Positions 1-64,000 of a stretch of 64,000 bases of DNA are shown here, piece by piece. A model generated the notes under the pieces. The model was not told where the DNA came from. It did no database searches and saw nothing but the letters and a program-made list of their open reading frames with translations. This DNA is from Pseudomonas protegens CHA0. GTDB taxonomy: Bacteria; Pseudomonadota; Gammaproteobacteria; Pseudomonadales; Pseudomonadaceae. The stretch covers positions 2,605,001-2,669,000 of the forward strand of contig NC_021237.1 of NCBI RefSeq assembly GCF_000397205.1. The letters run 5' to 3'. A program made the position numbers and the translations under genes. Numbering within the stretch: the first letter of the stretch is position 1; every line of letters starts with the position of its first letter.

Positions 1-593
1 ATGCTCGGGCCGCTGGCCTGCACATCCGCGACGTAGAACACCTGCTGGTAGGTGCCGCCGGGAAAGCTGGTGCCCAGGGTCTTGCGCACCGTGGAGCGGG
101 CGCCGTCGCAGCCGGCCAGGTAGAAGGCCTGGCAGTGTTCTTCGCGCCCGTCGGGGCCGCGCAGGCGGGCGTTGATCAGGTGGCCGTGGTCGGTGAAGGC
201 CAGCAGCTCGGTGTTGCGTTCGACCTCCACCCCCTGCAGCGCCAGGCGTTCGATCAGCAGTTGCTCGTGTTCGTCCTGAGGAAAGATCTGCAGGAAGGGG
301 TAGGGCGTCAGGTCTTCGCCGATGGCGTTGAACGGCAGGTGGGCGGCGCGCTCGCCCTTGACCCAGAGGTTCACCGCCGGCACATGGTGGCCGCGCTCGA
401 CGATGGCCCGGGTCAGGTCCAGCTGGCGGTACAGCTCAAGGGTTCGCGCCTGCACCGCCAGGGCCCGGGAGGTAGTGCCCGGGCCCGGGGTCTTGTCGAT
501 GATCCGCACCTTGACCCCCTGCCGGCGCAGCCAGAGCGCCAGGACCAGGCCGGTGGGGCCGGCGCCGATGATCAGTACGTCGCTGCAATTCAT
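1..593 (-). CDS. FAD-dependent aromatic-ring monooxygenase (3' part outside window)
   Basis: The minus-strand frame opens at the ATG at 593-591 and runs off the left edge without a stop, so only about 197 N-terminal residues are seen. The N-terminus has a dinucleotide-binding motif (IIGAGPTGLVLAL), followed by TTSRALAVQARTLE and, further on, GCDGARSTVRKTLG, the DG motif of class A flavoprotein hydroxylases (UbiH/PHBH superfamily). Such enzymes hydroxylate aromatic or polyketide substrates using NAD(P)H and O2. The substrate cannot be told from this part. It runs in the same direction as the LysE-type exporter just upstream, 51 bp away. Confidence 0.8.
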   Translation of the reverse strand, partial: MNCSDVLIIGAGPTGLVLALWLRRQGVKVRIIDKTPGPGTTSRALAVQARTLELYRQLDLTRAIVERGHHVPAVNLWVKGERAAHLPFNAIGEDLTPYPFLQIFPQDEHEQLLIERLALQGVEVERNTELLAFTDHGHLINARLRGPDGREEHCQAFYLAGCDGARSTVRKTLGTSFPGGTYQQVFYVADVQASGPS

Positions 594-644
594 GGGCTTG
601 CCCTCGGTAGACGATCAAGGTCATGCAGGCGGCTGCCGCCGGGC

Positions 645-1259
645 TCAGCGCTGGGCGAAGGCCAGGTTCAGGCCGAGCCCGGCGAAGCTTGCGGCAAAAC
701 TGCGGCGCAGCCAGTTCTGCACCTGGGGCGACTCGATCACCGCGGTGCGGAACAGGTTGGCCAGCAGGCCATAGAGCACGAACACGAAGAAGGTCATGGC
801 CATGAACACGCCGCTCAGGAGCAGCATCTGCGGGATCGGGTCGCTGCCGTCATGGGCGATGAACTGGGGCAGGAAGGCCAGGAAGAAGAGGGTCAGCTTG
901 GGGTTGAGGATATTCAGCAGGCAGGCCTTGAGCATCAGCGCGCCGGGGCCATGGCTGACGGCGTTGCTGTCCACGGCGAAGGCCGAGCGGTCGCGCCAGG
1001 TGGCGTAGGCCAGGTACAGCAGGTAGGCGACGCCGGCGAACTTCAGGCCCTGGAAGGCCAGCGCGCTGGAGTGCAGGATGGCCGACAGGCCGAGGATCGA
1101 GGCCAGCAGGTGCGGGACAATCCCGGCGGTGCAGCCGATGGCGGTGAACAGGCTGGCGCGCTTGCCGGCCACCAGGGCGGTGGAAATGGTCAGGATCACG
1201 CCGCTGCCGGGAATCAGCACGACGATCAGGCTGGTGATCAGGAAATCCAGGGTCAACAT
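645..1259 (-). CDS. LysE/RhtB-family amino-acid exporter
   Basis: This 204-residue protein is of usual length for LysE/RhtB exporters. It has about six hydrophobic segments, and the N-terminal helix carries the family's PG-x-G signature (LIPGSGVILTISTALVAG). The loop after TM1 contains GKRASLFTAIGCTAG, typical of the family. Function is inferred as inner-membrane efflux of an amino acid or small metabolite driven by proton motive force; the substrate is not predictable. The gene lies just upstream of the FAD monooxygenase on the same strand and could be co-transcribed with it. Confidence 0.85.
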   Translation of the reverse strand: MLTLDFLITSLIVVLIPGSGVILTISTALVAGKRASLFTAIGCTAGIVPHLLASILGLSAILHSSALAFQGLKFAGVAYLLYLAYATWRDRSAFAVDSNAVSHGPGALMLKACLLNILNPKLTLFFLAFLPQFIAHDGSDPIPQMLLLSGVFMAMTFFVFVLYGLLANLFRTAVIESPQVQNWLRRSFAASFAGLGLNLAFAQR

Positions 1260-1370
1260 CCGGGCATCACTCCATTGAGGGCAGGCGCGGGGTTAGGGCT
1301 GGGCGCCACACCGAGGTCGGGGGTCATCAAAATACACCCAGCCACACCGCCAATAGAAGGATTCTAGCCT

Positions 1371-1494
1371 GTAGCCGCTGCTGAGCCCGCGAAGCTGCGC
1401 AAAGGTCCGCAGGACCTTGCCTGGCGATCTCCCGCCGATCGCGCAGAGGCCTCAGGGTCGCGGCGTCTGCTGCGCAGCCTGCGGCAGCGGCTAC
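1371..1494. repeat. 124-bp intergenic repeat, copy A
   Basis: This stretch starts GTAGCCGCTGCTGAGCC and ends with GCAGCGGCTAC, so its ends are inverted repeats of each other. It matches 5267-5390 nearly base for base over the same length, and a shorter diverged relative lies at 43798. The internal part (CGAAGCTGCGCAAAGGTCC, then GCAGGACCTTGCC) is conserved. It lies between the divergent LysE gene and the DUF1615 gene. It is probably a non-autonomous REP/MITE-like element; no coding frame is supported in it. Confidence 0.8.
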
Positions 1495-1591
1495 AAGGGC
1501 CGCGGCGGGAACAGCGCTCGCATTCCTTGGTCGAACGCCCCAGCCGCTGCTTTACTTGCACGGCCCTCGCCCAGCCATCTCGCGGAGCCCC

Positions 1592-2683
1592 ATGATTTCC
1601 TCTCGTCTTCTCAGTTGCTTCCTGGGCCTGTCGCTGCTGGCCGGTTGCGCCAGCCAGCGCGGCCCCCAGGCACCAACACTGACCCCCGAACAGACCCAGG
1701 CCCGGATCCTGCGCCTGCTGCCGGCCCAGGTGGCGGACCGCCCGGGCTGGGCCCGGGACATCCAGGTGGCCTTCAGCGCCCAGGGCCTTGAGCCGAGCCA
1801 GAGCAACCTGTGCGCGGTGCTGGCGGTGACCGAGCAGGAGTCCACCTTCCAGGTCGACCCGACGGTGCCGGGCCTGGGGCGCATCGCCCGGCAAGAGATC
1901 GACCGCCGCGCGGCCAAGGTGCATGTGCCGGCGCTACTGGTCAGCGCCGCCCTGCAAGTGCGCGGCCCGGACGGCCAGTCCTACAGCCAGCGCCTGGCCA
2001 GTGCCCGCAGCGAGAAGGAATTGAGTGCGATCTTCGATGACTTCATCGGCATGGTGCCCCTGGGCAAGACCCTGTTCGGCGGCTTCAACCCGGTGCACAC
2101 CGGTGGGCCGATGCAGGTCAGCATCGAGTTCGCCCAGCAGCATGCCCAGGGCTATCCCTACCCGGTGCAGGACTCCATCCGTCATGAGGTCTTCAGCCGC
2201 CGCGGCGGCCTGTATTTCGGCATCGCCCACCTGTTGGGCTACCCGGTGGACTACCCGCAGCCGTTGTACCGTTTCGCCGATTTCAACGCCGGCTGGTACG
2301 CCAGCCGCAACGCGGCGTTCCAGAGCGCGGTGAGCCGTGCGAGCGGGATCAGGCTGGCGCTGGATGGCGACCTGATCCGCTACGGCTCGGTCATGCCCGG
2401 CAGCACCGAGCTGGCGGTGCGCACCCTGGGCAAGCAGCTGGGGCTGCGTAACCCGCAGATCCGCGCCCAGCTGGAGAAGGGCGACCGCCAGGACTTCGAA
2501 GAAACCGAGCTGTACCGTCAGGTGTTCGCCCTGGCCGATCGCACGGCGGGCAAGCCCGTACCGCGCCAGCAACTGCCCGGCATCGAACTCAAGAGCCCGA
2601 AGATCACCCGCCAGCTGACCACAGCCTGGTTCGCCAAACGGGTGGACGAACGCTACCAGCGCTGCCTGCAACGCCCGCTGTAG
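1592..2683 (+). CDS. DUF1615-family lipoprotein
   Basis: 363 residues. The start is the ATG at 1592, preceded by GGAG; the longer frame from 1556 has no ribosome site. The N-terminus is a lipoprotein signal peptide with lipobox LLAGC, so a membrane-anchored envelope protein is expected. The body matches what I know of the DUF1615 family in Pseudomonas (early TPEQTQARILRLLP, then LCAVLAVTEQESTFQVDP). The E-Q-E-S-T-F segment resembles the active-site region of lytic transglycosylase-like folds, but that link is only suggestive. Its stop codon TAG is formed by the first bases of the following REP element. Confidence 0.75.
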   Translation: MISSRLLSCFLGLSLLAGCASQRGPQAPTLTPEQTQARILRLLPAQVADRPGWARDIQVAFSAQGLEPSQSNLCAVLAVTEQESTFQVDPTVPGLGRIARQEIDRRAAKVHVPALLVSAALQVRGPDGQSYSQRLASARSEKELSAIFDDFIGMVPLGKTLFGGFNPVHTGGPMQVSIEFAQQHAQGYPYPVQDSIRHEVFSRRGGLYFGIAHLLGYPVDYPQPLYRFADFNAGWYASRNAAFQSAVSRASGIRLALDGDLIRYGSVMPGSTELAVRTLGKQLGLRNPQIRAQLEKGDRQDFEETELYRQVFALADRTAGKPVPRQQLPGIELKSPKITRQLTTAWFAKRVDERYQRCLQRPL

Positions 2684-2754
2684 GAGCTGGCTTGCCAGCG
2701 AAGGCGGCCGCCAGGGCGATGCAGGGCCTCTTCGCCGGCAAGCCGGCTTCCACA
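2680..2754. repeat. REP element pair
   Basis: GTAGGAGCTGGCTTGCCAGCGAA is followed after about 25 bp by its inverted partner ending CCGGCAAGCCGGCTTCC. This is a typical Pseudomonas REP doublet able to form a long hairpin. It overlaps the stop codon of the DUF1615 gene (TAG at 2681-2683). Confidence 0.9.
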
Positions 2755-2822
2755 GGGGGCACTGTTGTGCGGGGAGCAGGTGCTTGCTTGTCAGGCCCGG
2801 GGGCGGCGTGGCAGGATGCGCC

Positions 2823-2933
2823 ATGAATTTTTTCCAGCTCGTCTCCCGCCCTCATCACCATCGACCTCATCTCCGGGGCCGTGGTCGCTTGTGCGCGTCG
2901 AGCCGTCAGTCATCGAGCAATCGCGATCACTGA
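2823..2933 (+). CDS. Candidate histidine-rich leader peptide (attenuator)
   Basis: A 36-codon frame with an AGGA site six bases before its ATG. Residues 11-16 read HHHRPH, so four of six codons are His; the peptide ends near a terminator (2953-2978) and is followed by a HisRS-like gene at 3010. This is the layout of a His-codon attenuator: His-tRNA shortage stalls the ribosome on the His run and changes folding of the downstream RNA. The other frame in this stretch has no such signal. The antiterminator pairing was not worked out, so the call stays tentative. Confidence 0.5.
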   Translation: MNFFQLVSRPHHHRPHLRGRGRLCASSRQSSSNRDH

Positions 2934-2952
2934 CCTTCGATGAAAAAAAACC

Positions 2953-2978
2953 AAGGCGCCCCACAAGGCGCCTTTTTT
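2953..2978 (+). terminator. Rho-independent terminator between leader peptide and HisRS-like gene
   Basis: The stem AAGGCGCC (2953-2960) pairs with GGCGCCTT (2967-2974) across a CCACAA loop and runs straight into a T-tract (2973-2978). It lies 20 bp after the leader-peptide stop and about 30 bp before the next start codon, as an attenuator terminator would. An A-tract at 2943-2950 means it could also act on the minus strand. Confidence 0.75.
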
Positions 2979-3009
2979 ATTGCCTGTCAAAAAACCAGAG
3001 GAATGACCC

Positions 3010-3640
3010 ATGACCATGTTACGTGGCACTCGAATGATCACCGGCGAACAAGCCGCCACCCTGCGCACCCTGGAAGGACGCTTCCGGAGCTGGCTTCATC
3101 GAAGCGGGCGCTGAAGAAGTCATTGTCCCGGCGCTGTGGGGCCAGGACACCTTTATCGAGAAGGCCGGAGGTAGCGAAGTCATCGGCCAGATGTGGGCCT
3201 TCAACGACAAGGCCGGGCGGCCTTGCTGCCTGATCCCGGAAGCCACCGCGCTGTTCCAGGAAACCGCCGGCGAGCTGCTGGCGGGGCGCGAGCAGGCGGC
3301 CTTCTTCTACGTTGCCCGCTGCTATCGCTACGAGCGCCCGCAAGCCGGGCGGTATCGAGAGTTCACCCAGTTGGGCCTGGAGATTCTCGGCCCCGATCCG
3401 CAGCGCGCCCTGGAGCAGGCGCGGGCGCTGTGCGTGGGCTTTCTCGACGCCTTGGGCCTGGAATACCAGCTCAACCTCGGGGTCAAGCGCGGCCTGACCT
3501 ACTACCTCAATGGCGAGGGTTTCGAAGTGCGCTGCCCGCGCCTGGGGGCGCAGCAGCAAGTGGTGGGGGCAGGCGCCTATCGCCAGGGTGCCGGCTTCGG
3601 CATTGGCCTGGAGCGCCTGCAACTGGCGCTGCAAGCCTGA
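3010..3640 (+). pseudogene. HisRS-like class II synthetase paralogue, frameshifted
   Basis: The frame from ATG 3010 gives an HisRS-type start (MTMLRGTRMITGEQAATLRTLEGRF) and stops after 34 codons. The frame offset by one base continues the same protein (GAGFIEAGAEEVIVPALWG, then IGQMWAFNDKAGR) to 3640. It contains class II motif 2 (FYVARCYRYERPQAGRYREF) and a motif 3-like GIGLERLQLAL. Intact, the protein would be about 210 residues, much shorter than HisS, with no anticodon-binding domain, so it is a stand-alone catalytic-core-like paralogue (HisZ-like regulator or amino-acid ligase are possible). The shift lies near 3084-3092. A sequencing error is not excluded. Confidence 0.65.
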
Positions 3641-3653
3641 CCGCCTGCGTGCG

Positions 3654-3735
3654 GTAGGAGCTGGCTTGCCAGCGAAGGCGTTCGCCAGGGCGGTGCAAGG
3701 CTTGCGGGCCTCTTCGCCGGCAAGCCGGCTCCTAC
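3654..3735. repeat. REP element pair
   Basis: GTAGGAGCTGGCTTGCCAGC opens the unit and GCCGGCAAGCCGGCTCCTAC closes it. It is the first of two nearly identical doublets in tandem (the next at 3766) in the space between the HisRS-like pseudogene and the convergent DUF4349 gene. Confidence 0.9.
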
Positions 3736-3765
3736 GGGTGGGGCTCTGGGAAGTGCCTGCTTGCT

Positions 3766-3847
3766 GTAGGAGCTGGCTTGCCAGCGAAGGCATTCGCCAG
3801 GGCGGTGCAGGGCTTGCGGGCCTCTTCGCCGGCAAGCCGGCTCCTAC
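3766..3847. repeat. REP element pair, second tandem copy
   Basis: Near-duplicate of 3654-3735, including the internal GCTTGCGGGCCTCTTCGCCG. It ends nine bases before the stop codon of the minus-strand DUF4349 gene and may serve as its 3' hairpin. Confidence 0.9.
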
Positions 3848-3855
3848 GGGTGGGG

Positions 3856-4653
3856 TCAGGGGCGCCGGCGCACGAATTTGCGCCACAGCCAGACCCACAG
3901 CAGCACCAGGGGGAAGGCCAGGATCACGAAGGGCAGCACATAGCTGCCTTTCTCCAGGGCCTCGGCGGTGCCGTCGGCCAGGTTGTCCAGCAGGTTGCTG
4001 AAGGCGCGCTTGAGGCTGGATTCGCGCTGGACGCCGTCGCTGGGCAGGAACTTCAGGGTCAGGAGGTTGGTGTCCAGGCGGCGTTGCTGGCCGGCGGCGG
4101 TCTGGGCCAGGGCCTGCAGGTCGTTCTCGATGCCGGCCTGTTCCCGGCTCAGGGCAATCAGGTCGCTGACGCTGATGTCCTTGCGCGCCGCCAGTTCGTC
4201 CAGGCGCTGCTGTTGGGCCTTGAGCCGCTGCTGCTGGCGCTGCACATCGGCCACGGCATCGGCCAGGTCTTCGGCGCTGGTGATGCGCTCGCCCAGTTCC
4301 GCGCCCTGGGAGGCCTGCTGGACGATGGGCTCCACACCGTCCGGAACTATTCGCAGCGTCACCTGGGCGCGGTACTTGCCCTGTTCCAGGCGCAGGATAT
4401 TGCACGGGCCGAACTGGGCCTTCTCGCAGGCTTCGCGGGTTTGCGCCAGGCGCGGACCGATCTGCGCGGCTGGCAGCGACAGGCTCAGTTCATGCTCATA
4501 GGCCAATTGCGCGCCGGCCTTGCCCTGGGCCCCGCCCAAGGCCACGGCGCTGCTGTTGTGGTCGCCGGGAGAGCAGGCGCTGAGGGCCAGGGCGCCGAAC
4601 AGGGCCAGGGCCAGTCGACGGAATTTCGCAGGGTGATCGTCCTGATGTTGCAT
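3856..4653 (-). CDS. DUF4349 lipoprotein with C-terminal membrane anchor
   Basis: 265 residues. The N-terminal signal ends in the lipobox LALSAC. The middle (about residues 140-200) is Gln/Leu/Arg-rich coiled coil (VADVQRQQQRLKAQQQRLDE), and the C-terminus has one strong TM helix (SYVLPFVILAFPLVLLWVW) followed by a basic tail. This architecture matches DUF4349 proteins, whose role is not known. Two REP doublets lie directly downstream. Confidence 0.75.
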   Translation of the reverse strand: MQHQDDHPAKFRRLALALFGALALSACSPGDHNSSAVALGGAQGKAGAQLAYEHELSLSLPAAQIGPRLAQTREACEKAQFGPCNILRLEQGKYRAQVTLRIVPDGVEPIVQQASQGAELGERITSAEDLADAVADVQRQQQRLKAQQQRLDELAARKDISVSDLIALSREQAGIENDLQALAQTAAGQQRRLDTNLLTLKFLPSDGVQRESSLKRAFSNLLDNLADGTAEALEKGSYVLPFVILAFPLVLLWVWLWRKFVRRRP

Positions 4654-4850
4654 GGGGGCTCCTTGAGGGATGAATCGGCGACAGGGTCGCAGGTGCGCAT
4701 CTTACCGTCGTTCGGGGAAAGACCACGATCCCGGCTGGGCTTATCGAGGATAATTTTCCTGGCTGATGCTGATAGGCGCGGAGCGGGTTCAGGGCTACAC
4801 CTGTGGCAGCCCGGGACGACGGTGTTTCGGCGCAGATCAAGGAGTGCGTC

Positions 4851-5270
4851 ATGCGCGAGTCGGCTATCCCCCCAGGCTTTGCCCCCTTGCCCCGCAGCAG
4901 CCCGCTGCTGGAACTGATCGGCCCGGTCTACGGCTGCGGCAGTGGCAGCGAACTGCGCGTCGGCCTGCGCGCCGACACCCGCCACGCCAACGGCCGGGGC
5001 ACGGTGCATGGCGGCATCATCGCCACCCTGGCGGACATCGGCATGGGCTACGCCATGGCGTTTTCCAGCGATCCGCCCTTGCCGTTGATCACCGCCAGCA
5101 TGACCCTCGACTACCTGGGCGCGGTGCAGGTCGGGGAATGGATCGAGGTGCACCTGGAGCATGCCAAGCGTGGCCGGCAGATGGCCTTTGCCACCGTGGT
5201 GCTGCGGGTCGGCGAACAGGAAGTGGCCCGGGCCAGCGGCGTCTTCGCCGTCCCAACCGCAGCCCTGTAG
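4851..5270 (+). CDS. PaaI-family (hotdog) thioesterase
   Basis: 139 residues. The start ATG at 4851 has AAGGAG six bases upstream; the longer frame from 4803 has none. The hotdog active-site segment VHGGIIATLADIGMGYAM is of the PaaI/YbgC-like 4-hydroxybenzoyl-CoA thioesterase type. It probably hydrolyses an acyl- or aryl-CoA in the cytosol. The stop codon TAG falls on bases 2-4 of the 124-bp repeat at 5267. Confidence 0.85.
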   Translation: MRESAIPPGFAPLPRSSPLLELIGPVYGCGSGSELRVGLRADTRHANGRGTVHGGIIATLADIGMGYAMAFSSDPPLPLITASMTLDYLGAVQVGEWIEVHLEHAKRGRQMAFATVVLRVGEQEVARASGVFAVPTAAL

Positions 5271-5390
5271 CCGCTGCTGAGCCTGCGAAGCTGCGCAAAG
5301 GTCCGCAGGACCTTGCCTGGCGATCTTCCGTCGATCGCGCAGGGGCCTCAGGATCGCAGCGTCTGCTGCGCAGCCTGCGGCAGCGGCTAC
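5267..5390. repeat. 124-bp intergenic repeat, copy B
   Basis: Same length as, and nearly identical to, 1371-1494. Its inverted ends GTAGCC...GGCTAC supply the TAG stop codon for both neighbours: the thioesterase on the plus strand (5268-5270) and rtcR on the minus strand (5389-5387). It fills the entire space between these convergent genes and may serve as a shared terminator. Confidence 0.85.
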
Positions 5391-6979
5391 AGCTGTTTCC
5401 AATCCAGGCCGAAACGCGCCAGGTATTTGCGCAGGCGGTCGGCGTCGTTGGGGTTGGCCTTGCCCAGGCGTGACACGCCGAACAGCCGGCGCCCCGCCTC
5501 CGACAGGCTGTCGGCGCGGCGGCACTCGGCAATCACTGCCTTGAGTTGCAGGCGGTCGAACAGGTCCAGCTCCACATCGTCGCCCAGCAGTTTCTGCAGT
5601 TCGTCCTCTTGGTTCTCCAGCCCCCAGGCGTGGCGCAGGCGCTGGATTTCCTCCTCGACCTGGGCCTGGTCGATGCGTCCGCTGTCGGCCAGGGTGGCCA
5701 TGCGGGTGATGGAGGCCGACAGCTCGCGGAAGTTGCCCAGCCACGCCGCTTCGCTGGAGCTGGCAAAGGCCAGGTAGCGTCGCCGCGCTTCAAGGTTGAA
5801 GCGCACCAGCTGCCCTTGTTCCCGGGCGTGACGCTCCAGCTCGAAATCGATGTTCGGTTCGATGTCTTCGCGGCGCCCCGCCAGCCCCGGCAGGTTGAAG
5901 GTCCAGAGGTTGATCCGCGCATACAGGTCCTCGCGGAACAGCCCCTGGGCCACCCGGCCACGCAGGTCGCGGTGGGTGCCGGCGATGATCAGGAAATCGC
6001 TCTGCACCTCCTGGTCCGAACCCATGGGAAAGAAGCGCTTCTCCTCGATTGCCTTGAGCAGCATGGCCTGTTCGTCCAGCCCCAGTTCACCGATCTCGTC
6101 GAGAAACAGCATGCCGCCATCCGCCGCCCGCAGCAGGCCTTCGCGGGCATTCTGGGCGCCGGTGAAGGCGCCCTTGATATGGCCGAACAGCGCCGACATG
6201 GCCCCGTCCCCACGCAGGGTGGCGCAGTTGACCTCGACAAAGCGCCCCTGCACCTGGTGCCGGCCACGCTTGAGCTCATAGATGCGCCGGGCCAGGAACG
6301 ACTTGCCGGCACCGGTGGGGCCGATCAGCAGCATCGGTGCCCTGGAGCGCACCGCGACCCGCTCGATCTGCTCGATGGAGCGGTTGAATGCCGGGTTGCG
6401 GGTGGCGATCCCGGACTTGAGGAAGGCCAGGCCCTCCAGGCGCTTGTGGGCAAAACGCGAGGCGATGCGGTCGTAGCGCGACAAGTCGAGGTCGATCAGG
6501 GCGTGGGTGCCGGTGGCGTGCTGGTCCGGGTCGCGGCGCCGCGCCGGTGAGGTCTGGATCAGCCGGGCAGGGAGGTAGCGCGCCTCGGTCAGCAGGAACC
6601 AGCAGATCTGCGCCACGTGGGTGCCGGTGGTGATGTGCACCAGGTAGTCCTCGCGCTCGGTGTCGAACGGGTAGGCGCTGGTGAAGTCGTGCAGGGCGCC
6701 GTACACCTCCTCGAAATCCCAGGGATTGTTCAGGCCCATGGGGTGCAGGCGCACCTCGGTTTCCGGCGACACCTGGCGCACGTCGTTGGCCACCCGTTCG
6801 GCCAGGCTGACATCCCGCGCGTCCAGGCCATGGATCAGCTCCAGGCGGTTGATCAGCACATCCTGCTGCTGACACAGACCGACCGTGGGCCGCCAATGGC
6901 TCCAGCGGTTGGCACCCTTGCCGACGCGATCGAGGGTGGAACCGACAAAACCTATGGCGACCGTGGGCTTGTTCGACAT
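5387..6979 (-). CDS. rtcR: RtcR, CARF-domain sigma54 activator of the RNA-repair operon
   Basis: 530 residues. Residues 1-180 form the RtcR-type CARF ligand-sensing domain (note VHITTGTHVAQICWFLL near 114-130). The AAA+ domain follows, with Walker A GPTGAGKS at 220-227, the sigma54-contacting GAFTGA at 270-275 and Walker B GGMLFLDE at 289-296; the C-terminus is helical and likely DNA-binding. In characterised systems RtcR activates rtcBA from a sigma54 promoter on RNA damage, the CARF domain sensing an RNA end product. Here it is divergent from rsr, 204 bp away. A ribosome site (AGG) precedes the ATG by seven bases. Its stop codon comes from the repeat at 5267-5390. Confidence 0.95.
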   Translation of the reverse strand: MSNKPTVAIGFVGSTLDRVGKGANRWSHWRPTVGLCQQQDVLINRLELIHGLDARDVSLAERVANDVRQVSPETEVRLHPMGLNNPWDFEEVYGALHDFTSAYPFDTEREDYLVHITTGTHVAQICWFLLTEARYLPARLIQTSPARRRDPDQHATGTHALIDLDLSRYDRIASRFAHKRLEGLAFLKSGIATRNPAFNRSIEQIERVAVRSRAPMLLIGPTGAGKSFLARRIYELKRGRHQVQGRFVEVNCATLRGDGAMSALFGHIKGAFTGAQNAREGLLRAADGGMLFLDEIGELGLDEQAMLLKAIEEKRFFPMGSDQEVQSDFLIIAGTHRDLRGRVAQGLFREDLYARINLWTFNLPGLAGRREDIEPNIDFELERHAREQGQLVRFNLEARRRYLAFASSSEAAWLGNFRELSASITRMATLADSGRIDQAQVEEEIQRLRHAWGLENQEDELQKLLGDDVELDLFDRLQLKAVIAECRRADSLSEAGRRLFGVSRLGKANPNDADRLRKYLARFGLDWKQL

Positions 6980-7001
6980 GTTTATACCTGGAGATAAAAA
7001 A

Positions 7002-7027
7002 CGATAAGCAAAGATATAAAATTATCG
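7002..7027. promoter_or_regulatory. Candidate RtcR upstream activator site
   Basis: CGATAA (7002-7007) and TTATCG (7022-7027) form an inverted repeat in the AT-rich rtcR-rsr intergenic region, about 100 bp upstream of the sigma54 promoter, the usual distance for an enhancer. Further GATAA-type words occur nearby (about 6993 and 7062). Assignment to RtcR is inference. Confidence 0.35.
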
Positions 7028-7125
7028 AGGCGTTTGTCTTGCCGGATACGTGATGAAAAAGTGATAAAAAATAAAAACCTTATAAATCAATGAGTTGAAA
7101 AATAATTTGTTGGAAAATCAAAACC

Positions 7126-7142
7126 TGGCACAGCGGCTGCAA
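7126..7142 (+). promoter_or_regulatory. Sigma54 (-24/-12) promoter of the rsr-Y RNA-rtc operon
   Basis: TGGCACAGCGGCTGCAA has the invariant GG (7127-7128) and GC (7139-7140) separated by ten bases, matching the sigma54 consensus TGGCAC-N5-TTGCA. It lies 42 bp before the rsr start codon and downstream of the gene for a sigma54 activator read in the opposite direction, the expected arrangement for RtcR control. Confidence 0.85.
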
Positions 7143-7183
7143 TATCTCTGGCAACGAACAAGACAACAGAGCGAGACGCCAAG

Positions 7184-8728
7184 ATGGCCAACTTCCAGCT
7201 GTTCAACACCCAACAGGCAAAAGCGCCAGCGAGCACCACCCTGAACGCTTCCAAGGCCGGGGCCTATGCCTACAACGCCAAGCATCGCCTGGCCCAGCTG
7301 GCGGTCACCGGTTGCCTGAACTCGACCTTCTACACCTCGCCTGAAGGCCAGCTGGAAGCGGTACTGCAATTGGTGAGCGAGCTGGACAGCCGCTTCGTCG
7401 CCCAGGCCGCCCGTTACGCTCGGCAGCAAGGCCATATGAAGGACATGCCGGCGCTGCTGCTGGCGGCACTGACCGCGCAACGCTCGGCCCTGGTGCCGGA
7501 GCTGTTCGCCCAGGTGGTGGACAACGGCAAGATGCTGCGCAACTTCGTGCAGATCCTGCGCAGCGGCGTGACCGGGCGCAAATCCCTGGGGTCGCAGCCC
7601 AAGCGCCTGGTGCAGAACTGGTTGAACAGCGCTACCGAGCGCCAGCTGTTGCAGGCCTCGATCGGCAACCAGCCGTCCCTGGCGGACGTGGTGAAGATGG
7701 TTCACCCCAAGCCAAGCGAGGCCTGGCGTGAAGCCTTCTTTGCCTGGTTGATCGGCAAGCCGGTGGATGTGCAGGCGCTGCCTGAGCTGACCCGGGACCT
7801 GTTGGCGTTTCGCAGCGGAGCGACCCGGGAAGTGCCCCAGGTGCCGTTCCAGTTGCTCGGCAACGAGACACTGAGCACCGAACAATGGGCCGGGCAGGCC
7901 CGCAACATGGGCTGGCAGGGGCTGCGCATGAACCTCAATACCCTGGCGCGCCACGGCGCGTTCCAGGTGCCGGGTTGCACCGAGTACGTGGCGGCGCGGC
8001 TGGCGGATGCGGGGGAGGCGGCCAAGGCTCGGGTCTATCCGTACCAGTTGCTGGCGGCCTACCGCATGGCCGGTGACGAGGTGCCGCAGCCGGTCCGCGA
8101 GGCGCTGCAGGATGCCCTGGAGCTGTCCCTGGCCAACGTGCCGGCGCTGGCGGGCAACGTGGTGGTCTGCCCGGATGTATCGGGCTCGATGCACAGCCCT
8201 GTTACCGGCTATCGCCAGGGCGCCACCACCGCGGTGCGCTGCATCGATGTGGCGGCACTGGTGGCGGCAGCGGTGTTGCGCAAGCAGCCGGCGGCGCGGG
8301 TCATGCCGTTCGAGCGTGGAGTGGTGAACATCCACCTCAACCCGCGGGACAGCGTGATGAGCAATGCGCAGAAGCTGGCGAACATCGGCGGAGGGGGGAC
8401 CAACTGCTCGGCGCCCCTGGCACAACTGGCCAATGCCAAGAGCCGCGTGGACACGCTGATCCTGGTCTCGGACAACGAGTCGTGGATCGATGCGCGGCGC
8501 CACGGCGCCACGGAAACGATGCGCCAGTGGGAGCGGATCCGGGCCATCAACCCGCAGGCGAAGCTGGTATGCATCGACATGCAGCCCGGGGCCACGACCC
8601 AGGCACCGGACCGCGAGGACATCCTCAACGTCGGCGGCTTCAGTGACGCGGTGTTCGATGTGATTGAGCAGTTCACTGCGGGCAATTACGGTGCGCAGCA
8701 CTGGGTAAAGGCGATCGAGGCGATGTAA
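7184..8728 (+). CDS. rsr: Ro60 orthologue Rsr (TROVE-domain RNA-binding protein)
   Basis: 514 residues, of usual Ro60 length. The N-terminal two thirds is the TROVE HEAT-like ring (for example AARYARQQGHMKDMPALLLA near 75-95), which holds single-stranded RNA ends in its cavity and Y RNA on its surface. The C-terminus is a von Willebrand A domain with an intact MIDAS, DVSGS at 331-335, then TLILVSDNESWID. In known bacteria Rsr acts with Y RNA and exonucleases in RNA quality control. It is the first gene after the sigma54 promoter, and its 3' side carries five Y-RNA-like units, the natural partners. Confidence 0.95.
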   Translation: MANFQLFNTQQAKAPASTTLNASKAGAYAYNAKHRLAQLAVTGCLNSTFYTSPEGQLEAVLQLVSELDSRFVAQAARYARQQGHMKDMPALLLAALTAQRSALVPELFAQVVDNGKMLRNFVQILRSGVTGRKSLGSQPKRLVQNWLNSATERQLLQASIGNQPSLADVVKMVHPKPSEAWREAFFAWLIGKPVDVQALPELTRDLLAFRSGATREVPQVPFQLLGNETLSTEQWAGQARNMGWQGLRMNLNTLARHGAFQVPGCTEYVAARLADAGEAAKARVYPYQLLAAYRMAGDEVPQPVREALQDALELSLANVPALAGNVVVCPDVSGSMHSPVTGYRQGATTAVRCIDVAALVAAAVLRKQPAARVMPFERGVVNIHLNPRDSVMSNAQKLANIGGGGTNCSAPLAQLANAKSRVDTLILVSDNESWIDARRHGATETMRQWERIRAINPQAKLVCIDMQPGATTQAPDREDILNVGGFSDAVFDVIEQFTAGNYGAQHWVKAIEAM

Positions 8729-8756
8729 CGCTGATCGGTAGAGGATGACACAGACC

Positions 8757-8792
8757 GTGCGCCGGCCAGCCGGCGCACACCACAGATTTTTT
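8757..8792 (+). terminator. Terminator-like hairpin between rsr and the Y RNA array
   Basis: GTGCGCCGGC (8757-8766) is perfectly repeated inverted at 8769-8778, and a run of six T follows at 8787-8792. The eight-base gap before the T-tract is longer than ideal, so it may attenuate rather than stop transcription, or protect the rsr 3' end after processing. It could set the ratio of rsr mRNA to downstream ncRNA and rtc mRNA. Confidence 0.5.
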
Positions 8793-8799
8793 GCTCATT

Positions 8800-8857
8800 G
8801 GCCCTGAATGCCGCTGTGACTACATCCAAAGGCGTCTCAGCAACTCTTGTCAGGGCC
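8800..8857 (+). ncRNA. Y-RNA-like unit 1 (minimal, no tRNA module)
   Basis: GGCCCTGA (8800-8807) pairs perfectly with TCAGGGCC (8850-8857). The inner borders carry the array signature: GAATGC at 8806 and TTGTCA at 8847. The inside is only a short hairpin (GCTGTGAC with GTCTCAGC, one mismatch) and a loop with ACTACATCCAA, a segment shared with unit 3. Relative to units 2-5, a C-G pair next to the signature is replaced by T-A on both strands, a compensatory change. It would be a Ro60-binding stem without the tRNA mimic. Transcript ends are not known. Confidence 0.6.
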
Positions 8858-8863
8858 GGTGAC

Positions 8864-8939
8864 GGCACGAATGCCAGTGGCTGTACATATTGGTTAAGCC
8901 GGTTCGAATCCGGCGATCAGTCACTTCTTTTGTCGTGCC
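8864..8939 (+). ncRNA. Y-RNA-like unit 2 (T-arm only)
   Basis: The closing stem GGCACGA (8864-8870) pairs with TCGTGCC (8933-8939), and a run of six T follows at 8943-8948. Signatures are GAATGC at 8869 and TTGTCG at 8930. Inside, GTGGCTG (8877-8883) pairs with CAGTCAC (8918-8924) and encloses a perfect tRNA T-arm: GCCGG, loop TTCGAAT, CCGGC (8898-8914). No acceptor or D-arm is present. It is intermediate between unit 1 and the full units 3-5. Confidence 0.75.
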
Positions 8940-8956
8940 ACCTTTTTTGCAGTTTT

Positions 8957-9088
8957 TGCGACGAATGCTGATGGAACTACATCCAAGGTTCGAGATGCGG
9001 GTTCGATTCCCGCCGGTGCCGGAAAACGGCGCCGTGGTTCAATGGTCAGAACGCGAATGCACCGTTTCATCGACTCCTTGTCGTCGCA
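8957..9088 (+). ncRNA. Y-RNA-like unit 3 with permuted tRNA-like module
   Basis: The closing stem TGCGACGA (8957-8964) pairs with TCGTCGCA (9081-9088); signatures are GAATGC at 8963 and TTGTCG at 9078. The order inside is T-arm GCGGG-TTCGATT-CCCGC (8997-9013), an acceptor-like hairpin CGGTGCCG with CGGCGCCG around a short A-rich loop, then a D-arm GTTC-AATGGTCA-GAAC. This is tRNA order cut at the anticodon and closed at the acceptor end. TCTTTTCC follows the stem and a CCCGCC/GGCGGG hairpin lies at 9098-9111. Confidence 0.85.
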
Positions 9089-9113
9089 TCTTTTCCCCCC
9101 GCCTCGGCGGGAT

Positions 9114-9221
9114 GGCAGCGAATGCCACGGGTACTACATCGTGTCGCGGGTTCGAACCCCGCCAGCCGCAAGGCTGTAGCTCAGTCGGTAGAGCAAATGT
9201 GCCTGTTCCCTTGTCGCTGCC
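9114..9221 (+). ncRNA. Y-RNA-like unit 4 with permuted tRNA-like module
   Basis: The closing stem GGCAGCGA (9114-9121) pairs with TCGCTGCC (9214-9221); signatures are GAATGC at 9120 and TTGTCG at 9211. T-arm GCGGG-TTCGAAC-CCCGC (9146-9162); acceptor CAGCC/GGCTG (9163-9176) capped by a GCAA tetraloop in place of the CCA end; canonical D-arm GCTC-AGTCGGTA-GAGC (9179-9194). It is the closest to a real tRNA elbow of the five. A GC hairpin (9223-9237) follows and could mark the 3' side. Confidence 0.88.
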
Positions 9222-9248
9222 CGCAGGCCCGGCCTGCACCGATTGACC

Positions 9249-9363
9249 CGGCGAATGCCGGTGGAACTACAGGACAGCGTGGTCGCGGGTTCGAGTCCCG
9301 TTCACCGCAAGGTGCTAGCTCAGAGGCAGAGCGCGCTGCATGTTTCACCTCCACTTGTCGCCG
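9249..9363 (+). ncRNA. Y-RNA-like unit 5 with permuted tRNA-like module
   Basis: The closing stem CGGCGA (9249-9254) pairs with TCGCCG (9358-9363); signatures are GAATGC at 9253 and TTGTCG at 9355. T-arm GCGGG-TTCGAGT-CCCGT (9285-9301, last pair G-T); acceptor CACC/GGTG (9303-9314) again capped by GCAA; D-arm GCTC-AGAGGCA-GAGC (9318-9332). It resembles unit 4 in layout but its acceptor stem sequence differs, so the pair is not a recent exact duplication. Confidence 0.85.
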
Positions 9364-9386
9364 TTTGCACCGAACACCGCAATTGC

Positions 9387-9447
9387 GTAGGAGCTGGCTT
9401 GCCAGCGAAGAGACCCCCGAGATCGTCTTCTGCGACCCGGCTCCTGC
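9387..9447. repeat. Partial REP element between Y RNA array and rtcB
   Basis: GTAGGAGCTGGCTTGCCAGCGAAG opens the unit in standard form, but the closing arm is degenerate (ACCCGGCTCCTGC). It lies inside the operon between the ncRNA array and rtcB, where a hairpin could separate stable ncRNA from the mRNA. Confidence 0.7.
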
Positions 9448-9500
9448 GCACCCTATTGAACAAGGCCGTATCCGCGGCCACAGGAAAAAGAGTCAACGAC

Positions 9501-10727
9501 ATGGAACACAAGACCTACCAGCTGCTGGAAGTCGCCAACGGCAAGCCGATCAAGATGTGGACCCAGGGCGTGCCGGTGGAAAACGAAGCCCGCCAGCAAT
9601 TGATGAACACCGCGAAGATGCCGTTCATCTTCAAGCACCTGGCGGTGATGCCCGACGTGCACCTGGGTAAGGGTTCGACCATCGGTAGCGTGATCCCCAC
9701 GGTGGGCGCGATCATCCCGGCTGCGGTCGGGGTGGATATCGGCTGCGGAATGATCGCCGCCCGTACTTCGCTGACCGCCTCCGACCTGCCGGATAACCTG
9801 GCCGGGTTGCGTAGCGCCATCGAGCAGGCGGTGCCCCACGGCCGTACCTCGCCCCGTAGCGGTCGCGATAAAGGTGCCTGGGGTGATGTGCCGCAGCAGA
9901 CCGACCTGGCTTGGGCGGCCTTGCATCCGCGCTTCAAGGCGATCACCGATAAGTACCCGGCCCTGGCCAACAGCAACAACCGCCAGCACCTGGGAACCCT
10001 CGGCGGGGGTAACCACTTCATCGAGGTCTGCCTGGATGAGGCCAACCGGGTCTGGTTCATGCTCCACAGCGGTTCCCGTGGCGTAGGTAACGCCATCGGC
10101 AACCTGTTCATTCACCTGGCCCAGGCCGATATGCGCCAGCACATCGCCAACCTGCCGGACCGCGACCTGGCCTATTTCGAGGAAGGCAGCCAGCACTTCA
10201 ACGATTACGTGGAAGCGGTGGCCTGGGCCCAGGATTTCGCCCGGCAGAACCGTGAGCTGATGATGCAACTGGTGATCCAGGCCACCCGCAAGGTGATCAG
10301 CAAGCCCTTCGAGGTGGCGCTGGAGGCAGTCAACTGCCACCACAACTACGTGCAGAAGGAGCGCCACTTCGGTGAAGAGGTGCTGGTGACCCGCAAGGGG
10401 GCGGTGTCGGCGAAGAAGGGCGAGCTGGGGATCATTCCGGGTTCGATGGGGGCCAAGAGCTTCATTGTCCGCGGATTGGGTAACGAGGAGGCGTTCTGCT
10501 CCTGCAGCCACGGCGCGGGGCGTACCATGAGCCGCACCAAGGCCAAGAACACCTTCACCCTGGCCGACCAGATCCGCGCGACCGCCCATGTGGAGTGCCG
10601 TAAGGACGAAGCGGTGATCGATGAAATCCCGATGGCCTACAAGGACATCGACCAAGTGATGCACGCCCAGCGCGAGCTGGTGGAAGTGCTGCACACCCTG
10701 CGTCAGGTGGTGTGCGTTAAGGGGTAG
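9501..10727 (+). CDS. rtcB: RNA-splicing ligase RtcB
   Basis: 408 residues, the E. coli RtcB length. The start is the ATG at 9501; the frame extends upstream only as shadow over the ncRNA array. RtcB joins RNA 2',3'-cyclic-phosphate or 3'-phosphate ends to 5'-OH ends using GTP and Mn. Visible metal and catalytic residues: GVDIGCGM (Cys82), GGGNHFIE (His172), HSGSRGVG (His189), NCHHNY (280-281), and the guanylylated His337 in SCSHGAGR. Four bases separate its stop from the next gene. It is co-directional with rsr under the sigma54 promoter. Confidence 0.97.
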   Translation: MEHKTYQLLEVANGKPIKMWTQGVPVENEARQQLMNTAKMPFIFKHLAVMPDVHLGKGSTIGSVIPTVGAIIPAAVGVDIGCGMIAARTSLTASDLPDNLAGLRSAIEQAVPHGRTSPRSGRDKGAWGDVPQQTDLAWAALHPRFKAITDKYPALANSNNRQHLGTLGGGNHFIEVCLDEANRVWFMLHSGSRGVGNAIGNLFIHLAQADMRQHIANLPDRDLAYFEEGSQHFNDYVEAVAWAQDFARQNRELMMQLVIQATRKVISKPFEVALEAVNCHHNYVQKERHFGEEVLVTRKGAVSAKKGELGIIPGSMGAKSFIVRGLGNEEAFCSCSHGAGRTMSRTKAKNTFTLADQIRATAHVECRKDEAVIDEIPMAYKDIDQVMHAQRELVEVLHTLRQVVCVKG

Positions 10728-10731
10728 AACA

Positions 10732-12075
10732 ATGGACGACATGGATGCATTGATAGCAACCCCGCCCGGCTGGCAGTACCAGCTGAGCGACTACGAAGCC
10801 CGCCGCGTGCGGGAGGTGATGGACGAGTTGGACAGGCACAGCGCCTGGCTGGAGCTGAGCCGCTTCGGCAACGGTTTCGTGCGTCAGGCCGCGGTGCGCG
10901 GGCTGGCCGCGCAGCCTTCGGCAGAGGCCCTGGTGGCTTTGCTGGAGCGCCTCAACGACTGGGTGCCCCAGGTTCGCCAGGAGGCCGCCGCGGCGGTCGA
11001 GGCCTATTGGGTGCCGGAGCATGCCGGGCTGCTGTTGCAGACCCTGGCACCGCTGCTGGCCCTGGCCGGCAAGCAGCGCGCCGACCACGGCGCGACTCTG
11101 GAGCGGGCCAGCGCCGTGTTGCAACTGGCCCAGGTGCGCGACCAGGTGCAAGGGGCCTTTGGCACTTGCCGGGGCAAGGCTGCGCGCTTTGTCTTCGAGC
11201 TGTTGCTCAAGGGCGTCGAGGACCGACCGGCGCTGCTGGCCATGGCCCTGCGCCACCCGGAGGTCAGCGTGCGGCAGATGGCGGTGGACGCCTGCGCCGA
11301 ACTGCCCGATGAGCAGGCGCTGCCCTTGCTGGAAGAGGTGATGCGCAGCTGCGGCGCCAGTGTGCGGGTCAAGGCCCTGCGGCTGCTGCTGTCGCGTCTG
11401 GCCGATTGTCGCGAGTATCTGGCGCAGGCCCTGCTCGACCCTTCGGGGGCCTTGCGTTGCCTGGCCCACTGGGCCGCGCCGCGCCATGGGCTGGACCCGC
11501 GGGCAGTGCTGCTGGCCCGCTTGCAGCAGCCGGCCCCGGGCAACAAGCGCCAGTGGCTGGGGCTACTGGGGTTGGTCAGGGAGCTGCAGGAGCCACAGGC
11601 CGATGCCATGGTGCGCCAGGCCCTGGCTTCGCCGGCGCTGAGCGTGCGCCTGCAGGCCCTGCAAACCCTGGGTGAACGTGGCATGGCCGAGCAACTGGCG
11701 GCCCTGGACGATGCCTCGGACAAGGTCTTCGACTGCGCCCTGGGCCTGTTGCGCCAGCAGCCGTGGGCGGTATTCGACGAGGCCCTGGAGCAGCGTCTGG
11801 ACCAGCATTGGCACGATCTGCCCAAGGCGCGACGCTGGGCCATGCTGGCCCTCAAACCGGGCTGGCGTCAGTTGGAGTACCTGCTGTGGCGCCTGGGGCA
11901 GGGCGGCAGTGACGCCGCCTATTGGCGCGAGGCCCTGGCACGCTGGTGCGATAGCCGCTACGGGATGTTCGACCCGGTGACCCCCAAGCCCCTGCGCGAG
12001 GCCATGGTGCAACGCTTGCAGGCGATGGAAGCCGCCGGGGAATTACCCGCCGGTTCGGTCCAGCGGCTGTTGTGA
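10732..12075 (+). CDS. HEAT-repeat protein of the RNA-repair operon
   Basis: 447 residues made almost wholly of helical pairs of HEAT/PBS-lyase type, for example FVRQAAVRGLAAQPSAEALV, WVPQVRQEAAAAVEAYW, EVSVRQMAVDACAELPDEQA and ASVRVKALRLLLSRLADC. There is no signal peptide or catalytic motif. HEAT solenoids are usually scaffolds or nucleic-acid or protein binders. It starts four bases after rtcB, so translational coupling is likely. Its placement between rtcB and rtcA suggests a role in substrate handling, by inference only. Confidence 0.75.
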   Translation: MDDMDALIATPPGWQYQLSDYEARRVREVMDELDRHSAWLELSRFGNGFVRQAAVRGLAAQPSAEALVALLERLNDWVPQVRQEAAAAVEAYWVPEHAGLLLQTLAPLLALAGKQRADHGATLERASAVLQLAQVRDQVQGAFGTCRGKAARFVFELLLKGVEDRPALLAMALRHPEVSVRQMAVDACAELPDEQALPLLEEVMRSCGASVRVKALRLLLSRLADCREYLAQALLDPSGALRCLAHWAAPRHGLDPRAVLLARLQQPAPGNKRQWLGLLGLVRELQEPQADAMVRQALASPALSVRLQALQTLGERGMAEQLAALDDASDKVFDCALGLLRQQPWAVFDEALEQRLDQHWHDLPKARRWAMLALKPGWRQLEYLLWRLGQGGSDAAYWREALARWCDSRYGMFDPVTPKPLREAMVQRLQAMEAAGELPAGSVQRLL

Positions 12076-12091
12076 GGAAAGGAGAACCGCC

Positions 12092-12721
12092 ATGTTGACC
12101 CCGGTTGAAGATGAGCACAGCCAGGCGCTGCGCCAACAGCTGGAAGCGGCGTTTTGCGTGTTCGATTTTGTGCGGCTGGCGGTGGAGCCGGGTGTCGAGG
12201 TGAATCAGGCCTTGCATCGCCAGGGCTTGCAGCACCTGTATCAACACCTGATGGCCAGGCGCCGTGAGGCCTGGAAAAAGCTGCGCCAGGACCCGCGCTA
12301 CGCCGACGTTGGTGAACCGCAGATGCGCTGGGAACCGGAGCGGGCACTGCCTGAGCGGCTCAGCCCGCAGCAGGTCCGGCAACTGGTTTGCGAAGACCCG
12401 GAGCAGCAGGACTGGGCCTTGTACCGGGCGTTTTGCCAGCCACCGTACGGGTTGCATTTCCCGGGTGGGGCCGAGCAGGCCCGGCAGGTGTACGGCCAAT
12501 GGCTGGACCTGCTGGGGCTCGATCTCCAGCAGCAGCCCCAGGTGATCAACTGGGTGGGCGACCTGGAGCTGGATTGTCAGGCCCCGGCCATGGGCCCGCA
12601 TCTGCTGCCCTGGAGTGAATATTTCGACGAAGGCCTGGAATGGTGGGGCGTCTGGTGCCTGACGGTGTGGAACCCCGAGCGCCGGACCCTGAGTGTGCTG
12701 GCCGCCAGCGCCACGGATTGA
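12092..12721 (+). CDS. Uncharacterised protein of the RNA-repair operon
   Basis: 209 residues, not recognised. A strong GGAAAGGAGAA site precedes the ATG, and the gene follows the HEAT protein by 16 bp. The sequence is acidic and rich in Trp and Gln, with no signal peptide, TM helix or known catalytic motif. The C-terminal half has several aromatic clusters (SEYFDEGLEWWGVWCLTVWNP), suggesting a small folded domain. Its position between a HEAT protein and a nucleotidyltransferase makes a shared complex plausible. Confidence 0.7.
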   Translation: MLTPVEDEHSQALRQQLEAAFCVFDFVRLAVEPGVEVNQALHRQGLQHLYQHLMARRREAWKKLRQDPRYADVGEPQMRWEPERALPERLSPQQVRQLVCEDPEQQDWALYRAFCQPPYGLHFPGGAEQARQVYGQWLDLLGLDLQQQPQVINWVGDLELDCQAPAMGPHLLPWSEYFDEGLEWWGVWCLTVWNPERRTLSVLAASATD

Positions 12722-12736
12722 ACAAGGAAAAGGATC

Positions 12737-13525
12737 ATGGAACATCTGGAGCGCCATCCCCTGAGCAGCGCCATGCGCGAACGGGTATTGGCCGAGCTGG
12801 CGCGGATCGAGCGCGAGCGCAATGTGCAGGTGCTGTACGCCTGCGAATCCGGCAGTCGGGCCTCGGGCTTTGCCTCTACCGACAGCGATTACGATGTGCG
12901 TTTCGTCTATGTGGAAAAGCCCGAATGGTTCATCCAGGTGGATGCCGGGCGCGACGTGATCGAGCGGCCCCTGGACGACGAGCTGGACATCAGCGGCTGG
13001 GAACTGCGCAAGACCCTGGGGCTGTTGCGCAAGTCCAACCCGACCCTGCTGGAATGGCTGGATTCGCCCCTGGTGTACCGCAGCGAACCGACCGCCGCCG
13101 AGCGCCTGCGTGAGCTGGCCGAGGCGTTCTACAGCCCGCCGGCGGCGCGCAACCATTATCTGTCGATGGCCAGGAAGAACTTTCGCGGTTACCTGCAAGG
13201 CGACAGCGTGCGCTTCAAGAAGTACTTCTACGTCCTGCGGCCATTGCTGGCGGTGCGCTGGATCGACCAGGGGCGCGGCCGACCGCCGATGACCTTCGCC
13301 GACCTGCTGACCACCGTCGACCATCAGCCACTGCTGGACGAGGTGGCTGAGCTGCTGGTTTTGAAACGCTGCGCCGACGAGTCCGCCTACGGACCGCGAC
13401 GCCCGGCACTGCACGCCTTTATCGCCGCCGAGCTGGAACGCCCGATGCCGAAACTGGTGCGTACCCATGAAGACAACGCGTTGCTGGACGCTTACCTGCG
13501 GGAAACGGTCCGGCACTACGCCTGA
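12737..13525 (+). CDS. Pol-beta-type nucleotidyltransferase (YcgL/COG3541-like) of the RNA-repair operon
   Basis: 262 residues. The nucleotidyltransferase signature is intact: ESGSRASGFASTDSDYDVRFVYV (about residues 40-60), giving GSR, then S-D-x-D metal ligands. A helical C-terminal part follows (RNHYLSMARKNFRGYLQGD). The family resembles COG3541 'predicted nucleotidyltransferase'. Members of this fold add nucleotides to RNA, proteins or small molecules. Co-transcription with rtcB and rtcA makes RNA 3'-end addition the first hypothesis, unproven. It is spaced 15 bp from the gene before and 8 bp from rtcA. Confidence 0.8.
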   Translation: MEHLERHPLSSAMRERVLAELARIERERNVQVLYACESGSRASGFASTDSDYDVRFVYVEKPEWFIQVDAGRDVIERPLDDELDISGWELRKTLGLLRKSNPTLLEWLDSPLVYRSEPTAAERLRELAEAFYSPPAARNHYLSMARKNFRGYLQGDSVRFKKYFYVLRPLLAVRWIDQGRGRPPMTFADLLTTVDHQPLLDEVAELLVLKRCADESAYGPRRPALHAFIAAELERPMPKLVRTHEDNALLDAYLRETVRHYA

Positions 13526-13533
13526 GGAATGTG

Positions 13534-14562
13534 ATGAAACAGGATGTAATCGAACTGGACGGCGCCATCGGCGGCGGCCAGGTACTGCGCAGCGCCCTGA
13601 GCCTGTCGATGCTCACCGGCAAGACCCTGCGTATCCATAATATTCGCGCCCGGCGCAGCCGCCCGGGGCTGTTGCGCCAGCACCTGACCGCGGTGCTGGC
13701 GGCGGCCCAGGTATGTGGCGCCAGAACCACTGGGGCCGAGCTTGGCTCCCAGGTCCTGAGCTTCGAGCCGGGGCCGATCCGCGGCGGCGACTACCGCTTC
13801 GCCATCGGCACCGCCGGCAGTTGCACCCTGGTGCTGCAGACCCTGCTGCCGGCCTTGCTGCGGGCGCCGCAGCCGAGCCGCGTGAGCATCAGCGGCGGCA
13901 CCCACAACCCCCTGGCGCCGCCGGTGGATTTCCTCCAGCAGGCCTGGCTGCCGCAACTGCGGCGCATGGGCGGGCGGGTGGAACTGCAGCTGCTGCGCCA
14001 TGGTTTTGTCCCGGCCGGCGGTGGCGAGCTGGAGGCCTTTATCCAGCCTTCGGAGCTGCAACCCTTGCATCTTCAAGAGCGCGGAGCATTGCTCGGCAGT
14101 CGAGCCTGGGCCTTGAGCGCGGGCCTGCCGGAGCATGTGGCGGAACGCGAGTTGCGCCGGGTGCACGATCGCCTGCAACTGCCTCGCGAGCAGCTCACCC
14201 CGGTGCTGCTGGATGAAGAGTACGGCCCGGGCAATGTGCTGCTGCTGGAGTTCGCCTTCGAGCACCTGACCGAGCTGTTTTGCGGTTTCGGCCAGAACAG
14301 CCTGCGGGCGGAGAAGGTCGCCGACGGCGCCATCGATCAGGCCCGGGACTGGCTGGACTCCGGTGCCGCAGTGGCGGAACACCTGGCCGATCAACTGTTG
14401 CTGCCCATGGCCCTGGCCGGTGGCGGCAGCTTCACCACGCCGTGCATGACCGAGCACCTGCAGAGCAATATCCGGGTGATCGAGGCATTTTTGCCGGTGC
14501 GGATCGAGGCGCGGCCACTGAGCGAGCAAGTGCTGCAGGTGCAATGCCACGCCCTGTCGTGA
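13534..14562 (+). CDS. rtcA: RNA 3'-terminal phosphate cyclase RtcA
   Basis: 342 residues. The ATG at 13534 has GAGGA five bases upstream and is preferred over the GTG at 13531. RtcA converts RNA 3'-phosphate to 2',3'-cyclic phosphate with ATP through an enzyme-AMP intermediate. It carries the N-terminal family motif (LDGAIGGGQVLRSALSLS), the RCL signature GTAGSCTLVLQTLLP and the catalytic His in TEHLQSNIRV near the C-terminus. It is the last gene of the operon; a GST gene follows in the same direction after 39 bp. Confidence 0.95.
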   Translation: MKQDVIELDGAIGGGQVLRSALSLSMLTGKTLRIHNIRARRSRPGLLRQHLTAVLAAAQVCGARTTGAELGSQVLSFEPGPIRGGDYRFAIGTAGSCTLVLQTLLPALLRAPQPSRVSISGGTHNPLAPPVDFLQQAWLPQLRRMGGRVELQLLRHGFVPAGGGELEAFIQPSELQPLHLQERGALLGSRAWALSAGLPEHVAERELRRVHDRLQLPREQLTPVLLDEEYGPGNVLLLEFAFEHLTELFCGFGQNSLRAEKVADGAIDQARDWLDSGAAVAEHLADQLLLPMALAGGGSFTTPCMTEHLQSNIRVIEAFLPVRIEARPLSEQVLQVQCHALS

Positions 14563-14601
14563 AAGGGCTAATGGGCCCGGGTCATCAAGGAGGTTGTCGC
14601 C

Positions 14602-15240
14602 ATGTATCACCTGTATGGAAGCCAGGGCACCGGCTCGGCCATCGTCGAGATCGCCCTGGAGTACTGCCAGCTGGCCTACCGCCGCATCGAGGCCGCGCCC
14701 TGGGAGGACAGCCCCGGGCGCGAGGCCCTGGCACGGCTCAATCCGCTGTTGCAGATTCCCACCCTGCAACTGCCCGATGGCAGCATCCTCACCGAAAGCG
14801 CGGCGATCCTGATCCACCTGGGCCTGGAGTTTCCCGACTCCGGGTTGCTGCCTGCGCCAGCGTCGGCCCGGGCCCAGGTGATACGCGGCCTGGTGTACAT
14901 CGCCGCCAACTGCTATTCGGCCATCGGCATTCTCGACTACCCGGAACGCTGGATCAGCGCCCCCGACGAACCGCTCAAGGTCCGGGTGCGCGCCGCCGCG
15001 GCCGAGCGCCTGTATCGCAGCTGGGGGCTGTTCGCCGAGCAGTTTGCGTCGCGACCATATTTCGGCGGTGCGGCGCCGGGTGCCCTGGATATCCAGGCGG
15101 CAGTGGTGTCGCGCTGGTCCGGTGCGCGAGAGCACCTGCGCGATAGCCATCCCGATTTTCTCGCCCTGCTGCAACGCATCGACCGCGAACCGCGCATCGC
15201 CGCGGTCCTGGCCCGCCACTGGCCCCCCGCATCCTCGTAG
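14602..15240 (+). CDS. Glutathione S-transferase family protein
   Basis: 212 residues with an N-terminal thioredoxin-like half (MYHLYGSQGTGSAIVEIAL; LNPLLQIPTLQLPDGSILTESAAIL, including the cis-Pro and the ES glutathione contact) and an all-helical C-terminal half. GSTs of this type conjugate glutathione or act as isomerases on small electrophiles in the cytosol. The ATG has AGGAGG upstream. It lies 39 bp after rtcA on the same strand and may be read through, but has no evident link to RNA repair. The TAG stop is supplied by the following REP. Confidence 0.85.
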   Translation: MYHLYGSQGTGSAIVEIALEYCQLAYRRIEAAPWEDSPGREALARLNPLLQIPTLQLPDGSILTESAAILIHLGLEFPDSGLLPAPASARAQVIRGLVYIAANCYSAIGILDYPERWISAPDEPLKVRVRAAAAERLYRSWGLFAEQFASRPYFGGAAPGALDIQAAVVSRWSGAREHLRDSHPDFLALLQRIDREPRIAAVLARHWPPASS

Positions 15241-15318
15241 GAGCTGGCTTGCCAGCGAAAGCATCCGCCAGTCATATGCAGGGCTCGCGGGCCCCTTCGC
15301 CGGCAAGCCGGCTCCTAC
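15237..15318. repeat. REP element pair
   Basis: GTAGGAGCTGGCTTGCCAGCG and the closing GCCGGCAAGCCGGCTCCTAC flank a middle with TCATATGCAGGGCTCGCGGG. It overlaps the GST stop codon. A second copy with the same middle starts at 15364. Confidence 0.9.
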
Positions 15319-15363
15319 GGTGGGTTTTGATATTGATGGGAGCGGGGCACTTTGCCCCGCATC

Positions 15364-15445
15364 GTAGGAGCTGGCTTGCCAGCGAAAGCGGCCGCCAGTC
15401 ATATGCAGGGCTCGCGGGCCCCTTCGCCGGCAAGCCGGCTCCTGC
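15364..15445. repeat. REP element pair, tandem copy
   Basis: Near-identical to 15237-15318, including the TCATATGCAGGG middle, separated from it by 45 bp. This points to local duplication of the doublet. Confidence 0.9.
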
Positions 15446-15555
15446 GGTTAGGAGGCGGGGTGATAGAGAGGTGAATCAGCGGTTGAGTTTCCTGGGGCGA
15501 AGCTGGCAGTCTGCGCGCCCGGTTCAGTGTCGGTTTTCTCTCAGGGACGTACTCG

Positions 15556-16677
15556 ATGGATGGCAACACCTGGCTCAAGGCCTTGAATACTCTGCTGACG
15601 ATTGTGCAGCGCCTGGTGCTGCTCAGTGGCTGGTTTATCGCCGCGCTGGTGCTGGGGTTCACCATCAAGTCCGGGTTGCAGCCCTTTCTGGCGATGTTCC
15701 TGGCTTCGCTGTTGGGGGTTGTCGCGTTGGTGGTGCATGAGGGTGGGCATTACCTGGGGGCACGCGGGTGCGCGATGCCGGTGTTGCATGTACGGGTGGC
15801 CGCCGTGGAGATCCAGGTGCTGCGGCGCGGCTGGCGGGTGCGCTGGGCGCCGCAGCTCAAGCGCAATCGCCTGGGCGGCTATGTGATTGCCGCGAGCAAT
15901 CTGCAACGGCCGCTGCAGCAGCAGTGGATGCTGGTGGTCCTGTGCGGGCCGCTGCTGAATCTGCTGGTGGGCGGCGCTTCCCTGGCGCTTGGGCTGTCCT
16001 GGCCCGGGGTGCCGGGGGCCATTGCCCTGGCGTTTGCCGTGATCAATCTGGCCATGGGGGTGGGTAACCTGATGCCTGCCTGGCGGGTATTGCCCAGCGA
16101 CGGCATGCTCCTGCTGGGCTGGTACCGGCATCGCGACGATCAACGTCCGGAGCTGGCCCAGGCGCGCCTGTTGGCCCTGACCGTGGCCGGGGTGCCCAGC
16201 GCACAATTGCCGGTGGACGATCTTCAGCGCCTGGCCGAAGGCCCCATGCCTGGGCCCCTGGTCGCATTCGGCTGCCGCCTCAATGCCCTGCAGGACCAGG
16301 GCGACTGGCCGGCCGCGGTGCAGATGGAGCAGGAGCTGGATCAATTGCTGGCGGCCCGGTCGGCGCAACTGAACGGCATGAGTGGCCTGATCGAGTTATT
16401 GAGGGGCGAGTTGGCGTTCTGCCGCGCTTTGCTGCAGCGTGACGCCGCGCCCCTGAACAACACGCCGATGAGCGCCGAAGTGGATTGGAACGCACCCTGG
16501 CTGCGACCGCGCTGCCTGGCCTTGCAAGCCATTCTTGAAGGCGACCGGCAGCGGGGCGAGCACCATCTGCAACAGGCGCTGCAAGCGGCCAATAACAGCG
16601 TGGTGCTGTCCCAGGGCAAGAGTGAAGCCCTGCTGGCCGAACAGCTGCGAGCCTTGCCGGCGCCCACCCATCTGTAG
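15556..16677 (+). CDS. M50-like membrane metalloprotease (site-2-protease type)
   Basis: 373 residues. The N-terminal half has about five TM segments with the zinc motif HEGGH inside VVALVVHEGGHYLGARG (near residue 62), and NLMPAWRVLPSDGMLLL further on, resembling the third zinc ligand motif (NxxP...DG) of site-2 proteases. The C-terminal half (from about 200) is soluble, with repeated helices that may be TPR-like. It is predicted to cleave substrates within the inner membrane. No partner is obvious. The stop codon TAG is formed by a REP start. Confidence 0.75.
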   Translation: MDGNTWLKALNTLLTIVQRLVLLSGWFIAALVLGFTIKSGLQPFLAMFLASLLGVVALVVHEGGHYLGARGCAMPVLHVRVAAVEIQVLRRGWRVRWAPQLKRNRLGGYVIAASNLQRPLQQQWMLVVLCGPLLNLLVGGASLALGLSWPGVPGAIALAFAVINLAMGVGNLMPAWRVLPSDGMLLLGWYRHRDDQRPELAQARLLALTVAGVPSAQLPVDDLQRLAEGPMPGPLVAFGCRLNALQDQGDWPAAVQMEQELDQLLAARSAQLNGMSGLIELLRGELAFCRALLQRDAAPLNNTPMSAEVDWNAPWLRPRCLALQAILEGDRQRGEHHLQQALQAANNSVVLSQGKSEALLAEQLRALPAPTHL

Positions 16678-16755
16678 GCGCTGGCTTGCCAGCGAAAGCG
16701 GCCCTCAGCCGGGCGCAAGGCTCACGGGCCCCTTCGCCGGCAGCCCGGCTTCTGC
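16674..16755. repeat. REP element pair
   Basis: Opens GTAGGCGCTGGCTTGCCAGCG and closes with CCGGCAGCCCGGCTTCTGC. It is slightly more diverged than the others. It overlaps the stop codon (16675-16677) of the metalloprotease gene. Confidence 0.85.
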
Positions 16756-16843
16756 GGCCTGGGGATGAAAGTAGTCGGTGCAGGAGGACAAAACTCTTAT
16801 ACTCCGGCGCTTTATTTTCCCCACTCTGCCAGAGGAACGCCCC

Positions 16844-17137
16844 GTGGCCAATGACACCGACCAGGATTTCTACAACCGCGCCGACGCCGTTATCGAGCTG
16901 GCCAACTCCCATATCGCCGACAGCAGCCGGGGCAAGGCCAGCGCGTCGCTGATGTACGCCAACTCCCGTTTCAGCGCCTGGGTCAGCGCCTGCGGGTGCC
17001 GCAATGCCCAGGAGCTGGCGGCGGCCAAACAGCAGGCGGTGGATTATTTCGTCGAGGAGTTCCGCCTGATGATGGAAGAGAACCTCACGGACTACATCGA
17101 GAACTTCGAGCTGTACATGGGCGCCAAGCAGGACTGA
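16844..17137 (+). CDS. DUF3144 small acidic protein
   Basis: 97 residues from a GTG start at 16844, with AGAGGA seven bases upstream; the in-frame extension to 16778 has no such site. The sequence is soluble and helical (DFYNRADAVIELANSHIAD, then VDYFVEEFRLMMEENLTDYI) and matches the DUF3144 proteins common in Pseudomonas. The function is unknown. There is no link to the chemoreceptor downstream. Confidence 0.75.
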   Translation: MANDTDQDFYNRADAVIELANSHIADSSRGKASASLMYANSRFSAWVSACGCRNAQELAAAKQQAVDYFVEEFRLMMEENLTDYIENFELYMGAKQD

Positions 17138-17218
17138 AGGCGCCAGCGCCGCCAGTTGTGTAGCGCTTCTCGTGCCTGGCCCGGGCTGCCCGTAGCCCGG
17201 GGTCTTGTTTCGAGGATG

Positions 17219-17246
17219 GCAGGGCCCCGGCTACCGAGGGCCCTGC
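17219..17246. terminator. Perfect inverted repeat after the DUF3144 gene
   Basis: GCAGGGCCC (17219-17227) and GGGCCCTGC (17238-17246) pair perfectly over nine bases with a ten-base loop. There is no T-tract, so it is either a Rho-assisted 3' end or a protein site. A second, weaker GC palindrome (GCCCGGGC...GCCCGGG) precedes it near 17177. Confidence 0.45.
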
Positions 17247-17377
17247 CTGAGTCGCCCCTCTCCAGGTGTACTCCCGCCTGTTGCGCTGACAAAAAAAGTG
17301 AACGGCATCACTCTTTGTTCAAGGGAAGCAGGCATCCGGTCGATAAGCTCTGAATGCCTATTGATATGGAGTTCGTC

Positions 17378-19393
17378 ATGGCCTTGCTACCGGTTCGTCT
17401 GTCTCATCGTTTGACCCTCGGCAGTGTGTTGCTGTTGCTGTTCACGGCGTTGGCGGTATTTGCCGTGATGACCTTACGGGGGCAGCCCAAAGTGGTGGAG
17501 GCAAGCTCGGCACTGATCGAGCAGACCGGCAGCGCCATCGTTCGCCAGCTGGCGTTGCAGTTGGCGGGCATCGAAGGGGTGACCGCGAGCATGGCCCACC
17601 TGCTGGAAGGGCTGCCCAAGGAGCAGGCGCTGGTCATGGCTACCCTGCCCAAGGTGATCGACCATGAAGGCGACAAGGCGATCGCCGGGGGCGGCATCTG
17701 GCCAGAACCCAATGCCTTCACCCCCGGCGTGGAGCGCCGCAGTTTCTTCTGGGCCCGCAGCGATGCCGGGCCCCTGGCATTCTCAGATGACTACAACGCC
17801 GCCGGCAGCGCCGGTTATCACCATGAAGCCTGGTATACCGGCGCCCGCAACAGCGCGCCGGGCCGTTGCCTGTGGTCCGAGGCCTACCAGGACCCGGTGA
17901 CCCAGGTGCCGATGACCACCTGCAGCGTGCCCTATCGCCAGGACGGCGCCTTTGCCGGGGTCGCCACCATCGACCTGCGCCTGGACGACCTGGCGCGCTT
18001 CCTCAAGGAGCAGGGGGCGGTCACCGGTGGCTATGCCTTCGCCCTGGACCAGGCCGGCAACGTGCTGTATTTCCCTGATGCCCAGGCCGGCGGCGGGGGC
18101 CAGATGCTCAGCTTCGACGCCCTGAGCAAGCAGCAACCCTGGTTGCTTCCGGTGGCCGAGGCCCTGGCCAAGCCGGCACCGACCGGGCAGGTGCGCAGCC
18201 TGGACCTGGACGAGGACGGGCGCTTGCAGGAAGCGGCGCGGGTCAGCTTGTTCAGCATGCCCGGCAGCGGCTGGACCATCGGCCTGGTGACCCCGGAGCA
18301 GAAGGTCACCGGCCTGGCCCGGGCCATGACCACCGAGATCTTGCTGTTCCTCCTGCCGTTGCTGGCGCTGCTGCTGTTCTTTGCCTGGCTGGCCGGGCAC
18401 AAGCTGATTGCCCAGCTGGAAGAAACCACCCGGCAGATCGATGCCCTGGGCAGTGGCCAGGCCAGCGACAACGCCGAGTTGCACGTGGCCCGGGCCGACG
18501 AGATCGGCGCCTTGCGCGCCGCGGTGAACCGCTATGCCGGGCAGTTGCGGCAAATGCTGCAGAAGATCGCCAGCGAAGCCCGGCAGTTGCAGAACGAAGC
18601 CGCGCGCCTGGGTCAACTCAGCAGCACCCTGGCCCAGCGTGCCGAGCAGCAGCGCCAGGAGAACACCCAGTTGGCCACGGCCATCACCGAGATGTCCTCC
18701 AGTGCCTTGGAAGTGGCGCAGAACACCAACAATTGCGCCGACACCGCGCGCCAGTCCCTGGTGGTGGTGCAGGAGGGCCAGCACAAGGTCGATGCCAACA
18801 GCCAGTCGATCCAGCAGTTGTCCGCGGAAATGGCCGAGGCGGCGGCAGTGATCCAGCGCCTGGAGCAGGACAGCCAGCAGGTCGGCGCGGTGCTGGATGT
18901 GATCAAGGCGATCTCCGAGCAGACCAACCTGCTGGCGCTGAACGCCGCCATCGAAGCGGCCCGGGCCGGGGAGCAGGGCCGGGGCTTTGCCGTGGTGGCG
19001 GACGAAGTGCGGACCCTGGCCGGCCGCACCCAGACCTCGGCCAACGAGATCAGCGGCATGATCAACGACTTGCAGCAGGCCTCGCGTCAGGCGGTGCAGG
19101 CGATCCAGGCCGGCGAAACACGAACCCGCCAGGCGGTGGGCGAGGCGTCCGGTGCATCGGATGCGCTGTCCAGCACGGTGACCAGCTTCGACGATATTTC
19201 CCAGCGGGCGCAGCAGATTGCCGTGGCGGCCCAGCAGCAGAGCCACGTGACCCAGGAGATCAACGAACTGGCGGTGCGCATCCACGGCATCAGCGAGGAC
19301 AACGCCCGGGACGCCCAGGCCCTGGACAAGGTCAGCGAGGCCATGCAGGCCCTGTCCGGGCGCTTGTCGAACCTCAGCCAGGGCCACCGCTGA
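17378..19393 (+). CDS. Methyl-accepting chemotaxis protein with dCache sensor
   Basis: 671 residues. The ATG at 17378 has GGAG six bases upstream, better than the ATG at 17354. TM1 lies at the N-terminus and a large periplasmic sensor (about 40-310) shows dCache hallmarks ([32 protein letters not shown]). TM2 ([19 protein letters not shown]) is followed by HAMP and the conserved hairpin tip [20 protein letters not shown]. It relays ligand binding to CheA. The ligand is not predictable here. The gene is monocistronic. Confidence 0.93.
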
Positions 19394-19465
19394 GGCATTG
19401 TCTGCCCGGGCCGTCGGTGGCCCGGGCGGGTTTCAGTCCCCCCGGGCCGCATTCGCCGGCCCGTT

Positions 19466-19915
19466 TCAGATCTGGCTGTACATCATCAGCTTGAAGTTCA
19501 GCAACAGCCCCAACGACACCCAGCCGAGCCCCAGCAGGCCATTGATCAACGGCTTGCCGGGAGCCACGCGCGTGGCCAGGAAGCGGGCGATGGCGGCGCC
19601 GATCAGCGCGCCGGGAAAGTCGAACAGATAGAACAGCCAGCCCAAGGCGCCTTCCGGGGAACTGATCCACAGGCAGAACAGTTGCAGGTGCGCGGCCAGG
19701 GCCAGGGCCACCCCGGTGAACAGCGCCGGCGTGGGCCGGGTGCACAGCAGCAGGCCGAGAATCAGCCCCTGGGGCAGCCAGTAGGCGGCGAAGTTCTCCC
19801 AGAAATAATCTATCGGTTGCCAGGCCCGGACGATTGCCAGGGACAGCCCCCAGAGCAACGCGGCGGCAGCGGGCAGGTGATTCAGGGAGAGCAGGCGCAG
19901 GGAGCTGGAAGACAT
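19466..19915 (-). CDS. Uncharacterised integral membrane protein
   Basis: 149 residues, about four TM helices, with conserved-looking aromatic motifs WQPIDYFWENFAAYWLPQG and LFYLFDFPGALIGAAIARF. Not recognised. It converges on the chemoreceptor and lies just downstream of the LysR gene at 19943 on the same strand, with 27 bp between, so the two may be co-transcribed. Confidence 0.6.
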   Translation of the reverse strand: MSSSSLRLLSLNHLPAAAALLWGLSLAIVRAWQPIDYFWENFAAYWLPQGLILGLLLCTRPTPALFTGVALALAAHLQLFCLWISSPEGALGWLFYLFDFPGALIGAAIARFLATRVAPGKPLINGLLGLGWVSLGLLLNFKLMMYSQI

Positions 19916-19942
19916 GCAGGATCTCGCTAATGAAGTTGTGGA

Positions 19943-20860
19943 TCAGCCGGGCTGATGGTCGGGGAGGGCGCTCTGGCTGCACAGCTCATGCACCACCTGG
20001 CGCAACCAGCGATGGGCCGGGTCGGCCTCCATGCGCGGGTGCCAGAGCAGGGAGATGGTCATTTCCGGCAGGGGCACCGGCAGGCTGAAACCGTGCAGGC
20101 CGTGCCGCAGGTTGCTGGTGTGGCGCTCGGGCACCATGGCGATCAGGTCCGAACCCCGGGCCAGGGCCAGGGCGGCGGAAAAACCGCTGACCAGGGTGAC
20201 GATCTGCCGTTCCAGGCCCAGGGCTTTCAGGGCCTCGTCCATGCGCCCATGAGCATGGCCCTGGTGGGCGGCGAGGATATGTTCGCCAGCCACGTAGGCA
20301 TCCAGGGTTACCGGCCCCCGGCTCAAGGGGTGGCCGGCGCGCACCACGCCGATAAAGCGATCGCGAAACAGCGCCCGGGTGCGCAACTCGGGGCTGGTGT
20401 CGGCGTCGATCACCGCGGTTTCCAGGTCGACGCTGGCATCGCGCAGGGGCTGGCTGTCGCGGTCCAGCTTGGGTACGAAATGCACCCGCACCCCGGGCGC
20501 TTCAGCCCGCAGGCGACTGACCAGCGCCGGGCCGAAATTCTCGACGAAACCATCACGGCTGCGCAGCGTGAAGGTGCGCTGCAGGCGGCCAAGGTCGATC
20601 TGCTCGGCCGGGCGCAGGGTGGCCTGGGCGTCTGCCACCAGTTGGCCGATGCGCTGGCGCAGCTCCAGGGCCCGAGGGGTGGGCACCAGGCCGCGCCCGG
20701 CGCGCACCAGCAGCGGGTCGCCGGTGGCCTGGCGCAGGCGGGCCAGCGCCCGGCTCATGGCCGAGGGGCTCAGATGCAGGCGCTGGGCAGCCCGCGCCAC
20801 GCTGCCTTCGGCCAGCAGTACGTCCAGGGTCAGCAGCAGGTTCAGATCGGGAGTCGACAT
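19943..20860 (-). CDS. LysR-family transcriptional regulator
   Basis: 305 residues from the ATG at 20860 (MSTPDLNLLLTLDVLL); the longer frame from 20908 adds an atypical N-terminus. The HTH is at about 15-45 (GSVARAAQRLHLSPSAMSRALARLR), with a substrate-binding domain after it. It is divergent from the MFS gene at 20988 with 127 bp between, so it probably controls that efflux gene in response to its substrate. Confidence 0.88.
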   Translation of the reverse strand: MSTPDLNLLLTLDVLLAEGSVARAAQRLHLSPSAMSRALARLRQATGDPLLVRAGRGLVPTPRALELRQRIGQLVADAQATLRPAEQIDLGRLQRTFTLRSRDGFVENFGPALVSRLRAEAPGVRVHFVPKLDRDSQPLRDASVDLETAVIDADTSPELRTRALFRDRFIGVVRAGHPLSRGPVTLDAYVAGEHILAAHQGHAHGRMDEALKALGLERQIVTLVSGFSAALALARGSDLIAMVPERHTSNLRHGLHGFSLPVPLPEMTISLLWHPRMEADPAHRWLRQVVHELCSQSALPDHQPG

Positions 20861-20987
20861 CGGCGCAATGTAGCACGCAGGCAGCTGGCATGGCGTTGAA
20901 TGCATCAATTAACTGCAAAGGCTGCGCCTTCCGCCTGGTCACGGCTGGCCCTAGGCTGGCGGGCATCACCTTGCCGGAGCCTGTGCG

Positions 20988-22481
20988 ATGCCCATTCCCG
21001 AGTCCCAAACCGCCCCCCAAACCGCCCCCCAGGAAGCCCTGGCGCCCCGTGCGCGCTGGGCCCTGGCCAGCCTGTCGCTGGCGATGCTGATGCCGTCCCT
21101 GGACACCAGCATCGCCAATGCCGCGCTGCCGAGCCTGGCCCAGACCCTTGAGGCGTCGTTCCAGCAGGTGCAATGGATTGTCCTGGCCTACCTGCTGGCC
21201 ATTACCACCCTGATCGCCAGCGCCGGGCGCCTGGGGGACCAGTGGGGCCGGCGCCGGGCGCTGCTGGCGGGGATAGCCCTGTTCACCTTGGCCTCGCTGT
21301 GCTGCGGCCTGGCCCCTGGCCTGGGCTGGCTGCTGGCGGCCCGCACGCTGCAAGGCCTGGGGGCGGCGGTAATGCTGGCCCTGAGCATGGCCCTGGTGGG
21401 TGACGCGCTGCCCAAGGCCCGCATCGGGGCCGCGATGGGCTGGCTGGGCAGTATGTCGGCCCTGGGCACCACCCTGGGCCCGGCCCTCGGCGGCCTGATA
21501 CTGGCCAGCGTCGGCTGGCGCTGGATGTTCCTGGTCAATGTGCCCCTGGGGTTGGTGGCGCTGTTACTGGCCTGGCGTTGCCTGCCGCCGGACCGGCCTG
21601 TGGCGTCGGCCAGTGCCTTCGATGTGCCGGGCAGCCTGCTGCTGGCCTTGAGCCTGGGCGCCTATGCCCTGGCCCTGACCCTGGGGCACAACTTGCTGGC
21701 GCCGTTGAACCTGGGCCTGCTGGTGGCCAGCGTGGTCGGGGTCGCGCTCTTGGTGCGTGTCGAGCGCCGGGCCGCCGCGCCGCTGTTCCAGCCGGCCCTG
21801 CTGCGCCGGCCACAACTGCGCAGCAGCCTGTGGCTGAGCCTGCTGGTGTCGACGGTGATCATGACCACCCTGGTGGTGGGGCCGTTCTACCTGGCCCGGG
21901 GGCTGGGGCTCGGGAGCCTGGCAGTGGGCCTGAGCCTGTCCCTGGGGCCGCTGGTGGCGACCCTGTGCGGCGCCCCCGCCGGGCGTCTGGTGGATCGTTA
22001 CGGTGCCCGGCCGCTGTCCCGGCTCGGCCTGCTGGGGTTGTGTGGCGGCCTGGGCCTGCTGGCGCTGCTGCCCCGGAGCCTGGGGCTGGCAGGCTACCTG
22101 CTGCCGCTGGCCCTGGCCACCGCCAGCTACGCGCTGTTCCAGGCGGCCAACAACAGCCTGGTGATGCGTGATGTGGCGCCGCAGCAGCGCGGGCTGACGG
22201 CGGGGTTGCTGAGCCTGTCGCGCAACCTCGGGCTGATCAGTGGCGCGGCGGCCATGGGCGCACTGTTCGCCTGGGGCTCGGGGCCGCAGGCCGGCGTCGA
22301 GGCCGTGTCCCGCGGCATGCACTGGACCTTTGGCGTGGCGGCGCTGCTGATGCTGCTGGCCTTGCTCAGCGCCGGGCGCAACCGGCTGTCCGAGGAGGCC
22401 GGCTCGCCCTTCATCAGTCGTCTGCTGGCGCACAAACCCACCTACATGATCCTCGACGACCACGAGATCGAGGACAACTGA
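20988..22481 (+). CDS. DHA2-family MFS multidrug exporter with foreign C-terminal tail
   Basis: 497 residues. It has the 14-TM layout of the EmrB/QacA branch and motif A (GRLGDQWGRRRALLAG, residues about 78-93), plus AGLLSLSRNLGLISGAA near the C-terminus. The last about 25 residues (SPFISRLLAHKPTYMILDDHEIEDN) are not MFS sequence but a PhoD-type phosphatase motif, so the 3' end results from a deletion fusing this gene to a phosphatase gene. The transporter core looks complete and may still work. The divergent LysR gene is the likely regulator. Confidence 0.85.
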   Translation: MPIPESQTAPQTAPQEALAPRARWALASLSLAMLMPSLDTSIANAALPSLAQTLEASFQQVQWIVLAYLLAITTLIASAGRLGDQWGRRRALLAGIALFTLASLCCGLAPGLGWLLAARTLQGLGAAVMLALSMALVGDALPKARIGAAMGWLGSMSALGTTLGPALGGLILASVGWRWMFLVNVPLGLVALLLAWRCLPPDRPVASASAFDVPGSLLLALSLGAYALALTLGHNLLAPLNLGLLVASVVGVALLVRVERRAAAPLFQPALLRRPQLRSSLWLSLLVSTVIMTTLVVGPFYLARGLGLGSLAVGLSLSLGPLVATLCGAPAGRLVDRYGARPLSRLGLLGLCGGLGLLALLPRSLGLAGYLLPLALATASYALFQAANNSLVMRDVAPQQRGLTAGLLSLSRNLGLISGAAAMGALFAWGSGPQAGVEAVSRGMHWTFGVAALLMLLALLSAGRNRLSEEAGSPFISRLLAHKPTYMILDDHEIEDN

Positions 22482-22820
22482 ACGCAGGACCGCATCGACA
22501 AGAACGGTAGCAAGCGCACCCTGTTCAACTGGGCGATGGGCGCCTACATGAGCTACCAGTGGAGCCATGGGCCGCGCTTCGAGGACAGCCATGTGCAGAA
22601 CCGTGCGATGTCCGGCAACGATCAGTACCTCAAGCACCGTTCGGTCAAGCAGCTGTTCTACGACTTTTCCTGTTCCAACTATCCGTTCTTCGTGCTGGAT
22701 ACCCGTACCCAGCGCTTTGTCGATGATGTGCCCGGCGCCTTGCAGGACAACCACCTGCTGGGCCGACCTTCACTGCACCCGGCCGAACCCGGCCAGTTGG
22801 ATCGCTTGTGCGCCTGGTGA
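22406..22820 (+). pseudogene. PhoD-like metallophosphatase remnant fused to the MFS 3' end
   Basis: The reading frame continues without shift through the MFS stop: LAHKPTYMILDDHEIEDN, stop, TQDRIDKNGSKRTLFNWAMG, then YDFSCSNYPFFVLDTRTQR to a second stop after LDRLCAW. In PhoD-family enzymes the motif reads DDHEIEDNW, so the stop TGA replaces a Trp TGG. Both the N-terminal half (lost at the fusion) and the C-terminal end are missing. About 140 codons of the metal-binding core are left. Confidence 0.75.
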
Positions 22821-22907
22821 CAGCAAGCAGGACGATAGCGTCAACGACCAGACGGAGCGGCTGCAACTGATGCCCTGGTAGCGGGGCTGGCCCTGGGCGC
22901 ACCTGCT

Positions 22908-23561
22908 CTAGTGGCCTGTCACATGGAGTTGGTGCAGATGGCTCACCCGCCCGAGAAACATCATCTGGCGCATGTACATCGCCACGAGCAGGGCCAGGGC
23001 GCTAAAGCCGTTGAACCCGGGATGCTGGGCCATGGACAGCGCCCCACAGGCGCTGAAGCCGATTTCGATCAGGGCCAGGGCGATACAGCCGGTCAACAGG
23101 TTCTGGCAGAGGCTGACCTCCGCCATCGCCTTGACCAGGGTCTTGCCGGCGCCGTCATCTGCCTGGATGACTTCATCCAGTTGCCTGGTCACCGCCTTCC
23201 ACCTGGCGAAGCTGGAGGATGCCGGGGCATCTGCCAGGCCTACCAGCGCCGCCAGGAACCTGAAGCGGTTCAGCGTAGCGATGGATAGCCAGTCCCAGAG
23301 CGGGGCGAAGCCGGTGAAGACGATACCGGACACGTAGCTGAGGATGATCAGCACGAACAACAGGGCGCCGCCGAGAATATCGGGGGGTTGCAGCTGTTCG
23401 TGGGGGTACTTGAAGGCCAGGACGATCCAGAACGCCATGCCCGGGCAGATCCGCGCAATCAGATCGTAATAGACGCTGGGAATGAGGTTGAGGATCGAGG
23501 TGAGCCCGCTGCCGCCCTCGCTCTTGCCAGGCTCTTTCTTGCCCTTGTCTGCTTCGCACAT
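22908..23561 (-). CDS. Uncharacterised membrane protein
   Basis: 217 residues. After a charged N-terminus (EADKGKKEPGKSEGG) there are about four TM helices, with the pair ILGGALLFVLIILSYVSGIVFTG in the middle and FSALALLVAMYMRQMMFLGR at the end. Not recognised. It faces the MFS/phosphatase fusion and has no partner on its own strand. Confidence 0.6.
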   Translation of the reverse strand: MCEADKGKKEPGKSEGGSGLTSILNLIPSVYYDLIARICPGMAFWIVLAFKYPHEQLQPPDILGGALLFVLIILSYVSGIVFTGFAPLWDWLSIATLNRFRFLAALVGLADAPASSSFARWKAVTRQLDEVIQADDGAGKTLVKAMAEVSLCQNLLTGCIALALIEIGFSACGALSMAQHPGFNGFSALALLVAMYMRQMMFLGRVSHLHQLHVTGH

Positions 23562-23696
23562 GGCGCTCTCCCTTGCCCAGGAACTCCTGGCTCCTAACTC
23601 TTAGTTCAAGGGGGGAGCGTTGTCCACGGAACGGGCTGGACAAGCACTTTCAGTGCTGCCAGGGCAGGGGGACGCCTCGAACACACGGTTGGGCGA

Positions 23697-23720
23697 ACAC
23701 AGGGCCTGGGTGCCCTGTGT
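23697..23720. terminator. Perfect hairpin downstream of lysA
   Basis: ACACAGGGC (23697-23705) pairs with GCCCTGTGT (23712-23720) over nine bases with a six-base loop. It lies 30 bp beyond the lysA stop on the minus strand. No strong T-tract on either side, so termination is likely but not certain. Confidence 0.45.
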
Positions 23721-23749
23721 CCCTTTGCCGGTCAGTACCCAGGGGCGGC

Positions 23750-24982
23750 TTACAGCCCCAGTTCCAGCGCCAGCAGGTCCGCCAGTGGCTGGCGGCGGCG
23801 GATCAGTTTCGGCTGGCCGTTCTCGAACAGCACCTCCGGCAGCAGCGGGCGGCTGTTGTAGTTGGAGGACATGCTGGCGCCATAGGCGCCGGTGTCGTGC
23901 AGTACCAGCAGGTCGCCGACCCGGGCCTGGGGCAGGGGGCGCGGGGTCAGGCATTCGTCGTCCTGGGTGAAGATGTCGCCGGACTCGCACAGCGGGCCGC
24001 CGACCACGGTCAGCTGTTGCGGGCGCTCCACCGGGTGGCCGGCGGCGTCCAGCAGGCTCATGCCGTGGTAGGCGCCGTACATGGCCGGGCGCATCAGGTC
24101 GTTGAACCCGGTGTCCACCAGCACGAAGTGATGCTGGCCGGCGGTCTTCACCACCCGCACTTCGCTGACCAGGCAGCCGGCCTCGGCCACCAGGAAGCGC
24201 CCCGGTTCGATCTCCATGCGCACGCCGTGGCCCAGGTAGGCCTCGATCTCCTGGCGCGCCACTTTCCAGGCATTGGCGTAACGCTGCACGTCCACCGGGG
24301 TGTCGCCCTCGCGGTAGGGGGTGGACAGGCCGCCGCCGATGGAGAAGGCCTCGAGGTCGTGGTCCAGGGATTTCACCGCCGCCACCATGGCTGCGCCCAC
24401 CTGTTCCAGGTGGTCGTAGTCGACCCCGGAACCGATGTGCATGTGCAGGCCCACCAGGTGCAGGCCATGCTGGCGGATCACTGCCAGGGCTTCGCTCATC
24501 TGGTCGTGCCAGATGCCGTGCTTGCTGTTTTCGCCACCGGTGTTGGTCTTGCGGCTGTGGCCGTGGCCGAAGCCCGGGTTGATCCGCAGCCAGACCCGGT
24601 GCCCCGGGGATTTCTCCCCCAGTTGGCGGAGCATGTCGATGGAGCCGGCGTTGACTTCCACCTGCAGTTCCACCACCCGGGCCAGGGTGGCCTCGTCGAA
24701 CAGGTCGCAGGTGAAGACGATGCCGGCATCCACCGGGCTGAAGCCGGCCAGCAGGGCGCGTTCGATTTCCCCCAGGGACACCGCATCGACCCGTACCCCG
24801 GCCTCGCGGATCAGGCGCAGCAGGTGCAGGTTGGACGAGGCCTTCTGGGCGTAGCGCACCACGTCGAACGCCTGCAACTGGGCGATGCGCGCCTGGATGG
24901 TGGCGGCGTCATAGCACCACAGTGGAGTGCCGTACTGGCGGGCGGCGGCGACAAGTTGAGCGGGGGAAAATGGAATGGCCAT
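23750..24982 (-). CDS. lysA: Diaminopimelate decarboxylase LysA
   Basis: 410 residues, the usual length. This PLP enzyme makes L-lysine from meso-diaminopimelate. The PLP lysine is Lys47 in RYAQKASSN; the phosphate-binding and substrate motifs include GGGLSTPYREGD and the C-terminal GGPLCESGDIF with the partner-subunit Cys. The divergent LysR regulator at 25112 is the classic Pseudomonas lysA activator arrangement. Pseudomonads often carry a second lysA beside dapF; this is the LysR-linked one. Confidence 0.93.
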   Translation of the reverse strand: MAIPFSPAQLVAAARQYGTPLWCYDAATIQARIAQLQAFDVVRYAQKASSNLHLLRLIREAGVRVDAVSLGEIERALLAGFSPVDAGIVFTCDLFDEATLARVVELQVEVNAGSIDMLRQLGEKSPGHRVWLRINPGFGHGHSRKTNTGGENSKHGIWHDQMSEALAVIRQHGLHLVGLHMHIGSGVDYDHLEQVGAAMVAAVKSLDHDLEAFSIGGGLSTPYREGDTPVDVQRYANAWKVARQEIEAYLGHGVRMEIEPGRFLVAEAGCLVSEVRVVKTAGQHHFVLVDTGFNDLMRPAMYGAYHGMSLLDAAGHPVERPQQLTVVGGPLCESGDIFTQDDECLTPRPLPQARVGDLLVLHDTGAYGASMSSNYNSRPLLPEVLFENGQPKLIRRRQPLADLLALELGL

Positions 24983-25111
24983 GGCGAATGCAATCTGTGA
25001 TCAGTGGGAATGGAGGCAGCATGCCCGTTGGTGTTTATTCAAGAAAATATCTATTCTTTGCCAAGATATTCATATTTGATATGGGCTGGTTGATTAAGCG
25101 AGTTTCCCGCC
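24983..25111. promoter_or_regulatory. Divergent lysA-lysR control region
   Basis: 129 bp, AT-rich compared with its flanks, containing the palindromic stretch AAATATCTATTCTTTGCC...AAGATATTCATATTTGATATG around 25045-25082. The repeated ATATTC/AGATAT words are plausible LysR contacts. The exact operator half-sites were not resolved. Confidence 0.45.
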
Positions 25112-26056
25112 ATGGACATCTCCCTGCGGCACATCGAAGTGTTCCGCGCCATCATGCAGGCCGGCAGCGTCACCGGCGCCGCGCGCCTGCTGTTTACTTC
25201 GCAGCCCACCGTGAGTCGCGAGCTGGCCCGGCTGGAAACGCTTTCCGGCTTGCGCCTGTTCGATCGTGAAGGCGGGCGCCTGCTGCCCACGGCCCAGGCC
25301 CTGCTGTTGCTGGAGGAAGTCGAGCGGGCCTATGTGGGGCTGGAGCGGATCAACAGCGTGGCCCAGTCGATCCGCCGCTTCGAGCACGGCCAGTTGAGCC
25401 TGAGCTGCCTGCCGCTGTTCTCCCAGACCCTGCTGCCGCCGGTGTGCAAGCAGTTCCAGGCGCAGCACCCGGGCATCGGCCTGAGCATCACCGCCCAGGA
25501 ATCGCCGCTGTTGGAAGAGGCCCTCAGTGCCCAGCGCCATGACCTGGGCCTGACCGAAAGCGAGCACCTGCCCCGGGGCACCCAGGGCGAACTGCTGTTC
25601 TGCGCCGACATGGTCTGCATCCTCGCGGACGACCATCCGCTGCTGGCCAGGCCACGGCTGGCGCTTGCGGATTTTCGCGGCCAGGACTTCATCAACCTCT
25701 CGGGCCTGGATATCTACCGCCAGACCCTGGATGAGCATTTTCGCCAGGCCGGGGTGGATCGCCGGATAGTGGTGGAAACCACCAACGCAGCTTCGGTGTG
25801 CGCCATGGTGCGCCAGCGGCTCGGGGTGGCGATCATCAACCCCTTGAGTGCCATGGAAGAGGCCGGGCGCGGTCTGGCGATCCGACCGTTGCAGCTGTCG
25901 GTGCCCTATCGGGTGATGCTGATCCGCCCGGATTACCGGCCCTCGTCGAGTTTTGTCGAGGGTTTCAGTGAAGCCCTGCGCACCCAGGCCAAGGCACTGC
26001 AAGAGCAGGTCGGGCGGATAGTGCAGGGAGGGCAAGGGGTGAATCGCTCAGGCTGA
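25112..26056 (+). CDS. lysR: LysR-type activator of lysA
   Basis: 314 residues. The winged HTH is at about 18-45 (GSVTGAARLLFTSQPTVSREL). The effector domain follows with LSLSCLPLFSQTLLPPVCKQF. In Pseudomonas and E. coli the LysR protein encoded divergently from lysA activates it when diaminopimelate is available and represses itself. The assignment rests on this arrangement. Confidence 0.88.
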   Translation: MDISLRHIEVFRAIMQAGSVTGAARLLFTSQPTVSRELARLETLSGLRLFDREGGRLLPTAQALLLLEEVERAYVGLERINSVAQSIRRFEHGQLSLSCLPLFSQTLLPPVCKQFQAQHPGIGLSITAQESPLLEEALSAQRHDLGLTESEHLPRGTQGELLFCADMVCILADDHPLLARPRLALADFRGQDFINLSGLDIYRQTLDEHFRQAGVDRRIVVETTNAASVCAMVRQRLGVAIINPLSAMEEAGRGLAIRPLQLSVPYRVMLIRPDYRPSSSFVEGFSEALRTQAKALQEQVGRIVQGGQGVNRSG

Positions 26057-26248
26057 TGGGGGCGTGGCCCAATGTTCAGCTTGTTGGTGAAGAGGGTGTG
26101 TTGGCGCTTCAGGGAAACATGTCCCTCTCGTATGGCGGCAGACAGTTACCGAGGATAGCCCTGCGGTCGGCTGATCTTGTGACAAGCCTCAGGTGCAGGC
26201 CCGGACCGTAGCGACTCAATCCCCTGACCAGTTCTGGAGTCAAATAAA

Positions 26249-26551
26249 ATGCCTATTGCCATTCACGCACGCAACAACACCGCCGCTGCGCAGCAAGTCG
26301 CCATCAGGAATACCGCCCAGGGCAACAACCTGGCCAACGTCAACATACCTGCCCAAGGAAACGTGGTTCTTTATGTCCTGCAAGCGGATGCCAGTGCCGA
26401 CCTGTATCTGATCTGCAATGCCAATGCTGCCCAGGCTGCCCAGTTGAGCGTCGTCTACCAGGGCCATAGCAGTGTGGTTCAAGACAGCGACTGGGCTCGC
26501 CAATGGACAGTCGATGGTGCCGTGGATGGCGTACAGCTGGACCTGGCATAG
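26249..26551 (+). CDS. Small uncharacterised protein
   Basis: 100 residues from an ATG with GGAG twelve bases upstream. Rich in Ala, Asn and Gln (MPIAIHARNNTAAAQQVAIR; LICNANAAQAAQLSVVYQG), probably a beta-sandwich; no signal peptide or TM helix. Not recognised. It stands alone between lysR and a REP element, with 192 bp upstream in which no other gene is seen. Confidence 0.5.
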   Translation: MPIAIHARNNTAAAQQVAIRNTAQGNNLANVNIPAQGNVVLYVLQADASADLYLICNANAAQAAQLSVVYQGHSSVVQDSDWARQWTVDGAVDGVQLDLA

Positions 26552-26596
26552 CGGGAAAAACTCGCTGGCAAAGACCATCCTGCGCACGCATTCCCC

Positions 26597-26660
26597 GTAG
26601 GAGCCAGCTTGCTGGCGAAGGCGCTCTCACGGGCGCCTTCGCTGGCAAGCCAGCTCCTAC
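26597..26660. repeat. REP hairpin
   Basis: GTAGGAGCCAGCTTGCTGGCG and GCTGGCAAGCCAGCTCCTAC are inverted repeats around AAGGCGCTCTCACGGGCGCCTT, so the whole unit folds into one long hairpin. It lies between a small plus-strand gene and the convergent atoB, where it could end both transcripts. Confidence 0.9.
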
Positions 26661-26684
26661 AAGGAGGGCGGTTTTGCGCGGAGG

Positions 26685-27863
26685 TTAGCGCTCGATCGCC
26701 AGGGCCACGCCCTGGCCGCCGCCGATGCACAGGGTCGCCAGGCCCTTTTTGGCATCACGCTTGATCATTTCATGCAGCAGGGTCACCAGCACCCGGCAGC
26801 CCGATGCACCAATCGGGTGGCCGATGGCGATCGCACCGCCGTTGACGTTGACCTTGCTGGCGTCCCATTCCAGTTCCTTGGCCACCGACAGCGACTGCGC
26901 GGCGAAGGCTTCGTTGGCTTCGATCAGGTCCAGCTGGTCCAGGGTCCAGCCGGCCTTGTCCAGGCAGCGGCGGGTGGCCGAGACCGGGCCGATGCCCATG
27001 ATCGCCGGGTCGACGCCGGCGTTGGCGTAGGCAGCAATTTTTGCCAGCACCGGCAGGCCCAGGGCCCGGGCCTTGCTGGCGCTCATCAGCATCACCGCGG
27101 CAGCGCCGTCGTTCAGCGCCGAGGCGTTGCCGGCGGTGACGCTGCCGTCTTTCTTGAACGCCGGCTTGAGTTTGGCCAGGGCTTCGGCGGTGGTGCTGGG
27201 GCGTGGCTGCTCGTCGGTGGCGAAGGTCAGCGGCTCGCCCTTGCGCTGGGGAATCTGGATCGGGGTGATCTCGTCGACAAAGCGCCCGGCCTCGATGGCC
27301 GCTGCGGCTTTCTGTTGGGAAGCGGCGGCGAAGGCGTCCTGGGCTTCACGGCTGATGCCGTACTTGTCCACCAGGTTCTCGGCGGTGATGCCCATGTGGT
27401 AGTCGTTGAAAGCGTCCCACAGGCCGTCGCTGATCATGGAGTCGATCATCTGGCTGTGGCCCATGCGCAGGCCGGTGCGGGCGCCGGGCAGCACGTAGTT
27501 GGACAGGCTCATGTTTTCCTGGCCGCCGGCGATGATCACCTCGGCATCGCCGCAGCGGATGGCCTGGGCGCCCAGGTGCAGGGCCTTGAGACCCGAGCCG
27601 CAGACCTTGTTCAGGGTCATGGCGGGCACGGCGTGGGGCAGGCCGGCCTTGATCGCGGCCTGGCGGGCGGGGTTCTGCCCGGCGCCGGCGGTGAGCACCT
27701 GGCCCATGATCACTTCGTCGACCTGGGCCGGGTCGATGCCGGTCTGGGCCAGCAGTTGGCGGATCACGGCGGCGCCCAGGTCAACGGCGGGAATGCCCGC
27801 CAGGGAGCCCTGGAAACTGCCCACGGCGGTACGGGTGGCGGCAACGATTACGACGTCTTGCAT
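26685..27863 (-). CDS. atoB: Acetyl-CoA acetyltransferase (thiolase)
   Basis: 392 residues. This type II thiolase cleaves acetoacetyl-CoA to two acetyl-CoA. The nucleophile Cys is in [23 protein letters not shown] follows, and the C-terminal pair [10 protein letters not shown] and CIGGGQG holds the catalytic His and Cys. It is the third gene of a dhcA-dhcB-atoB operon (11 bp after dhcB), matching P. aeruginosa dehydrocarnitine and acetoacetate catabolism, where CoA transfer precedes thiolysis. Confidence 0.93.
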
Positions 27864-27874
27864 GATGGGGCTCC

Positions 27875-28534
27875 TCAGGCGAACTGCATTTCAGGCACGT
27901 GGTCCGGCACGATCAGCTTGCCGGCGGTCTTGCTGACGATTTCCTCGACGCTGACCCCGGGGGCGCGCTCCTTGAGGATGAAGGCGCCGTTCTCGATCTC
28001 CAGGTACGCAAGGTCGGTGAGCACGCGCTTGATGCACTGGGCACCGGTCAGCGGCAGGCTGCAACGGCTGAGCAATTTGGATTCGCCGTCTTTCGAGGCG
28101 TGGGTCATGGTGACGATGATGTTCTCGGCACCGGCCACCAGGTCCATGGCGCCGCCCATGCCCTTGACCAGCTTGCCGGGGATCATCCAGGAGGCGATGT
28201 TGCCTTGCACGTCCACTTCGAAGGCGCCGAGCACGGTCAGGTCGATATGGCCGCCGCGGATCATCGCGAAGGATTCGGCGGACGAGAAGATCGAGGCGCC
28301 GATGCGCGCGGTCACCGTCTGTTTGCCGGCGTTGATCATGTCGGCGTCGACTTCGTCCTCGGTGGGGAAGGCGCCCATGCCCAGGAGGCCGTTTTCCGAC
28401 TGCAGCATGACTTCCATGCCGTCGGGGATGTAGTTGGCCACCAGGGTCGGGATGCCGATGCCGAGGTTGACGTAGAAGCCGTCCTGCAGTTCGCGGGCGA
28501 CGCGCTGAGCCATTTGTTCGCGGGTAAGAGCCAT
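27875..28534 (-). CDS. dhcB: 3-oxoacid (dehydrocarnitine) CoA-transferase, subunit B
   Basis: 219 residues. The catalytic Glu motif SENGLLGMG and [10 protein letters not shown] are characteristic of the beta subunit of family I CoA transferases (ScoB/AtoA/DhcB). With subunit A it moves CoA between acyl-CoA and a 3-oxoacid. The neighbour order (LysR divergent, A, B, thiolase) is that of P. aeruginosa dhcR-dhcAB-atoB, so dhcB is preferred over atoA; acetoacetate may be the better substrate here. Confidence 0.88.
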
Positions 28535-28570
28535 GTTTGTTGTCCTTTTAGTCGGGCTGGGGAAGGGCGA

Positions 28571-29269
28571 TCACTTGCGCACGGTGCGCTGTTCGATGCG
28601 CTTCTCGAAGGTGCCGCAGATGACCCGGTCGACGTAGATGCCGGGGGTGTGGATCTGCGTCGGGTCCAGCTCGCCCGGTTCGACGATTTCTTCCACTTCG
28701 ACCACGGTGATCTTGCCGGCGGTGGCCGCCAGGGGGTTGAAGTTCTGTGCGGTGTGGCGGTAGACCACGTTGCCGAAGTGGTCGGCCTTCCAGCCCTTGA
28801 CGATGGCGAAGTCACCGGTGATGGACTCTTCCATCAGGTAGGTGCGGCCCTTGAATTCGCGGGTCTCCTTGCCGTCGGCCACCGGGGTGCCGACGCCGGT
28901 GGCGGTGAAGAAGGCCGGGATCCCGGCGCCGCCGGCGCGCATTTTTTCCGCCAGGGTGCCCTGTGGGGTCAGTACCACTTCGATCTCGCCGCTGAGCAAC
29001 TGCTTCTCGAACAGGGCGTTTTCACCCACGTAGGAAGCGATCACCTTGCTGATCTGGCGGTCTTCCAGGAGCACGCCCAGGCCGAAACCGTCGACCCCGC
29101 AGTTGTTGGACACCACGGTCAGGTCGCGGGTACCGCGGCGCTTGATCTCGGCGATCAGGTTTTCGGGGATACCGCACAGGCCGAAGCCGCCGGCGATCAC
29201 GGTCATGCCGTCTTGCAGACCTTCCAGGGCTTCCTCGTAGGACGCCACGCGCTTGTCGAAACCTGCCAT
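28571..29269 (-). CDS. dhcA: 3-oxoacid (dehydrocarnitine) CoA-transferase, subunit A
   Basis: 232 residues from the ATG at 29269, preceded by GGAAGG; the longer frame to 29410 runs into the promoter and is rejected. [13 protein letters not shown] near residue 25 is the CoA-transferase alpha signature. It is the first gene of the operon, 36 bp before dhcB, and divergent from the LysR gene at 29422. Confidence 0.88.
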
Positions 29270-29421
29270 TTGCACCTTCCTCTTTCTTGTTCGTTGGCGG
29301 CTGGCCAGCCGTTTGCGGGCCAGTGTTGCGCTGCGGGATTGATTTGTTAAGTTGATTTTTAAGGTTGATTGATTGGAAAAGCAGCATAATCCAGGGCGGC
29401 ATACACCCAAGAGAATGGCAG

Positions 29422-30324
29422 ATGACGGTTAAACAGATACGGGCATTTCTGGCCGTGGCCCACAGTTTGAGCTTTGCCCTGGCCTGCGAACGGCTGCACC
29501 TGTCGCAGTCGGCCCTGAGCCTGACGATCAAGGCGCTGGAGGAAGGCCTGGGTGGGCGCCTGTTCACGCGCAATACGCGCAATGTGGCCCTGACCCCGGA
29601 AGGCGAGGCCCTGCTGCCCCTGGCGCGGCGTCTGATCGCCGACTGGGACAACGCCGAGGACGAACTGCGCCAGCGTTTCACCCTGCAGCGAGGCCGGGTG
29701 ACCCTGGCGGCGATGCCGTCCTTTGCCGGCAACCTGCTGCCGCCGATCCTCAAGCACTTTCGGGCCCGCTATCCCCAGGTCAACGTCACGGTCAACGACG
29801 TGGTCAACGAGCAGGTGCTGGAGATGGTCCGTGATCGCGAGGTGGAGCTGGGGGTGGCGTTCGAGCCCCAGGACAGCACCTCGCTGGTGTTCACCCCGCT
29901 GTACATCGACCGCTTTGTCGCCGTGGTGCCCCGGGATTCGCCCCTGGCCCGGCGCAGCGAGATCGACTGGCAGGCGCTGTTGCAGGAGCCCTTCATCACC
30001 TTGCAGCGGCCGTCCACGGTGCGGGTGATGCTCGAAGATCACCTGCGGGCACGGGGCGTGCAACTGCCGGTGGAGTTTGAAAGCCACCAGTTGGCGACCG
30101 TGGGGCGCATGGTCGCCAGCGGCCTGGGGGTGAGTGCGGTGCCGGCGCTGTGCGCCCAGCAGATGCGCGAGCTGGGCGGGCACTGCCTGACCCTGCATGA
30201 TCCGGTGGTGGAGCGGGCCATTGGTGTACTGACCAAGCCGGGGGACGAGCTGTCCACCGCGGCCCAGGCGCTGTTCGACATCCTGCGCGAGGAAAACCTC
30301 GGCCAGCGCCTGGCGCTACTCTGA
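29422..30324 (+). CDS. dhcR: LysR-type regulator of the CoA-transferase operon
   Basis: 300 residues from the ATG at 29422 ([20 protein letters not shown]). HTH near 17-45 ([22 protein letters not shown]), then the effector-binding domain. It is divergent from dhcA with 152 bp between. The symbol is assigned by synteny with P. aeruginosa. The inducer should be a carnitine or acetoacetate catabolite. Confidence 0.8.
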
Positions 30325-30327
30325 GGC

Positions 30328-31170
30328 TCAACGCAGCAGACGTTCGGCCAACTGGGGCAGCAACAGGTCACAGGGCTCGCCGAGCTTGAGGTCCAGCAGC
30401 TCGTCGGCGCGGGTCTTGCCGAAGTTGATGGCCAGCAGCGGCTTGCCTTGCTCGGCCACGGCGCGGCACAGGCGGAACGCCGAATAGGCCATCAGCGACG
30501 AACCCACCACCAGCAGGCCTGCGGCTTCGTGCACGGCGCTCAAGGCCCGGGCAGCGGTGGCCGCGGCCACGTTCTCGCCGAAGAACACCACATCGGGTTT
30601 CAATCGCGAGCCATTGCAGTAGGGGCAGTGGGGCACCTGAAAGCGTTCCTCGAAGGCCGGGTCCAGCAGGGTGTCGCCGTCCGGCGCCTGCACCGCGTCA
30701 ACGCCGGCCAGGTAAGGGTTGTGCGCCTCCAGTTGCTGCTGGATGGCCTCCCGCTGGCTGCGCTGGCCGCAGTCCAGGCACAAGACCCGCTGCAGGCTGC
30801 CGTGGAGCTCGATGACCTCCAGGCTGCCGGCCTCGTCGTGCAGGGCATCGACATTCTGAGTGATCACCCCGGCGATCCGGCCTGCGGCCTGCAATTGCGC
30901 CAACGCCTGGTGCGCGGCATTCGGTCGGGCCTGGCGAATGCGCGGCCAGCCGAGCATGGCCCGGGCCCAGTAGCGACGACGGGCGTTGGCCTCGCTGACG
31001 AACTCCTGGTACATCATCGGCTGCTTGCCGCGGCGCACGCCTTCGCTGTCGCGATAGTCGGGGATGCCCGAGGGGGTGCTGATGCCGGCCCCGGTCAGGA
31101 CCATGAACGGCTTGCCGTGCATGGCGGCGGCGAGTTGCTCGAGCAGCGGGGCAGTGGGGCGATCGATCAT
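30328..31170 (-). CDS. Sir2-family NAD-dependent protein deacylase
   Basis: 280 residues from the ATG at 31170. NAD-binding LTGAGISTPSGIPDYRD, the TQNVD motif, the catalytic His in ELHGS, and a CxxC pair (CLDC, CPYC) for structural zinc are all present. Sirtuins remove acetyl or related groups from lysines using NAD, or act as ADP-ribosyl or lipoamidase variants. It ends four bases beyond the convergent dhcR stop. No immediate target is visible. Confidence 0.9.
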   Translation of the reverse strand: MIDRPTAPLLEQLAAAMHGKPFMVLTGAGISTPSGIPDYRDSEGVRRGKQPMMYQEFVSEANARRRYWARAMLGWPRIRQARPNAAHQALAQLQAAGRIAGVITQNVDALHDEAGSLEVIELHGSLQRVLCLDCGQRSQREAIQQQLEAHNPYLAGVDAVQAPDGDTLLDPAFEERFQVPHCPYCNGSRLKPDVVFFGENVAAATAARALSAVHEAAGLLVVGSSLMAYSAFRLCRAVAEQGKPLLAINFGKTRADELLDLKLGEPCDLLLPQLAERLLR

Positions 31171-31253
31171 GGGCTGCACTCGTTTCCAGTGGCCAGGGAC
31201 GCCTACCAGAAATAGACGCAAAGCCCTCGCGGCGCCAGTGTTTTACCCAAGGT

Positions 31254-32219
31254 TCAGCGCCGGGGACCGAACACCGACTTGGGTGGCTTGCCATAGAACC
31301 GGGTAAAGGCCGCACTGAAATTGCCGGGAAAGCGGTAGCCCACCTGATAGGCCGCCTGGGCCACCTGGCACCCGCCCTCCAGCAGGCGGTGGGCGTGGCC
31401 CATGCGGATTTCCAGGAGCATGCGCTGCGGTGTGGTGTTGTAGTGTTCGCGCAGGCCCTGCTTGAGCTTGAACTCGTTGAGACCCACAGCGGCGCACAGG
31501 TAGGCCACGGTCAAGGGCTGGTGCATCTGCTCGAACATCAGGTCGCGCACCTGCTGTAGCCGTTCAAGATCGGCGGCCTTCAGGCGCCGGCCCGGGACGG
31601 CAGGGGCGGGTGCCAGGGCCTGCAATTGCAAGGACAGCAGGCTCAGGGCGTGGATATGCAGCTCCAGCGTCGGTGGCTGTTGCAGGCCCAAGGGTTGGGC
31701 CAGTGCACTGAGATGGCCGGCACTGGCCCGGGAAGTGGGCCCGCAGGCCAGCAGTTGCAAGGCGTCCTGGCCCAGCAACTCACAGGCCCGGGCGGGCCCC
31801 AGGTACTGCTGGAGCAGGGCTTCGCCCACCAGCAGGCGCAGTTGCTCCACCGTTTCATTGGCGCCATAACGGCGTTCGCCTCGGCTGGCCTGGAAGGCGG
31901 TGACGGTGGTGTGTCCGGCGCGAAACGCCAGGCTCGAACCCTTGGCATCCAGGTAGCCCGAAGTACCTTGCAGGGCGCAGGTGATCACCAGCAAGCGGCC
32001 TGCGTGGCAACTGCTGGCCTCCTCGATCAAGGGGCGATTGGGGTGATAGCGCGAGCGCACCAGGGTCAGGCCCTGAGCCAAGGGCAGGCTCTCGAAATGG
32101 CAATCGCCCAGAATCTCGGGCAACTGCTGGCGTGACCCGCCGCCCGGGGCCTGGCTGTGCTCGCGTGGTGCGTGGCACGGCAAGCGATAGGACTGGGAAG
32201 AACCGGGTGCAACGGCCAT
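31254..32219 (-). CDS. AraC-family regulator, PchR-like
   Basis: 321 residues from the ATG at 32219 with AGGAG upstream. The N-terminal domain has the PchR-type run ...FQASRGERRYGANETVEQLRL, and the C-terminus has two HTH motifs (VAYLCAAVGLNEFKLKQGLR; QVAYQVGYRFPGNFSAAFTRFYG). PchR-type proteins activate siderophore uptake or synthesis genes with the ferric siderophore. A Fur-box-like site lies between it and the divergent MFS gene, so an iron-controlled exporter or importer pair is likely. Confidence 0.82.
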   Translation of the reverse strand: MAVAPGSSQSYRLPCHAPREHSQAPGGGSRQQLPEILGDCHFESLPLAQGLTLVRSRYHPNRPLIEEASSCHAGRLLVITCALQGTSGYLDAKGSSLAFRAGHTTVTAFQASRGERRYGANETVEQLRLLVGEALLQQYLGPARACELLGQDALQLLACGPTSRASAGHLSALAQPLGLQQPPTLELHIHALSLLSLQLQALAPAPAVPGRRLKAADLERLQQVRDLMFEQMHQPLTVAYLCAAVGLNEFKLKQGLREHYNTTPQRMLLEIRMGHAHRLLEGGCQVAQAAYQVGYRFPGNFSAAFTRFYGKPPKSVFGPRR

Positions 32220-32288
32220 GTTCGCGCTCCTGCAATGGATGTTCTGCGTTTGCCATGGGAATGGATCCGTTTCCCATATGAACACGCA

Positions 32289-32303
32289 TGATAAGCATTC
32301 TCG
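32289..32303. promoter_or_regulatory. Fur-box-like site
   Basis: TGATAAGCATTCTCG matches the Fur 7-1-7 consensus (TGATAAT-N-ATTATCA) at 11 of 14 positions by eye. It lies between the divergent AraC-type gene (start 32219) and MFS gene (start 32379), 70-76 bp from each start. Iron control is inferred. Confidence 0.5.
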
Positions 32304-32378
32304 CTAAAAAGTAAGCTGTTTCCCAAGCAGGGGCGAGCCTCGCAATCTTGCGGCGCCCCACCTGCAAAGGAGCAAGCA

Positions 32379-33590
32379 ATGAACCTGCAGAACTTGAAAA
32401 CCGCCGGTCCCCGGGGGCTCTGGCTGCGCACGGTACTGGTGTGTGCCATGGGTCTGCCGATGCTGATCTTCTACGCCATCGGCACCCTCGGGCCCTTGCT
32501 GATCGCTGATCTTGGGGTGGCGCCCCACTGGCTGGGCTGGCTGGTGATGAGCGCTTTTGGCCTGGCGGCATTGCTGTCTTTGTGGGCGGGGCCGCTGGTG
32601 AACCGGCTCGGCACTCGGCGGGCCCTGGCCTTGCTGTTCTGGGCGACCCTGGCGGGGTATGGCCTGCTGGTCAGCCTGCCGGGATTTGCCGGGGTGCTGC
32701 TGGCCCTGGCGATCTGCGGAGTGGCCCAGGCCCTGGCCAACCCGGTGACCAATCTGCTGGTGTCCGAGTGTGTCGAGGCTCGTAGCAAGGCCGCGGTGGT
32801 GGGGCTGAAACAGTCTGGGGTGCAGCTGTCCGTGCTGATCGCCGGCCTGTTGCTGCCGCCTCTGGCCGGGTCTCTGGGTTGGCGCGCGGCTCTGGCCTGC
32901 CTGCTCCTGCCGACCTTGCTGCTGGCCCTGTGGGGGCCAAAGGTGGCGCCGGGCAGCGCAGCGGGCAAGACCATGAGCTTGAAGATTCCCCGGCCGAATT
33001 CACGGCTGACGCTGCTGCTGAGCGTGCAGTTGTGTGTCGGCCTGGTGCTTTCGTCCTTCGTGACCTTTCTTGGGGTATTCGCGGCTCGCCAAGGGATGGC
33101 GGTCGGCGAGACCGGAGCCATGGTCGCCGGGTTCGGGGTCATGGGCATCCTGGCCCGGACCTTGTTGACGCCATTGGCGGCACGTATGGCCGAGGAATCC
33201 TGGCTGCTGCTGACGTTATTGCTCCTGGCCAGCCTGGCCCTGGCGGTGACCGCCCAGGCCACGGCCCAGGCGCACTGGCCCTTGTGGTTCGGCGCCCTGG
33301 GCATGGGCCTCACGGCGGTGGCCACCAATGCCATCGCCATGAGCATGCTGCTGCGCGATCCGGCCTTTGGCGGCCCGGCCGCGGCCTCGGGCCTGCTCTC
33401 GGCAGGCTTCTTCGCCGGGTTCGCCCTCGGGCCGGTGCTGTTCGGTGCCGTGCAACAAGGCGCGGCGGGTTTTGCCAACGCCTGGCTGATGCTGATCACG
33501 GTCTTGCTGCTGGGGGCGGGGCTGAGCCTGATGCTGGTGCGTGCACGGCGCCTTCAGCCGGGCAGTGCTGACGCCAGCCCTAGAGCCTGA
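32379..33590 (+). CDS. MFS transporter
   Basis: 403 residues, 12 TM helices, with AAAGGAGC before the start. It resembles the CynX/YjiJ-type MFS branch (GPLVNRLGTRRALALL as motif A). Its regulator is the divergent PchR-like AraC gene, and the Fur-like site suggests a role with a siderophore or another iron-linked metabolite; the direction of transport is unknown. Its 3' end overlaps the convergent chemoreceptor gene by 11 bp. Confidence 0.82.
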   Translation: MNLQNLKTAGPRGLWLRTVLVCAMGLPMLIFYAIGTLGPLLIADLGVAPHWLGWLVMSAFGLAALLSLWAGPLVNRLGTRRALALLFWATLAGYGLLVSLPGFAGVLLALAICGVAQALANPVTNLLVSECVEARSKAAVVGLKQSGVQLSVLIAGLLLPPLAGSLGWRAALACLLLPTLLLALWGPKVAPGSAAGKTMSLKIPRPNSRLTLLLSVQLCVGLVLSSFVTFLGVFAARQGMAVGETGAMVAGFGVMGILARTLLTPLAARMAEESWLLLTLLLLASLALAVTAQATAQAHWPLWFGALGMGLTAVATNAIAMSMLLRDPAFGGPAAASGLLSAGFFAGFALGPVLFGAVQQGAAGFANAWLMLITVLLLGAGLSLMLVRARRLQPGSADASPRA

Positions 33591-35211
33591 ACACGTTCAC
33601 CTGCTGCTCCAGGTTCTGCGCCAGTTGTTGCAGGGAGCGGGCCGTCTCGGTGGTTTCTTCCACGGCCTGGCTGTTCTGCTGGGACATCTGGGCGATGCGT
33701 TCGACGTTGCGCGCCACATCCTGGCTGGCGGCAGTCTGTTCCCGCAGGGCCAGGGAGATCTGGTCCACCACCCGCACCACATTGCCGGACGAGGTGCGGA
33801 TGTTGACGATGGCCTCGCCGGCCTGCTGGGCCAGTTCGACGCCGCTTTTCACCTGATTGACCCCGACGTCCATGCTGCTCACCGCTTCTCGGGTGCCCAG
33901 TTGGATCTTGTCGACCATCTCGGTGATCTCCTGGGTCGAATTGGCCGTGCGCTGGGCCAGCAGGCGCACTTCATCGGCGACCACGGCAAAACCACGGCCC
34001 TGCTCGCCGGCCCGGGCAGCTTCGATGGCCGCGTTGAGGGCCAGCAGGTTGGTCTGTTCGGCAATGCCCTTGATCACGCTGACAATGCTGGAGATCTGCT
34101 CGGCGTGCTGACCCAGTTCGCCGATCTGAGTGGCCGAAGCCTGCACGGTCTCGGCGATCAGGCGCATGCTGCCCAGGGTGTCCTGGATCACGCTGCCGCC
34201 TTCCTCGGACTGGCGCCCGGACTCGCTGGACAGGGCGTGGGCATCCCCGGCGTTGTCTGCCACATGGTTGATGCTCACGGTCAGCTCTTCCACCGTGGCG
34301 GCCATGGAGGAGGCCGAGTGGGACTGTTCCTGGGCCGAGGCCGAAAGCTGCAACGAGGCGCTGGAAATGCTCTGGGAGGCGCTGACCAACTGGTCGGCCC
34401 CCAGTTTGATCTGACTGATCATGGTCCGCAGGCGCTCCTGCATGGCGGCGAAGGCTTGCAGCAGATTGCTCACCTCATCACGGCCGGTGACGCTGATGCT
34501 GCTGTCGAGACGGCCGGCGGCGATGGCCTTGGCCACCTCCACGGCCTGGCGGATACGGCCCACCAGATTGCTGGACAGCGACCAGGCAACGAGCATGGCC
34601 AGCACCGCCGCCAGCAAGCCGCCGCCGATCAGGATCGCCAGGGCTGAAGACTTGGCAGCGTCCATGGCCTGGCTGCGGGCGTCCTGCAGGCTTTTTTCCG
34701 CTTCGCGCAACTCACTGGTGAGCTGGCGCATGGCGTCCATCTTGGCTTTGTCGCGGCCGGCGCTGATCTGCGCCGCCATGGCTTCGGCAGGCCGGCTTCC
34801 GGCATTGATCGCCCGGCGCAGGGCCAGGTTGCCCTGGACGTCGTCTTGCAGCCACTGGTCGTGAAGGGCCTTGAGTCGCTCCAGGCGCGCCTGCTGTTCG
34901 GGGTTGTCAGCGGTGCTGCTCTTGATCCGGGCGTAGTAGTCGGTAAAGGCTTTTTCGCCTTGCTCCAGAGGTTCGAGGAAGCTGTCGCGGCCGGTCAGGG
35001 CATAACCGCGCATGCCGGTCTCGATATTGATCAGGCTGCGCAAGAGGGCGTCGGACTGGCTGAGTACTTCGTAACTGTGGATGTTGCTTTTGACACTGCT
35101 GCTGACCTGATCGAAACCGCGCAGGGCCGCCAGCACCAGCAGCAGGAGGATCAGCAGGACGACGCCGAAACCGGCATAGAGCTTTTGCGAAATGCTCAGA
35201 TTGGAAAACAT
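33580..35211 (-). CDS. Methyl-accepting chemotaxis protein with CHASE3-type sensor
   Basis: 543 residues from the ATG at 35211 (MFSNLSISQKLYAGFGVVLL); the frame extension to 35286 is not preferred. After TM1, the helical sensor contains INIETGMRGYALTGRDSFLEPL, typical of CHASE3. TM2 is followed by HAMP and the signalling tip [21 protein letters not shown]. It could sense membrane or small-molecule cues. The inverted repeat at 35318-35349 lies in its promoter region. Confidence 0.9.
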   Translation of the reverse strand: MFSNLSISQKLYAGFGVVLLILLLLVLAALRGFDQVSSSVKSNIHSYEVLSQSDALLRSLINIETGMRGYALTGRDSFLEPLEQGEKAFTDYYARIKSSTADNPEQQARLERLKALHDQWLQDDVQGNLALRRAINAGSRPAEAMAAQISAGRDKAKMDAMRQLTSELREAEKSLQDARSQAMDAAKSSALAILIGGGLLAAVLAMLVAWSLSSNLVGRIRQAVEVAKAIAAGRLDSSISVTGRDEVSNLLQAFAAMQERLRTMISQIKLGADQLVSASQSISSASLQLSASAQEQSHSASSMAATVEELTVSINHVADNAGDAHALSSESGRQSEEGGSVIQDTLGSMRLIAETVQASATQIGELGQHAEQISSIVSVIKGIAEQTNLLALNAAIEAARAGEQGRGFAVVADEVRLLAQRTANSTQEITEMVDKIQLGTREAVSSMDVGVNQVKSGVELAQQAGEAIVNIRTSSGNVVRVVDQISLALREQTAASQDVARNVERIAQMSQQNSQAVEETTETARSLQQLAQNLEQQVNVFRL

Positions 35212-35317
35212 AGGAAGGACCGCTCCTAAACCGTTGACTGAATGCTTCACAGGGCTGTGTCTAGATGAGGCAGCGTGATAGCTCAATGATGTTCAAATGA
35301 CATCAACGGTCCGACTT

Positions 35318-35349
35318 TTCCTGTACAAAAAAAGTTTCATGTACAGGAA
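35318..35349. promoter_or_regulatory. Inverted repeat upstream of the chemoreceptor
   Basis: TTCCTGTAC (35318-35326) and GTACAGGAA (35341-35349) are perfect inverted repeats with a 14-base AT-rich spacer. It lies about 110 bp before the chemoreceptor start, within an AT-rich stretch, and is more like an operator than a terminator. The binding protein is unknown. Confidence 0.4.
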
Positions 35350-35378
35350 GATATTTTTTGCGGGCTTGTAGAGGTGTG

Positions 35379-35412
35379 CATCGAGCATCGCCCGAAAGGG
35401 CGATGCTCGATG
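35379..35412. terminator. Strong hairpin downstream of the sulfatase gene
   Basis: A perfect 15-base stem, CATCGAGCATCGCCC (35379-35393) with GGGCGATGCTCGATG (35398-35412), closed by a GAAA tetraloop. It lies 12 bp beyond the stop of the minus-strand gene at 35424. There is no T-tract, but the strength of the stem supports a 3' end. Confidence 0.65.
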
Positions 35413-35423
35413 TCCGGCAGGGT

Positions 35424-37649
35424 TCAGCTGGAATGGGCGCTGCTGTCTTCTTCGGGGTCGACGTTTTCAGGTTGCCCCGGCAACTCGGTGATTACGCTGA
35501 AGTCGCTGACTTCCACCGCGCCCAGGCCGTAGCCCAGGAGGTGGAAGGAGAACGCCTTGCGGGTTTCCGGGTTGTCGAAGCTGAAGTCCATCTGCAGCGG
35601 CTGGTCCGGGGTTACCAGCATTTCTTCCGGCAGGCCCAGGGGCACGTCCTGTTCCAGTTCCTTGCCCTTGAGCAGGATGTAGGCGTTCTGCTGCGGGTCG
35701 GCGGAGCGCACGGTGAAGCGCACCCGGGTCTGGGAGCCCTTGGGCATTTCCAGGTACTGGGCGCCGATCAGGTTGTCGGCCCAGTCATCCTTGATCTGCG
35801 CCTGCAGCGGGATGATCGCCGGGCTGCCGAACTGATAGTGCTGGTTCAGTGGCGATTGCAGCAGGCTGCGATCCAGATGCGTGGCTCGGGCACTGATCTG
35901 CCGGGCTCGCAGGCCTCCGTATTGACCCTGCAGACTGGCGCTGTCGACGATGAAGCCGGGGCTGGCGTAGTAGCGGCAGCGTTGCTGGAAGTCGCACTCG
36001 GTGAAGGTGCCCTGGCCATCGTGGTAGCGCAGCTTGCCGTTGGTGTAGGACATGATTTCCCGGCCTTGGGCGTAGTCGCGAAACAGCGAGCGGCCGCTGA
36101 GGCTGGCGGGCACCGGCAGGCCGAAGTAGTCCAGCACCGAGGCGCTGAGGTCGACGTGGCCGTAGGTCCCGGACTTGAGATGAGGCAGCAGGTCCTGGTC
36201 CGGGGCCAGCATTAGGTTGAAGCCCCAGGACGAGGCCAGACGCACGCCGTCGATGCCGTGGGATTCATCGGAGGTGATGATCACCAGGGTGTCCTTGAGC
36301 ACGCCCTTGCGTTCCAGGCCCTTGAGGAACTGGTCGATGGCGTCGTCCAGGTAGCCGACGGCGGCCTGCTTTGGCGTGTCATAACGCTCCAGGTATTCCT
36401 CGGGCGCCGAGTAGGGCTGGTGGGTGCCGACGGTCAGCAGGGTGAGCATCCATGGCTGCTTTTTCTTCTTCAACTGATCGACGTAGGTCAGTGCGCCTTC
36501 GAAGAACGCCTTGTCGTCCTTGCCCCAGGGGAACTCCAGGTAGTTGTCGTTCTTGAACCACTCCAGGCCATGGGTCGCGTCAAAACCGATGTGCGGCATG
36601 ATCTTGTCTTTGGCCATGAAGCGCAGGCCGGCGCCTTGCAGGTAGTGGGTGTTGAAGCCGAACTTGTGCATCTGCGCCGGCAGGCAGGCCTGGTTGCGCT
36701 GGCTCTGGGTGAGCATCTCGACGCCCTTGGGGGTGCCGTTGTCGAGCTTGTCGTAGTCGCCGCAGAGCATGGCGTACAGGCCGCGGATGGTCTGGTGGCT
36801 GTGCAGCACGTAGTCCGGGGTGTTCATGCCGCGCTCGGCCCAGGCGCTGAGCTTGGGCATCAGGTCTTCCTGGTAGCGGCTGTTCAGGGCTTCGCGGTTG
36901 GTGCGGATATAGGCACCGGGAATGCCTTCGAGGGTGATCAGCAGCACGTTGCGCGCGCGGCCTGCGCTGGGCAGCAGCGGCTGGCCTTCCAGGTCCAGGC
37001 GGGTGAGCCCGGCCATGGGCGGTGGGGCATCGGCGACGTCGCCTTGCAGCCAGTCCTCCACCTGCATCTGCGCCTGGCCGGTGGCGGTGGCCAGGGCCTG
37101 GTGGGGCAGGTTGAACAGTTGCCACTGGTCGGCTTCGCTGGGCTTGAGGTACTGGATGCCGCCGTGGGCCACCAGCAACAGCACCGGCAGGCTCCAGCTA
37201 TGGCGCGGCAGTGCCGGGGGGCGCACCCCGCGGTGGGCGCGCTGGACCACCAGCCACAGCACCAGCCCCAGCAACAGCGCCAGGCCCAGGTCCGGGTGGG
37301 TCAGGCCGCCGCCGGTGGAGTTGCCGACAAACTGCGGGTCCACCAGGTAGTGCAGGTCGGCGAGGTTGGGCATGCGCCCCACGGCGCTTACCAGCTCGGC
37401 GCTGACCAGGGTCAGCAGGGCCCAGACCAGCAGCACCGGCAGCGCCAGCCACCAGGGCCGGCGGTACAGGAGTACGGTCAGCAGGCTGGCGCTGGCCAGG
37501 TCCGACAGATAGCCCAGCGGGTTGGACCAGCCCAGGGCCAGGCGCGCGCCCATGGGCAGCAGCAACAGCAGGCCGAACAGGGCGCACAGGGGTGCAAGAG
37601 GGTGTTGTAGGCAACGACGGATCAACTTCACAAATAACCTGCCTGTCAT
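35424..37649 (-). CDS. LTA-synthase-type membrane sulfatase/phosphotransferase
   Basis: 741 residues from the ATG at 37649. About five N-terminal TM helices are followed by a periplasmic alkaline-phosphatase-superfamily domain: NVLLITLEGIPGAYI (metal and nucleophile region), HQTIRGLYAMLCGDYDKLDN, VGTHQPYSAPEEYLERYD, and DTLVIITSDESHGID. Relatives include LtaS, OpgB and EptA-type enzymes that transfer phosphoglycerol or related groups to envelope glycans. The C-terminus (from about 640) is extra and acidic. Gram-negative members act on osmoregulated glucans or LPS; the acceptor here is not known. Confidence 0.85.
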   Translation of the reverse strand: MTGRLFVKLIRRCLQHPLAPLCALFGLLLLLPMGARLALGWSNPLGYLSDLASASLLTVLLYRRPWWLALPVLLVWALLTLVSAELVSAVGRMPNLADLHYLVDPQFVGNSTGGGLTHPDLGLALLLGLVLWLVVQRAHRGVRPPALPRHSWSLPVLLLVAHGGIQYLKPSEADQWQLFNLPHQALATATGQAQMQVEDWLQGDVADAPPPMAGLTRLDLEGQPLLPSAGRARNVLLITLEGIPGAYIRTNREALNSRYQEDLMPKLSAWAERGMNTPDYVLHSHQTIRGLYAMLCGDYDKLDNGTPKGVEMLTQSQRNQACLPAQMHKFGFNTHYLQGAGLRFMAKDKIMPHIGFDATHGLEWFKNDNYLEFPWGKDDKAFFEGALTYVDQLKKKKQPWMLTLLTVGTHQPYSAPEEYLERYDTPKQAAVGYLDDAIDQFLKGLERKGVLKDTLVIITSDESHGIDGVRLASSWGFNLMLAPDQDLLPHLKSGTYGHVDLSASVLDYFGLPVPASLSGRSLFRDYAQGREIMSYTNGKLRYHDGQGTFTECDFQQRCRYYASPGFIVDSASLQGQYGGLRARQISARATHLDRSLLQSPLNQHYQFGSPAIIPLQAQIKDDWADNLIGAQYLEMPKGSQTRVRFTVRSADPQQNAYILLKGKELEQDVPLGLPEEMLVTPDQPLQMDFSFDNPETRKAFSFHLLGYGLGAVEVSDFSVITELPGQPENVDPEEDSSAHSS

Positions 37650-37928
37650 CAAATCTTCACGCAAATGTGCGCGATCTTAACAAGAGCTGACGGCAAGACG
37701 TTTCTTAATCGTCAAGGAAAGACCTGGGGACAGGCTTTGCGAATCGCCCCCCAGAGGCTGTGGAAACCGTGCAAAGCCCCAGCCTGGAAGGCTGGCGGCG
37801 AGCAGGGGCAGGTTTCACACCGCTTGGATTTACTATTTCAGGTTGTTAAAAAAATGTGCCTTGGGTGCTGATGCCGATCAATCAAGGGCAAGCACTGTAG
37901 GGGGGGGCAGGGGAGCTTGCTCCGGCAC
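37650..37928. other. Intergenic region without recognised gene
   Basis: 279 bp between two minus-strand genes. No credible frame with ribosome site is seen on either strand. It should contain the promoter of the sulfatase gene. A run of eight G (about 37901-37908) sits close to the 3' end of the AbrB-type gene. Confidence 0.6.
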
Positions 37929-39026
37929 CTATCGCGACCACTTGATGATCAGCCGGGCGAAAAACGCGCCGCTGACAATCACCGCGAACAGGCGCAGGGT
38001 CTGCATCGCCAGCACCAGGCCGACATCCGAATGGGTGTCCACCGCGATGATCGCCATGGCGTCCAGGCCACCGGGGCTGGTGGCCAGGTAGACCGAGAGA
38101 AAGTCCTTGCCCATCCACAGGGCCAGCCCCCAGGCAGAGAGGGCACAGAGGGCGATCAGCAGCAGGGCGCCGCCGATCATCGCCGGCAGGTGGCCGAACA
38201 CATAGCTCAGGGTCGGGCGGTCGAAGCGCAGGCCGATATAGCCGCCGATGGCGCCGTAGGCGCAGGCCAGCAGCCAGGACGGCAGGCTGATCTGCAACAG
38301 CCCGCTGACCTGCAGCGCGCCGCCCAGCAGCAGCGGCACCAGCAGGGCCCCGGCAGGCACCCGCGAACCCAGGAGCACACCGCAGACGATCGCCACGATG
38401 CTCAGGCCAACATTCGGCAGGCTCATGCCGTGCAGGGCCATCTGGCTGGCGTGGGCCTCGCTGCCGCTGGCCGGAGCGCCAATCCAGTGGCTGACGAGGG
38501 CCCCGACCATCACCACGCACACCACCCGCACGTATTGCATGGTGGCCACCACCCGTGAGTCGGCGCCGAACTCGTCGGCCATCGACACCATGGCCGAGGC
38601 CGCACCGGGCGCCGTGCCCCAGGCCGCGGTGCTGGCGGCAATCGCGCCGAAGCGCACCAGCACCAGGCCCACCAGGGCGCTGAGGCTGACGGTGAGCAGG
38701 GTGGCCACCAGCATCACGTGCCAGGACTGGAGCATGGCCGTGAGCACGGCGAGGGTCATGGAGTGGGCGGCGAGCATGCCCACCGAGCCCTGGCCCAGGC
38801 GAAACGCCAGGCGCGGCACGCGGATGCTGGCACCGCACACGCCAAACAGGATCGCCGTGAGCATCGGCCCGAGAAACTGCCCGGCGGGAATCTCCAGGTA
38901 CTTGAGCAACTGGCCGCTGATGCCGGCCAGCAACAGCCAGGCCGGCCATTGCAGCGCCTGGGGCCAGGTATTCAGGGATAGACGAAGCGATGGCGACAAG
39001 GGACGACTCTCCAAGACGCTGGCCAC
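37929..39026 (-). CDS. AbrB-family (PF05145) membrane protein
   Basis: 365 residues, about ten TM helices in two repeated halves. WLLLAGISGQLLKYLEIPAG and SWLLACAYGAIGGYIGLRF open the two halves, typical of the 'AbrB/ammonia monooxygenase-like' transporter family. Substrate unknown. It is divergent from the LysR gene at 39134 (107 bp), its probable regulator. Confidence 0.8.
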   Translation of the reverse strand: MASVLESRPLSPSLRLSLNTWPQALQWPAWLLLAGISGQLLKYLEIPAGQFLGPMLTAILFGVCGASIRVPRLAFRLGQGSVGMLAAHSMTLAVLTAMLQSWHVMLVATLLTVSLSALVGLVLVRFGAIAASTAAWGTAPGAASAMVSMADEFGADSRVVATMQYVRVVCVVMVGALVSHWIGAPASGSEAHASQMALHGMSLPNVGLSIVAIVCGVLLGSRVPAGALLVPLLLGGALQVSGLLQISLPSWLLACAYGAIGGYIGLRFDRPTLSYVFGHLPAMIGGALLLIALCALSAWGLALWMGKDFLSVYLATSPGGLDAMAIIAVDTHSDVGLVLAMQTLRLFAVIVSGAFFARLIIKWSR

Positions 39027-39133
39027 TCCTGTTGCGGGAGCGGTAAAACCTGCGCCGGAGCAAATTATTGATAGCGCGATTGATCAAGTCCAGTTTCTAA
39101 TTGTGATCAACTCATAACTATTGTTGATCGATC

Positions 39134-40045
39134 ATGGACCTGCGCGACCTGACCTATTTCGACACCATCGCCGAGCTCGGCCACCTGGGCCGGGCGGCGC
39201 AGAAGCTCAATCGCAGCCAGCCGGCGCTGACCAAGAGCATCCAGCGCCTGGAGGAGTCCTTCGGCACCAAGCTGTTCGAGCGTGAAGGCCGCGGCATCAA
39301 GCTCACCGCCGTGGGTGAGTTGCTGCAGCGGCGCAGCCGGCAACTGCAGCAGAACATCGCCGAGACCCACCGCGAGGTGCGGGACTTCGCCAGCGGCGTG
39401 CTCGGCAATATCCGCCTGGGCTGTGCCGCCAGCATGGCCGAACACCTGCTGCCGCAGATGACCGCCACCTTGCTGGAGCGGGCCCCGGACATCACCTTGA
39501 ACCTGGTGATCGGCCAGGACGACCTGTTGCGCGAGTCCCTGCGCTCCGGGCGCCTGGACATGGTCATCTGCCCGATGTTCGAAGGCGACCCGCACCTGAG
39601 CCACCACACCCTGTTCGAAGACCGGGCGGTGGTGGTGGCCAGCCGCGACCACCCGATATTCGCCACGCCCATGCGCCTGCGCGACTTGTGCGCCTACCGC
39701 TGGGTGCTGCCGGGCACCCGGGTGTCGGCGCGACGCTGGATCGACAACGTGTTCCAGAGCCATGAACTGCCGCTGCCCTCGGTGCAGATAGAGACCAACA
39801 CCATCTCCCTGTTGCCGCGGCTGATCGCCAAGACCGGGCTGCTGAGTTTTCTGGCCCGGGAAACCCTGGACGACTTCAAGGGCATCGCCCACCTGCGGGA
39901 AGTGCCCCTGGCGCAAACCTGCATGCGCCGCAGCATCGTGGTGCTGGTACGCGCCGAAGGCTACCTGTCGCCCGCAGCCCAGGCCCTGCTGGATCTGCTC
40001 AAGAGCGATGGGCGGCAATTCTTCACGGCGGGTGACGCCCTGTGA
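39134..40045 (+). CDS. LysR-family transcriptional regulator
   Basis: 303 residues with the HTH at about 12-42 (AELGHLGRAAQKLNRSQPALTKSIQRLE) and a periplasmic-binding-like effector domain. Divergent from the AbrB-type membrane gene, which it probably controls. It converges on the CBS-domain gene with 24 bp between stops. Confidence 0.88.
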   Translation: MDLRDLTYFDTIAELGHLGRAAQKLNRSQPALTKSIQRLEESFGTKLFEREGRGIKLTAVGELLQRRSRQLQQNIAETHREVRDFASGVLGNIRLGCAASMAEHLLPQMTATLLERAPDITLNLVIGQDDLLRESLRSGRLDMVICPMFEGDPHLSHHTLFEDRAVVVASRDHPIFATPMRLRDLCAYRWVLPGTRVSARRWIDNVFQSHELPLPSVQIETNTISLLPRLIAKTGLLSFLARETLDDFKGIAHLREVPLAQTCMRRSIVVLVRAEGYLSPAAQALLDLLKSDGRQFFTAGDAL

Positions 40046-40069
40046 GCCAGGGCGGCGCAGGGCCTGGGG

Positions 40070-40510
40070 TCATTCGCCGCGGATGTACTGCTCCAGCTGG
40101 CGGATCAGGTCGGCCTGTTCGGCGATTGCTTCCTTGACCAGGTCGCCGATGGACAGCAGGCCCAGCAACTGGCCGTTTTCCACCACCGGCAGGTGGCGCA
40201 GGTGGCTGTCGGTCATGATGTTCATGCAGGTGTCCACGCTCTGGTGCGAATCCACGGTGATTACCGGCGAGCTCATGATCGCGCTGACCGGGGTGCCCAC
40301 CGAGGAGCGCCCGTGGAGCACCAGCTTGCGCGCGTAGTCGCGCTCGCTGATGACCCCGACCACCACGCCATTCTCCAGCACCGGCAAGGCGCCGACGTTT
40401 TTCTCGGCCATCACCATCAGCGCCTCCAGGACCATCTGGTGCGGGGCGATGGTGTGCACTTGCTGGTTGTGCTTGGCCTTGAGTTTCAGCAGTTCTGCGA
40501 CGCTCTTCAT
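40070..40510 (-). CDS. Tandem CBS-domain protein
   Basis: 146 residues from the ATG at 40510 with GGAG upstream; the longer frame to 40654 is shadow. Two CBS repeats fill the protein: QMVLEALMVMAEKNVGALPVLENG with VGVISERDYARK, then SVDTCMNIMTDSHLRHLPVVENG with LLGLLSIGDLVKE. CBS pairs bind adenosine nucleotides and act as energy or NAD sensors. No enzyme partner is nearby. Confidence 0.88.
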   Translation of the reverse strand: MKSVAELLKLKAKHNQQVHTIAPHQMVLEALMVMAEKNVGALPVLENGVVVGVISERDYARKLVLHGRSSVGTPVSAIMSSPVITVDSHQSVDTCMNIMTDSHLRHLPVVENGQLLGLLSIGDLVKEAIAEQADLIRQLEQYIRGE

Positions 40511-40652
40511 GGGGCGCTCCGGTTGTTCTACGTGGGGCGGCGATGCGCCGCCCTGAGGGGTTTCTAAAGAATCGTAGAGACTCGGCCAACCAGCAAGGCT
40601 GAAAACGGCAGATAAACGGCGAAAAACGTCACCCCGAGGATTTTTTTTCACC

Positions 40653-40674
40653 ACGGCCCCGATAAAGGGGCCGT
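40653..40674. terminator. Hairpin downstream of the oxidase gene
   Basis: ACGGCCCC (40653-40660) pairs with GGGGCCGT (40667-40674) across GATAAA, six bases after the oxidase stop on the minus strand. On that strand it is followed by an A-tract, not T; a T-tract lies on the plus strand before the stem. It is a probable 3' hairpin, with Rho-independent action unclear. Confidence 0.5.
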
Positions 40675-40679
40675 TGCCT

Positions 40680-41849
40680 TCAGTTGAAGCGGTGCAGAGA
40701 AAAACTGCTCAGGTCGATTTCGCTGCAGCCGTCCACGTGCTGCTGGGCCAGGGCTTCGCCAATCGCCGCCGAATGCTTGAAGCCATGGCCGGAACAGGCG
40801 CTGACCACGGTGACATTGGCCAGGCGCGGGTGGCGGTCGATGATGAACCCCGAATCCGGGGTCACGGTGTAGGCACAGACGCTGGCCTTCACCAACTCGG
40901 GGGCCAGCCCGGCGATATGGGGGGCGATCAGCTTGTGGAACAGGCGCTGGGCGTCGGCGCTGCTGGGCTGGCGGTCGAGGCTGTCCGGCTGGCTGCTGGC
41001 GCTGTACTGCTCGGTGGCGATCTTCACGCTGCCTTCGCCGGGAATCGGCGGGAAGCCGTAGCAGGCGTCCACGTCATCGGCGCTGTGGAGAATGAAGCTC
41101 GGGGAGCGGGCCGGGTAGCGCTCGGGCTCATCCAGGCGGAACCAGTACAGCTGCTGGCGGCACACCTGCAACAGCGAATCGAAGGGCGCCCCCAGCAACT
41201 GCGCCGACCACATGCCGGCGCTGACGATGACCTGTCGGGCAAACAGCCGCGAGCCGTCGCTGATGATGTGCACCCCGTCATCCTGGGCGTCCAGCTCCAG
41301 CACTGTCTGGCCGGTGATCAGGGTTGCCCCCAGTTGCCGGGCCCGGGTCAGTTGGGCATCGATGCAGCGTTCCGGGCGGACAAAGCCGCCGCCGGGTTCG
41401 AAGTAGCCCCGGGCGCTGTCATCCAGCGGGGCGAACTGCGGGAAGCGCCGGCGGATCTCGGCGGCGTCCAGCTCCTGGTGCTCGATGCCATAGCGCCGGG
41501 CCAGCTCGATGCTGTTGTCGGTGAAGTCCCGGGCCCCTGCCGGGCGCTGCGGGTCGGTGCTGGCGGTCATCACCAGCACCCCGCATTGCTCGAACAACTG
41601 CACATCCAGCTCCGCCTCCAGTTCGCGCCAGATCTGCTGCGAGCGGATCGCCAGGGGCACATAGGCCGCCCCTTCGCCCACCGCCTGGCGGGTGATGCGG
41701 GTGTCGCCGTGGCTGGAACCCAGGTCGTGGGGCGGGGCGAAGCGGTCGATGCCCGCCACCCTTACCCCGCGCTTGGCCAGTTGATAGAGGGTGGCGGCGC
41801 CCATGGCGCCCAGGCCTACGACTACAACATCGAAATCCGGTGTGTGCAC
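40680..41849 (-). CDS. solA: N-methyl-amino-acid oxidase (SolA/monomeric sarcosine oxidase family)
   Basis: 389 residues. The N-terminal FAD site is DVVVVGLGAMGAATLYQLAKRG, followed by the family motif GSSHGDTRITR. The C-terminus has the covalent-flavin Cys in SACSGHGFKHSAAIG. It oxidises N-methyl groups (N-methyltryptophan, sarcosine or similar) to formaldehyde and H2O2. The exact substrate, and therefore the symbol, is by family only. It is 24 bp downstream of the DUF2867 gene and probably in one operon with it. Confidence 0.85.
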   Translation of the reverse strand: MHTPDFDVVVVGLGAMGAATLYQLAKRGVRVAGIDRFAPPHDLGSSHGDTRITRQAVGEGAAYVPLAIRSQQIWRELEAELDVQLFEQCGVLVMTASTDPQRPAGARDFTDNSIELARRYGIEHQELDAAEIRRRFPQFAPLDDSARGYFEPGGGFVRPERCIDAQLTRARQLGATLITGQTVLELDAQDDGVHIISDGSRLFARQVIVSAGMWSAQLLGAPFDSLLQVCRQQLYWFRLDEPERYPARSPSFILHSADDVDACYGFPPIPGEGSVKIATEQYSASSQPDSLDRQPSSADAQRLFHKLIAPHIAGLAPELVKASVCAYTVTPDSGFIIDRHPRLANVTVVSACSGHGFKHSAAIGEALAQQHVDGCSEIDLSSFSLHRFN

Positions 41850-41873
41850 GGCAAGATCCTTGGGATAGAAGGC

Positions 41874-42398
41874 TCAGCAGTTATTGATAGTGGCCAGGGT
41901 CATGGGCGCGATGATCCGGTGGAACGGCGCCACCGGCAGCATGTACAGGCGCCCCAGGCGGTTGTGCGGGTGGACCACGGTGGACAGCACCACCGGGCGC
42001 CGGCCCTCGGCGTCCAGCGGCAGGCGGTTGAGCGACAGGTGCACGTCCAGGTGCTTGTCGCGGTCCACCACCAGCACCTCGTCGGGGCTCTGGGAAATCA
42101 GGGTGAAGATACCCACCCGGTCGCCGGGCTGGTAAGCCTCGTCGGGGCGCGACAGGTCGATGCGGGTCAGGCGCCCCAGGTCCTTGAGGCCGAACAGCTG
42201 CACCACGCGGTTGCGCAGGCCCATCAGGCGGTCGATCCAGGCTGGGGTCTGGCTCATCAGGCACAGCAGGTGACGCATGGCGCTGCGTTCGGGGTCCTCG
42301 GCCAGTGTGCGGCGGCAGTCGATGAAGGTGGCACCCGGGGCCAGGGCCGCGATGCTGGAGTCATGGGGCAACGGGCAAGGGTGTACGGCAGACTTCAT
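41874..42398 (-). CDS. DUF2867-domain protein
   Basis: 174 residues from the ATG at 42398 with GGGAGC upstream; the longer frame is rejected. The domain shows RVGIFTLISQSPDEVLVVDRDKHLDVHLSL and a C-terminal RLYMLPVAPFHRIIAPMTLATI. DUF2867 proteins are soluble, of unknown role, often in operons with oxidoreductases, as here with the SolA-type gene. Confidence 0.75.
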   Translation of the reverse strand: MKSAVHPCPLPHDSSIAALAPGATFIDCRRTLAEDPERSAMRHLLCLMSQTPAWIDRLMGLRNRVVQLFGLKDLGRLTRIDLSRPDEAYQPGDRVGIFTLISQSPDEVLVVDRDKHLDVHLSLNRLPLDAEGRRPVVLSTVVHPHNRLGRLYMLPVAPFHRIIAPMTLATINNC

Positions 42399-42603
42399 CG
42401 GTGCAGCTCCCTGAAAGTTGGCGGCCTTGGCTTCATGCCGATCAGCCACGCCAGAAGCCGCAAAAAATACCACTTCCTGAGGCGAGGAACCTGCTGTTGT
42501 GTAGCGGCCAGTTGCCGCTGGGCAATGGCCGCGCCGGGATTCGGCTGTTATCAGCCCGAAGGGGGCCGGTGCGAGCAGGAACCCTCGGGACCCGCCGGGC
42601 TGC

Positions 42604-43710
42604 TCAGTCCTGGTCCGCGCTCCTGTGTTCCAGCCAGCCAATGCTCTGCTTGCCATAGCCGGTGCTGTCCAGCAGGCGCCGGGCATCGAACCATTGCTGG
42701 CCCTCGTGGTTCTGCCATTGCTCGCCCCAGCTGTTGAGCACCTTGAGCCCTTCCTGGCACTGGCCCTGGGGCGTACACAGACGGGCATGTGCGTAGGCCA
42801 CCAGGCTGTGCCGGTACTGCTCGGGGCATTTTTTCTGCTTGGCGCCGCGATACAGGCAGACGTTGGCAATGATCACCGGGTTGTCGGCATTGATTGCCTG
42901 TTTCAGCGCCGGGTACAGGCCGGCGAAGTTGTTCTGCGCGGCCGTTTCCGGCAGGGCGCGGATCTGCAGCTTGTCCTGGAGTTCGAAGAGTGCCCGGCGG
43001 CTCAGGCGCCGGCATTCGGGGGGGATGATGATGGCCGAGAAAAAACCGCCGAAGTGCGGCTTGCCCAGGGCCTGGGCGATGCCCCGGGGATCGCGGGTGG
43101 TGGCGTAGATGGCCTGGAGTTCGGCCACCTGCGTCGCGCTGGCGACACACTCGGCACAGGGGGCCTTGAGCCGGTTCTGTTGATAGAAGTCCTCCAGCGC
43201 TTTGAGTACTGCGCGCTGGGCCTTGACGTCCTCGGCGCTGATGGCGCCGCTGGGCACGAACTTGTCCTTGAACAGTTTCTCTTCGGAAAAGCACGCCTGG
43301 GACACCACGGAGCCCACCATCAGGGCCGCGGTTTCCAGGGTGTAGAGCGGGTCACCGCCCTCGTCGATGTCCTCGTAGGAGGCGACGCTGTCTACCTCGC
43401 CCGTGGGTTTGCGGCCAAAGCGCGCCATGTCCAGGGGCGCCGCCAGCTGGTTCTTGTCGATGCGGGTGCAGTCTTCCTTGGCCGCCTGGCACTGGTAGTA
43501 GTTGAATACCGCCGCCGCGCTGTGGCTGAAGCACAGGCCCAGGCCCTGTTGCGAGGTCGCCAGCGGCATGTTGCCGATGGAGTGTTCGCTGCCCGGCGCC
43601 GGCTTGGCCGTAGAGGGCAGGGCCACCAGCGCCAGCACCGGTGGTGCGGCGCTGGCGTACAGCGGGAACAAGGCAGAAGCCAGCAAGAGCGCACGTAAGG
43701 TTGCATGCAT
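42604..43710 (-). CDS. Secreted papain-like (C1-fold) cysteine protease homologue
   Basis: 368 residues from the ATG at 43710. A signal peptide (ALLLASALFPLYASA) precedes a papain-type layout: Gln55 and Cys60 in SQQGLGLCFSHSAAAVF, His301 in RHSLVAYAH, Asn326 in VLNSWGEQW. All four catalytic elements are in the right order. The insertion between Cys and His is long and carries paired Cys residues, which suggests disulfides in the periplasm or outside. It is encoded alone. Target unknown. Confidence 0.72.
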   Translation of the reverse strand: MHATLRALLLASALFPLYASAAPPVLALVALPSTAKPAPGSEHSIGNMPLATSQQGLGLCFSHSAAAVFNYYQCQAAKEDCTRIDKNQLAAPLDMARFGRKPTGEVDSVASYEDIDEGGDPLYTLETAALMVGSVVSQACFSEEKLFKDKFVPSGAISAEDVKAQRAVLKALEDFYQQNRLKAPCAECVASATQVAELQAIYATTRDPRGIAQALGKPHFGGFFSAIIIPPECRRLSRRALFELQDKLQIRALPETAAQNNFAGLYPALKQAINADNPVIIANVCLYRGAKQKKCPEQYRHSLVAYAHARLCTPQGQCQEGLKVLNSWGEQWQNHEGQQWFDARRLLDSTGYGKQSIGWLEHRSADQD

Positions 43711-43797
43711 GTCGAAGGACCTATGCCGGTCATTGAACGAAGTGGGAGGGGAGCCGTGTCGGCTGAATCTAGCCAAAGTAATGGCTGTCTGCCAGCT

Positions 43798-43903
43798 GTA
43801 GCCGCTGCCGAGCGTTAGCGAGGCTGCGAAAGGGGCCGCAGGACCCTCTGTTGCCGGGATCGCCTATGTCGCTCCAGCCATTCGCGCCTGCGCCAGCGGC
43901 TGC
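43798..43903. repeat. Diverged relative of the 124-bp repeat, copy C
   Basis: Opens GTAGCCGCTGCC as copies A and B do, keeps the internal CTGCGAAAGG and CCGCAGGACC words, and closes with GCGCCAGCGGCTGC. It is shorter and its middle is different. It lies between the papain-like gene and the 3' end of the polyamine operon. Confidence 0.6.
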
Positions 43904-43912
43904 AGGGAACGC

Positions 43913-43934
43913 AAAAAAGGCGCCCGAAGGCGCC
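43913..43934 (-). terminator. Rho-independent terminator of the polyamine transport operon
   Basis: On the minus strand GGCGCC, loop TTCG, GGCGCC is followed at once by six T (43918-43913). It lies about 118 bp downstream of the potF stop and is the only strong minus-strand terminator there. Confidence 0.85.
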
Positions 43935-44051
43935 AAGGATTCACCCCAACCGAGGGAGCCGGGTGAAGCCGTTCGCAGGAGTGTCGCGGTGGTAAGGCGC
44001 GACGTGAACGGAAAAAGGCGAGCGGTGCCCGCCAGCGGCGGGCAGCTTGAG

Positions 44052-45149
44052 TCATTTGCCCAGCTTGATCCTGGTCCAGCCGCGGTTCATCACGCGCTGG
44101 ATGGCGATCGGCTGGTCCGGTACTGCGTAGAGGGTGGCCAGTACGGCCTGGGGCGGGTAGGACGCCGGGTCGTTGCGGATCGCTTCGTCCACCAGCGGCG
44201 TGGCCGCCGCGTTGGCGTTGCTGTAGCCCAGGCTGTTGGTGACCTCGGCGATGATGTCCGCGCGCATCAGGAAATTCATGAACAGGTAGGCGTTGTCGAC
44301 GTTGGTGGCGTCCTTGGGGATGGCCATCATGTCGTAGAAGCTGCCGGCGCCTTCCTTGGGAATGCTGAACGCGACCTTCTCCTTGTTGCCGGCCTCTTCG
44401 GCGCGGGAACGGGCCTGCAGCACGTCGCCGGAATAACCCACGGCCACGCAGATGTTGCCGTTGGCCAGGTCCGAGATGTACTTGGAGGAGTGGAAGTAGG
44501 TCACCGAAGGACGGATCTTCATGAACAGGGCTTCGGCTTCGAGGATCTGCGCCTTGTCCTTGCTGGTCACCGGGTAGCCCAGGTAGTGCAGGGCGGCGGG
44601 GAGCATCTCGGTGGGCGAGTCGAGGAAGCTGATGCCGCAGGCCTTGAGCTTCTCGGCGTTCTCCGGCTTGAACAGCAGGTCCCAGGAGTTGGTCGGGGCG
44701 TCGGCGCCCAGGGCCGCCTTGACCTTGTCCGGGTTGTAGCCAATGCCGATCGAACCCCACATGTAGGGAAAGGCATGGGCGTTGTCCGGGTCGCTGGCGG
44801 AGGCGTTTTTCAGCAGCACCGGGTTGAGGTTCTTCCAGTTGGGCAAGCGGGACTTGTCCAGTTCCTGGTAGACCCCGGCCTTGATCTGCTTGGCCAGGAA
44901 GCTGTTGGACGGCACCACGATGTCGTAGCCGGACTTGCCGGTGAGCAGGCGCGCTTCCAGGGTTTCGTTGCTGTCGAAGACGTCGTAGGTGACGTGGATG
45001 CCGGTCTCGGCCTCGAACTTCTTCAGGGTGTCCGGGGCGATGTAGTCCGACCAGTTGTAGACGCGCAGCACTTTGTCGTTGGCTTGAGCGCCGGTAACCA
45101 TTGCGCCCATCAAGGACAGTGAGAGCAGAGTCCTGCCAAGCATTTTCAT
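44052..45149 (-). CDS. potF: Periplasmic polyamine-binding protein (PotF/SpuD/SpuE family)
   Basis: 365 residues from the ATG at 45149 with GGAG eight bases before. The signal peptide ends GAQAND; the mature part starts [20 protein letters not shown], the classic polyamine-binder start. [22 protein letters not shown] follows. It delivers putrescine or spermidine to the PotGHI ABC importer encoded immediately upstream. A REP hairpin separates it from potI, which may raise its level relative to the permease genes. Confidence 0.9.
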
Positions 45150-45217
45150 CACTACAACTCCATTTCTTATTGTGCAGATTGCTGCGTGTGCAACTCGAGG
45201 GTTCGGGGTGAGCCTTT

Positions 45218-45278
45218 TTCGCCAGCAAGCTGGCTCCTACAGGTTTGGGTTATCCGTAGGAGCCAGCTTGCTGGCGAA
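45218..45278. repeat. Perfect REP inverted pair between potI and potF
   Basis: The 23-base unit at 45218-45240 (TTCGCCAGCAAGCTGGCTCC then TAC) is a perfect inverted copy of 45256-45278, with a 15-base loop. It lies inside the polyamine transport operon, eight bases after the potI stop. Such hairpins in other Pseudomonas and enteric operons stabilise upstream mRNA or ease termination. Confidence 0.92.
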
Positions 45279-45285
45279 GAGGCGG

Positions 45286-46182
45286 TTAGGCCGTCGCAGG
45301 TGTTCGTACCGCAGGTTTTTTCGCTGCCGGTGGCTGCCAGGATTCGTTGGCGGTGAAGTCCATGGCCTCCTGGATCGCCCGCTTGCGGGCCGCTTCGGCG
45401 CGGCGGCCAAAGTACCAGACCAGGAAGGTCACCAGGGACACCGCCAGCAGGATCAGGCTGGCCACGGCGTTGATCTCCGGCTTGACCCCCAGGCGCACCG
45501 CCGAGAACACTTCCATCGGCAAGGTGGTGGAACCCGGGCCGGAGACGAAGCTGGCCAGTACCAGGTCATCCAGGGACAGGGCGAAGGACATCATGCCGCC
45601 GGCCGCCAGTGACGGCGCGATCATCGGGATGGTGATCAGGAAGAACACCTTGAACGGTCGCGCTCCCAGGTCCATGGCTGCTTCTTCGATGGACAGGTCC
45701 AGCTCCCGCAGGCGCGCGGAGACTACCACGGCTACATAGGCTGCGCAGAATGTGGTGTGGGCGATCCAGATGGTGACGATGCCGCGCTCCATGGGCCAGC
45801 CGATCAATTGCGCCATGGCCACGAACAGCAGCAGCAAGGACAGGCCGGTGATCACTTCCGGCATCACCAGCGGCGCGGTGACCAGGCCGCCGAACAGCGT
45901 GCGGCCCTTGAAGCGGGTGACCCGGGTCAGCACGAAGGCCGCCAGGGTGCCCAGGGCCACCGCGGCAATGGCGGTGTAGCAGGCGATCTCCAGGGAGCGC
46001 ATTACCGAGCCCATCAGTTGCTGGTTGTCCAGCAGGCCGACGTACCACTTGATCGACCAGCCGCCCCACACTGTCACCAGCTTGGAGGCGTTGAACGAGT
46101 AGATCACCAGGATCAGCATCGGCAGGTAGATGAACAGCAGGCCCAGCACCAGCATCAGTTTGGAAAATTCGAAGCGTTTCAT
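45286..46182 (-). CDS. potI: Polyamine ABC transporter permease PotI
   Basis: 298 residues, six TM helices, with the permease EAA loop EEAAMDLGARPFKVFFLITIP. It overlaps the potH stop by ATGA, showing translational coupling. Together with PotH it forms the membrane channel of the importer. The C-terminal tail is longer than usual and Ala/Pro/Lys-rich (QPPAAKKPAVRTPATA). Confidence 0.93.
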   Translation of the reverse strand: MKRFEFSKLMLVLGLLFIYLPMLILVIYSFNASKLVTVWGGWSIKWYVGLLDNQQLMGSVMRSLEIACYTAIAAVALGTLAAFVLTRVTRFKGRTLFGGLVTAPLVMPEVITGLSLLLLFVAMAQLIGWPMERGIVTIWIAHTTFCAAYVAVVVSARLRELDLSIEEAAMDLGARPFKVFFLITIPMIAPSLAAGGMMSFALSLDDLVLASFVSGPGSTTLPMEVFSAVRLGVKPEINAVASLILLAVSLVTFLVWYFGRRAEAARKRAIQEAMDFTANESWQPPAAKKPAVRTPATA

Positions 46183-47108
46183 GCCCGTGCCTCCATCTCT
46201 TTGGCCTGGCTGCGGTTGAACAGCAAGATCGGGATAATCAGGATCGCCAGCATCACCACCGCCAGGGCGGAGGCCACCGGCCAGTCACGGTTGTTGAAGA
46301 ACTCCTGCCATAGCACGCGGCCAATCATCAGGGTTTCCGGGCCGCCCAAGAGTTCCGGAATCACGAACTCACCCACCACCGGAATGAACACCAGCATGCA
46401 GCCGGCAATGATGCCGTTCTTGGCCAGGGGCACGGTGATTTTCCAGAAGTTGTTGAAGTTGCTCGAACCCAGGTCGGATGCGGCTTCCAGCAGGCTCTGG
46501 TCGTGCTTGACCAGGTTGGCGTACAGCGGCAGCACCATGAACGGCAGGTAGGCGTAGACCACACCGATGTACACCGCGGTGTTGGTGTTGAGGATTTCCA
46601 GCGGCTGGCTGATCAGCCCGGTCCACATCAGGAAGCTGTTGAGCAGGCCGTTGTTGCTGAGGATGCCCATCCAGGCGTAGACGCGGATCAGGATCGCGGT
46701 CCAGGTCGGCATCATGATCAGCAGCAGCAAGACGTTCTGCGCCTCCTTGCTGGCCTTGGAGATGGCATAGGCCATGGGGAAACCCACCACCAGGCACATC
46801 AGGGTGCTCAGCAGGGCCACCTTCAGCGAACCCAGGTAGGCCGAGAAATACAGCTCGTCGCCGGCCAGCATGGCGTAGTTGCCGAGGTTCAGCAGCAGCT
46901 GGAATTTCTGTTCGGCGTAGCTGTAGATCTCCGAGTAGGGCGGAATCGCCAGGGCCGCTTCCGAGAAGCTGATCTTCATCACCAGGAAGAACGGCAACAT
47001 GAAGAACAGGAACAGCCAGAGGAAAGGAATGCCGATCACCAGCTTGCGACCGCTGGGCAGCATACGGAACAGCTTCTGATTGAAAGTGCTCATGGTCGAT
47101 GTACTCAT
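46179..47108 (-). CDS. potH: Polyamine ABC transporter permease PotH
   Basis: 309 residues from the ATG at 47108, which overlaps the potG stop as ATGA; a second Met 15 bp on is possible. Six TM helices, with the EAA loop LEAASDLGSSNFNNFWKITVP. Membrane half of the PotFGHI-type importer. Confidence 0.93.
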   Translation of the reverse strand: MSTSTMSTFNQKLFRMLPSGRKLVIGIPFLWLFLFFMLPFFLVMKISFSEAALAIPPYSEIYSYAEQKFQLLLNLGNYAMLAGDELYFSAYLGSLKVALLSTLMCLVVGFPMAYAISKASKEAQNVLLLLIMMPTWTAILIRVYAWMGILSNNGLLNSFLMWTGLISQPLEILNTNTAVYIGVVYAYLPFMVLPLYANLVKHDQSLLEAASDLGSSNFNNFWKITVPLAKNGIIAGCMLVFIPVVGEFVIPELLGGPETLMIGRVLWQEFFNNRDWPVASALAVVMLAILIIPILLFNRSQAKEMEARA

Positions 47109-48247
47109 GCTCGCAGTACCACGCCGCTGTCGTCTTCCCACCAGACGTAGACTTCGTCATCCCAGGTTGGCCGCGAGCCGCGACGCTCGGCGTTGGCCAT
47201 GAACGACTGGACAATCTTGCCGCCAGGCAGCTCGACGTAGAACACCGAGTGACCGCCCAGGTAGGCGATGTCGTGCACCTTGCCCTTGGACCAGTTGTAG
47301 CGGGCATCGGGCTTGAGGGTGGTGACCAGCATCTTTTCCGGGCGGATGGCGTAGGTCACCGACTTGTCCTGCACCGAGGTGCTGACCCCGTGGCCGACGT
47401 AGATCTGCTGCTCGAGGTCCGCGCAGTCGATGATGGCGTAGCCTTCCAGGTCTTCGGTAACGGTGCCATCGAAGGCGTTGACGTTGCCGATGAATTCGCA
47501 CACCAGGCGGCTCACCGGCGCTTCGTAGATGTCCACCGGGCTGCCGGTCTGGGCGATCCAGCCCAGGTGCATGATGGCGATGCGCTGGGCCATGGTCATG
47601 GCTTCTTCCTGGTCGTGGGTCACCATCACGCAGGTCACGCCTACGCGCTCGATGATCTCAACCAGTTCCAGCTGCATCTGCGAGCGCAGCTTCTTGTCCA
47701 GGGCGCCCATGGGCTCGTCCAGCAAGAGCAGCTTGGGGCGCTTGGCCAGGGAGCGGGCCAGGGCCACGCGCTGGCGCTGGCCACCGGAGAGCTGGTGCGG
47801 CTTGCGCTTGGCGTACTGGGTCATGTGCACCAGCTTGAGCATTTCCTCGACCCGGGCGTCGATCTCGTTGGCCGGCAGGCGGTCCTGCTTGAGGCCGAAG
47901 GCGATGTTCTGGGCCACGGTCATGTGGGGGAACAGGGCGTAGGACTGGAACATCATGTTGATCGGCCGCTCGTAGGGCGGCATGTCGGTGATGTCCACGC
48001 CATCCAGCAGGATGCGGCCTTCGGTGGGGCGTTCGAAGCCGGCGAGCATGCGCAGCAGGGTGGATTTGCCGGAGCCGGAACCGCCCAGCAGGGCAAAGAT
48101 CTCGCCTTGGTGGATCTCCAGGGACACATCGTCCACGGCCACGGTTTCATCGAACTTCTTGGTCACGCGGTCGATCTTGACCAGGACCTTCTGCGGGCTC
48201 GGAGTGCCTTCGAGGGCCTTGCGGTAAGTGCTGGAGGCGTTTGCCAT
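47105..48247 (-). CDS. potG: Polyamine ABC transporter ATPase PotG
   Basis: 380 residues. Walker A GGSGSGKSTLLRMLAG, signature LSGGQRQRVALARSLA, Walker B LLLDEPMGALD and the H-loop (MVTHDQEEAM) are intact; the C-terminus carries a TOBE domain. It is the first gene of the potGHI-F operon. The upstream region to 48480 holds a hairpin (48309) and the operon's promoter. Confidence 0.95.
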   Translation of the reverse strand: MANASSTYRKALEGTPSPQKVLVKIDRVTKKFDETVAVDDVSLEIHQGEIFALLGGSGSGKSTLLRMLAGFERPTEGRILLDGVDITDMPPYERPINMMFQSYALFPHMTVAQNIAFGLKQDRLPANEIDARVEEMLKLVHMTQYAKRKPHQLSGGQRQRVALARSLAKRPKLLLLDEPMGALDKKLRSQMQLELVEIIERVGVTCVMVTHDQEEAMTMAQRIAIMHLGWIAQTGSPVDIYEAPVSRLVCEFIGNVNAFDGTVTEDLEGYAIIDCADLEQQIYVGHGVSTSVQDKSVTYAIRPEKMLVTTLKPDARYNWSKGKVHDIAYLGGHSVFYVELPGGKIVQSFMANAERRGSRPTWDDEVYVWWEDDSGVVLRA

Positions 48248-48308
48248 GTGAAACTCCCAACAGGTGTCAGCAGCCCGATCAATTCGGCCGGGCCTAAAGG
48301 TTGATTGC

Positions 48309-48331
48309 CAGCCCGCAGTGAGTGCGGGCTG
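48309..48331. terminator. Hairpin in the potG-spuA gap
   Basis: CAGCCCGCA (48309-48317) and TGCGGGCTG (48323-48331) pair perfectly over nine bases with a GTGAG loop. It lies between the spuA 3' end (48480) and the potG start (48247), both minus strand, so it may end the spuA transcript. The rest of the 230-bp gap shows no gene. Confidence 0.5.
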
Positions 48332-48479
48332 ATTCGGCGCTGCCTCCCTGGCGGCCTGACGCTATTTGTTGTTGTGGTCTTGCCGTGTGTTGCTCACGCT
48401 GGACGACGGGCGCGCACAGGCGCGCTCGCCGCGGGGCAGGGCGTGATGAATCGTCTGGGTTGTGGCCGCGGCCGGTGGT

Positions 48480-49235
48480 TCAGCGCCGTTGTGCGGCCCG
48501 TTGCCGGCAGGCGTCGCCAAAGGCCTGGAAGATCCGCAGGTAGGCCGGGTTCGACAGCACCTGCCATTCCGGGTGCCACTGCACGCCGAAGGCGAAGGCC
48601 TTGCTGTGTTCCACCGACAGCGCCTCGATCAGGCCGTCCGGGGCCACGGCCTCGACCCGCAGGCCGGGGGCCAGGCGGTCGACGCCCTGGCTGTGGATCG
48701 AGTTGACCCGGATCTCGCCGCCCAGGCCCATGGCCTCGAACACACCGCCGGGCTGGATCGCCACCGGGTGCGCCGGGGCGTACTGCACTTCGATGCGCGG
48801 ATCGTCGGCTTCGCGGTGGTCCATGTAGCCCGGCAGTTCATGCACCTTCTGGTGCAGGCTGCCGCCGAAGGCCACGTTCATTTCCTGGAAACCGCGGCAG
48901 ATGCCGAGCACCGGCACGCCGGCGGCAATCGCCGCGCGCAGCAGGGGCAGGGTGGTGGCATCGCGCTGCGGGTCGTGGGCGGTGCCCGGCTCGCTGGGAG
49001 TGCCTTGGTAATGGAAGGGTTCGACATTGGATGGCGAGCCGGTAAACAGCAGCCCATCCACTTGCCGCAGCAGATCGTCGATGTCGATCAGATCCGCCAG
49101 GGAAGGAATGATCAGGGGCAGGCCCTCGGCCGCGACGCTGACAGCACGCAAGTACTTGTCGCCGCTGACGTGGTAGGGGTGCAGGCCGATCTCTTTGACG
49201 CACGCAGTAACGCCGATCAATGGCTTGAATGCCAT
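48480..49235 (-). CDS. spuA: Class I glutamine amidotransferase, gamma-Glu-GABA hydrolase (SpuA/PuuD type)
   Basis: 251 residues from the ATG at 49235 with GAGGTG six bases before. The nucleophile is in LGICRGFQEMNVAFGG and the His/Glu pair in VQWHPEW. In the gamma-glutamylated putrescine route this enzyme releases GABA from gamma-glutamyl-GABA, the last step. It is divergent from puuA, and P. aeruginosa has the same pairing (spuA with spuB/spuI). Confidence 0.88.
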   Translation of the reverse strand: MAFKPLIGVTACVKEIGLHPYHVSGDKYLRAVSVAAEGLPLIIPSLADLIDIDDLLRQVDGLLFTGSPSNVEPFHYQGTPSEPGTAHDPQRDATTLPLLRAAIAAGVPVLGICRGFQEMNVAFGGSLHQKVHELPGYMDHREADDPRIEVQYAPAHPVAIQPGGVFEAMGLGGEIRVNSIHSQGVDRLAPGLRVEAVAPDGLIEALSVEHSKAFAFGVQWHPEWQVLSNPAYLRIFQAFGDACRQRAAQRR

Positions 49236-49501
49236 TTTTATCACCTCGAAATTCACGCTGGAACGAGTTTTTCCAGAGCTTATCCTCGTTGATTTTAATT
49301 AACAACTTCCATGTAAAAAATTCTAAACATTATCTGCTTGAAACCCGCAGGCGGCGCGGATTGCGCGGCGTATCGACCTTTAGTGAGGCAAAATAATTGA
49401 CGAATGGTGGCTGCTGTTGGCTATTGACTCCGGTTTTTCTTTCGGGTTGACTGCTGGCGTGTCACAGCAGTGAACATAATAATTAACACAATAGGTGCAT
49501 C
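49236..49501. promoter_or_regulatory. Divergent spuA-puuA control region
   Basis: 266 bp, notably AT-rich, with TTGATTTTAATTAACAAC and AATAATTAACACAATAG as the most AT-rich parts, each containing ATTAAC. No gene is seen. The PuuR-type regulator at 54008 is the natural candidate to act here; its operator was not identified with confidence. Confidence 0.5.
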
Positions 49502-50878
49502 ATGTCGGTCCCCCCGCGTGCCATTCAACTCAATGAAGCCAATGCCTTCCTGAAAAAACACCCCGAGGTTCTCTACGTCGATCTGCTGATTGCAGACATG
49601 AACGGTGTGGTGCGCGGCAAGCGCATCGAGCGCACCGCGCTGCACAAGGTCTATGAGAAGGGCATCAACCTGCCCGCCTCGCTGTTTGCCCTGGATATCA
49701 ACGGTTCCACGGTGGAAAGCACCGGCCTGGGCCTGGACATCGGTGATGCCGACCGCATCTGCTACCCGATCCCCGGCACCCTGAGCGTCGAGCCCTGGCA
49801 GAAGCGCCCCACCGCGCAACTGCTGATGACCATGCACGAGATCGAAGGCCAGCCGTTCTTCGCCGACCCCCGCGAAGTGCTGCGCCAGGTGGTGAGCAAG
49901 TTCGATGAGATGGGCCTGACCATCTGCGCGGCCTTTGAACTGGAGTTCTACCTGATCGACCAGGACAACGTGAACGGCCGTCCGCAGTCGCCCCGTTCGC
50001 CGATCTCCGGCAAGCGTCCGCATTCCACCCAGGTCTACCTGATCGACGACCTCGACGAGTACGTCGACTGCCTGCAAGACATCCTCGAAGGCGCGAAAGA
50101 GCAGGGCATTCCGGCCGACGCCATCGTCAAGGAAAGCGCCCCGGCGCAGTTCGAAGTCAACCTGCACCACGTCAGCGACCCGATCAAGGCCTGTGACTAC
50201 GCAGTACTGCTCAAGCGCCTGGTAAAGAACATCGCCTACGACCATGAAATGGACACCACCTTCATGGCCAAGCCCTACCCGGGCCAGGCGGGCAACGGCC
50301 TGCATGTGCACATCTCGATCCTCGACAAACAGGGCAACAACATCTTCGCCAGCGAAGACCCAGAGACCAACGAAGCCCTGCGCCATGCCATCGGCGGCGT
50401 GCTCGACACCCTGCCGCAGCAGATGGCCTTCCTGTGCCCCAACGTCAACTCCTATCGCCGTTTCGGTGCGCAGTTCTACGTGCCGAACTCGCCGACCTGG
50501 GGCATCGACAACCGCACCGTGGCCGTGCGCGTACCCACCGGTTCTGCCGATGCGGTGCGCATCGAGCACCGGGTGGCTGGCGCCGACGCCAACCCTTACC
50601 TGCTGATGGCTTCGGTGCTGGCGGGCATTCACCACGGCCTGACCAACAAGATCGACCCGGGCGCGCCGGTTGAAGGCAACTCCTACGAGCAGAACGAACA
50701 AAGCCTGCCCACCAACCTGCGGGACGCCCTGCGCGTACTGGACGACAGCGAAGTGATGGCCAAGTACATCGACCCGATGTACATCGACGTGTTCGTGGCC
50801 TGTAAGGAAAGCGAGTTGGCGGAGTTCGAAAACTCCATCTCCGACCTGGAATACAACTGGTACCTGCACACGGTCTGA
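49502..50878 (+). CDS. puuA: Gamma-glutamylpolyamine synthetase (glutamine-synthetase family)
   Basis: 458 residues, the usual length for GS-like PuuA/SpuI/SpuB. GS-type ATP and glutamate sites are visible: AAFELEFYLID, ESAPAQFEVNLHH, GNGLHVHISI and RIEHRVAGADANPYL. It ligates glutamate to putrescine or other polyamines with ATP, the entry step of the pathway. First gene of the puuA-puuC-puuB series on the plus strand. Confidence 0.93.
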   Translation: MSVPPRAIQLNEANAFLKKHPEVLYVDLLIADMNGVVRGKRIERTALHKVYEKGINLPASLFALDINGSTVESTGLGLDIGDADRICYPIPGTLSVEPWQKRPTAQLLMTMHEIEGQPFFADPREVLRQVVSKFDEMGLTICAAFELEFYLIDQDNVNGRPQSPRSPISGKRPHSTQVYLIDDLDEYVDCLQDILEGAKEQGIPADAIVKESAPAQFEVNLHHVSDPIKACDYAVLLKRLVKNIAYDHEMDTTFMAKPYPGQAGNGLHVHISILDKQGNNIFASEDPETNEALRHAIGGVLDTLPQQMAFLCPNVNSYRRFGAQFYVPNSPTWGIDNRTVAVRVPTGSADAVRIEHRVAGADANPYLLMASVLAGIHHGLTNKIDPGAPVEGNSYEQNEQSLPTNLRDALRVLDDSEVMAKYIDPMYIDVFVACKESELAEFENSISDLEYNWYLHTV

Positions 50879-50911
50879 TGACCGTGTCACTTCCTGCGTT
50901 GAGTATTTGCC

Positions 50912-52402
50912 ATGACTAAATCCCGCAGCGACTGGGAGCAGCACTTCCAGTCCCTCAGCCTTGAAGGCCGTGCCTTTATCGACGGCCAGTACTGCGCCGC
51001 CGCCAGCGGTGCCACCTTTGAATGCCTGAGCCCGGTGGACGGGCGCTTTCTGGCCAACGTCGCCAGCACCGATCAGGTCGATGCCGATCGTGCAGTAGCC
51101 GTGGCGCGCCAGGCGTTCAACAGTGGCGTCTGGTCGGGCAAGGCCCCGGCCGAGCGCAAGCGCATTCTGCTTCGCTTCGCCGAACTGATCCTTGCGCACC
51201 AGGAAGAACTGGCGCTCCTGGAAACCCTGGACATGGGCAAGCCGATTGGCGACTCCATGGCCATCGACATTCCGGCCACGGCCAACGCCATCCGCTGGAA
51301 CGCCGAAGCCATCGACAAGCTCTACGACGAAGTGGCGGCCACGCCCCACGACCAGCTGGGCCTGGTGACCCGGGAACCGGCGGGCGTGGTGGCGGCCATC
51401 GTGCCGTGGAACTTTCCGCTGATCATGGCCAGTTGGAAGTTCGCTCCGGCCCTGGCAATGGGCAACTCGTTCATTCTCAAACCGTCGGAGAAGTCGCCGC
51501 TGACCGCGATCCGCATCGCCCAGCTGGCCCTGGACGCCGGTATCCCCCAGGGCGTGTTCAACGTCCTGCCGGGTTACGGCCACACCGTCGGCAAGGCCCT
51601 GGCCCTGCACATGGACGTGGACGTGCTGGCCTTCACCGGCTCCACCGCCGTGGGCAAGCAATTGTTGGTGTATTCCGGCGAAAGCAACATGAAGCGGGTG
51701 TGGCTGGAAGCCGGTGGCAAGAGCCCCAACGTGGTGTTTGCCGATGCCCCGGACCTGCGCGAAGCCGCAGAAGCGGCAGCTGCGGCCATTGCCTTCAACC
51801 AGGGCGAAGTCTGCACCGCCGGTTCGCGCCTGCTGGTGCAACGCTCGATCCGCGAGCAGTTCATCCCGCTGCTGGTGGAGGCCCTCAAGGGGTGGCAGCC
51901 GGGCCACGCCCTCGACCCCGAAACCCGGGTCGGCGCCGTGGTGGACCAGCGCCAACTGGACAACGTGCTGCGCTATATCGAGATCGGCAAGGAGCAGGGC
52001 GGCCAACTGCTGGCCGGCGGTGTCCGCACCCTGGAAAGCACAGGCGGCCTGTATGTCGAGCCGACTGTTTTCGATGGGGTGACCAACGCCATGACCATCG
52101 CCCGGGAAGAAATCTTCGGACCGGTGTTGTCGCTCATCAGCTTCGATACGGAAGAAGAGGCGCTGCAGATTGCCAACGACAGCATCTTCGGCCTGGCGGC
52201 CGGGGTCTGGACCAGCAACCTCAGCCGCGCCCATCGCTTCGCCCGTGGCCTGCGGGCCGGCAGCGTATGGGTCAACCAGTACGACGGCGGCGACATGACC
52301 GCGCCGTTCGGCGGCTTCAAACAGTCCGGCAACGGCCGCGACAAATCGTTGCACGCCTTCGACAAATACACCGAGCTCAAAGCGACCTGGATCAAGCTCT
52401 AA
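50912..52402 (+). CDS. puuC: Aldehyde dehydrogenase for gamma-glutamylaminobutyraldehyde (PuuC/KauB type)
   Basis: 496 residues. Catalytic Cys in FNQGEVCTAGSRLLVQ, Glu in LEAGGKSPNVVF, NAD loop FTGSTAVGKQLL, and the PWNFPLIMASWKFAPAL motif. It oxidises gamma-glutamylated aminobutyraldehyde to gamma-glutamyl-GABA. It lies 33 bp after puuA. KauB-type enzymes of Pseudomonas are broad in substrate, so other amino aldehydes may also be used. Confidence 0.92.
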   Translation: MTKSRSDWEQHFQSLSLEGRAFIDGQYCAAASGATFECLSPVDGRFLANVASTDQVDADRAVAVARQAFNSGVWSGKAPAERKRILLRFAELILAHQEELALLETLDMGKPIGDSMAIDIPATANAIRWNAEAIDKLYDEVAATPHDQLGLVTREPAGVVAAIVPWNFPLIMASWKFAPALAMGNSFILKPSEKSPLTAIRIAQLALDAGIPQGVFNVLPGYGHTVGKALALHMDVDVLAFTGSTAVGKQLLVYSGESNMKRVWLEAGGKSPNVVFADAPDLREAAEAAAAAIAFNQGEVCTAGSRLLVQRSIREQFIPLLVEALKGWQPGHALDPETRVGAVVDQRQLDNVLRYIEIGKEQGGQLLAGGVRTLESTGGLYVEPTVFDGVTNAMTIAREEIFGPVLSLISFDTEEEALQIANDSIFGLAAGVWTSNLSRAHRFARGLRAGSVWVNQYDGGDMTAPFGGFKQSGNGRDKSLHAFDKYTELKATWIKL

Positions 52403-52457
52403 CTCTTATAACAACAGCGGCGGCGGGCCTGGGCCCGTACCCGCTGGGGAATTTCTC

Positions 52458-53738
52458 ATGCAAACCTACGTGAACAGCTACTACGCGGCGACCCGCAACC
52501 AGACCACCGACTACCCGCAACTCGAAGAGAGTGTGGAGTGCGACGTCTGCGTGATCGGCGCCGGCTACACCGGCCTGTCCTCGGCCTTGTTCCTGGCGGA
52601 AGCCGGTTACAGCGTCACCGTGCTGGAAGCGGCCAAGGTCGGCTTCGGCGCCAGCGGACGCAACGGCGGGCAATTGGTCAATTCCTATAGCCGCGACGTC
52701 GACGTGATCGAAGAACGCTACGGCGAAAAAAGCGCCGAAGTGCTCGGCAGCATGATCTTCGAAGGCGCCGACATCATCCGTCAGCGCATCCAGCACTACG
52801 ACATTCAGTGCGATTACCGCCCCGGTGGCATTTTCGCCGCCCTGAACAACAAGCAGCTCAAGGGCCTGGCGGAACAGAAACGCAACTGGGAACGCCTGGG
52901 CAACCACAACCTGAAGATGCTCGACAAGGCGCAGATCGACCGCGAAGTCGGGACCAAGAACTACATCGGCGGCCTGCTGGACATGCAGGGCGGTCACATC
53001 CATCCGCTGAACCTGGCCCTGGGCGAAGCCAGCGCCATCATCGGCCTGGGCGGCAAGATCTTCGAACAGTCGGCGGCGGTGGAAATCACCTACGGCGAAC
53101 CCAACGTGGTGCGCACCGCCAAGGGCGTGGTGCGCGCCAAATACCTGCTGATCGCCGGCAACGCCTACCTGCAGCAAGACCTCGACCCCCGCGTCATCCG
53201 CAAGAGCATGCCCTGCGGTTCACAGATCGTGGTCACCGAACAGTTGCCGGAACAACTGGCCCGCAGCCTGATCAGCAACAACTACTGCGTGGAAGACTGC
53301 AACTACCTGCTGGACTACTTCCGCCTCACTGGCGACAACCGCCTGCTGTACGGCGGTGGCGTGGTCTACGGCGCCCGGGAACCGGACGACATCGAGCAAC
53401 TGATCCGGCCGAAGATCCTCAAGACCTTCCCCCAGCTCAAGGACGTGAAGATCGACTACCGCTGGACCGGCAATTTCCTGCTGACCATGTCGCGCATGCC
53501 GCAATTCGGCCGTATCGAAAAGAACGCCTACTACATGCAGGGCTACAGCGGCCACGGCGTCACCTGTTCGCACCTGGCGGGCAAGCTGATTGCCGAAATG
53601 ATCCGCGGCGACGCCGAGCGCTTCAACGCCTTCGCCTCCCTGCCACACATGCCGATGATCGGCGGCCGCACCTTCCAGGCCCCACTGACCGCCCTGGGCG
53701 CCGCGTACTACGCCTTGCGCGACCGCTTCGGCATCTGA
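52458..53738 (+). CDS. puuB: Gamma-glutamylputrescine oxidase (FAD-dependent)
   Basis: 426 residues. FAD-binding VCVIGAGYTGLSSALFLAEAG near 35-55, then GFGASGRNGGQLVNSYSRD, and a DAO-type C-terminus with QGYSGHGVTCSHLAGKLIAEM. It oxidises gamma-glutamylputrescine to the aldehyde taken by PuuC, making H2O2 and ammonia. It is 55 bp after puuC in the same operon. Confidence 0.92.
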   Translation: MQTYVNSYYAATRNQTTDYPQLEESVECDVCVIGAGYTGLSSALFLAEAGYSVTVLEAAKVGFGASGRNGGQLVNSYSRDVDVIEERYGEKSAEVLGSMIFEGADIIRQRIQHYDIQCDYRPGGIFAALNNKQLKGLAEQKRNWERLGNHNLKMLDKAQIDREVGTKNYIGGLLDMQGGHIHPLNLALGEASAIIGLGGKIFEQSAAVEITYGEPNVVRTAKGVVRAKYLLIAGNAYLQQDLDPRVIRKSMPCGSQIVVTEQLPEQLARSLISNNYCVEDCNYLLDYFRLTGDNRLLYGGGVVYGAREPDDIEQLIRPKILKTFPQLKDVKIDYRWTGNFLLTMSRMPQFGRIEKNAYYMQGYSGHGVTCSHLAGKLIAEMIRGDAERFNAFASLPHMPMIGGRTFQAPLTALGAAYYALRDRFGI

Positions 53739-53744
53739 CGCCAC

Positions 53745-53791
53745 CTCGCTCCTACAGCCCCCACTCCTGTAGGAGCGAGCTTGCTCGCGAA
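53745..53791. terminator. REP-type hairpin after puuB
   Basis: CTCGCTCCTACAG (53745-53757) pairs perfectly with CTGTAGGAGCGAG (53767-53779), and the second arm continues as GCTTGCTCGCGAA, the REP sequence. It starts six bases after the puuB stop and is a likely 3' end. The remaining gap to 54007 holds the promoter of the regulator gene. Confidence 0.75.
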
Positions 53792-54007
53792 GCTCCGGCC
53801 CTTGACCCGCCCCGGAAAAAGCCTCGCAAAGCCCCGGAAAACCGACACTCCATCACCCAGCCTTCACGCCCATCGCCAGTCTTTACAGCTTGCCTGTCAA
53901 ACATGTTTAAATAGCCGCCTTTTCAGGCTCCAGGGGCAGCCAAATCGCGAAGTTCGCGACCCAACCGCCGCAAAAATACCCTTAAGTTTCTCTCACATAA
54001 GGCTGTT

Positions 54008-54556
54008 ATGGACACGGGCACCCGACTCAAACTCGTTCGCGAAAGCTACAAACTCTCCCAGCGCGAGCTGGCCCGGCGTAGCGGCGTCACCAATGCCACC
54101 ATTTCCCTGATCGAACAGAACCGCGTCAGCCCCTCCGTCAGCTCCCTGAAAAAGCTGCTGGAAGGCATCCCCATGTCCCTGGCCGACTTCTTCACCTTCG
54201 ACCAGCCACCCCGGGAGCACCAATACGTGTTCCGCGCCAACGAACAGCCGGACCTGGGCCGCGACGGCCTGCGCCTGTTGATGATCGGCGCCCCGGTGGC
54301 CAACCGGCAGATGCGCTTTCTGCGCGAGCAGTACGCCCCCGGCGCCAGCTCCGGCGAAGAAGCCATCGTGCACAGCGAAGGCGAAGAGTGCGGCCTGGTA
54401 ACCCGCGGCACCGTGGAATTGACCGTGGACGGGCAAGTCAGCGTGCTCAACCCGGGGGATGGCTATTACTTCCCCACCACCTTGCCCCACAGCTTTCGCA
54501 ACATTGGCCAGGATGAGGCGGAAATCATCAGCGCCAACACCCCGGCGAACTTCTAA
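54008..54556 (+). CDS. puuR: XRE-cupin regulator of polyamine catabolism (PuuR type)
   Basis: 182 residues. An N-terminal XRE HTH (LVRESYKLSQRELARRSGVTNATISLIEQNRVSPS) is followed by a cupin domain (YAPGASSGEEAIVHSEGEECGLVTRG, then PGDGYYFPTTLPHSFRN). This matches PuuR, the putrescine-responsive repressor. It follows the catabolic genes with 269 bp between, so it has its own promoter. Symbol assigned by context. Confidence 0.88.
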   Translation: MDTGTRLKLVRESYKLSQRELARRSGVTNATISLIEQNRVSPSVSSLKKLLEGIPMSLADFFTFDQPPREHQYVFRANEQPDLGRDGLRLLMIGAPVANRQMRFLREQYAPGASSGEEAIVHSEGEECGLVTRGTVELTVDGQVSVLNPGDGYYFPTTLPHSFRNIGQDEAEIISANTPANF

Positions 54557-54716
54557 GTGGCTGGGTGACTGATCCGGCTCGACCTGTTGCAACCCTATCC
54601 AGCCTGCGCCTTGTGTCGCGGGCTTTGTTTTTTAGACCGGCCCACGCCCCGGAGACTGCCGTAACCACGCTTGCGGACAGGGTCTGGAGCGGGCGTCGGG
54701 CAAACAAGGACGACAA

Positions 54717-55652
54717 ATGATCAAGGACAGACGACAAGCATTCCTCAGCGCCGCACGCCTGGAGAACTTCTTCAGCAACTACCAGCACAGCGTGGAATTC
54801 TTTGCCGAACACACCTTTGAGTCCGACTCCGAAGCACAGGAAAAGTCCCTCAGGGCCCGGCATTTCCAGAAGTGGATCTTCAAGGAAATCCTCATCCGCT
54901 ACACCGCCGGCCACAGCATCGACCTGCTGATTCCCCTGCTGGAAACCCTGGTGGACAGTTACGAACACCTGCAAAAACAACTGGCCGAATACAACCAGAT
55001 TCCGAACATCACCCCCTTGGCGATCGACGATTGGCTCGACCAGTACCAAGAGTGCGTCCAGGTGTTCAGCCTGTGCATCCTGCTGCACCGCAGCGACCTG
55101 CTCCAACGCTTCGTGGCCCTGATCGACCCGGCGGGCTACGCCGGGGACGACACCCTCTACGAGGACCTGCTGTGCAAACTGCTGCCCGATCGATATGACG
55201 TGGACCGTTGGTACCACGATGTCTACACACCGCTGATACAGGCCATCTACGCCGACGACCCGGCCGAAGCCAGCGACCTTCTGCAGCAGTACTGTGACGA
55301 CTGGTACCCCGAGTTCGAACAGGCACCCTGGCACGACAGCCACCTGCAAGGGGACGAAGGCAGCTATTGCGGGTATTGGGCGTTCGAGGCAGCCGCCATC
55401 GCCTTTCTGTATGGCATTGATGACAGCGGGGTCGAGCACAGGGTCTATCCCAAGGATCTGGTGGCCTATGCGAGGAACCTTCGGCCGAGCCACCCGAAAC
55501 GTATAGCGCCGGTGGCTGCAGGGCAGTCCTGCAGCAAGGCCGGATATTGGTTTACCCCGGCGCAGCCGGAGTCGCGGCGCTGCTTTGCGCAGGGGGAAGT
55601 GATGCCGGAGTTTGAGGGGGGAGCGGTTTGGTATTGGGTGGCGCAGGGGTAG
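54717..55652 (+). CDS. Orphan PoNi-type immunity protein (DUF1910/DUF1911)
   Basis: 311 residues. The N-terminal half (RRQAFLSAARLENFFSNYQHS) fits DUF1910, and the C-terminal half with EGSYCGYWAFEAAAIAFLYGIDD fits DUF1911, the two-domain immunity family that neutralises PoNe DNase toxins. A further tail (GYWFTPAQPESRRCFAQGEV, ending VWYWVAQG) is like the tails of Pseudomonas type VI immunity proteins. No PoNe toxin is beside it, so it is an orphan immunity gene, perhaps guarding against neighbours' effectors. The start has an AAGGA-like site. Confidence 0.75.
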   Translation: MIKDRRQAFLSAARLENFFSNYQHSVEFFAEHTFESDSEAQEKSLRARHFQKWIFKEILIRYTAGHSIDLLIPLLETLVDSYEHLQKQLAEYNQIPNITPLAIDDWLDQYQECVQVFSLCILLHRSDLLQRFVALIDPAGYAGDDTLYEDLLCKLLPDRYDVDRWYHDVYTPLIQAIYADDPAEASDLLQQYCDDWYPEFEQAPWHDSHLQGDEGSYCGYWAFEAAAIAFLYGIDDSGVEHRVYPKDLVAYARNLRPSHPKRIAPVAAGQSCSKAGYWFTPAQPESRRCFAQGEVMPEFEGGAVWYWVAQG

Positions 55653-55801
55653 GGGTGGGCTGCCATTCGTTGTAGCGTTTTCCAACCCTTGTTTCTGGTC
55701 GAATGCAGAAGGGGCTGCTATCGACTCAACGGCATCGTCCTTGAGTGCCAGTTTTCGGTCAGCATTGGACTGCCCCTCGTCCGACGTACATGAGGTGCTT
55801 G

Positions 55802-56326
55802 ATGGATAGCCGCTATTGCTTTTCTCATACCAGGGCAGCCCAAGACTTGCACAGGGCGCGTTTGCTGGTGGGTAAGCGGCTGAACGCGCTGATGCATGAC
55901 CAGTACTATTTCAACGGGGAAAGGAGTCTGGGAGATGTCGGCTCTATTGAATGGCATTTCGGCGGGCAAGAGGTGATATCCATGTACCTCTTGAGTGATG
56001 GTGAGAGTGTTGGGGCTGACATATACCCCATCAACACGCCCGTTTCCTTCGAGATAGAGCCTGACGTGACCTGCGCCTGGAAGAGGGAAAACCTCCTTGC
56101 AGCGTTATCAGCGTCCCACCTCGAAGGCGAGAAAGTTCTCGAGGTCAAGGGCATTCTCGATGCCCTCAATGGCCAGGCATCTCGGCTAGTCGGATTTAGG
56201 ATCGAGTTTGAGTCCGGGGACTTCCTGATTTTTCTTAACCAGGGCGACGATGCCGCCATGCTGGTCAATACGCTCCCGCCAGCATGCGTCGAAATTGAAA
56301 CCAGCTTCGTGACCTTCATTCAATGA
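55802..56326 (+). CDS. Small uncharacterised protein upstream of the GIY-YIG gene
   Basis: 174 residues from the ATG at 55802 with GAGGTG upstream. Cytosolic, acidic, with alternating beta-like stretches (VISMYLLSDGESVGADIYPI; LVGFRIEFESGDFLIFLNQG). No known motif; size and composition resemble immunity proteins. It lies between the orphan immunity gene and the GIY-YIG/coiled-coil pair on the same strand, and could belong to either. Confidence 0.6.
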   Translation: MDSRYCFSHTRAAQDLHRARLLVGKRLNALMHDQYYFNGERSLGDVGSIEWHFGGQEVISMYLLSDGESVGADIYPINTPVSFEIEPDVTCAWKRENLLAALSASHLEGEKVLEVKGILDALNGQASRLVGFRIEFESGDFLIFLNQGDDAAMLVNTLPPACVEIETSFVTFIQ

Positions 56327-56418
56327 AAGCTATGGGGTGAAAAGCTTTCTTGTGGTGGGCTGTTTTCGGCCAGAGGGAGACTTTGCGTGCGTCCGTGTTC
56401 AGCAAAGGTATTGGCGGT

Positions 56419-58023
56419 ATGAGCCTCGTTGACAGCACCCTGAACACAACCTTTTCAAACGCGTCGTTTTCAGGTGGAACCATTAGTGTCACTTTGATAG
56501 CTTCCATGCCCGTAGTTCGCCCCTCAAACAGGCAAGTTTTTCGAGAAGGAATAATGGGCCCACAATACGAACAAAAGACGCTATCGCCATTGGCGAACCT
56601 TATCGTTGATCGCGCGATTGAGAACACCAATCGAAAGCTGATCGCCGGTTTTCGCAACAAGAAGAACTCCCGTCCGAACGCCAAGACAGTAGACCCTTTG
56701 CAGGTCGGTAAGGACACCCTTGCCGCCACGTCGGCGAAAAGTGCGATGGATGTTGCCAATCGGGGGGTAGCGTGGAAGGAGATTCTGCTCAAAAGCTTGT
56801 CAGCGGGAATCGGTTCACTTGCTACCTTGCAGTTCGATGGAGAGTTTGACCTCAGCGCTGCCGACACCTCCAACACCAGCCAACTGCCCGAGAAGCCAGG
56901 TGTTTATGTGGTGTATGACACAAGCGGCAAGCTGGTCTATATCGGTGATAGCACTAACATGCGACAGCGTTGGCAGGACGGACACCTGAACGACCATCGC
57001 AATGGCAACAAAAAAGGAGAATCGTACAAGCTTTCCGAGCAACTGGAAGCGGGATGCAAGGTGAAATTCGTGACCATGGACTCGGCCGAAACAGCTGCTG
57101 CCTTGGAAGCACACCTCATCAAGACCGAAAACCCGCCCATCAACAAGCGCCAGGAGCTGCATCAGGAACAAGGCACTCGCAGCAACATCGAAGCCAAAAA
57201 GCTCAAAGATACTTTGGGTAATGCCACTGACGTTGCTCTGGGTGCTGGCAAAGAAGCGCTGAAAAATTCAGGCTGGCAGTTGCTGGAACAACTGACTTCA
57301 GCCGCGATATTGGCCGTTAAAGACGAACTGGTCGACGTGTTCATGGGGGGCGCTGCTCGCCTGAAACAGCGCGTGGAGCGCTTCCTCAAAAAGATCTGGG
57401 CGGTGATTGAAAAAATCATCGAGGCGCCTCTGAAACTACTCAATGGCATCGTCGAATTCATCGTCAATGCCTTGTCCAAGGCGGTCCGCCAAGTCTACAA
57501 CCTCGCTCGCAACCTTTTCGACCTCGCTCACGGCGCCTGGCAATTGTACAAAGGCGCGCAATCGATGAGCCGGGAAGAGTTGATCCAGAAGGTCGTCGAG
57601 ACAGTAGTAGTCAGTGGCACGCTGGTGCTCTGGGACGGCCTAGAACCAGTGATCGAGTCGCAATTAATTCCGCTTACCGGGGTGGCAGCCCCCTATATAT
57701 CCTGCGTGTTGTCGGCCATCGGTTTCGGGCTGTGCAGTTATCACTTGCAGAACCTCGTGCCCCCTATCGTTGCCTACTTGGTGGATTTCAAGACAGGGTG
57801 GGGCGATTCGCTGGAAGCCAAACGAGAGGCAGCGTTGCAGCTTATTACGGTGCAGGAAAACGAATGGCTGATGGCCGAAGGGCTGATCGAATATACGCGT
57901 TCAGTAGAAGCGCTGGCCACGGACGCAATAGACCACCGCAAACGGCTGGCTCGACACACCAGTGTGCGTGCAATCGATTTTTCGGCACTTTTGCCGACCA
58001 AACGTATTTCGCAGGAGTCCTGA
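56419..58023 (+). CDS. GIY-YIG nuclease domain fused to a membrane-associated C-terminal region
   Basis: 534 residues from the ATG at 56419; an upstream extension to 56350 exists, so the start is uncertain. A GIY-YIG domain is clear: GVY at 161-163, YIG at 174-176 (GVYVVYDTSGKLVYIGDST), the Arg after it, and Glu230 in TAAALEAHLIKTENPPINKR. Residues about 280-410 are amphipathic helices (KKIWAVIEKIIEAPLKLLNG; NLFDLAHGAWQLYKGAQ), and the end has hydrophobic segments (GVAAPYISCVLSAIGFGL). A nuclease tethered to the membrane next to a coiled-coil membrane protein looks like a defence or toxin pair. Not recognised as a known system. GC is lower than in the core genes. Confidence 0.7.
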   Translation: MSLVDSTLNTTFSNASFSGGTISVTLIASMPVVRPSNRQVFREGIMGPQYEQKTLSPLANLIVDRAIENTNRKLIAGFRNKKNSRPNAKTVDPLQVGKDTLAATSAKSAMDVANRGVAWKEILLKSLSAGIGSLATLQFDGEFDLSAADTSNTSQLPEKPGVYVVYDTSGKLVYIGDSTNMRQRWQDGHLNDHRNGNKKGESYKLSEQLEAGCKVKFVTMDSAETAAALEAHLIKTENPPINKRQELHQEQGTRSNIEAKKLKDTLGNATDVALGAGKEALKNSGWQLLEQLTSAAILAVKDELVDVFMGGAARLKQRVERFLKKIWAVIEKIIEAPLKLLNGIVEFIVNALSKAVRQVYNLARNLFDLAHGAWQLYKGAQSMSREELIQKVVETVVVSGTLVLWDGLEPVIESQLIPLTGVAAPYISCVLSAIGFGLCSYHLQNLVPPIVAYLVDFKTGWGDSLEAKREAALQLITVQENEWLMAEGLIEYTRSVEALATDAIDHRKRLARHTSVRAIDFSALLPTKRISQES

Positions 58024-58024
58024 C

Positions 58025-58999
58025 GTGTTCAATTTTCTGGGTGGCAGAGTCGTACTTACCGTGTCGCCGGCCGATGAAGTAGCCCTTCAACCGGCACAGC
58101 AGTTGCTTCCGACGCCGCGCTCCGAAGAGAACCAGCTGAAAGACTTCCATGAAGGCCTGCAAAAGCTCAACGTTGCAATACAGCGTGGCTCGAAAATCAG
58201 AGCGCAATTGAACGACTTTCAGAACCAAGGCAGTTGGGACTCTTTCTGGGGTAGCTTGTCGGGCAGGAATGACAAAGACCTGGCCAAATTACTGACCGAA
58301 TTTGGGGCGAGCCTTGAGGTGACGCAGAGCGTGGTGCAACTGGTCACTCAGGTGCATACCGTGAACAACAATGTACTGCGCGGTTTCAATGATGCCCTTG
58401 TGCGTGAGATCGAACGCCTGCAAGCGGATACACAGACCCTGGAAGGAAACCAAAACGGGGCGTTGGTGGTGCTCTATGAGTTCAAGCATCAGATCGACGA
58501 ACTGTTAGCGCTGGCAGACGGGTATGAGTACTGCAGGCATGCATTGAACCAATTGGCCATCGCGCAGAACAACCATGAGACGGAGTTGCAGGCATTGAGT
58601 CTGGCCTGCTTGAACGGCACCCGGATGCAGGAACAACTCAACGCAGCGTCCTCGCATCAGTTAGCCCAGCAGGGGGAGGTTCAGCGGGCCCAGCAGAAGC
58701 AGGTCGAGCGAGTGACCAAGCTGCTCGGCAGTGAAATCCAGGCGAGGGAACGCCTGTCGACCTCTACGACGGCGTCATTTAAAGAGGTGAGCGACGCCAG
58801 CGAGACGCTAGCCCAGCGTCTGGAACGTGTCGAGTCGAAGATGGGCGAACTACTGGAAAACCAGCAACAAACTCAGGCTCGAATCGAGCAGCTAGAGGCG
58901 CAGTTGTTGACCAAACCGGGCTGGCTCCGGCAGCAGGCTGTGGCCCTTGTCGCGGTGGTGTTTTCAGGCGCAGCGCTCGCATCGATGCTTGCCTTTTGA
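58025..58999 (+). CDS. Coiled-coil protein with C-terminal TM anchor, partner of the GIY-YIG protein
   Basis: 324 residues from a GTG at 58025 with AGGAG seven bases upstream; it starts two bases after the partner's stop codon, so the two are translationally coupled. Residues about 30-290 are Gln/Glu/Leu-rich coiled coil (QQGEVQRAQQKQVERVTKLL; EQQQTQ-type heptads near the end), and the last 25 residues form one TM helix (AVALVAVVFSGAALASMLAF). It could place or hold the nuclease at the membrane, or be its inhibitor. Unknown family. Confidence 0.7.
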   Translation: MFNFLGGRVVLTVSPADEVALQPAQQLLPTPRSEENQLKDFHEGLQKLNVAIQRGSKIRAQLNDFQNQGSWDSFWGSLSGRNDKDLAKLLTEFGASLEVTQSVVQLVTQVHTVNNNVLRGFNDALVREIERLQADTQTLEGNQNGALVVLYEFKHQIDELLALADGYEYCRHALNQLAIAQNNHETELQALSLACLNGTRMQEQLNAASSHQLAQQGEVQRAQQKQVERVTKLLGSEIQARERLSTSTTASFKEVSDASETLAQRLERVESKMGELLENQQQTQARIEQLEAQLLTKPGWLRQQAVALVAVVFSGAALASMLAF

Positions 59000-59185
59000 G
59001 GCAAGCGCGTAAGGAATATCGATCTCGACGACTCTTACTGTCTGAATCGTTCCTGGTCTCGCTGATACCTCCAAGCCGCCGTTTTTTGGCGGTTAGTGGG
59101 GTCTGCATTGGGTCGATAGTTGCCGTTCGAGAATGGCAGCCCTCGGCCAGAAGCGGTCATAAACTAAAAGCGGCACACGATGCGC

Positions 59186-59377
59186 GCGCCGCAATGCCGA
59201 ATCCACGGCGCCGAACGAACGGCAGGCCTCGATATGGCTATAGCCTTGATCCGTACTAGGGCCGAGGCCTCTCGCTTGAGCTCGGCAGAAAACGTAAGTC
59301 GTTGCTTGCTCATCGGACACCTCTCTAAGGGCGAGGATATTCGTCTAAGTTGATGTCTGGGATCAAGACCCACTACA
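59186..59377 (-). mobile_element. IS3-family remnant (left end and broken orfA)
   Basis: On the minus strand the remnant starts with TGTAGTGGGTCTTGATCCC (from 59377), looking like an IS terminal inverted repeat, then ATG at 59313 opening MSKQRLTFSAELKREASALV. One base is lost near 59252, and the orfA product resumes in the next frame as DQGYSHIEACRSFGAVDSAL. Nothing of orfB or the other end is seen. The rest of the 59000-59467 gap holds a small GC hairpin (59076-59092) and no gene. Confidence 0.7.
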
Positions 59378-59467
59378 GTGTGACCGGAGTCAAATATACG
59401 CGACACTCCGGCCGCCGTATGGCATAGCGAATAGGTAAACGCGCACTCGGGCGTCTAGCAATGTGTG

Positions 59468-62074
59468 TCAGGCCACTCGCTTCGAGTAGATATCCATCCA
59501 GTCCGCAAGTGATCGCATATCGGTTTCGAGTTGAACAAGTTCTGGGGGGACTGCTGGGAGATCGTCTGCCTGAGAATGCTCATACACAGAGTATCGTGTC
59601 ATCAAATCGTCGATCAGATCACAATCTGCCTGAGTGATGTTGCTTAGCTGCCTCAGTAGCCCTTTGGTCATCACTTCCCTGCGGAATCGCAGCACGACGC
59701 TGTTCAGCATCACCACCTCAACAGTGCGCTCCACGATGATTCGGAAGTCACTGCAAATACTCTTGGCCATGAGGTCGTAGCTTTCGGCATCGCCTTCTGC
59801 CTGGTGCCTCTTGAGTCGGGCTAAGCTCTCATTTAGGAGCTTGTTGATGGCCGGCTTTGGTTTCGAGTCTCGAGGACTTTGTCCAGTCAGAATGCCGGAT
59901 GTTTTGTCGAGACGCCGAAGCGTCTGAACGTCAAAGGTTATGTCTGGGATATTTGGATGTTCCTTCACTTTCTTCACTGCAGATTCCAGGAGTGTCACCA
60001 GCGACAGCCTGTGGGTGAAGATGATGACCTGGCGGGTCTGTGCTAAATCTACGAGTCGCGCGACAACCCGCTCCTCAAAATCTTGATCGAGTGAGGAAAT
60101 CGGGTCGTCGAAAATAAACGGGGCTACTTGATTTGAGCCAGTAATATCAGCCAGGAATGCAGCCAAGGCCACAATTCTTGTCTCACCCTCACTGAGAATT
60201 TGTTCTGGCGGACGGGCTCCTTTCGCGCCGACAAGCGTCAGTCCGAATGTTGTCCTGCCTTTACCGACTGTTTTGCTTTGAGGGGCTACAGGCAACCTCG
60301 AGCCCCCTAGTAGCTTGAGTTCGGCGGCGAAGCGAGTTTGATATCCGGCCTCCACTTCGGATTTCGCCAGCTCGTTGTTCTTGATCGTAAGCGCGTTGGT
60401 TGCAGTAAGTCGGATGGCTTTCCCATACTGGTCAACGGCCAACAACCTGTCACGTTCGGTCAGGATTGCTGGTTTGTTTTGCGACAGCCACTGCAGGGCT
60501 TTCAGCTTACGGAGTTGCGCCTCCATCTGCTGTCGTTTTCCGTCTTGAGAGAGCTCGGTTAGCGACTTTTCTTCGCCGCCTAATTGCTCGGTTAAATCTG
60601 TCAGTGCCTGATCTACCGGTGACCATTCGAATACGGCAACATTTTCGATTTGTTCAGCTGTCTCGAGATCAGAACGTCTTTTCACCAAGGTTTTATGCAG
60701 ATCGATGGCCTGCTGTTGATCCAGTTTGATCAGTGCCATGTGAGCTAACCAGTCCTGTTCTTTCGGCGATTGGGGTAGGGCACGAACAAAGCCCTGATGT
60801 TTGTCTTCTGCTTGTTTTGCGCCTAGCTCCAAACCTTCGGTGACAAACTGCTCAAAGTGGCTCAAACGATGGCTAGCATCCTCATTGAGCTCTTGCTGGC
60901 AAAGCACACACCTTGCTTGCTCACCCACAACAGGAAATGGTTGACCGGGGTAAGCATTATTTTGAGAGAACAATCGAGCCTGAGCCCATAACTGCTGCCA
61001 CACCGCCTCGCCGACTCCTTCGAGTGGGGTTTCGGTGAAAAGTTGTTGAGCAAATTTCTGAGCGGCTTGCCGCTTTTGCTTGGCATCAGCGTTGGCACTT
61101 ACGATGATCTGTGCTGTTTCGTTGGAGAGCTTGTCCTTGAGCTGGCTCATAGCCAGCCGAACTGTTTCCACTCCCTGCTTTTCTTTCGTGATGGAGGCCA
61201 GTCGGCCCGCCACGTCCTTCTGGGCCAGCGCACCTTCTATGATGATCCGCTCAGCGTCCTGCTCGGGAGAGTACGTACAGAGTTTGTCGATAGCAGCAGT
61301 AGTCGTTGCAGGCTTAATACCTGCAAGCCACTTACGTTCCTCAGTGACTTCTAAGTCCGCTGGGAATTGTGGCAATGCACTTAGCAATGCATTCTTCGAT
61401 GCGGTGAGGTGCTGATTAACCTTGTCTGACACGGCGATCAATGAGGCCACGAATTTCATTTGGCTTGGCTCGTAGCTAGCCTCGTTTTTGCCCATGTATT
61501 GGGAAGCCGTTCTCGAGTCAAATATCTGGGCGTGACGAAGTAAAGGATCTGCCCCCTGGGCAAGCGTCCATTCAATTACTCCTTTCTTTTCTCCTGCCGA
61601 GACTTGGAAATTAGCCCTGCAGGCCTCAGGTTCTTCAATGAAGACGTTAGGGTGAATTTCGTCCTTCGATCTTGAGCCACATGCCTGTTTCAGCAGGCGT
61701 GCATATCCGCTTTTTCCTGAACCATTTTGACCGTAGAACACTGTGATGTTGCTTGGACCAATGGGTAGTGCTGCGCCTGATTTGATCGCATTCAACCCGT
61801 GGACTTCTGAGATCCCGTCTATGCGGATGGTAGGACGGCTCGCAGCAAGTGCCAACGAGCCTGCCGATACGGTGCCGAAGCCTAGATCTTCTTCCTTCTT
61901 CGATTCGACCATGCAAAGCCGGGCAAGCTCCGTGATCTGGTCGTCTGTAGGGGGCTTCTTGGTCTCGATTAAATTCTTGGCGGCTGTCTGTAACCACCGG
62001 CTTCTTTCGCCGAGCCAAATTTCAAAATCGTCGGCAACGGGAGCGTCTAGCCCATTCAAATCTGGAACACCCAT
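59468..62074 (-). CDS. Rad50/RloC-like ABC ATPase with CxxC hook
   Basis: 868 residues. Walker A GQNGSGKS at 115-122, ABC signature LSEGE at 627-631, Walker B FIFDDP at 653-658 and H-loop FTHR at 686-689 give an SMC/Rad50-type head split by a long coiled coil with CVLC at 389-392, the zinc-hook position. The C-terminus after 700 is helical (SICSDFRIIVERTVEVVML) without a recognised nuclease. This resembles RloC/PrrC-related ATPases used in phage defence, but the effector is not visible. It is encoded alone and is lower in GC than the core genes. Confidence 0.8.
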   Translation of the reverse strand: MGVPDLNGLDAPVADDFEIWLGERSRWLQTAAKNLIETKKPPTDDQITELARLCMVESKKEEDLGFGTVSAGSLALAASRPTIRIDGISEVHGLNAIKSGAALPIGPSNITVFYGQNGSGKSGYARLLKQACGSRSKDEIHPNVFIEEPEACRANFQVSAGEKKGVIEWTLAQGADPLLRHAQIFDSRTASQYMGKNEASYEPSQMKFVASLIAVSDKVNQHLTASKNALLSALPQFPADLEVTEERKWLAGIKPATTTAAIDKLCTYSPEQDAERIIIEGALAQKDVAGRLASITKEKQGVETVRLAMSQLKDKLSNETAQIIVSANADAKQKRQAAQKFAQQLFTETPLEGVGEAVWQQLWAQARLFSQNNAYPGQPFPVVGEQARCVLCQQELNEDASHRLSHFEQFVTEGLELGAKQAEDKHQGFVRALPQSPKEQDWLAHMALIKLDQQQAIDLHKTLVKRRSDLETAEQIENVAVFEWSPVDQALTDLTEQLGGEEKSLTELSQDGKRQQMEAQLRKLKALQWLSQNKPAILTERDRLLAVDQYGKAIRLTATNALTIKNNELAKSEVEAGYQTRFAAELKLLGGSRLPVAPQSKTVGKGRTTFGLTLVGAKGARPPEQILSEGETRIVALAAFLADITGSNQVAPFIFDDPISSLDQDFEERVVARLVDLAQTRQVIIFTHRLSLVTLLESAVKKVKEHPNIPDITFDVQTLRRLDKTSGILTGQSPRDSKPKPAINKLLNESLARLKRHQAEGDAESYDLMAKSICSDFRIIVERTVEVVMLNSVVLRFRREVMTKGLLRQLSNITQADCDLIDDLMTRYSVYEHSQADDLPAVPPELVQLETDMRSLADWMDIYSKRVA

Positions 62075-62207
62075 TGAGACATCTCCTTGAAAAGACTGCT
62101 GACGACCGAGTATAGGCCAGTAGTGGCAAATTGCTTTTGGTGCGGCTCGACCAGGTAAGCGTCCCTCCTTAATAGTTAGAAAAAGTACAGATTTGGTATT
62201 GGCTGGA

Positions 62208-62235
62208 GCGACCGTTTTTGACCTAAAACGGTCGC
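62208..62235. repeat. Perfect 11-bp inverted repeat
   Basis: GCGACCGTTTT (62208-62218) and AAAACGGTCGC (62225-62235) with a six-base spacer. It lies in the 421-bp gap between the ATPase start and the LRAT gene 3' end, in which no gene is supported. It could be an operator of the ATPase gene or an old mobile-element end. Confidence 0.5.
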
Positions 62236-62430
62236 TTGTGAGAGGCTGCTTCCGGGCGAAGGCAACCTGTCACAAGCTGATCACCGTGTGTTTTTGAAAC
62301 GATTCTGGCTGTGAATGCAACCGGTCGATGCAACTTGCCAGCGATGGCTGCGATCTGCTGCGCGCCTTGGGTGAGAGAACCATGGGGCAGGCTGATCCTG
62401 CGTACACCCCGGTTGAGTTCTGAAGATACG

Positions 62431-62459
62431 AAAAAGGCGCCGCAATGCGTCGCCTTTTT
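62431..62459 (-). terminator. Rho-independent terminator after the LRAT gene
   Basis: AAAAAGGCG (62431-62439) and CGCCTTTTT (62451-62459) form a stem around CGCAATGCG, followed on the minus strand by the T-run. It lies 37 bp past the LRAT stop. By symmetry it can also act on the plus strand. Confidence 0.8.
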
Positions 62460-62495
62460 ACTGGAGGGGCAGGCCGTTGCTGAAGTCTCAACGAC

Positions 62496-63218
62496 CTACC
62501 ACCAGTCCGTAACCAAATCCCAGATGCTACTGACCACATAGGCCGCGCCTACTGCGACGGCTGCTGTTGCCACCGCCGGGGCAAGTGCTGTGCCTCCGAC
62601 GATACCGACTGTGCTCAGCCCCACAGCCGTCATGCTGGAAACTCCACCCGTAGCCGCGAAACCTGCAACGGTGCTGACTGCACCCTTGGCCACGGCCTGT
62701 CCAGCCAATGATCGGGCCACGTGATTGGCTGCGGTCTTGGTTGCCTGGCCGGCCAGTATTTTGCCTGCGGCCGAGGTCCCCGCTTTAGTGAGTAGAACCT
62801 TGGTCGTTTGTTCGGCCGTTTGCTTTGCCACTTGGCGCATCAGCAGGTGGGTTACGAGGTTGCTACTCAGGCGTTCGGTCGCGGCGTTGATCTGTTCGCT
62901 GGAGTGCCGGTCGGTGGCGCACCAGGTGGCGAAGTGTTCGCAATTGTTGAACAGAAGATTGTATTCATCCTCGCCCAGCCTGGAGCGCGCCCGACGACAG
63001 ATTTCGGGCCCGCGGAAGTAGACCTTTTTGTAGGTCTTGATTCGCGCTTTCTTGTTTTGCAGGAAGGCTTCAAGAGAGGTCGACTCGATACATCCCTTAT
63101 GAAGACCCGAGCCCATACCGGAATAGTGGATCACGCGATTTCTGCCGACAAAAATCCCGTGGTGGGTATAGAGACCTCGACCAACAATAAGATGAGTTCC
63201 AGTGGGGTAAATGTCCAA
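62496..63218 (-). CDS. LRAT-domain (NlpC/P60-fold) protein with hydrophobic tail
   Basis: 240 residues. Residues 1-100 show the permuted papain-like LRAT triad: His20 in YTHHGIFVGRNRVIHYSG, His31, and Cys93 in NNCEHFATWC. Residues about 135-240 are Ala/Gly/Val-rich and hydrophobic (SSMTAVGLSTVGIVGGTALA), likely membrane-inserting. LRAT enzymes move acyl groups between lipids. Bacterial versions occur in effectors and defence-like genes. It is not near other lipid genes. An effector or a membrane-damaging factor is possible. Confidence 0.78.
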   Translation of the reverse strand: MDIYPTGTHLIVGRGLYTHHGIFVGRNRVIHYSGMGSGLHKGCIESTSLEAFLQNKKARIKTYKKVYFRGPEICRRARSRLGEDEYNLLFNNCEHFATWCATDRHSSEQINAATERLSSNLVTHLLMRQVAKQTAEQTTKVLLTKAGTSAAGKILAGQATKTAANHVARSLAGQAVAKGAVSTVAGFAATGGVSSMTAVGLSTVGIVGGTALAPAVATAAVAVGAAYVVSSIWDLVTDWW

Positions 63219-63506
63219 TCAGGCTCCAGTGATGTGCTTTTGAAGGCGGCACTCGCAAGCGTTCCGGTGATATCGAGGGGCTTGATCCGTGTCGCAATCT
63301 TCATGCAGGCATTTCCAGCTGTTCATGGGCGTATCGCCAAGATTGTCGCCCCGAGCATAGGTTGCATCATAAACATCGGGCCCCAGTGGTTGCCATCAAA
63401 ATGCCGCTATTTACGTTGCGTCTTTTCGCGGGCTGGGCGCTTCGGGTATCACTGCGGTATGTGCGCTCGAAAGCACGGGTATTGGGTAGCGCAGGAGTAG
63501 GGCGTC
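63219..63506. other. Intergenic region with remnant of an immunity-gene 3' end
   Basis: 288 bp without a complete gene. Positions 63478-63502 repeat 55630-55654 (the 3' end of the PoNi-type gene) over 25 bases with two mismatches, and in that frame give YWVAQE and a stop, like the YWVAQG tail of the immunity protein. The rest may hold the LRAT promoter. Confidence 0.45.
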
Positions 63507-64000
63507 CTAACCCTTGTCGCCATGCACCAATATCCGGCCGTCATACCCACAGCTGATCCAGCCACCGGAGCGGGTGGGGAGCACATCGGTTGCAAAGTTG
63601 TCGTGTGAGCCGATGCTCACCCCTTGCCGTGAGGGCAGGTTCCAGCGCTTGACGAATCCGTCCTCGCCGCAGGTCAGCAGCATGTGTCGCGCCTCGAAGC
63701 GCACGCGTCGGACAGGCCCGTCATGAGCGGCAAGGCAATCCAGGAGCGCCAGCATCGGTTCGGTCGCTAGCAGGTGCACCGCGCCGTCGAGATCACCAAC
63801 GGCCAAGGTGACGCTGCCATTGGCGTCGATCCAGCTCGCCAGCGTTCTCAGGGGGCGGCCCAGATCGAGCACTTGTACGCAGTCCCGCTCCTCGGGTTGC
63901 CACAGCCTGACGGTTCCATCCTCCGATGCGGTGGCGAAACCACCCTTGGCCGTAGGCGCGATCGCCCAGACCCAGCAGGCGTGGGCCTGACGTCTGTCCG
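63507..64000 (-). CDS. WD40 beta-propeller protein (N-terminal part outside window)
   Basis: The minus-strand frame is open from 64000 to the stop at 63507, at least 164 residues. It shows propeller repeats ending in D-G-x-V-x-x-W or similar: GGFATASEDGTVRLWQ, LAVGDLDGAVHLLA, LLTCGEDGFVKRWN and WISCGYDGRILVHGD. It is a scaffold-type protein. The Met near 63872 is internal, since the repeats continue upstream of it. Confidence 0.75.
   Translation of the reverse strand, partial: DRRQAHACWVWAIAPTAKGGFATASEDGTVRLWQPEERDCVQVLDLGRPLRTLASWIDANGSVTLAVGDLDGAVHLLATEPMLALLDCLAAHDGPVRRVRFEARHMLLTCGEDGFVKRWNLPSRQGVSIGSHDNFATDVLPTRSGGWISCGYDGRILVHGDKG

What the first reader, a model, noticed from the sequence alone, without database searches (positions are those of the whole stretch)
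8800..9363. Tandem array of five Y-RNA-like ncRNAs between rsr (Ro60) and rtcB
Between 8800 and 9363 five units repeat the same plan: a 6-8 bp perfect closing stem whose sequence differs in each unit, a 5' border (C/T)GAATGC (8806, 8869, 8963, 9120, 9253) and a 3' border TTGTC(G/A) (8847, 8930, 9078, 9211, 9355). Different stem sequences with pairing kept in all five are strong evidence of RNA structure. Established: bacterial Ro60 (Rsr) binds Y RNAs; in Salmonella the rsr-yrlBA-rtcBA operon carries YrlA/YrlB, and YrlA has a tRNA-like domain. An array of five in one sigma54/RtcR-controlled operon is, to my knowledge, more than the one or two usually described. Inference: a set of Ro60 adapters is made only on RNA damage.
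Basis: partly seen in the sequence, partly recalled or inferred. Interest (0 to 1): 0.95.

Follow-up and report, generated by a model that had tools for sequence, protein, structure and literature searches.

The report
Five-type Y RNA array beside Ro60
Between the genes for the RNA-binding protein Ro60 and the RNA ligase RtcB, this Pseudomonas genome carries five different Y-RNA-like structures in a row, distinct types that recur in the same order in related species and likely give one Ro60 ring several different RNA adapters when the RNA-repair operon is switched on.

Summary
Five units lie at 8800-8857, 8864-8939, 8957-9088, 9114-9221 and 9249-9363 between rsr and rtcB, with perfect closing stems of 8, 7, 8, 8 and 6 bp; 1 of 2000 shuffles gave even one. 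Units 3-5 match Rfam YrlA, though only unit 5 passes its cut-off; units 1 and 2 pass no cut-off.

In 46 Pseudomonas loci they are five orthologous types, A to E, in fixed order except in three loci. Best matches between 14 complete arrays fall in the same slot in 907 of 910 comparisons. Compensatory changes occur in every type, weakly in D and E. A has no tRNA-like part, B a T-arm-like hairpin, C-E a permuted tRNA body. The type B model hits exactly the 40 of 398 Pseudomonas genomes that carry rsr.

Five units are common here (at least 17 of 46 loci). Possibly new is the ordered, graded set whose near-constant members are A and B, not the YrlA types. Transcription, processing and Rsr binding are untested. 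Chen 2014, the key paper, could not be read, so novelty is provisional.

The parts
5387..6979 (-). rtcR, sigma54-dependent activator of RNA repair operons, divergent from rsr
   Evidence: NCBIfam NF038308 838 bits (cut-off 650), Pfam RtcR 280 bits
7126..7141 (+). predicted sigma54 (-24/-12) promoter of rsr
   Evidence: TGGCAC-N6-TGCW, the only match in the window, though 54 of 100 shuffles of the window also hold one or more; within 350 nt upstream of rsr in 65 of 79 loci with upstream sequence
7184..8728 (+). rsr, divergent bacterial Ro60
   Evidence: Pfam vWA_Ro60 79.1 bits (cut-off 27.7) but TROVE 20.8 (cut-off 23); PDB best 2nvo D. radiodurans Rsr 1.6e-25; AlphaFold model pLDDT 81.9; all 13 Foldseek hits at E<=0.001 are Ro60 or TROVE-domain structures
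8757..8778 (+). spacer hairpin between rsr and unit A
   Evidence: 9-bp hairpin; GC-rich hairpin in 21 of 43 Pseudomonas rsr-A spacers
8800..8857 (+). unit 1, type A: short Y-RNA-like unit without tRNA-like domain
   Evidence: 8-bp closing stem; 8 of 16 pairs with changes on both sides in 27 sequences; model R1 at 44 bits or more in the first slot of 45 of 46 Pseudomonas loci
8864..8939 (+). unit 2, type B: Y-RNA-like unit with a T-arm-like hairpin (8898-8914)
   Evidence: 6 of 25 pairs with changes on both sides in 36 sequences; R2 at 58 bits or more in 46 of 46 Pseudomonas loci; YrlB only 20.1 bits (cut-off 97)
8957..9088 (+). unit 3, type C: YrlA-like, permuted tRNA body 8997-9052 (T-arm, 7-bp acceptor-like hairpin, 2 nt, D-arm)
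   Evidence: YrlA 54.3 bits, below the cut-off of 69; 5 of 32 pairs with changes on both sides in 20 sequences; parser
9098..9111 (+). spacer hairpin between units C and D
   Evidence: hairpin in 16 of 19 Pseudomonas C-D spacers
9114..9221 (+). unit 4, type D: YrlA-like, permuted tRNA body 9146-9194 with 5-bp acceptor-like stem closed by GCAA
   Evidence: YrlA 66.5 bits, below the cut-off; 2 of 30 pairs with changes on both sides in 21 sequences; 28 of 28 type D units monophyletic
9223..9237 (+). spacer hairpin between units D and E
   Evidence: hairpin in 15 of 16 Pseudomonas D-E spacers
9249..9363 (+). unit 5, type E: YrlA, permuted tRNA body 9285-9332
   Evidence: YrlA 73.9 bits, above cut-off 69; 3 of 27 pairs with changes on both sides in 26 sequences
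9501..10727 (+). rtcB, RNA ligase
   Evidence: Pfam RtcB 443.5 bits
10732..12075 (+). HEAT-repeat protein, next gene after rtcB on the same strand
   Evidence: Pfam HEAT_2 50.2 bits
12092..12721 (+). open frame without a family match
   Evidence: no Pfam or NCBIfam hit at 1e-3
12737..13525 (+). RlaP-family protein (RNA repair pathway, DNA polymerase beta family)
   Evidence: Pfam RlaP 314.1 bits
13531..14562 (+). rtcA, RNA 3'-terminal phosphate cyclase
   Evidence: NCBIfam 468.4 bits (cut-off 352)

Best explanation
The stretch 8800-9363 encodes five tandem Y-RNA-like structures that are likely transcribed with rsr and rtcB from one predicted sigma54 promoter, likely cut apart, and would each dock onto the same Rsr (Ro60) ring through the closing stem, so that one ring would be offered several different effector heads. 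Shown by sequence: five units with kept pairing; five orthologous types (A-E) in the same order in 43 of 46 Pseudomonas loci; a shared end (closing stem, GAATGC, TTGTC) with heads ranging from none (A) through a T-arm-like hairpin (B) to a permuted tRNA body without anticodon arm (C, D, E); and linkage of type B to rsr in 398 genomes. Inferred: co-transcription and processing. [quoted passage not shown] My reading is that A and B are the constant core, perhaps gating the ring, while C, D and E are optional tRNA-mimicking adapters that would bring PNPase or tRNA-handling enzymes to the ring during tRNA damage.
For: Observation far above chance. YrlA matches for C, D, E and for orthologs in relatives. 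In all five alignments 0 of 500 shuffles reach the observed percentage paired, the number of cells changed on both sides, or the covariation score. Same-slot best match 907 of 910 among 14 ABCDE arrays, and 244 of 245 between two groups of Pseudomonas. C 21/21 and D 28/28 monophyletic within Pseudomonas, support 0.999 and 1.0. tRNA geometry: 110 of 308 units have all three arms; in these the D-arm starts 2 nt after the acceptor-like stem in 94 and that stem abuts the T-stem in 103. Type B found in exactly the 40 rsr-bearing genomes of 398. Rsr has a Ro60 fold. Sigma54-type motif upstream of rsr in 65 of 79 loci. Rsr and Y RNA tether PNPase, and RtcR binds tRNA fragments, in other species (PMC7790460 and PMC8394870, passages read).
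Against: No transcript or binding data. Units A and B match no Rfam family at its cut-off, and C and D are below the YrlA cut-off in this genome. Unconstrained single-sequence folds give the expected head for B and D but not for C, and only in part for E, and E folds no better than many shuffles (z -1.46, 16 of 200 as good). Part of the 398-genome test is by construction, since R2 was built from rsr loci. TTC[GA]A is present in only 17 of 36 type B sequences, so B is not a strict T-arm mimic. Arrays in L057, L102, L100 and L106 repeat similar units, which suits dosage as well as specialisation. In covariation control (a) two count measures are weak: pairs changed on both sides are reached by 18, 23, 3, 118 and 201 of 500 shuffles for A-E, and further pair types by 165, 500, 378, 290 and 189. 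In control (b) the +3 slide of E reaches the same covariation score as the structure (0.097). Type E did not form one clade. Ortholog and paralog identities overlap slightly (lowest ortholog 0.63, highest paralog 0.75).
Confidence: 0.7

Rival explanations
1. The five are Y RNAs but serve dosage: extra copies would make enough Y RNA to fill all Rsr rings after a burst of synthesis, and the differences between units are drift.
For: Unit number varies from 2 to 5 in Pseudomonas and 2 to 7 elsewhere; L057, L102, L100 and L106 repeat similar units.
Against: Types stay distinct and in order (907 of 910 same-slot best matches). Paralogs within one array have median identities of 0.35-0.68 while orthologs have 0.72-0.90. 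A is kept in 45 of 46 and B in 46 of 46 Pseudomonas loci while C, D and E come and go.
Confidence: 0.18
2. The tRNA-like units act mainly as decoys: they would hold tRNA-modifying or tRNA-cleaving enzymes away from real tRNAs during damage, independent of PNPase.
For: T-loop, D-loop GG and 2-nt spacing between acceptor-like stem and D-arm are those of tRNA (the tRNA rules are recalled). Hughes et al. 2020 propose YrlA as a possible competitive inhibitor of the anticodon nuclease (PMC7790460, passage read). The review PMC8394870 states that DusA and TruB modify YrlA (passage read).
Against: C, D and E lack an anticodon arm, and A has no tRNA-like part at all, so this cannot explain the most conserved pair A and B.
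Confidence: 0.12
3. The units are structured elements of the rsr-rtcB messenger (spacer, attenuators or processing sites that set the Rsr to RtcB ratio) and never act as free RNAs.
For: GC-rich hairpins stand in 16 of 19 C-D and 15 of 16 D-E spacers, and runs of 5 or more T follow 26 of 45 B and 11 of 21 C units.
Against: Borders shared with Y RNAs, tRNA geometry and YrlA homology go far beyond what a terminator needs. The terminator scan found 0 sites in 6900-9600 (2.5 expected in shuffles).
Confidence: 0.06
4. The units are tRNA-derived debris or mis-scored tRNA genes.
For: Weak tRNA model hits join the D-arm of one unit to the T-arm of the next (window 9173-9309, 19.5 bits; L080 5846-5984, 30.4 bits, above the tRNA cut-off of 29).
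Against: ARAGORN finds no tRNA there; pairing is maintained by compensatory change over many species.
Confidence: 0.02

Closest known systems
Salmonella rsr-yrlBA-rtcBA operon (YrlA RF02553, YrlB RF02565)
   Same: Gene order rsr - Y RNAs - rtcB - rtcA, RtcR with a sigma54 promoter, the YrlA-type RNA last in the array and a smaller RNA before it (PMC7790460 and PMC9879122, passages read; window).
   Different: Five units instead of two; type A matches no Rfam family; type B scores 20.1 bits against the YrlB cut-off of 97; HEAT, unknown and RlaP genes between rtcB and rtcA.
Deinococcus radiodurans Rsr-Y RNA-PNPase complex (RYPER)
   Same: Ro60 ring protein (2nvo is the best PDB hit) with Y RNAs; the complex is described in PMC4726728 and PMC8394870 (passages read).
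   Different: PNPase tethering untested here; no sequence relation of types A or B to the Deinococcus Y RNA was tested.
Permuted tmRNA (RF04321)
   Same: Weak matches over the type C core of L063 and L080 (29 and 27.5 bits), which has T-arm, acceptor-like stem and D-arm in permuted order.
   Different: Below the cut-off of 47; no tag-peptide part was sought; Ro60-type borders on both sides.
Animal Y RNAs with Ro60
   Same: Several different Y RNAs share one Ro60 binding stem and differ in the loop domain (PMC4726728, passages read).
   Different: The same review says bacterial Y RNAs are not homologous to vertebrate ones; here they form one array beside rsr.

Membership tests
Rfam YrlA (RF02553) | score at or above the gathering cut-off of 69 bits: unit 5 (E) | tested here: met
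   73.9 bits.
Rfam YrlA (RF02553) | score at or above the gathering cut-off of 69 bits: units 3 and 4 (C, D) | tested here: not met
   54.3 and 66.5 bits. Type D orthologs in L080 and L063 do reach it (77.7, 72.3); type C orthologs there do not (63.9, 61).
Rfam YrlA (RF02553) | tRNA-like domain of T-arm, acceptor-like stem and D-arm inside the closing stem | tested here: met
   Units 3, 4 and 5. Units 1 and 2: not met.
Rfam YrlB (RF02565) | score at or above the gathering cut-off of 97 bits | tested here: not met
   Unit 2 scores 20.1 bits; unit 1 has no match to it up to E=10.
bacterial Y RNAs in the wide sense | encoded beside an rsr gene and sharing the closing-stem plan | tested here: met
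   Signature at least twice in all 81 rsr loci examined; closing stems in the window; type B in the 40 rsr-bearing and none of the 358 other Pseudomonas genomes searched.
bacterial Y RNAs in the wide sense | bound by Rsr in the cell | not testable with these tools
   Needs pull-down or CLIP.
RYPER (Rsr-Y RNA-PNPase) | Y RNA tethers PNPase | not testable with these tools
   Known for D. radiodurans, and Rsr with YrlA binds PNPase in Salmonella, from papers read in passages.
Ro60/Rsr protein | Ro60 ring fold with vWA domain | tested here: met
   vWA_Ro60 79.1 bits, cut-off 27.7; all 13 Foldseek hits at E<=0.001 are Ro60 or TROVE-domain structures.
Ro60/Rsr protein | Pfam TROVE and NCBIfam Rsr cut-offs | tested here: not met
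   TROVE 20.8 against 23; NF041674 87.9 against 900.
RtcR-controlled RNA repair operon | divergent rtcR, sigma54 promoter, rtcB and rtcA | tested here: met
   the promoter is a motif match only, and regulation is untested.
tRNA gene | complete cloverleaf gene | tested here: not met
   ARAGORN finds none here; tRNA model at most 19.5 bits, cut-off 29.

The most novel reading that the evidence does not exclude
One bacterial Ro60 ring is served by a fixed, non-interchangeable kit of five Y RNA adapters that form a graded series from no tRNA mimicry (A) through a partial tRNA top-half mimic (B) to permuted tRNA bodies (C, D, E). The constant core of the kit is the pair A and B, which is not the YrlA type; the tRNA mimics are the optional part and can be lost altogether.
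Probability: 0.4. Interest if true: 0.75.

Novelty: new variant of a known kind. Interest (0 to 1): 0.56.

Why it matters
What bacterial Y RNAs do beyond tethering PNPase is open, and the papers I could read speak of one or two per species (D. radiodurans, Salmonella). A locus where evolution keeps five distinct heads on one Ro60-binding plan, in a fixed order, gives a natural mix-and-match set: each head can be deleted or swapped in a soil Pseudomonas to ask what it recruits. It also questions whether the tRNA-like Y RNA is the essential one, because in two Pseudomonas genomes with rsr (G337, G016) only types A and B were found at the locus and the best YrlA hits elsewhere are 27.8 and 28.5 bits, the background level. 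It further warns annotators that neighbouring units can be scored as an intron-bearing tRNA.

Tried and rejected
Rejected: chance repeats; tRNA genes; intrinsic terminators as the main content (0 sites). A code of mutually different closing stems that keeps tandem units from mispairing was considered and dropped without a calculation, because arrays such as L106 reuse nearly the same stem in several units (seen). A joint covariance model of types C, D and E (alignment A7) was not built because the inner stem of D was out of register (seen). A constrained fold energy for unit 3 was not obtained because my structure string was one character too long. A 23S-rRNA-like stretch in an Undibacterium unit was noted, but the 15 bases match exactly in only 1 of 117 loci, so no claim is made. 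The regex counts overstate the type C T-loop: L043 has TGCAAGC there (read), so it is 19 of 20.

Literature: Chen et al. 2014, Sim and Wolin 2018 (31), Wang et al. 2018 (32), Burroughs and Aravind 2016 (33, title and DOI recalled) and Wolin et al. 2013 (78) are not held. Searches in the open-licence library listed no title or abstract about such arrays in Pseudomonas; of the papers listed I read passages of eight. The unread papers may describe such arrays.

Full report
WHAT IS THERE. Five units sit between rsr (7184-8728) and rtcB (9501-10727): A 8800-8857, B 8864-8939, C 8957-9088, D 9114-9221, E 9249-9363. Each has the plan closing stem - GAATGC - inner stem - head - inner stem - TTGTC - closing stem. 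In 2000 dinucleotide shuffles of 8729-9500, one shuffle had one unit and 1999 had none. Folded alone, A, B, C and D are more stable than shuffles (z -2.90, -3.42, -3.17, -2.97); E is not clearly so (z -1.46, 16 of 200 shuffles as good). The unconstrained fold shows the expected head for B and D, not for C, and only in part for E.

THE OPERON. rtcR lies on the other strand (5387-6979; NCBIfam 838 bits, cut-off 650). A TGGCAC-N6-TGCW motif of sigma54 type stands at 7126-7141. It is the only match in the window, but 54 of 100 shuffles of the window hold at least one. Its position is the stronger evidence: such a motif lies within 350 nt upstream of rsr in 65 of the 79 loci (window included) that have upstream sequence; the 14 misses are named. 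No sigma70-type promoter (0.7 expected) or intrinsic terminator (2.5 expected) was found in 6900-9600. After rtcB come a HEAT-repeat protein, an open frame without family match, an RlaP-family protein and rtcA. The rsr product is a divergent Ro60: the Ro60 vWA domain passes its Pfam cut-off, but TROVE and the NCBIfam Rsr equivalog do not. Its AlphaFold model (17 sequences, mean pLDDT 81.9) finds 13 PDB chains at E<=0.001, all Ro60 or TROVE-domain structures, best 2nvo, D. radiodurans Rsr.

RFAM. At the gathering cut-off only unit E is called (YrlA 73.9 bits, cut-off 69). With relaxed thresholds D scores 66.5 and C 54.3 as YrlA, B 20.1 as YrlB (cut-off 97), and A has no YrlA or YrlB match. I scanned 7 of the 80 relatives with the relaxed threshold. 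In L080 and L063 YrlA matches C (63.9, 61), D (77.7, 72.3) and E (77.7, 80), and B weakly (26.8, 34). L060 has one YrlA match (52.2), L094 two, L110 and L086 three each, and L044 none.

RELATIVES. The scan with the window Rsr found 116 relatives and kept the best 80. I analysed all 80 plus the window. A 5' signature, [GA]A[AT]TGC-N6-13-TACA, occurs at least twice between rsr and rtcB in all 81 loci (where rtcB was not found, L078, L081 and L085, up to 2500 nt or the contig end). It occurs 0 times on the + strand of the window in 1-7000 and 10801-64000, and once on its - strand. In all there are 308 signatures, 286 with a paired closing stem. With border-only units added, the 46 Pseudomonas loci (window included) hold 2 (3 loci), 3 (21), 4 (5) or 5 units (17); the 35 other loci hold 2 to 7. 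These are mostly lower bounds: model hits add missing units in L065, L075 and L089, which would make 20 of 46 with five. So five is a common state in this lineage, not a record.

FIVE ORTHOLOGOUS TYPES. Units were labelled by similarity to the window units. In the 14 loci labelled ABCDE, the best match of a unit in another array is the same slot in 907 of 910 comparisons. Between the group near the window and the L063-L080 group it is 244 of 245. Median ortholog identity is 0.72 (A), 0.77 (B), 0.77 (C), 0.90 (D) and 0.81 (E); median paralog identity inside an array is 0.35 to 0.68. The ranges overlap slightly (lowest ortholog pair 0.63, highest paralog pair 0.75). In a tree of Pseudomonas C, D and E units, C (21 of 21) and D (28 of 28) are clades with support 0.999 and 1.0; E does not resolve as one clade, and with non-Pseudomonas units added C is no longer pure. 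The slot patterns are ABCDE 14, ABD 9, AB 7, ABE 7, ABCD 3 and six others once each. Order departs from A to E only in L057 and L102, which carry extra short units, and L066, whose first unit is odd. Four of the seven AB loci have a third unit that this signature missed. Model R1 (type A) reaches 44 bits or more in the first slot of 45 of 46 Pseudomonas loci (25.4 in L066), and model R2 (type B) 58 bits or more in 46 of 46. Both models were built from many of these loci, so the pattern rather than the score is informative. L044, L046 and L055 keep only A and B. Two of them were searched whole (G337 = L044, G016 = L046): their best YrlA hits are 27.8 and 28.5 bits, the background seen in all five genomes of that search.

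COVARIATION. For some searches I used 130 distinct complete units of the 169 Pseudomonas units (27 A, 36 B, 20 C, 21 D, 26 E). Dropped were identical copies, incomplete units, units 2-4 of L057 and L102, and unit 1 of L066. The structures were taken from the window row, for B from L064. Pairs with changes on both sides: A 8 of 16, B 6 of 25, C 5 of 32, D 2 of 30, E 3 of 27. Standard pairs form in 96.1, 98.2, 99.5, 93.6 and 97.0% of cells; the same structures slid by 1 to 3 columns give at most 58.2%. The shuffle control never reached the observed percentage, the number of cells changed on both sides, or the covariation score (0 of 500 each). Against this, the number of pairs changed on both sides was reached in 18, 23, 3, 118 and 201 of 500 shuffles, the number of further pair types in 165, 500, 378, 290 and 189, and for E the +3 slide reaches the observed covariation score (0.097). 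So A, B and C have good covariation support, while D and E rest mainly on conserved pairing. The tool warns that related sequences can exceed such shuffles without structure.

HEADS. A parser for T-arm, acceptor-like hairpin and D-arm found all three in 110 of 308 units, T-arm plus acceptor-like hairpin in 41, T-arm alone in 11 and none in 146. Of complete units of 95 nt or more, 139 of 151 have the T-arm, against 23 of 3020 shuffled ones. In the 110, the D-arm begins 2 nt after the acceptor-like stem in 94 and that stem abuts the T-stem in 103, which is the spacing of tRNA (recalled). The order T-arm - acceptor - D-arm is that of a circularly permuted tRNA without anticodon arm. Type C of the window has a 7-bp acceptor-like stem in tRNA register. 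In type B the inner pairs of a hairpin at the T-arm place form in 35 or 36 of 36 sequences, but TTC[GA]A stands there in only 17 of 36, and an acceptor-like hairpin is present in 25 of 36; the window's B lacks the latter. Type A has none of these parts.

LINKAGE. rsr is found in 40 of 398 Pseudomonas genomes. Model R2 hits 40 of the same 398 at E<=0.001, the same 40 handles, with every listed match within about 650 nt of rsr. None of the 358 genomes without rsr has a match. The model comes from rsr loci, so presence is partly by construction, and the search used stricter filters that lose weak matches; the absence from the 358 is the informative part.

HOW IT LIKELY WORKS. [quoted passage not shown] PMC9879122). 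Rsr and Y RNA tether PNPase in D. radiodurans, Rsr and YrlA associate with PNPase in Salmonella, and YrlA is modified by DusA and TruB. Applied here, damage would switch on one transcript carrying one ring protein and five adapters, followed by ligase and cyclase. Spacer hairpins (C-D 16 of 19, D-E 15 of 16, rsr-A 21 of 43; none of 41 A-B, 20 B-C, 9 B-D or 8 B-E spacers; rarer spacers not printed) are candidate processing sites. The choice between specialised heads and mere dosage is open; fixed slots and the retention of A and B favour specialisation, repeated units in L057, L102, L100 and L106 favour dosage there.

NOVELTY. Several Y RNAs per species are implied by the abstract of Chen et al. 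2014, as I recall it ('at least one Y RNA in each species contains a domain resembling tRNA'); the paper could not be read. I therefore file this as a new variant of a known kind. The orthologous, ordered, graded five-type set and the near-constant A and B pair are what I did not find in the nine searches named in Tried and rejected.

Noticed in passing
L110 5676-5809, L103 and L105 first unit: In three Enterobacterales loci the acceptor-like loop reads N-CCA exactly where a tRNA would have its discriminator base and CCA end, as if the Y RNA core came from two tandem tRNA genes read across their spacer.
   Followed up: partly
L080 5846-5984: The Rfam tRNA model scores 30.4 bits, above its cut-off of 29, by joining the D-arm of unit C to the T-arm of unit D: a false intron-bearing tRNA.
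   Followed up: partly
L086 6243-6620, L094 6805-7191: A small treble-clef zinc protein (Pfam zf_Tbcl, 44.6 and 51.9 bits) is encoded between rsr and rtcB, among or behind the Y RNA units; similar frames are visible in L085, L087 and L096.
   Followed up: partly
L086 6651-6665: A Y-RNA-like unit of Undibacterium holds TAACGGTCCTAAGGT, which resembles a universal 23S rRNA stretch (resemblance recalled); L087 has a shorter form.
   Followed up: partly
genome G108, C1:2335605-2337282: rsr is found in two pieces with a stop codon inside, yet types A and B lie behind it.
   Followed up: no
L044, last 100 nt before rtcB: A stretch resembling a decayed start of unit E stands where E would be (read).
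   Followed up: no
L106 5543-6262 and L100 5543-6191: Two kinds of short units alternate, three pairs (L106) or two pairs (L100), before a tRNA-like unit, which suggests tandem duplication of a unit pair.
   Followed up: no
9384-9450 and elsewhere in the window: REP-like palindromic repeats; one inverted pair stands between unit E and rtcB. 17 matches to one REP arm in the window against 0.01 expected.
   Followed up: partly
L043 5773-5908: Type C of P. piscis has lost the T-loop sequence and the D-loop GG together, as expected if the two loops contact each other.
   Followed up: no
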